Below, one piece after another: positions 1-16,040 of a stretch of 16,040 bases of DNA. Within the stretch, counting starts at the first letter, position 1; each line of letters begins with the position of its first letter. The DNA is from Oribacterium sp. (GTDB taxonomy: Bacteria; Bacillota_A; Clostridia; Lachnospirales; Lachnospiraceae), in the NCBI GenBank assembly GCA_017940955.1, contig JAGAXP010000023.1:1-16040 (forward strand), written 5' to 3'. The notes below the pieces were generated by a model. The model was not told the DNA's origin. It worked only from the letters and a program-made list of their open reading frames with translations, and ran no database searches. A program made the position numbers and the translations under genes.

Positions 1-252
1 CTCAGGGTGTTTCTGGAACCATTTTATAGCGTACGAGCATGAAAGCTCAGCCTTACGGCCATCTTCTCTAAGAAGGTTCGCTACATGTTCAGTTATTTTT
101 CCGGCTATTCCCTGTCCGCTCATAGACGGATCTACTTCTGTGTGAGTAAGGTTTACTACGCCCGGCTTAACTTCAGGATATTCAAGGATAGCAATACGTT
201 TTCCGTTCTCGTCTTCCAGCCAGGTGCATGAATTGTTTGATTTGAAATCCAT
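1..252 (-). CDS. GNAT-type N-acetyltransferase, YjdJ/NATD1-like (3' end outside window)
   Basis: The first 84 residues are visible; the frame is open to the window edge, so the C-terminus is missing. The sequence shows a short GNAT fold of the YjdJ/NATD1 kind (Acetyltransf_CG family). It opens with strands around 'CTWLEDENGKRIAILEY', then 'LTHTEVDPSMSGQGIAGKI', where the QGIAGKI stretch near residue 48 is the acetyl-CoA phosphate-binding loop. It then has 'AELSCSYAIKWFQKHPE', the family's usual ending before a few last residues. Members are about 90-100 residues long and are thought to acetylate small molecules or proteins; the substrate is unknown. The start ATG at 252 follows AAGGAG at a spacing of six bases. 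It lies 73 bases after the preceding gene, which is a larger gap than most here, so it may not belong to the defence operon. Family assignment is good; the role is not known. Confidence 0.82.
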   Translation of the reverse strand, partial: MDFKSNNSCTWLEDENGKRIAILEYPEVKPGVVNLTHTEVDPSMSGQGIAGKITEHVANLLREDGRKAELSCSYAIKWFQKHPE

Positions 253-325
253 AGGGTGCTCCTTAGTTTCATTTATCAATCTATTCCTCTTAATTCTTAA
301 CTTGAACAATTTTTACCACCCGTAA

Positions 326-859
326 TTAAAGCACTCTAAAAGTGATCATATCGTCAAGAGTAATATCCCGTATGTCACACTCTTCTTCACCCTTGAGATA
401 AGTCTGAATGTGATAAAACATCATGCAATCTCGCAATCTGGCTGTTATGGCATCGCTACGGCGCTTATAGCCATAACTCTTTAGCAAAGTCCGCAGTTTC
501 ATTCTTGTATAATGCTGGTCCGTGATGAATCTGATCCTCAATCTCATCAGCATAAAGAATAGGTCAAACTCCGAATATTCTGACATGAAGTCTTCTTTTA
601 CGAAAGTAACCCCTTTAGCCTTTAAATCTCTTTCTATTTTGGGAAATTCTTTATCAAGAGTTTCCTTATCTATAAGATAGTCTGCCCAATATAGGACATC
701 AGAAATCATTTTTTTCTTATTTCCCTTATAAAACGGATGAAGGTACTCGTATTCTAGTTCATAAAGTTTGTTTAAAAACTCCATCTGACTTTTACTGCCC
801 ATATCCTGACTCACAACAAAGTAAGCTATAGAATATGCATCATAATAAAGCTCAATCAT
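326..859 (-). CDS. Conserved-looking 177-residue protein coupled to the SF2 helicase-HNH gene
   Basis: I do not recognise this family. The protein is 177 residues, mixed charged and aromatic, with no signal peptide, membrane span, cysteine cluster or nuclease motif that I can see. The N-terminal third is acidic and tyrosine-rich ('MIELYYDAYSIAYFVV'). The middle is helical ('FDLFFMLMRLRIRFI'). The last 60 residues are basic and then acidic, with 'LKSYGYKRRSDAITARL' around 128-144 looking like a helix-turn-helix or nucleic-acid-contacting helix, and a tail 'DITLDDMITFRVL'. Its ATG overlaps the stop of the helicase-HNH gene in an ATGA arrangement (856-859), which implies translational coupling and fixed stoichiometry with the helicase. 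From this position it is probably an accessory, specificity or regulatory subunit of the helicase (inference). Confidence 0.8.
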   Translation of the reverse strand: MIELYYDAYSIAYFVVSQDMGSKSQMEFLNKLYELEYEYLHPFYKGNKKKMISDVLYWADYLIDKETLDKEFPKIERDLKAKGVTFVKEDFMSEYSEFDLFFMLMRLRIRFITDQHYTRMKLRTLLKSYGYKRRSDAITARLRDCMMFYHIQTYLKGEEECDIRDITLDDMITFRVL

Positions 860-3120
860 AATCTGTCACTCTTCTTTGCATTACAGCTTCTGCACAAAAT
901 CTGCAGATTCTCAGGAACTGTCTTGCCGCCTTTGTTCATAGGGATTATATGGTCAACCTGGAAAGGTATCCTGTCCTTTGCCTTCATGCCGCATTCAGCA
1001 CATACATAATATCCATTATCATCTTTAGCCTTAGCAAAGGCTTCATCGCGGAGCTCCTTCTCGTAATTCGGATTCAACTTCCTTATCTCATATAGAGACA
1101 TATTTGCCATCTCTTTTGTGCCGTACTTGACATTATTCTCATCGTCAAAAATGTCCGGGCTTGATAGCTTCATCATTTCAATGTCCAGCTGCTTCCAGAA
1201 ATATACTTTTCTTCCAAAGAATAGTCTAAGCATATCGTCATCGGTACTATCCCAGAGAGAATCCACATACTCTGCTTTCTTTCTTGGCCCCATATCTTCA
1301 TCCCAGATATGCTTTGCAATGGCAGCAACATTAAGCTTACTCTTGTCTACTGCGTCAAATGTATAGAATTTAGGTACGGCCTCATATTGTGCGTAATACT
1401 TCAATATCCTAATTACATCTGTTTCAGAATAAGGTGGAATCATTTCTCCAAGGAAATAGCTATCTCTTAACTGATCAGCCATCTCTTTAAGTGTATCATC
1501 CGTCATGAACCCATCATCAGTTTCTATATCCTTGAAAAGAACAGGAAGTGCCTCCATCATGTCTTCATATGATTTCTTCGTGCTGTCATAGACCATTACT
1601 TGATAAGAGTGATCCATGCCATTTTCCTCAAGATATGAAAATACATACATGCCTATCGGGATACGCTGTTCAAAAGGCACACGTTCCAACGCGGATGTAT
1701 CTACGGAATCATCAAGGATTGAAGCAAATTCCTCGATCTTAGATATTGCTATCATACGGATATCATGTTTCTGCTTATCTATCTCATTTTCAATAAAATC
1801 ATTATCTGTATCTATAAACAGATTCTCGGGATTTATCCATGCGATATGCTCGTTCCAGTTATCTATGAATGATACAATATGAGCATCAGGAGTTCCGCCG
1901 GCAGCCTCACCTCTCAGGGCACGTCCTATCATCTGTGTCATAAGGATTGTTGACACAGTGGGCCTAGCAAGAAATACAGTCTTTGTCTGAGGAAGATCCA
2001 CGCCTTCTGTGAGAATGTTTACATTCACAAGCACATTTATTTTTCCACTTCTATAGGCTTCAAGCTTTCTCTCATTATCTTCTCTGCTGATAGTAACTCC
2101 GGTAACTGAGTCTTTCACGTCAGAAACAATGAAATCTGCCGGGATTCCGGATTTATTAAAGAGTTTTGACAGTGCAATAGCATGTACAACATTTACTGCA
2201 AATACTATTGTCTGACCATAAATATCTTTATGCTTATTATAAGTGTCAACTATCAGCTTGTTTCTGGCTGCACTTTTGGCCATCTGTCCAGCGATAGAAT
2301 CAGGAATCACGTCCAAATGAGATATCTTTTCCCAATCATCAAGTCCAAGGTTATCTCCGAATGCCTCCTCCGTATAGCAACTCTCAAAGATAGGTTTCGA
2401 CAAAATACGTCTGTTTATCAGGTCTTTAAGCCCAATCTGATATGTAATACCGATATTACCCTTTGTGACCTTGCCTGATGACACACCATCTGAGAAAATC
2501 TTAGCAAGAAGTCCCTGCTCACTATCAGCGGTTCTGATTGGAGTTGCGGTTAATCCTATTATCTTTGCATTTTTAACACTTTGTTTAACGTAGTCTATGA
2601 TTTTCCTATATGTTTTTGCTGTGGAGTGATGAGCCTCATCAATAACCAGATAGACTTCTTTCTCGTCATTTATCCACGCACTAAGTGCATCCATATTTCT
2701 GCCAATGCTATCCTTACTGGCTATTAACAGATCATCTTTTGGCGTAATGTCAATTGATCTGTCATGATTAGTTGAACCAGAAACGATCCTATAATTGAAT
2801 GATGAAGCATTCGGAAGGCTTTCTGAATAGGCATACTTCTGGAAGGATTCAGCTGCCTGATCAAGCAGCATCTGTCTGTGGGCAATCCAAAGAATCTTCT
2901 TATGTTTGTTTAAGGCATGCTTAAGAAGCCACAAAGATGCTGTATATGTTTTGCCACCGCCTGTAGGTAATACAACCAACGTGCTATAGTTTGAGCATTC
3001 ATCAATAATATCAAGGTTCTCCATTGCCTTTTTCTGATGCTCATAAGGAATACGGCTATTACGCCCTGTCTTTGCCGAAACAAGTCCATGTGATTTAACT
3101 TCTACAAATGTATTTTCCAT
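856..3120 (-). CDS. SF2 DEAD/DEAH-box helicase with C-terminal HNH endonuclease domain
   Basis: From the ATG at 3120 the protein is 754 residues. It resembles the ResIII/DEAD helicases of restriction-type systems. Walker A 'PTGGGKT' is at 52-58, 'VIDEAHH' (DEAH box) at about 159-165, and motif III 'TATP' at 191-194. The helicase C-lobe has 'ILTEGVDLP' near 369-377 and motif VI 'QMIGRALRG' near 396-404. A roughly 270-residue linker follows. The last 55 residues are an HNH module: zinc-type 'CAEC' at 707-710, 'VDHIIPMNKGG' from about 722, 'ENLQILCRSC' from about 737. It should therefore track or unwind DNA with ATP and cut it with the HNH domain. Open frame continues upstream to a GTG at 3132, but that codon sits inside the Shine-Dalgarno-like GTGAGG, so an ATG at 3120 (or 3123) is preferred. 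It lies 38 bases after the deoxyribosyltransferase-like gene and overlaps the 177-residue gene by four bases. Confidence 0.92.
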   Translation of the reverse strand: MENTFVEVKSHGLVSAKTGRNSRIPYEHQKKAMENLDIIDECSNYSTLVVLPTGGGKTYTASLWLLKHALNKHKKILWIAHRQMLLDQAAESFQKYAYSESLPNASSFNYRIVSGSTNHDRSIDITPKDDLLIASKDSIGRNMDALSAWINDEKEVYLVIDEAHHSTAKTYRKIIDYVKQSVKNAKIIGLTATPIRTADSEQGLLAKIFSDGVSSGKVTKGNIGITYQIGLKDLINRRILSKPIFESCYTEEAFGDNLGLDDWEKISHLDVIPDSIAGQMAKSAARNKLIVDTYNKHKDIYGQTIVFAVNVVHAIALSKLFNKSGIPADFIVSDVKDSVTGVTISREDNERKLEAYRSGKINVLVNVNILTEGVDLPQTKTVFLARPTVSTILMTQMIGRALRGEAAGGTPDAHIVSFIDNWNEHIAWINPENLFIDTDNDFIENEIDKQKHDIRMIAISKIEEFASILDDSVDTSALERVPFEQRIPIGMYVFSYLEENGMDHSYQVMVYDSTKKSYEDMMEALPVLFKDIETDDGFMTDDTLKEMADQLRDSYFLGEMIPPYSETDVIRILKYYAQYEAVPKFYTFDAVDKSKLNVAAIAKHIWDEDMGPRKKAEYVDSLWDSTDDDMLRLFFGRKVYFWKQLDIEMMKLSSPDIFDDENNVKYGTKEMANMSLYEIRKLNPNYEKELRDEAFAKAKDDNGYYVCAECGMKAKDRIPFQVDHIIPMNKGGKTVPENLQILCRSCNAKKSDRL

Positions 3121-3126
3121 CATAGT

Positions 3127-3130
3127 CCTC
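3127..3130 (-). promoter_or_regulatory. Ribosome binding site deciding the helicase-HNH start
   Basis: GAGG on the minus strand lies 3 bases before ATG 3123 and 6 bases before ATG 3120. It overlaps the in-frame GTG at 3130-3132, so that GTG is unlikely to be the start. The six-base spacing favours the ATG at 3120. Confidence 0.5.
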
Positions 3131-3158
3131 ACTGATTAATCGTTTGTAAAACAACATA

Positions 3159-3791
3159 CTAGGATTCCAAATACCTAACCGCTTTCCCATGTGCTTTTGC
3201 ATATTCAATTTCCGAACGTGTGCTTTCCCCGATATAACCGCCTACGTTAATTACAAAAATAGAATCTGACAAGTCAATCTTTCGCTTATGCATGTCATCT
3301 AGCATTTCCTTTGTTTTGGAAACGGTTCCTTCATCCATTCCGTCCCAGACTTCGTCGTCACCGGAATGCCCAAAGAGGCCTACACTTATGACAATGTTGC
3401 CTTCCAGTGTAAGCCTCTTCTGTGTCTCTATAAATTCATTTTTAAACCGTGTGCTGCCGCATAATGTAACAACAGGATATCCGGACTTTATCTTCTTGAA
3501 ATTTTCAATCAAATGGGGGATACCCTGACATATCCAAAACTCTCCCGAAATCATCCCGGAAGACATTCCTCCATGGTCAAATCGTTTAACATGAACCATA
3601 GTGTAATATTTCAGCGGTTCACCTACCGCTTTCTCATAGTATTGACAGATTAAACCTGCCAAATCTCTTGGTGAGATGTCTAAAGATTCGCCTCTGAATG
3701 CTTCCTTCATCTCATCCCATAGATAGGGATCACCTCTCAGCCCCCATTGCTTAGGTTTATTTTCAAATATCAATGATAAATCCTTGCTCAT
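3159..3791 (-). CDS. Nucleoside 2-deoxyribosyltransferase-like protein with extra N-terminal domain
   Basis: The 210-residue protein has two parts. Residues 1-104 form a small domain with 'GLRGDPYLWDEMKEAF' (17-32) and 'HGGMSSGMISGEFW' (73-86). I have the impression this domain exists alone in other bacteria but cannot name it. Residues 105-210 look like the nucleoside 2-deoxyribosyltransferase/SLOG-related fold: first strand 'VVTLCGSTRFKNEF' (107-120), 'DLSDSIFVINVGGYIGESTR' (173-192) and 'SEIEYAKAHGKAVRYLE' (193-209). Glutamate 194, in the position before the 'EYA' helix, matches where the family keeps its catalytic acid. Known relatives cleave or exchange the base of deoxynucleosides; related folds in defence operons have been proposed to sense or cleave nucleotides. 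A good GAGGAG ribosome site precedes ATG 3791. The gene follows the YdbC-like gene by 18 bases and precedes the helicase-HNH gene. A 74-base fragment of a paralogue survives at 12207-12280. Confidence 0.85.
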   Translation of the reverse strand: MSKDLSLIFENKPKQWGLRGDPYLWDEMKEAFRGESLDISPRDLAGLICQYYEKAVGEPLKYYTMVHVKRFDHGGMSSGMISGEFWICQGIPHLIENFKKIKSGYPVVTLCGSTRFKNEFIETQKRLTLEGNIVISVGLFGHSGDDEVWDGMDEGTVSKTKEMLDDMHKRKIDLSDSIFVINVGGYIGESTRSEIEYAKAHGKAVRYLES

Positions 3792-3809
3792 ATCAGGACT
3801 CCTCGGATA

Positions 3810-4022
3810 TCACTTATTAAGCAGTTTCTTAAGTGCTGCTAATTCTTCATCAGTCAGAGTAACACCCTTACCCATCTTCTCGTGATCCGGAGACCAGTCA
3901 CGGATGTCATATTTTGGCGCTGCACCGTTCCAGGAGATTCGATTTAGCTCTTTTCTCCAGCCTTTAGCGTTCTCTGAGAGAACGCCGAGTTCTTCTATTA
4001 TTTCGTATTTGAAGTCTGACAT
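3810..4022 (-). CDS. YdbC-family PC4-like ssDNA-binding protein (copy 1)
   Basis: The 70-residue protein matches the YdbC family, whose Lactococcus member has a PC4-like fold and binds single-stranded DNA. The hallmark stretches 'EIIEELGVLSENAKGWRKEL', 'RISWNGAAPKYDIRDW' and 'SPDHEKMGKGVTLTDEE' are all present and cover nearly the full length. An in-frame ATG at 4118 would add 32 residues, but that extension overlaps the preceding gene, is absent from the second copy, and lies upstream of a good AAAGGA site seven or so bases from ATG 4022; the short form is chosen. It is 66/70 identical to the copy at 15749-15961. Here it leads directly, after 18 bases, into the deoxyribosyltransferase-like gene, so it may supply ssDNA binding to the downstream helicase-HNH module (inference). 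Confidence 0.92.
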   Translation of the reverse strand: MSDFKYEIIEELGVLSENAKGWRKELNRISWNGAAPKYDIRDWSPDHEKMGKGVTLTDEELAALKKLLNK

Positions 4023-4080
4023 AATATTTCCTTTCAATACTCCAATATGATTAACTAAATAATAAGACTGCCCATTCTTA

Positions 4081-4422
4081 TTAGACATTATATGGTCGTA
4101 TCTCTTCAACAAATCCATTCTTGGTATAAATAGTAACTCTTCTTACACCAGTATAGCTTCTAAAACTTACTCCGTGACCATAAGAACCTGAACTGGATGC
4201 ATTAATTCTCCATTCATATTTTTTTCGGTTATTCTTTAAGCTACTGACATTATATCCATCACCCATAATAGAAAGCATTTCAGTTTCAGTCATCCCTATA
4301 CTAATCTGCATATATCTTTTCAACTGATTTCTTCTTTGTATTCCTATAAGGCCCACGATAAGAACCATAATTACGCAAAGCCCAAACACGAAATAAATTA
4401 TTTCGTTAAAACTTACTCTCAT
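4081..4422 (-). CDS. Small membrane-anchored BamE/SmpA-like protein
   Basis: The 113-residue protein has one clear membrane segment at about residues 7-28 ('IIYFVFGLCVIMVLIVGLIG') followed by basic 'RRNQLKR', which predicts the C-terminal domain in the cytoplasm by the positive-inside rule, although small anchored proteins can break it. Residues 37-113 fit the SmpA/BamE-like fold: 'ISIGMTETEMLSIMGDGYNV' is the family's helical opening (G-M-T-x-x-E-x-x-x-x-M-G), then strands including 'KKYEWRI' and 'GVRRVTIYTKNGFVEEI'. In Gram-positive bacteria such domains occur in surface or lipoprotein-like proteins of unknown function. An AAAGGA site lies eight bases before the ATG. It sits 19 bases after the TPR-nuclease gene and 58 bases before the YdbC-like gene. 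Its role is unknown; it could be a membrane component of the neighbouring module or a passenger. Confidence 0.78.
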   Translation of the reverse strand: MRVSFNEIIYFVFGLCVIMVLIVGLIGIQRRNQLKRYMQISIGMTETEMLSIMGDGYNVSSLKNNRKKYEWRINASSSGSYGHGVSFRSYTGVRRVTIYTKNGFVEEIRPYNV

Positions 4423-4441
4423 TTGCTCTTTCCTTTACACT

Positions 4442-5974
4442 TTACAGCTTACTATACGAAATCTGATAATTATAAATCTCCATCCTCGGATCTTCATGAA
4501 CCTTATTAATCAATTCTTTTGAAGGTGAGTTAAGGCATACAATTCCATGTGCTTTCTTTCCTTTGAACTTTGGTTCCTTGCTTATCCAATCAAGGTAGTT
4601 TGAAAGCTGCTTGTATACATCATCGTAGCCTGAGTCCTTCTTTAGTTCTATGATGTATAGGTCCCCATCATCATCTTCACAAAGTAAATCAAATATACCA
4701 ACTTGACCATCAACAAAAATCCGGTATTGCCTTCCATAATCCCCCTTTCGTCTATAGACTTTTAACTTCTTTCCGAATACAGGATTACCGTTTTCAATTC
4801 TTGCTGTCAGTTCATCTTCCAATATTTTTTCTGTAGAAAACTGGAACAATGGCACTGGATTTCTTTTGTCTATAATCAGCTCTTCCTCTTCTATATCATT
4901 ATTGTCATTAATAATCTCTACCTTGGTTTCAACCTTTTTGTAGTTTTTATTATCAAGATTTTTAACCTTTTCTTTAATATCCTTAGCTATTCTAAATTCT
5001 GTGTTCTTAACAAATTCCTTTGCGTCTTTATTTCTACCCAATCCAATGAGTGCTCTAACATAATTATTCGCAATATATGGCATACCTCTTTTCTCAGATA
5101 TACACTCTTCGAGAAGCGGAATCGCTTCAGAAAATCGTTTCTGTTTTATAAAGAGATACGCTAAATTATTCTTGGCAAATTCATCACCGGTATTTCGTTC
5201 AATACATAACCGATAATATTTTTCAGCCTCTTTATAATCCCTGACTTTATCGTACGAATAAGCCATCATAAAAGGTATATAGCCTTTTCTATAAATGTAC
5301 CAAACAAGTTCATTAACCTTTTCAAATTCCGCTAGACTGTTATTCCAATGCTTTAAATCAAAATATACTGTTCCGAGAAATTCGTGTGGAGAAACAAAAC
5401 CCGGATATCTCACAGTGAAATCAGTTAAAATTTCAATACTATCTTCCCCATACTCAGACGTATAGAACCGTTTATACATATCAAGTAGTTCGGAAATTCC
5501 ATTCTCAGTTTGAATCGTTTTGATATTATTACATATCTCTTCCCACAATTCTGGAAAACCTTCCTTAAAAGGACGAATAAACATATCTACTGCATCTATT
5601 TCATCCATCTTTTTTGATTTAAAGGGATTGTTATCATCAGAGAACCACTTTTTCAATTCAGTCAAACACTTTTTATTATTGCCCTTATTAAATTCTAAAA
5701 AACAATTATACCAGTAATCTTTATAGGGTTTATGGTTGATAGAATTTTCTAGTGCTTTAATATACTCTGATTTATCAAACATTTCAGGAGCTTTACAATA
5801 AAAAATGTGATCATATATGAAAAGATCAATCAATCTCTCAACATAATTTGTATACAAATAATATCTGTCTTCTACAGCCTTACAGGATTCGATATATTTA
5901 CTAATTTTATTGAACGGTTCTTTTTTTATAAGTAGTTGTTCATCTATTATTTCGTTAGCTTCTTCATATGTCAT
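4442..5974 (-). CDS. TPR-repeat protein with C-terminal NucS-like PD-(D/E)xK nuclease domain
   Basis: The 510-residue protein has a helical N-terminus (1-190), TPR-like repeats at about 195-330 ('VSPHEFLGTVYFDLKHWNNS', 'YKEAEKYYRLCIER', 'FAKNNLAYLFIKQKRFSEA'), an acidic linker (355-372) and a nuclease domain at about 380-510. The nuclease shows 'EKILEDELTARIE' with a conserved glutamate near 386, 'VDGQVGIFDLLCEDDDG' with Asp429, 'YIIELKKDSG' with Glu443 and Lys445, and 'YKQLSNYLDWI' with Gln456. That is the endonuclease NucS/DUF91 order of active-site residues. It would cut DNA, with the TPR part binding a partner or sensing. The start ATG 5974 has only a weak GTGAG site and lies 17 bases after the metallopeptidase gene, so coupling is likely. 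The coding DNA is visibly more AT-rich than mcrBC, suggesting a separate origin. A nuclease effector role in defence is an inference. Confidence 0.87.
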   Translation of the reverse strand: MTYEEANEIIDEQLLIKKEPFNKISKYIESCKAVEDRYYLYTNYVERLIDLFIYDHIFYCKAPEMFDKSEYIKALENSINHKPYKDYWYNCFLEFNKGNNKKCLTELKKWFSDDNNPFKSKKMDEIDAVDMFIRPFKEGFPELWEEICNNIKTIQTENGISELLDMYKRFYTSEYGEDSIEILTDFTVRYPGFVSPHEFLGTVYFDLKHWNNSLAEFEKVNELVWYIYRKGYIPFMMAYSYDKVRDYKEAEKYYRLCIERNTGDEFAKNNLAYLFIKQKRFSEAIPLLEECISEKRGMPYIANNYVRALIGLGRNKDAKEFVKNTEFRIAKDIKEKVKNLDNKNYKKVETKVEIINDNNDIEEEELIIDKRNPVPLFQFSTEKILEDELTARIENGNPVFGKKLKVYRRKGDYGRQYRIFVDGQVGIFDLLCEDDDGDLYIIELKKDSGYDDVYKQLSNYLDWISKEPKFKGKKAHGIVCLNSPSKELINKVHEDPRMEIYNYQISYSKL

Positions 5975-5991
5975 ATCAAACGCTCACTTTC

Positions 5992-6870
5992 TCATATAAT
6001 ACTTAGTGTATTCATCAATAACATCGATCCGCCAGGGACTTTCTTAATTGCTTGCAGTATCTTATCCGTAGCTTCAATAATACATCTTGCGGTATATCCG
6101 TCCTCCTTAGCTCCACCATACTGTTCCAAATAGTCGTCCGGATTATAGGTGACGTTTATCATACGGCATACGGTTTCACAGACCATTTCTGCTTCTGTTT
6201 CTTCTATTGCAGGATTTAATTCTTTCCCTCTATAAGGAGGTTTGCAGATTTGGTAGTTTTGTTCTTGCTTTCGGAGATCGGTCTCAATATGTCCACAAAG
6301 AATATGCCCTAGCTCATGAAGTAATGCATGGACACGTCCGGTATCATTTGTTGTACTACTTATAGTGACATAGTAGTTTGCCTGATAGGTTTTACTTTCA
6401 TCATACCCCCAAGTATATATCTCAGGTTGTTCACGCGGTCCTGCCTCACCGAGCTGTTTTGTCCCAAAGGACTTTTCATAGTAGCTAATGCCTAGATATC
6501 TACATGCTTCTTTTAACACAGGCAGAAACTTCTCTGCCATGGGCTGTGGCTCCGGAAAATGGAACTCTTTGAGTGATTTTATGTCTTGTGGTACATAACG
6601 TCCTTCGGTATCTGCAAAATCATAATAAAAATATACCGGCCCGAAAGGTTTCATAAGAACTATAGGTGTTGCGTCCGGTCGAATGGTTCTTCCATGGTTT
6701 ATCCATTCATTTTCAGTCAGGAGCCATGCAACACCAGGGCGCTGGAGAAATGCCAGCGCCGAATTAAACATGCTCTGATGCTGGTTGAACCATGCAAACA
6801 TAGCGTAGTTTACATAGTCTTCCCATCTGCCAAGTTCAATGATACGGTCAAAAAGATCCACTCTGCTCAT
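5992..6870 (-). CDS. Zinc metallopeptidase (ImmA/IrrE type) with ArdC-like N-terminal domain
   Basis: The 292-residue protein has a zincin motif 'HALLHELGHILCGH' with His185, Glu186 and His189, and a downstream 'IEETEAEMVCETV' helix at 222-234 providing the usual third zinc-ligand glutamate; this is the ImmA/IrrE-like arrangement. Residues 12-90, with 'SALAFLQRPGVAWLLTENEW' and then 'NHGRTIRPDATPIVLMKPFG', resemble the ssDNA-binding domain of antirestriction protein ArdC, where a similar '...QRP...W...GR.V.KG...I' run is found. ArdC proteins combine just these two domains and protect incoming DNA from restriction. ImmA-type peptidases instead cleave repressors to switch on mobile elements or stress genes. 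A GAGG site lies seven bases before ATG 6870. The gene is 109 bases after the giant helicase and 17 before the TPR-nuclease. Whether it acts against restriction or as a regulator is open. Confidence 0.85.
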   Translation of the reverse strand: MSRVDLFDRIIELGRWEDYVNYAMFAWFNQHQSMFNSALAFLQRPGVAWLLTENEWINHGRTIRPDATPIVLMKPFGPVYFYYDFADTEGRYVPQDIKSLKEFHFPEPQPMAEKFLPVLKEACRYLGISYYEKSFGTKQLGEAGPREQPEIYTWGYDESKTYQANYYVTISSTTNDTGRVHALLHELGHILCGHIETDLRKQEQNYQICKPPYRGKELNPAIEETEAEMVCETVCRMINVTYNPDDYLEQYGGAKEDGYTARCIIEATDKILQAIKKVPGGSMLLMNTLSII

Positions 6871-6979
6871 ATAAAAACCTCATTTCTAACTGGTTCTAAC
6901 CACACAATATACTATGATGTGTTCATTAAAAATGTTCGAATAGATATTAAGATCCATGAGACTCTCGATCCTGTAAGAT

Positions 6980-9900
6980 TTATTTTTTACACCACCATGC
7001 ATTTTTTCCTTTTGTTACTTTTCCTCCACCCTCTTTGTAAATGAAAGTAAATCCTAATTTCTTAGCTTTATTTACAACAGGCTGAAGCTCAGGACCTCCT
7101 AATATCCAAAGAGCACCATTTCGATTCCTTTTATCGATATACTTTACATTTGATTCTTTTAATAACTTAATAATTTCGTCTGATGATTCTTCATACAACC
7201 CCGGTATAGTGAGCTGCTCAACAAAAGAGTATTTCTTTTCGCCGGTCTTTTTAATTACCTTTTTATTGTCTTCATGCATCTCCTTATCTAAATTTTCTGT
7301 AATTTCCGTAGGCCCTTCATCCACTTTAGGATTTATAAGTTCAGTAGGATTTAATGCCTCCGCTACTGTTTCCATTACGTCAATAGGATCCGGTTCTTTA
7401 CCATATAAAATAATGGCAGCACGGTTCTTTACTCGACTTAATAGATCCGTATCTTTATTTATATAAGAATATTTGTCGGAATCTTCCGGATAAATTCCAT
7501 AATCAGTAAGATCAGAAATAACACGTTCAATCGTCTTTTCAGGATATCTATAATATTCACTGCCTCTTATACGAATAAATCTCCATCCCAAGCGTTCAAG
7601 TATTGTTTGGCGCTCCATATCTTCACGGATTTTTGCCTCACCACTGTGCCATCTTTCTCCATCACATTCAATTGCGACCATATTCTTTTCACAGACGGCA
7701 ACCATATCCAGTCTATACGCACCTACTTCCCATTGCTGTTCTATATGGTATCCCCGATCTGAAAGAGCGGTTGCTATTGAAACCTCAAATGGTGATTCGG
7801 ATTTTGATTCAATTTCATCATGCCGAATTGCCGATGCAGTAGGATTCAATGAATAATCAATAAGAATCTTACGCATATCACCTGGCTTTAAATCTATAGC
7901 TGGATCCAATGAATCAACAACCCATAATTGATCTCTGGCTCGACTGACCGCAACGTTATAACGCTTTTTAATAGCATCTTCTGTTCCGCTTCCGAGCATT
8001 CGAATAGGTCCATTACCATCGCCACTATCTACAAGACTCAGAAAGATCACGTCACGTTCATCGCCCTGGAAATTAGCAGAATTACCGCACAGGATGTTTC
8101 TCCTTGAAATATCGACCGGATCTATTTCCTGCTCTATCATTCGAGATATTACCTTTACCTGCTCATCACCGAGTAAGGATATGACTCCAATGGATTTATT
8201 ATCATATTCAGGCTGTTCTAAACATGCTTTTATAAGCGCAATTATTGCTTTAGCTTCATTTGTATTTGTTTTCCCTCCAGCATCACGTTTTCCGTTTTCT
8301 ACACGATAATTAACTACGGCCGGCTGTAAAATACTTTGGCTCGCATCCCTAAGAGGTTTGATTTTATAATCGTAGGAAAGCATATTGCTGAAACCTATTA
8401 TTTCCGGAACGCATCGGAAGTGTTCCCGGAGCATTAACGGCTGGAACGTTGTTGCTGCGATGTCATAAATAGATGTCTTAGAATTGTACAGATGAGAATT
8501 TGGTATCTTATCTTTTATATACATTTGCTCTAAGGAACTCATCTTAAGGACGTCCATACCAACAGCCATAGGACTGACCTGCTTGTCATCTCCTACGATA
8601 ATAAGTTTCTTACCCATGTATAATATAGCCAGAGACGAGATGTCAGACTGGCTTGCCTCATCAATGATGATGATATCGAATCTGTTTTCACGGGGATCAA
8701 GGCTTTCCAATGCTCTGTTTATAGGCATAATCCACCCAGGCACAGCGTTTTGACATTTGGTCATCAACTCTCGTGCCTTAGCCTTTAATGCAGGTGCCCT
8801 TTTTCCAGTACCTTTTCCTATTTTTTTGACGGTTTGCTTCCATCCGATAAGTGCTTGTTTCATGTCGATATCATGTTCAGTCCTATTCAGCAAATGATAC
8901 CAGGCACTTTTTTCAGCATATAAAGCTGTGATTTTCCTATAATCAGTTCCTAATCGTAAGCTTTCACTCTGCAGTTCACTTAACGGTTTTTTGGTGATAT
9001 CCTCAATGATTCCGAAAAACTGTTTCCACTTCCACGCATCTTCAATATTATCCGGTACAGTGAACTGGCCATGCATACCTTCACGCTTGCGGATAGCATC
9101 TGCCCATTCAGGTGCTACCGGGTCAAGAGTTTTTAGCATCATGCTACGCCTGTTTCTCATGACATTTTTGCTATATATTTCACTCAACTCAGCATAATGA
9201 TTAGAATATGCTTCCGTATCGCTACCGGATATATCCGAAACCATTGCTTTACATATCTGGCTATTTCCTCTTTTCCCAGCCGTCAGATTATTTAGCGTTA
9301 ACTTTATTGATCTTGAATCATTCTCTGATTTAACTAAAGTAGATAAAACTTCACAAATATCCGGAATTGTTCTATCTATTGCATTTAAAGCTTTATTTAT
9401 ATGTGTCGCGTCCGGATCAAGCTCATCTTCATCTAATACAGTTTCTTTTGGAATGCCGAGCAGTCTTAACTTATCCGCTAAAATTATATAGTCGCTGTCA
9501 TACCATTCAAGATATCTTTTGATTGTACGGATGTACTTATCAGCTATCATTTCCTGATTATCTGTATCTAACTCGTAAAATCTGCTTATACCTTGTGGTG
9601 ATAGAAGATCATTCCAATAGTTTGCACATTGATCACGATATTCATTTAACTCTATTTTATGAAGGATGACTTCAATTTCTTTAGTTGACTGAATTTTATT
9701 GCCATTTATTTTTACTGAATCGAGAACTTCACGATAATCCTTATGCAGCATCAAGCTTATCGCACTGATCTTCCCATTTTTCTCAAATTCTGAACGTAAC
9801 TTTTCAAATACAGGCTTTTTGCTTGATAAATCAAACGATCCATCTGTCTCTATATTAATTCCCAACTGCTCAGATATGATGGAATCTGCAAAATCTTTTG

Positions 9901-12010
9901 TCTTCTGAATCTGCTCGATCAACATGAGCCAGCGTTGTTTATAATTACCTCCCCTTTTTCCGTCTATAGCAACGGCTTTCATCCAATTCTCTATTGTGCC
10001 AAATGTGTCAACATAGCTTTTTAAATCCTCTACTGCCTCTAATGAAGGGTATGGCATTGATATAGCATTTTTAAGTCCGTTGATTACTATGCTCTTATTA
10101 TAAGGATCTGCATTTACTTTCCATCCATTCTTTTCGGAAACGGACTTTATGAATTTCTGAGATTCCCAGAGTGCATGACATATATTGATAAAAGCACCTG
10201 GAGACATTAAAGATTTAGGATCCGGTAAATCTGTCGCTAATTCAGTCTCATCATCCTGTGTGATCACCTCGTTACTCCGGTATAAATCGGTCAATTCATC
10301 AAATGTCAAAGGTAAAGGAGCATATAATTTTACCTTTCCCGGTATGTAGGATAGATCCTGCATATGATCCACAACAAATTCGGCTGCTTTTGACGGAGAT
10401 ATACTTTCTCCATTGTATACAATGCAGTCATTTTCAGTGTTTATTATCTCGAAAATCTTTTTACGAGTTTTTGCAAGCTCATTTATGATACCGCGCCGTT
10501 CAATAGCCAGCGAATCCATTTCCTTTTTTAACGCATGAGATGTAGTATCAGACATATATGTTGTGATACCATCAATGGATCTCTCCATGTCTACGTTAGA
10601 GTCATCAAGGATAGATACACATAAGTTTTGAAGACTCCCGTAAATTTTCTCTTTTAATACCTTAAGAGCTTTTGTTGTTTGGCTGGTAACGAGAACACTT
10701 TTACCTTGTGCCAAAAAGTGTCCCATGAGATTTGCAATAGTATGAGTCTTTCCTGTTCCCGGAGGGCCCTGAACCAGAACAGCATTATATCTCTCTATTC
10801 TTCTGGCTATTTCCAACTGTTCCTTGTTGGCTTCTTTGGATAAAAGAATATCGACACTTTCACCCCCAACTGCAGCCAAAAGCTCTTCTATGGATTCTTC
10901 TTTATCATTTTCAGGCACGTCAATGGTACCACCACATACAATATCATTTATAGGTGCCGGTACTTCTCCTGTTTCCTTAATGTGTCCTATTATTTGATCA
11001 ATTGCCTTTATTGTGCCATCCAGTCGCTTTCTTATGATATAGCAGGGTGATATATACAGTAATAATCTTGAATTGGTTTTCCAATTATCCGGAATACCGG
11101 AATCAGAAAATGTACTTTCAGATGATAATGAATGAATTAGAGTTTTTAAAAAAATCGGTGTGTCATTTCGGTCTAAGGGATGATAATCATTATTCTGTAA
11201 ATCTTCATTAAGAGTGTCAACTCTTTCAAGATTAACATCTTCCATTACCTGAAATACAGAAGAATATAATTCTGAAGGTACTTCAGCATTAATAATGTAT
11301 ATTGTATTCTCGTTAGCATCGTATTCAAGCTTTACACGATGTGTCAAAACCGGGTGATTAATATTTCCATTTTCCTTATCCAAGATGATACCATTTGCGA
11401 CTATCATCTCTTCAGTTTCTGATTCACGTTGCAGTTCAAAATACAGACTATAAAGATCAGAAAATAGGTCACGTGTCGCCTCAGTTATTTTTTGCTTTTG
11501 ACACCATATATTCCTTGAATCATTCCATTTTTCAAAGGCAGAAACCCTATTTGGATCTGCTTCAAAAAGGATGATCTCTTTTCCCGAATCGTCACCATCT
11601 CTGTCTATAGAAAAGGCACTTACATCTTCAGTTTTAATTTCTGTTAAACTTGATTTTACTTCTGCATCATTTCTATAGTCCTCCCACCCAGGGATTAGCC
11701 ATTCTTTAAAAATGTCCTCCGGTTCAGGACATTTCGTAAACTCGGGTTTATGAACAACCAATAAAATATTATCTTTATTAGGTTCAGATTCATCATCTTC
11801 CACACGATCCTGATAAAACACCTGTATATTATCCGGGTCGTTTGGTAAATTTGATAATTCATAATGCCATATATGGTTTTTCTTATAATCAAGAATGGGT
11901 GTTTGCTTTAGTTTGTTTAATTCTTCGATAAATTGAAATAGTGATATAACCTTGTTTTGCTTAGTTAACTCATCATCCTTGACAGTAATATTTTCAGTCA
12001 TATCTTGCAT
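6980..12010 (-). CDS. Giant SF1 helicase fused to Vsr/MTES_1575-like nuclease and a C-terminal extra domain
   Basis: The 1676-residue protein carries Upf1-like SF1 helicase motifs. Walker A 'GPPGTGKT' is at 415-422, 'IIDEAS' with the DEAS box at 1117-1120, 'VGDDKQVSP' shortly after, 'QGDERD' at 1315-1320 and motif VI 'NVAVSRARDQLW' from 1352. About 700 residues separate motifs I and II, as in DUF4011-type helicases. A nuclease domain follows: 'SPFEVSIATAL', 'YRLDMVAV' with Asp1435, 'VAIECDGERWH' with Glu1448, and 'RLGWRFIRIRGSEYY' (1473-1487), the REase_MTES_1575/Vsr pattern. Residues 1594-1676 form another small domain ('DKRNRNGALWILGG', 'EGGGKVTKGKNAWW') that I recognise only as a recurring C-terminal add-on. 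Similar SF1 helicase-Vsr fusions have been reported as stand-alone phage defence (Hhe, from memory). AGGAGG lies 11 bases before ATG 12010, a long spacing. It is separated from mcrC by 274 bases and may have its own promoter. Confidence 0.92.
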   Translation of the reverse strand: MQDMTENITVKDDELTKQNKVISLFQFIEELNKLKQTPILDYKKNHIWHYELSNLPNDPDNIQVFYQDRVEDDESEPNKDNILLVVHKPEFTKCPEPEDIFKEWLIPGWEDYRNDAEVKSSLTEIKTEDVSAFSIDRDGDDSGKEIILFEADPNRVSAFEKWNDSRNIWCQKQKITEATRDLFSDLYSLYFELQRESETEEMIVANGIILDKENGNINHPVLTHRVKLEYDANENTIYIINAEVPSELYSSVFQVMEDVNLERVDTLNEDLQNNDYHPLDRNDTPIFLKTLIHSLSSESTFSDSGIPDNWKTNSRLLLYISPCYIIRKRLDGTIKAIDQIIGHIKETGEVPAPINDIVCGGTIDVPENDKEESIEELLAAVGGESVDILLSKEANKEQLEIARRIERYNAVLVQGPPGTGKTHTIANLMGHFLAQGKSVLVTSQTTKALKVLKEKIYGSLQNLCVSILDDSNVDMERSIDGITTYMSDTTSHALKKEMDSLAIERRGIINELAKTRKKIFEIINTENDCIVYNGESISPSKAAEFVVDHMQDLSYIPGKVKLYAPLPLTFDELTDLYRSNEVITQDDETELATDLPDPKSLMSPGAFINICHALWESQKFIKSVSEKNGWKVNADPYNKSIVINGLKNAISMPYPSLEAVEDLKSYVDTFGTIENWMKAVAIDGKRGGNYKQRWLMLIEQIQKTKDFADSIISEQLGINIETDGSFDLSSKKPVFEKLRSEFEKNGKISAISLMLHKDYREVLDSVKINGNKIQSTKEIEVILHKIELNEYRDQCANYWNDLLSPQGISRFYELDTDNQEMIADKYIRTIKRYLEWYDSDYIILADKLRLLGIPKETVLDEDELDPDATHINKALNAIDRTIPDICEVLSTLVKSENDSRSIKLTLNNLTAGKRGNSQICKAMVSDISGSDTEAYSNHYAELSEIYSKNVMRNRRSMMLKTLDPVAPEWADAIRKREGMHGQFTVPDNIEDAWKWKQFFGIIEDITKKPLSELQSESLRLGTDYRKITALYAEKSAWYHLLNRTEHDIDMKQALIGWKQTVKKIGKGTGKRAPALKAKARELMTKCQNAVPGWIMPINRALESLDPRENRFDIIIIDEASQSDISSLAILYMGKKLIIVGDDKQVSPMAVGMDVLKMSSLEQMYIKDKIPNSHLYNSKTSIYDIAATTFQPLMLREHFRCVPEIIGFSNMLSYDYKIKPLRDASQSILQPAVVNYRVENGKRDAGGKTNTNEAKAIIALIKACLEQPEYDNKSIGVISLLGDEQVKVISRMIEQEIDPVDISRRNILCGNSANFQGDERDVIFLSLVDSGDGNGPIRMLGSGTEDAIKKRYNVAVSRARDQLWVVDSLDPAIDLKPGDMRKILIDYSLNPTASAIRHDEIESKSESPFEVSIATALSDRGYHIEQQWEVGAYRLDMVAVCEKNMVAIECDGERWHSGEAKIREDMERQTILERLGWRFIRIRGSEYYRYPEKTIERVISDLTDYGIYPEDSDKYSYINKDTDLLSRVKNRAAIILYGKEPDPIDVMETVAEALNPTELINPKVDEGPTEITENLDKEMHEDNKKVIKKTGEKKYSFVEQLTIPGLYEESSDEIIKLLKESNVKYIDKRNRNGALWILGGPELQPVVNKAKKLGFTFIYKEGGGKVTKGKNAWWCKK

Positions 12011-12206
12011 AATGATGTATTCCTCCTACACATTAAGCATCTAGTTATTGCTTATATGTTTTCCTTCACATATTGTAATTTACCATGTCACGTAATACTC
12101 GCTTCTGATGTCGTGGCTTGTATCCCATCAGGCGGGATTTCAGTTCTCATTATGTTAACCAACATTAGGCGGGCGCACTGGCTGGTACTTGGTCCTATCA
12201 TCCCAA
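12011..12206 (-). other. Scar-like intergenic stretch between the gene fragment and the giant helicase
   Basis: No intact gene is visible. Immediately after the deoxyribosyltransferase fragment, the minus strand contains a short open run in another frame, ending at a stop near 12153, that reads 'FWDDRTKYQPVRPPNVG'. It looks like the tail of a protein but I cannot identify it. A small inverted repeat (ATCCC 12122-12126, GGGAT 12134-12138) has no T-run and is not a convincing terminator. The ribosome site AGGAGG for the next gene is at 12022-12027. I found no convincing -35/-10 pair. Confidence 0.45.
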
Positions 12207-12280
12207 AATGCCCAAAGAGACCTACGCTTATGACAATGTTGCCTTCCAGTGTAAGTCTCTCCTGTTTCTATATAAATTCA
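12207..12280 (-). pseudogene. Fragment of a deoxyribosyltransferase-like gene with in-frame stop
   Basis: By eye, about 68 of 74 bases match 3365-3438 of the intact gene without gaps. Translated, it gives 'EFI', then a TAG stop, then 'KQERLTLEGNIVISVGLFGH', against intact residues 119-142 'EFIETQKRLTLEGNIVISVG' and 'LFGH'. The match stops sharply at both ends: on one side only four bases separate it from the mcrC stop codon, on the other it runs into unrelated sequence. It is therefore a relic of a second copy of the gene, cut at codon 119 and again at about codon 142. The mutated fourth codon (GAG to TAG) confirms that it is dead. Confidence 0.88.
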
Positions 12281-12284
12281 GCCA

Positions 12285-13340
12285 CTATACAGCCTTCTTG
12301 AAATTATCCTCTACTATCTTTTCCAGTTGGGCCGAGATTTCTTTGAAAGGCCGGTTTAAATCCAATGAGCTTACCGTGATCTTGTTCCTGCTCATCGAAA
12401 ATTGGTTTGAGGGCTGAAATACTTCATCAGTCTTGGCATAAAGAAGTATTCCCGATACATTTCCTGTATGAGCCTTATCCCAATTTTTTACGTATGTATA
12501 TATCTGATAAAGGTTTGCATTTCTAAACGTCTGTATGTCAAAGTTTGACTGCATCTGTTGACCATAATACTTGGCATCAATGATCAGAACCCTTCCATTT
12601 TTGGACTTTAATGTAATATCTGTGACCATATTTGGAAGCCACATATCGTTGTCATCATCAAGATCCCACTGCACCTGATCCGGATTCGCTCGTAGTTCCG
12701 GATGATGATATCTGTAATACTCCAGAATAAACTTCTCATATAGATGGCTCATTCTCTGGTCATCCAAAAAGTTCGCCATTTTAACGACTCCCTTTTCTGT
12801 GGACAGTAAGAGGCCATCGATAATCAGTTTGCATATATTAAGGAGCATACGGTAACTTTGATTGTTTCTCTGATATCTTATACGGTTCCACTTAATCAGT
12901 ATCGGCTCAATATAGTCCACGCCATCAAATAACAATAGGTCTTTCTTCAACACAGATTTATTTTTTGCTTTTACGTTTTTCTGCTTTATCAGCAAAGTCA
13001 TCGTGGTCTTCAGGACCTGGTTCAGAACATTATTCTCAGAGAGCTCATCATATACACATGATAATTTCTGTTTATGCTGAAGACGGTTCTTTATAGTACC
13101 GGATAGATCAAGCTTTCCTCTGAGTGTTGAGAGATCATCAGACTTATTTACATATTCTCTATACAGGCCATGTTTTAACTGTTGGGCAACGCCTTTACCT
13201 AAAATTGCAGCGAACATGTCATGAATATTATCAAAATCCTCCGCTTTAATCTCATCATAATTTGACTGACGCAGGATCTGAAATGCATAAGTCAGCATAT
13301 AATATATATTTTTAATCAGAATTCCCTTGTCATTAGTCAT
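12285..13340 (-). CDS. mcrC: McrC, nuclease subunit of a 5-methylcytosine-type McrBC restriction system
   Basis: The 351-residue protein has McrC family features along its length: 'IKNIYYMLTYAFQILR' near the start, 'STLRGKLDLSGTI' at 71-83, 'DELSENNVLNQVLKTTM' at 98-114 and 'MSHLYEKFILEYYRYHHPEL' at 197-216. The PD-(D/E)xK site is 'VTDITLKS' with Asp241 and 'VLIIDAKYYG' with Asp255 and Lys257. McrC cuts DNA when the McrB ring translocates on modified DNA and brings two complexes together. Its ATG at 13340 shares one base with the mcrB stop (TAATG), so the two are translationally coupled. The stop at 12285 is four bases from the deoxyribosyltransferase relic, so the gene end lies at a recombination junction; the catalytic core is complete and the length normal, so it should be functional. 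Confidence 0.95.
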   Translation of the reverse strand: MTNDKGILIKNIYYMLTYAFQILRQSNYDEIKAEDFDNIHDMFAAILGKGVAQQLKHGLYREYVNKSDDLSTLRGKLDLSGTIKNRLQHKQKLSCVYDELSENNVLNQVLKTTMTLLIKQKNVKAKNKSVLKKDLLLFDGVDYIEPILIKWNRIRYQRNNQSYRMLLNICKLIIDGLLLSTEKGVVKMANFLDDQRMSHLYEKFILEYYRYHHPELRANPDQVQWDLDDDNDMWLPNMVTDITLKSKNGRVLIIDAKYYGQQMQSNFDIQTFRNANLYQIYTYVKNWDKAHTGNVSGILLYAKTDEVFQPSNQFSMSRNKITVSSLDLNRPFKEISAQLEKIVEDNFKKAV

Positions 13341-15730
13341 TAGTTATTAAACACCCCATTCAGACGGTTTTTCCAAAGTCTTATTTTTTCAGGCTCGTCA
13401 AACCAGTACTCTTCAAGCATTGGAACAATGTCATAATCAACCACAGATGTCATCCACCCCAAAAGATCTTCTTCATTTCCGGGCTTCTGACCGCAGAAAT
13501 AGCTGTGACCGATACAAAAACCTGCACCAAGTGAAGGATCTTCTGTGATATCTCTGTTTAATGCGATAACTACATCAATAAGAGAATATAGTGTGTCATC
13601 ATTTAACTCCGAAAGGTACTTCTTGAAACCATCCGACTCAAATCCAGGCTCCATAGGGAAGAAACTGAATCTTCGTCTAAGAGCATAATCAATCATAGCA
13701 AGGCTTCTGTCCGCCGTATTCATCATGCCAATGATGTATAAATTCTTGGGTACAGCAAATGCCAGACCATTGTACGCCAATGTAGCTTTCGTTCCTCTGT
13801 AATCCTTTTCTATAAGCATAAGGAGCTCTCCGAAGATCTTGCTCATATTTCCTCTGTTTATTTCGTCGATAATGAAGAAATAAGACAGTTCCGGATTGTT
13901 GGCAGCTTTCATACAGAATTTATAGAAAATTCCGTTTTGTAATTCAAAGCCATTTCCGCTTGGCTTATATCCCATGATAAAGTCTTCATATGAATAATTC
14001 TGATGGAACTGAACAAACTCTATCCTGCTTTCGTCTTTGACACCCATGACAGAATAAGCAAGACGTTTTGCCGCAAAGGTCTTGCCAACTCCAGGCGCAC
14101 CCTGAAGGATGATATTCTGTTTTTTCATAAGAATATTTTTCAGGGTATCGTAGCTGTCCCCGGACATATATACTTCAGATAGGAAATCGCTCCTTGTATA
14201 GGTATCAAGCTGCTCCGTGCTTTCAGGTAACGGATTCTCTTCACGGATCATATCCATGATAAAGTCATACTCACCCTTTGTGAGCTTAAATAAGCTACCC
14301 TGAGGATTCTGGAAATACTCCATTTTCTCAAGCTCGGGAACCTCTTTCAGAGTTATGTAATCTAAAGGAACGCTTAAACCTTCAACCTTTTCAAAATAAA
14401 GATTCTGCCCATCATTTTCCTGAGTGATCTTTGCTAATGCTACAACCTGCTTAACAGGGTTAGATTCGTAGCCGATAACAAGATCTCCAGGTTTAGCATC
14501 TAAGAAGTTTTGGAATATCCTTCGCTTGTTGCCGTTGTCATTGTACAGAGTATAGCTTTGTATATCGCCTATGCCTATGTCTGCAAAGCTCCATATTTTC
14601 GGATTTGCATTTAGCCACCAATAATGCTTTTCATCTACTGTGTCCGCATAAAGTGCAACTTCGGATAGATCAACTTCTTCAAGAGCCTCTGCAAGCTCAT
14701 CTCTAAGTTTCCAAACAAAGGCTCCCTCTTCATCTTTTTCAGCATATCTTCCCATGTATAGTATGGACCAATAATGAGTCTTTCCATCACTATCTACTCT
14801 TGGCTCACACTGGGTGTTTTTAGCAACTCTCTTCGCTAAGGATGAAGAACCAATGTTATAAAAATTAGGAGTTTCACCATATTTTGTAGATAACTGAGAG
14901 CATGTTGCCTGTCCTCCATAGTCTCTGATTCGTGTGACTATTTCCAATGCCTGGCTTGTAAAAACCTCTTCATTATTAAGAAGTTTTATCCATTGATCCT
15001 TGGTTATGCTCGGATCGTAATCCTGCGCAATCCAGTCATTATTGCCTGAATCCTTATTAATAAGGAAGTTTGCAATATAAAAGGAGACGTCAAATGATAG
15101 TGTGCGATACGTCTGATCGTAATAACACTTATCATCAAGATTTTCCTTGAACATTTTCAGGAGTTCTTCATCTTTTTCTACTTCTGAGAGAATCTCGTCA
15201 ATGAGCTCCATATTTCCTTTAATGTTAGCCGGAACATTTCCTTTTTTAGGAACAAATGTATTTTCAAGATACTGACTTGTACTTTTACAAACCGAATATT
15301 TAAAAATATCATACTTTGACGGATATTTGAGCCAGAGATATACCGTGATTGCCATTGGCCTCTGATAATGCTGCTTACCCGGTGACAATCTATCGCAAAG
15401 TTCCTGTGCGCTCACCTGAAATCTTGCTATACGGTCAGTTACAGGTTTCGACTCATCATAAAGATCTATGAACATCTCTCGAACAGCTTCCTGATCCTGC
15501 TCTGCATAAACCTGAATCATTCCTCTTGGGAAATTATTCATGGATGCAAGAAGATTGTATGTTTTATCTGTCGCAACAGTGAACATTTCATAGAAATTAT
15601 CGGTATTTATATCCCAATGGTCCTGGAACCATTTGATAGCTTCCCATTTATATTTTTCGTCAGGCCATCTGTTCTTAAACGCTGCCTTATACCTTGCAAT
15701 GCTATCCTTTAATTTCTCATGATTAATCAT
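13340..15730 (-). CDS. mcrB: McrB, AAA+ GTPase motor with EVE modified-base reader domain
   Basis: The 796-residue protein has a helical N-terminal region (1-235), a small module at about 240-350 ('GGQATCSQLSTKYGETPNFY', 'SSLAKRV') seen in many Firmicute McrB proteins, and an EVE domain at about 369-495 opening with 'YWWLNANPKIWSF' and containing 'AKPGDLVIGYES'. The AAA+ domain runs from about 520: Walker A 'GAPGVGKT' at 544-551, Walker B 'FFIIDEINRGN' with Asp622 and Glu623, the McrB signature 'MNTADRS' at 670-676 and arginines in 'ALRRRF'. EVE domains bind modified bases, often 5-methylcytosine or related, and so set target choice; E. coli McrB uses a different reader (DUF3578). McrB forms a GTP-driven ring that activates McrC. 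A strong AGGGG site precedes ATG 15730, which is 18 bases after the upstream YdbC-like gene. Confidence 0.95.
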   Translation of the reverse strand: MINHEKLKDSIARYKAAFKNRWPDEKYKWEAIKWFQDHWDINTDNFYEMFTVATDKTYNLLASMNNFPRGMIQVYAEQDQEAVREMFIDLYDESKPVTDRIARFQVSAQELCDRLSPGKQHYQRPMAITVYLWLKYPSKYDIFKYSVCKSTSQYLENTFVPKKGNVPANIKGNMELIDEILSEVEKDEELLKMFKENLDDKCYYDQTYRTLSFDVSFYIANFLINKDSGNNDWIAQDYDPSITKDQWIKLLNNEEVFTSQALEIVTRIRDYGGQATCSQLSTKYGETPNFYNIGSSSLAKRVAKNTQCEPRVDSDGKTHYWSILYMGRYAEKDEEGAFVWKLRDELAEALEEVDLSEVALYADTVDEKHYWWLNANPKIWSFADIGIGDIQSYTLYNDNGNKRRIFQNFLDAKPGDLVIGYESNPVKQVVALAKITQENDGQNLYFEKVEGLSVPLDYITLKEVPELEKMEYFQNPQGSLFKLTKGEYDFIMDMIREENPLPESTEQLDTYTRSDFLSEVYMSGDSYDTLKNILMKKQNIILQGAPGVGKTFAAKRLAYSVMGVKDESRIEFVQFHQNYSYEDFIMGYKPSGNGFELQNGIFYKFCMKAANNPELSYFFIIDEINRGNMSKIFGELLMLIEKDYRGTKATLAYNGLAFAVPKNLYIIGMMNTADRSLAMIDYALRRRFSFFPMEPGFESDGFKKYLSELNDDTLYSLIDVVIALNRDITEDPSLGAGFCIGHSYFCGQKPGNEEDLLGWMTSVVDYDIVPMLEEYWFDEPEKIRLWKNRLNGVFNN

Positions 15731-15748
15731 TCCTGCACCCCTCTAATA

Positions 15749-15961
15749 CTATTTATTCAAAAGTTCCTTAAGTGCTGTTAATTCTTCATCTGTAAGGGTG
15801 ACTCCCTTACCCATCTTCTCATGGTCTGGCGACCAGTCTCGGATATCATACTTGGGTGCTGCACCGTTCCAAGAGATTCTATTTATTTCTTTTCTCCATC
15901 CTTTGGCATTCTCTGAGAGAACGCCGATTTCTTCTATGATCTCGTATTTAAAATCTGACAT
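15749..15961 (-). CDS. YdbC-family PC4-like ssDNA-binding protein (copy 2)
   Basis: This 70-residue paralogue of the gene at 3810-4022 differs at only four residues (Leu12Ile, Leu26Ile, Ala62Thr, Lys66Glu), whereas the DNA differs at about 34 of 213 positions. Most changes are thus silent, so both copies have been kept under selection. All YdbC signature stretches are present, including 'SENAKGWRKE', 'ISWNGAAPKYDIRDW' and 'DHEKMGKG'. AGGAG lies eight bases before ATG 15961. It precedes mcrB by 18 bases, the same spacing as copy 1 to the deoxyribosyltransferase-like gene. Co-transcription with mcrBC is likely; whether it helps McrBC, for instance by binding ssDNA exposed during cleavage, or is a leftover of an older module, cannot be told from sequence. 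Confidence 0.92.
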   Translation of the reverse strand: MSDFKYEIIEEIGVLSENAKGWRKEINRISWNGAAPKYDIRDWSPDHEKMGKGVTLTDEELTALKELLNK

Positions 15962-16038
15962 AATTGGTCTCCTGTATATTGAATTAGGTTATCACAAACT
16001 TCCTCTTTCGATTTATCGACATAAACTCGAGTATTATT
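15934..16038 (-). CDS. Possible 3' end of an upstream gene overlapping the YdbC start
   Basis: One minus-strand frame is open from the window edge to a TAG at 15934-15936, giving 34 residues ('NNTRVYVDKSKEEVCDNLIQ' followed by 'YTGDQLCQILNTRS'). The first 25 residues have a plausible coding look. It would overlap the YdbC-like gene by 28 bases. It is too short to identify and may be chance. Confidence 0.25.
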   Translation of the reverse strand, partial: NNTRVYVDKSKEEVCDNLIQYTGDQLCQILNTRS

Positions 16039-16040
16039 AA

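Follow-up and report, generated by a model that had tools for sequence, protein, structure and literature searches.

An Overlapping Helicase-HNH and orf177 Gene Pair From Oribacterium sp., a Candidate Two-Subunit Restriction-Type Nuclease

Introduction

Near one end of the window analyzed here (the whole 16,040-nt stretch of Oribacterium sp. DNA), four closely spaced genes raise the question of which of them work together, and at what. According to the sequence-only reading they form one candidate defense system, in which a YdbC protein or a deoxyribosyltransferase-like (NDT) protein senses DNA, an SF2 helicase-HNH protein degrades it, and a 177-residue protein, here called orf177, serves as an obligate subunit. 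The relevant features are as follows:

326-859, minus strand: orf177, the 177-aa partner, overlapping the helicase gene by 4 nt
856-3132 from GTG (758 aa) or 856-3120 from ATG (754 aa), minus strand: SF2 helicase-HNH
3159-3791, minus strand: NDT-like two-domain protein, a probable passenger
3810-4022, minus strand: YdbC/PC4-like protein, first copy, a probable passenger
12202-12279, minus strand: decayed NDT remnant between mcrC and the SF1 helicase gene
15749-15961, minus strand: second copy of the YdbC/PC4-like protein, 18 nt upstream of mcrB

The ORF coordinates bear out the description of all four minus-strand genes, including the gaps of 18 nt between YdbC and NDT and 38 nt between NDT and the helicase ATG, and the 4-nt ATGA overlap of the helicase and orf177 frames. 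The last of these is not a matter of chance, because the same overlap recurs in relatives. Two of the identities were likewise confirmed by Pfam: YdbC matched PC4 (9.9e-13), and the helicase-HNH protein matched ResIII, Helicase_C and HNH (9.5e-14). NDT and orf177 had no match in Pfam, PADLOC or NCBIfam at E <= 0.001.

The remainder of the window, on which the earlier finding was silent, is also defense-like. Its further genes include two ORFs of 113 and 292 residues, a TPR protein whose end is NucS-like, McrC, McrB with an EVE domain, and an SF1 helicase of 1676 residues that bears an MTES_1575 nuclease domain. The SF1 helicase-MTES_1575 protein (6980-12010) is akin to Hhe and ProA, with scores far under the NCBIfam cutoffs. 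The 292-residue ORF (5992-6870) has no Pfam match and contains HELGH, which we take to be a metallopeptidase-like motif.

The Helicase-HNH and orf177 Genes Form a Conserved Pair

A scan of genome contigs with orf177 yielded four Lachnospiraceae loci (L001-L004), all four with an overlapping helicase-HNH gene. The helicase-HNH gene and orf177 constitute the conserved unit: they are adjacent, with frames overlapping by 1-8 nt, in 11/11 loci, the window included, a count that uses chosen start codons in L027 (TTG) and L029 (GTG) and includes two loci with a broken helicase gene.

In a sample of 397 genomes from the family of L001's genome, the helicase was found in 11 at E <= 1e-60; the HNH end is present in seven of these, of which two are broken copies. 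The pair count leaves out G006, G361 and G114, which have helicases of 862-870 aa that are matched only before the HNH, as well as G307, an N-terminal fragment on a 5.1-kb contig. An orf177 gene adjoins the HNH-bearing helicase in 7/7 copies; the partner in G027 is a divergent orf177 of 235 residues, found by profile. The reverse search detected orf177 in nine of the 397 genomes, beside the helicase in seven. The two exceptions are a remnant with 5 stops and no helicase in 16 kb (G135), and a 210-codon frame with 26% identity on a 5.3-kb contig (G093). In the class sample, orf177 occurred in 1/391 genomes, L001's own. To judge from this co-occurrence, the obligate-subunit role suggested for orf177 fits the observed distribution.

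YdbC and NDT as Probable Passengers

The expectation that three genes would recur beside the helicase thus held for orf177 (11/11 loci) and failed for YdbC and NDT. Both stand upstream of the pair in just two of the 11 loci, the window and the Oribacterium relative L001, where the block shares 91% DNA identity with that of the window; L004 has no upstream sequence, and the remaining eight loci have neither gene (0/8). On this count the four-gene system was rejected. A system with YdbC and NDT as sensors would accord with the tightly spaced same-strand arrangement seen in the window and L001, but the absence of both genes from those eight loci, together with the finding that their relatives adjoin other defense-type genes elsewhere, makes it very improbable. 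The two genes are probably passengers, which may nevertheless aid the function of the window locus itself.

Relatives of NDT were found at 23 places in 17/200 genomes; G001 alone has a YdbC gene within about 1.5 kb of one. Relatives of YdbC occupy 32 places in 27/200 genomes, and 30 of these places were fetched; NDT lies nearby in G001, and L078 has a 25-residue NDT match. YdbC stands beside defense-type genes in loci L072, L074-L076 and L100. Among nine neighboring proteins picked by eye from seven loci of the 30 fetched places, Pfam detected DUF6361 twice, a type III endonuclease domain, TIR and a type I R domain, and two proteins had no family; one YdbC neighbor scanned with PADLOC, the DUF6361 protein in L075, was ZacA. 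Many further YdbC places adjoin apparent mobile-element genes (L083-L092, by eye).

For NDT, nine neighboring proteins picked by eye from seven loci were scanned with PADLOC; six matched (PDC-S11, PDC-M09A, IetS, DrmC, a GmrSD-like family and PglZ) and three did not. The C-half of NDT, which occurs alone or fused to other things, or its remnants, adjoins McrC, IetS, DrmC, PDC-S11 and GmrSD/PglZ-type genes (12202-12279; L037, L039, L040, L053, L071), rather like a landmark at cassette borders. The N-terminal domain (3486-3791) is also present in a Macro-NADAR protein, at its end (L047:1492-3228), hinting at NAD or ADP-ribose chemistry.

Within the window, the DNA of the two YdbC copies is 83.8% identical over 228 bp, and the first lies 18 nt ahead of NDT, just as the second lies 18 nt ahead of mcrB. 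The NDT remnant after mcrC spans 26 codons with 85% identity and one in-frame stop. The SF1 gene follows McrBC in the window; in L001 it follows orf177 and another NDT remnant. This arrangement suggests that defense cassettes may be exchanged between repeated small genes. Because genes related to YdbC or to the C-half of NDT adjoin several unrelated defense-type genes in this bacterial family, the locus also serves as a warning that tightly spaced same-strand neighbors in defense islands may be passengers.

The Helicase-HNH Protein

Three parts can be distinguished in the large protein:

1843-3054, minus strand: SF2 helicase core, RadD/SauUSI-like (residues about 27-430)
1150-1344, minus strand: helical domain resembling the N-half of orf177 (residues about 597-661)
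862-1008, minus strand: HNH nuclease with CxxC...CxxC (residues about 709-757)

The catalytic residues are conserved. In 41/41 aligned helicase-HNH rows, Walker K61 and T62, DEAH D165/E166/H168, motif VI R404/R407 and HNH H728/N742/N751 are invariant, and HNH D727 is kept in 40/41. The best PDB sequence match of the helicase is SauUSI (7clg, 1.6e-21), also the top Foldseek match; XPB-Bax1 is among the Foldseek matches of the core, and RadD has the closest fold among those listed in a structure comparison of the core only. The predicted structure is mediocre (pLDDT 70.6), and only the core was matched in fold searches. Similarly, the PADLOC matches to mREase_IV (5.4e-24, residues 29-423 only) and PDLC02707 (PbeA; 7e-23) are confined to the helicase part. 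Residues 430-705, searched alone, matched no Pfam family and, in the PDB, two chains with E above 1.

A protein search recovered 1521 relatives of helicase residues 430-758 and 164 of orf177 (181 with a wider profile); Oribacterium and Selenomonas are among the few named orf177 and helicase relatives (120 matches listed each). Searches with the helicase gave 27 plasmid records and 1015 phage records, none covering 80%, and the viral-contig scans gave no confirmed case; orf177 had no match in plasmids.

orf177 and the Domain It Shares With Its Helicase

The partner protein appears to consist of two halves:

647-841, minus strand: helical domain at the N-terminus (residues about 7-71), resembling helicase residues 597-661
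329-589, minus strand: predicted winged helix (residues 91-177) with the basic motif YxRMKLRTLLKxYGYKRRS

The predicted structure of orf177 has a mean pLDDT of 84.5. The C-half is basic and a putative winged helix, and orf177 is probably a DNA-binding partner; a search of PDB sequences with its profile returned no match.

The N-half of orf177 resembles a domain inside its own helicase. With cut segments, and with the relatives L104 and L105 added, hhalign gave a probability of 94.9, E 4.4e-8 and a score of 43.0, a value favored by the addition of L104 and L105 after their match had been seen. In the controls, the maximum was 21.4 in 300 column permutations and 18.3 with a reversed profile. Windows of the helicase alignment without L104 and L105 gave 1.4e-5, and the full-length profiles only E 0.008 (prob 4.8). 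The signal is local: when 25 windows were taken along the helicase, high scores (31) came from 561-644 and 589-672 only, and no other window exceeded 16. The orf177 profile has its best local match at about residues 597-661 in each of the 35 ordinary helicase-HNH proteins, but the scores are low (4.3-12.4 bits). Of these proteins, which are related to each other and hence not independent, 25/35 score above the maximum of 1050 shuffles (6.1 bits); the window's own helicase (4.3 bits) falls below it.

Apart from G001, a sample of 398 genomes from the phylum contained two distant relatives of the helicase-HNH protein at E <= 1e-100. In the fused relative L104, a single ORF of 849 residues combines the parts on one chain: residues 19-93 match the C-half of orf177 (iE 1e-8, 21.7 bits) and residues 693-744 match the N-half (3e-5, 10.5 bits); the best of 2000 shuffles reached 9.6 bits. 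Since the L104 gene ends 266 nt from the contig end, a separate orf177 may lie downstream. In L105, a TPR-tailed protein of 1151 residues, residues 635-694 match the N-half (2e-8), and its 16-kb locus contains no separate orf177.

As far as these profile comparisons indicate, the similarity of the orf177 N-half to a domain inside its own helicase is new here, and part of orf177 seems to consist of a module that the helicase also has. We tentatively suggest, with rather less than even confidence, that such pairs may represent an unnamed class of two-part restriction machines, whose recognition subunit would have arisen from a piece of the motor, when a helical docking domain was duplicated and became linked to a winged helix, with a specificity that could be swapped as a separate gene. 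The two parts might have split from a one-chain ancestor, or may later have been re-fused, as in L104. The pair hints at a route by which an enzyme may give rise to its own separate recognition subunit.

AbiEi antitoxin is a winged-helix protein, and an AbiEi model gave weak matches in 4/66 orf177 members (best E 0.0016). Together with the fixed two-gene overlap, and with the restraint of the nuclease by the helicase in Hachiman (PMC12278908), this may point to a toxin-antitoxin-like or abortive pair, in which the helicase-HNH protein would damage host DNA and orf177 would restrain it, as between the Hachiman subunits. The AbiEi matches, however, are near chance and do not include the window's own orf177, and the fusion of the predicted winged-helix half to the motor in L104 speaks more for a functional component than for an antidote that can be taken away. 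We regard such a pair as improbable.

Comparison With Known Systems

As a set, the helicase-HNH protein and orf177 matched no named system in the libraries searched (PADLOC, Pfam and NCBIfam), in line with the sequence-only reading. The pair also appeared under no name in the literature, as judged by titles and abstract openings, with most subscription literature out of scope.

SauUSI-type enzymes carry a PLD-type nuclease and a target-recognition domain in the same chain. SauUSI is a type IV, modification-dependent enzyme with its own target-recognition part, whose nuclease domains hold the dimer together, as described in PMC7913695. The window protein is likewise an SF2 translocase joined to a nuclease, with a SauUSI-related core, but its nuclease is a C-terminal HNH and the putative DNA-binding part lies on a separate small gene. 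Membership was rejected, as Pfam detects only the helicase domains and HNH, and residues 430-705 alone match no Pfam family.

In PbeA, an HKD nuclease is joined to an SF2 helicase, and its small partner PbeB evolves rapidly; PbeABCD also includes a CxC-type ABC-ATPase and a DndE-like protein (PMC10853773). The window pair shares the nuclease-SF2 helicase fusion with a small partner, and its helicase part matches PbeA, whereas the nuclease is HNH instead of HKD. No PbeB, PbeC or PbeD was among the matches listed for 10 window proteins (for the helicase, the best 25 of 26), and PbeABCD was rejected.

Hachiman (HamAB) is, according to PMC12278908, a two-protein nuclease-helicase complex, and so comparable to the window pair; its nuclease (HamA) and helicase (HamB) are separate, however, whereas the window nuclease resides on the helicase chain. 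Hachiman was rejected, as neither HamA (PADLOC) nor DUF1837 (Pfam) matched any of 66 orf177 members at E <= 1; HamB was absent from the matches listed for the helicase (best 25 of 26). Models of HamA/DUF1837 and HamB are part of the PADLOC and Pfam libraries. RadD provides the closest core fold, and XPB-Bax1 is also a helicase-nuclease pair; to our knowledge, neither has an HNH or an orf177-family partner.

By analogy, the module would act like the SF2-motor-plus-nuclease enzymes SauUSI and PbeA, and, by the features tested, it is a member of neither, nor of Hachiman. It is apparently a helicase-nuclease with a separate, home-grown recognition subunit.

Genomic Surroundings and the Repair Alternative

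In some genomes (L002, L003, L029) the pair lies near restriction or BREX-type genes: HsdS in L002, HsdM/HsdS in L003, and PglZ, GmrSD and WYL in L029, in addition to McrBC in the window. Ten chosen proteins from four loci were scanned with PADLOC; seven had matches and three had none. No clear defense neighbor was seen by eye in L026, L027 or L028, and one L028 neighbor scanned was a carbon-nitrogen hydrolase. These surroundings are supportive of a defense role, as distinct from an enrichment test with a random baseline, and it is from them that we infer such a role for the pair.

The RadD-like core also allows for a DNA-repair or genome-integrity module, a helicase plus nuclease carried in variable islands. 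Its patchy presence (11/397 even with helicase-only relatives included; orf177 1/391), the broken copies with transposase-like genes nearby by eye (L030, L031), and the restriction or BREX neighbors all fit defense better. We judge the repair module to be unlikely, while still worth bearing in mind.

Proposed Mechanism

With a somewhat better than even chance, in our estimation, the pair is a restriction-type nuclease of two subunits powered by ATP, in which orf177 binds to the helicase and provides the recognition of DNA. The large protein would be an ATP-driven SF2 translocase bearing the C-terminal HNH nuclease, and the N-terminal helical domain of orf177 would dock on it through like-with-like pairing with the related domain. 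The basic predicted winged helix would then contact DNA and gate or place the motor; the trigger may be a base modification, a DNA end, a fork or some phage structure. On the right DNA, the motor would run and the HNH would cut, presumably to the detriment of phages. In SauUSI and PbeA, an SF2 motor is likewise coupled to a nuclease, but of a different kind. A loose four-gene guess is thereby replaced by a small, testable two-gene machine.

Distant Relatives

A plasmid protein of Deinococcus radiodurans, WP_027479745.1 (L025:5971-8583), is a distant helicase-HNH relative; it stands alone, with no orf177 annotated nearby, and had no match in the orf177 profile comparison. Two related SF2 helicases of 862 and 870 residues (L033:7480-10781, L034:456-4248) are matched only before the HNH. 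They are followed by genes of 220 and 363 aa, respectively, which have no PADLOC match and whose starts look alike by eye; helicase and downstream gene are possibly another two-gene set.
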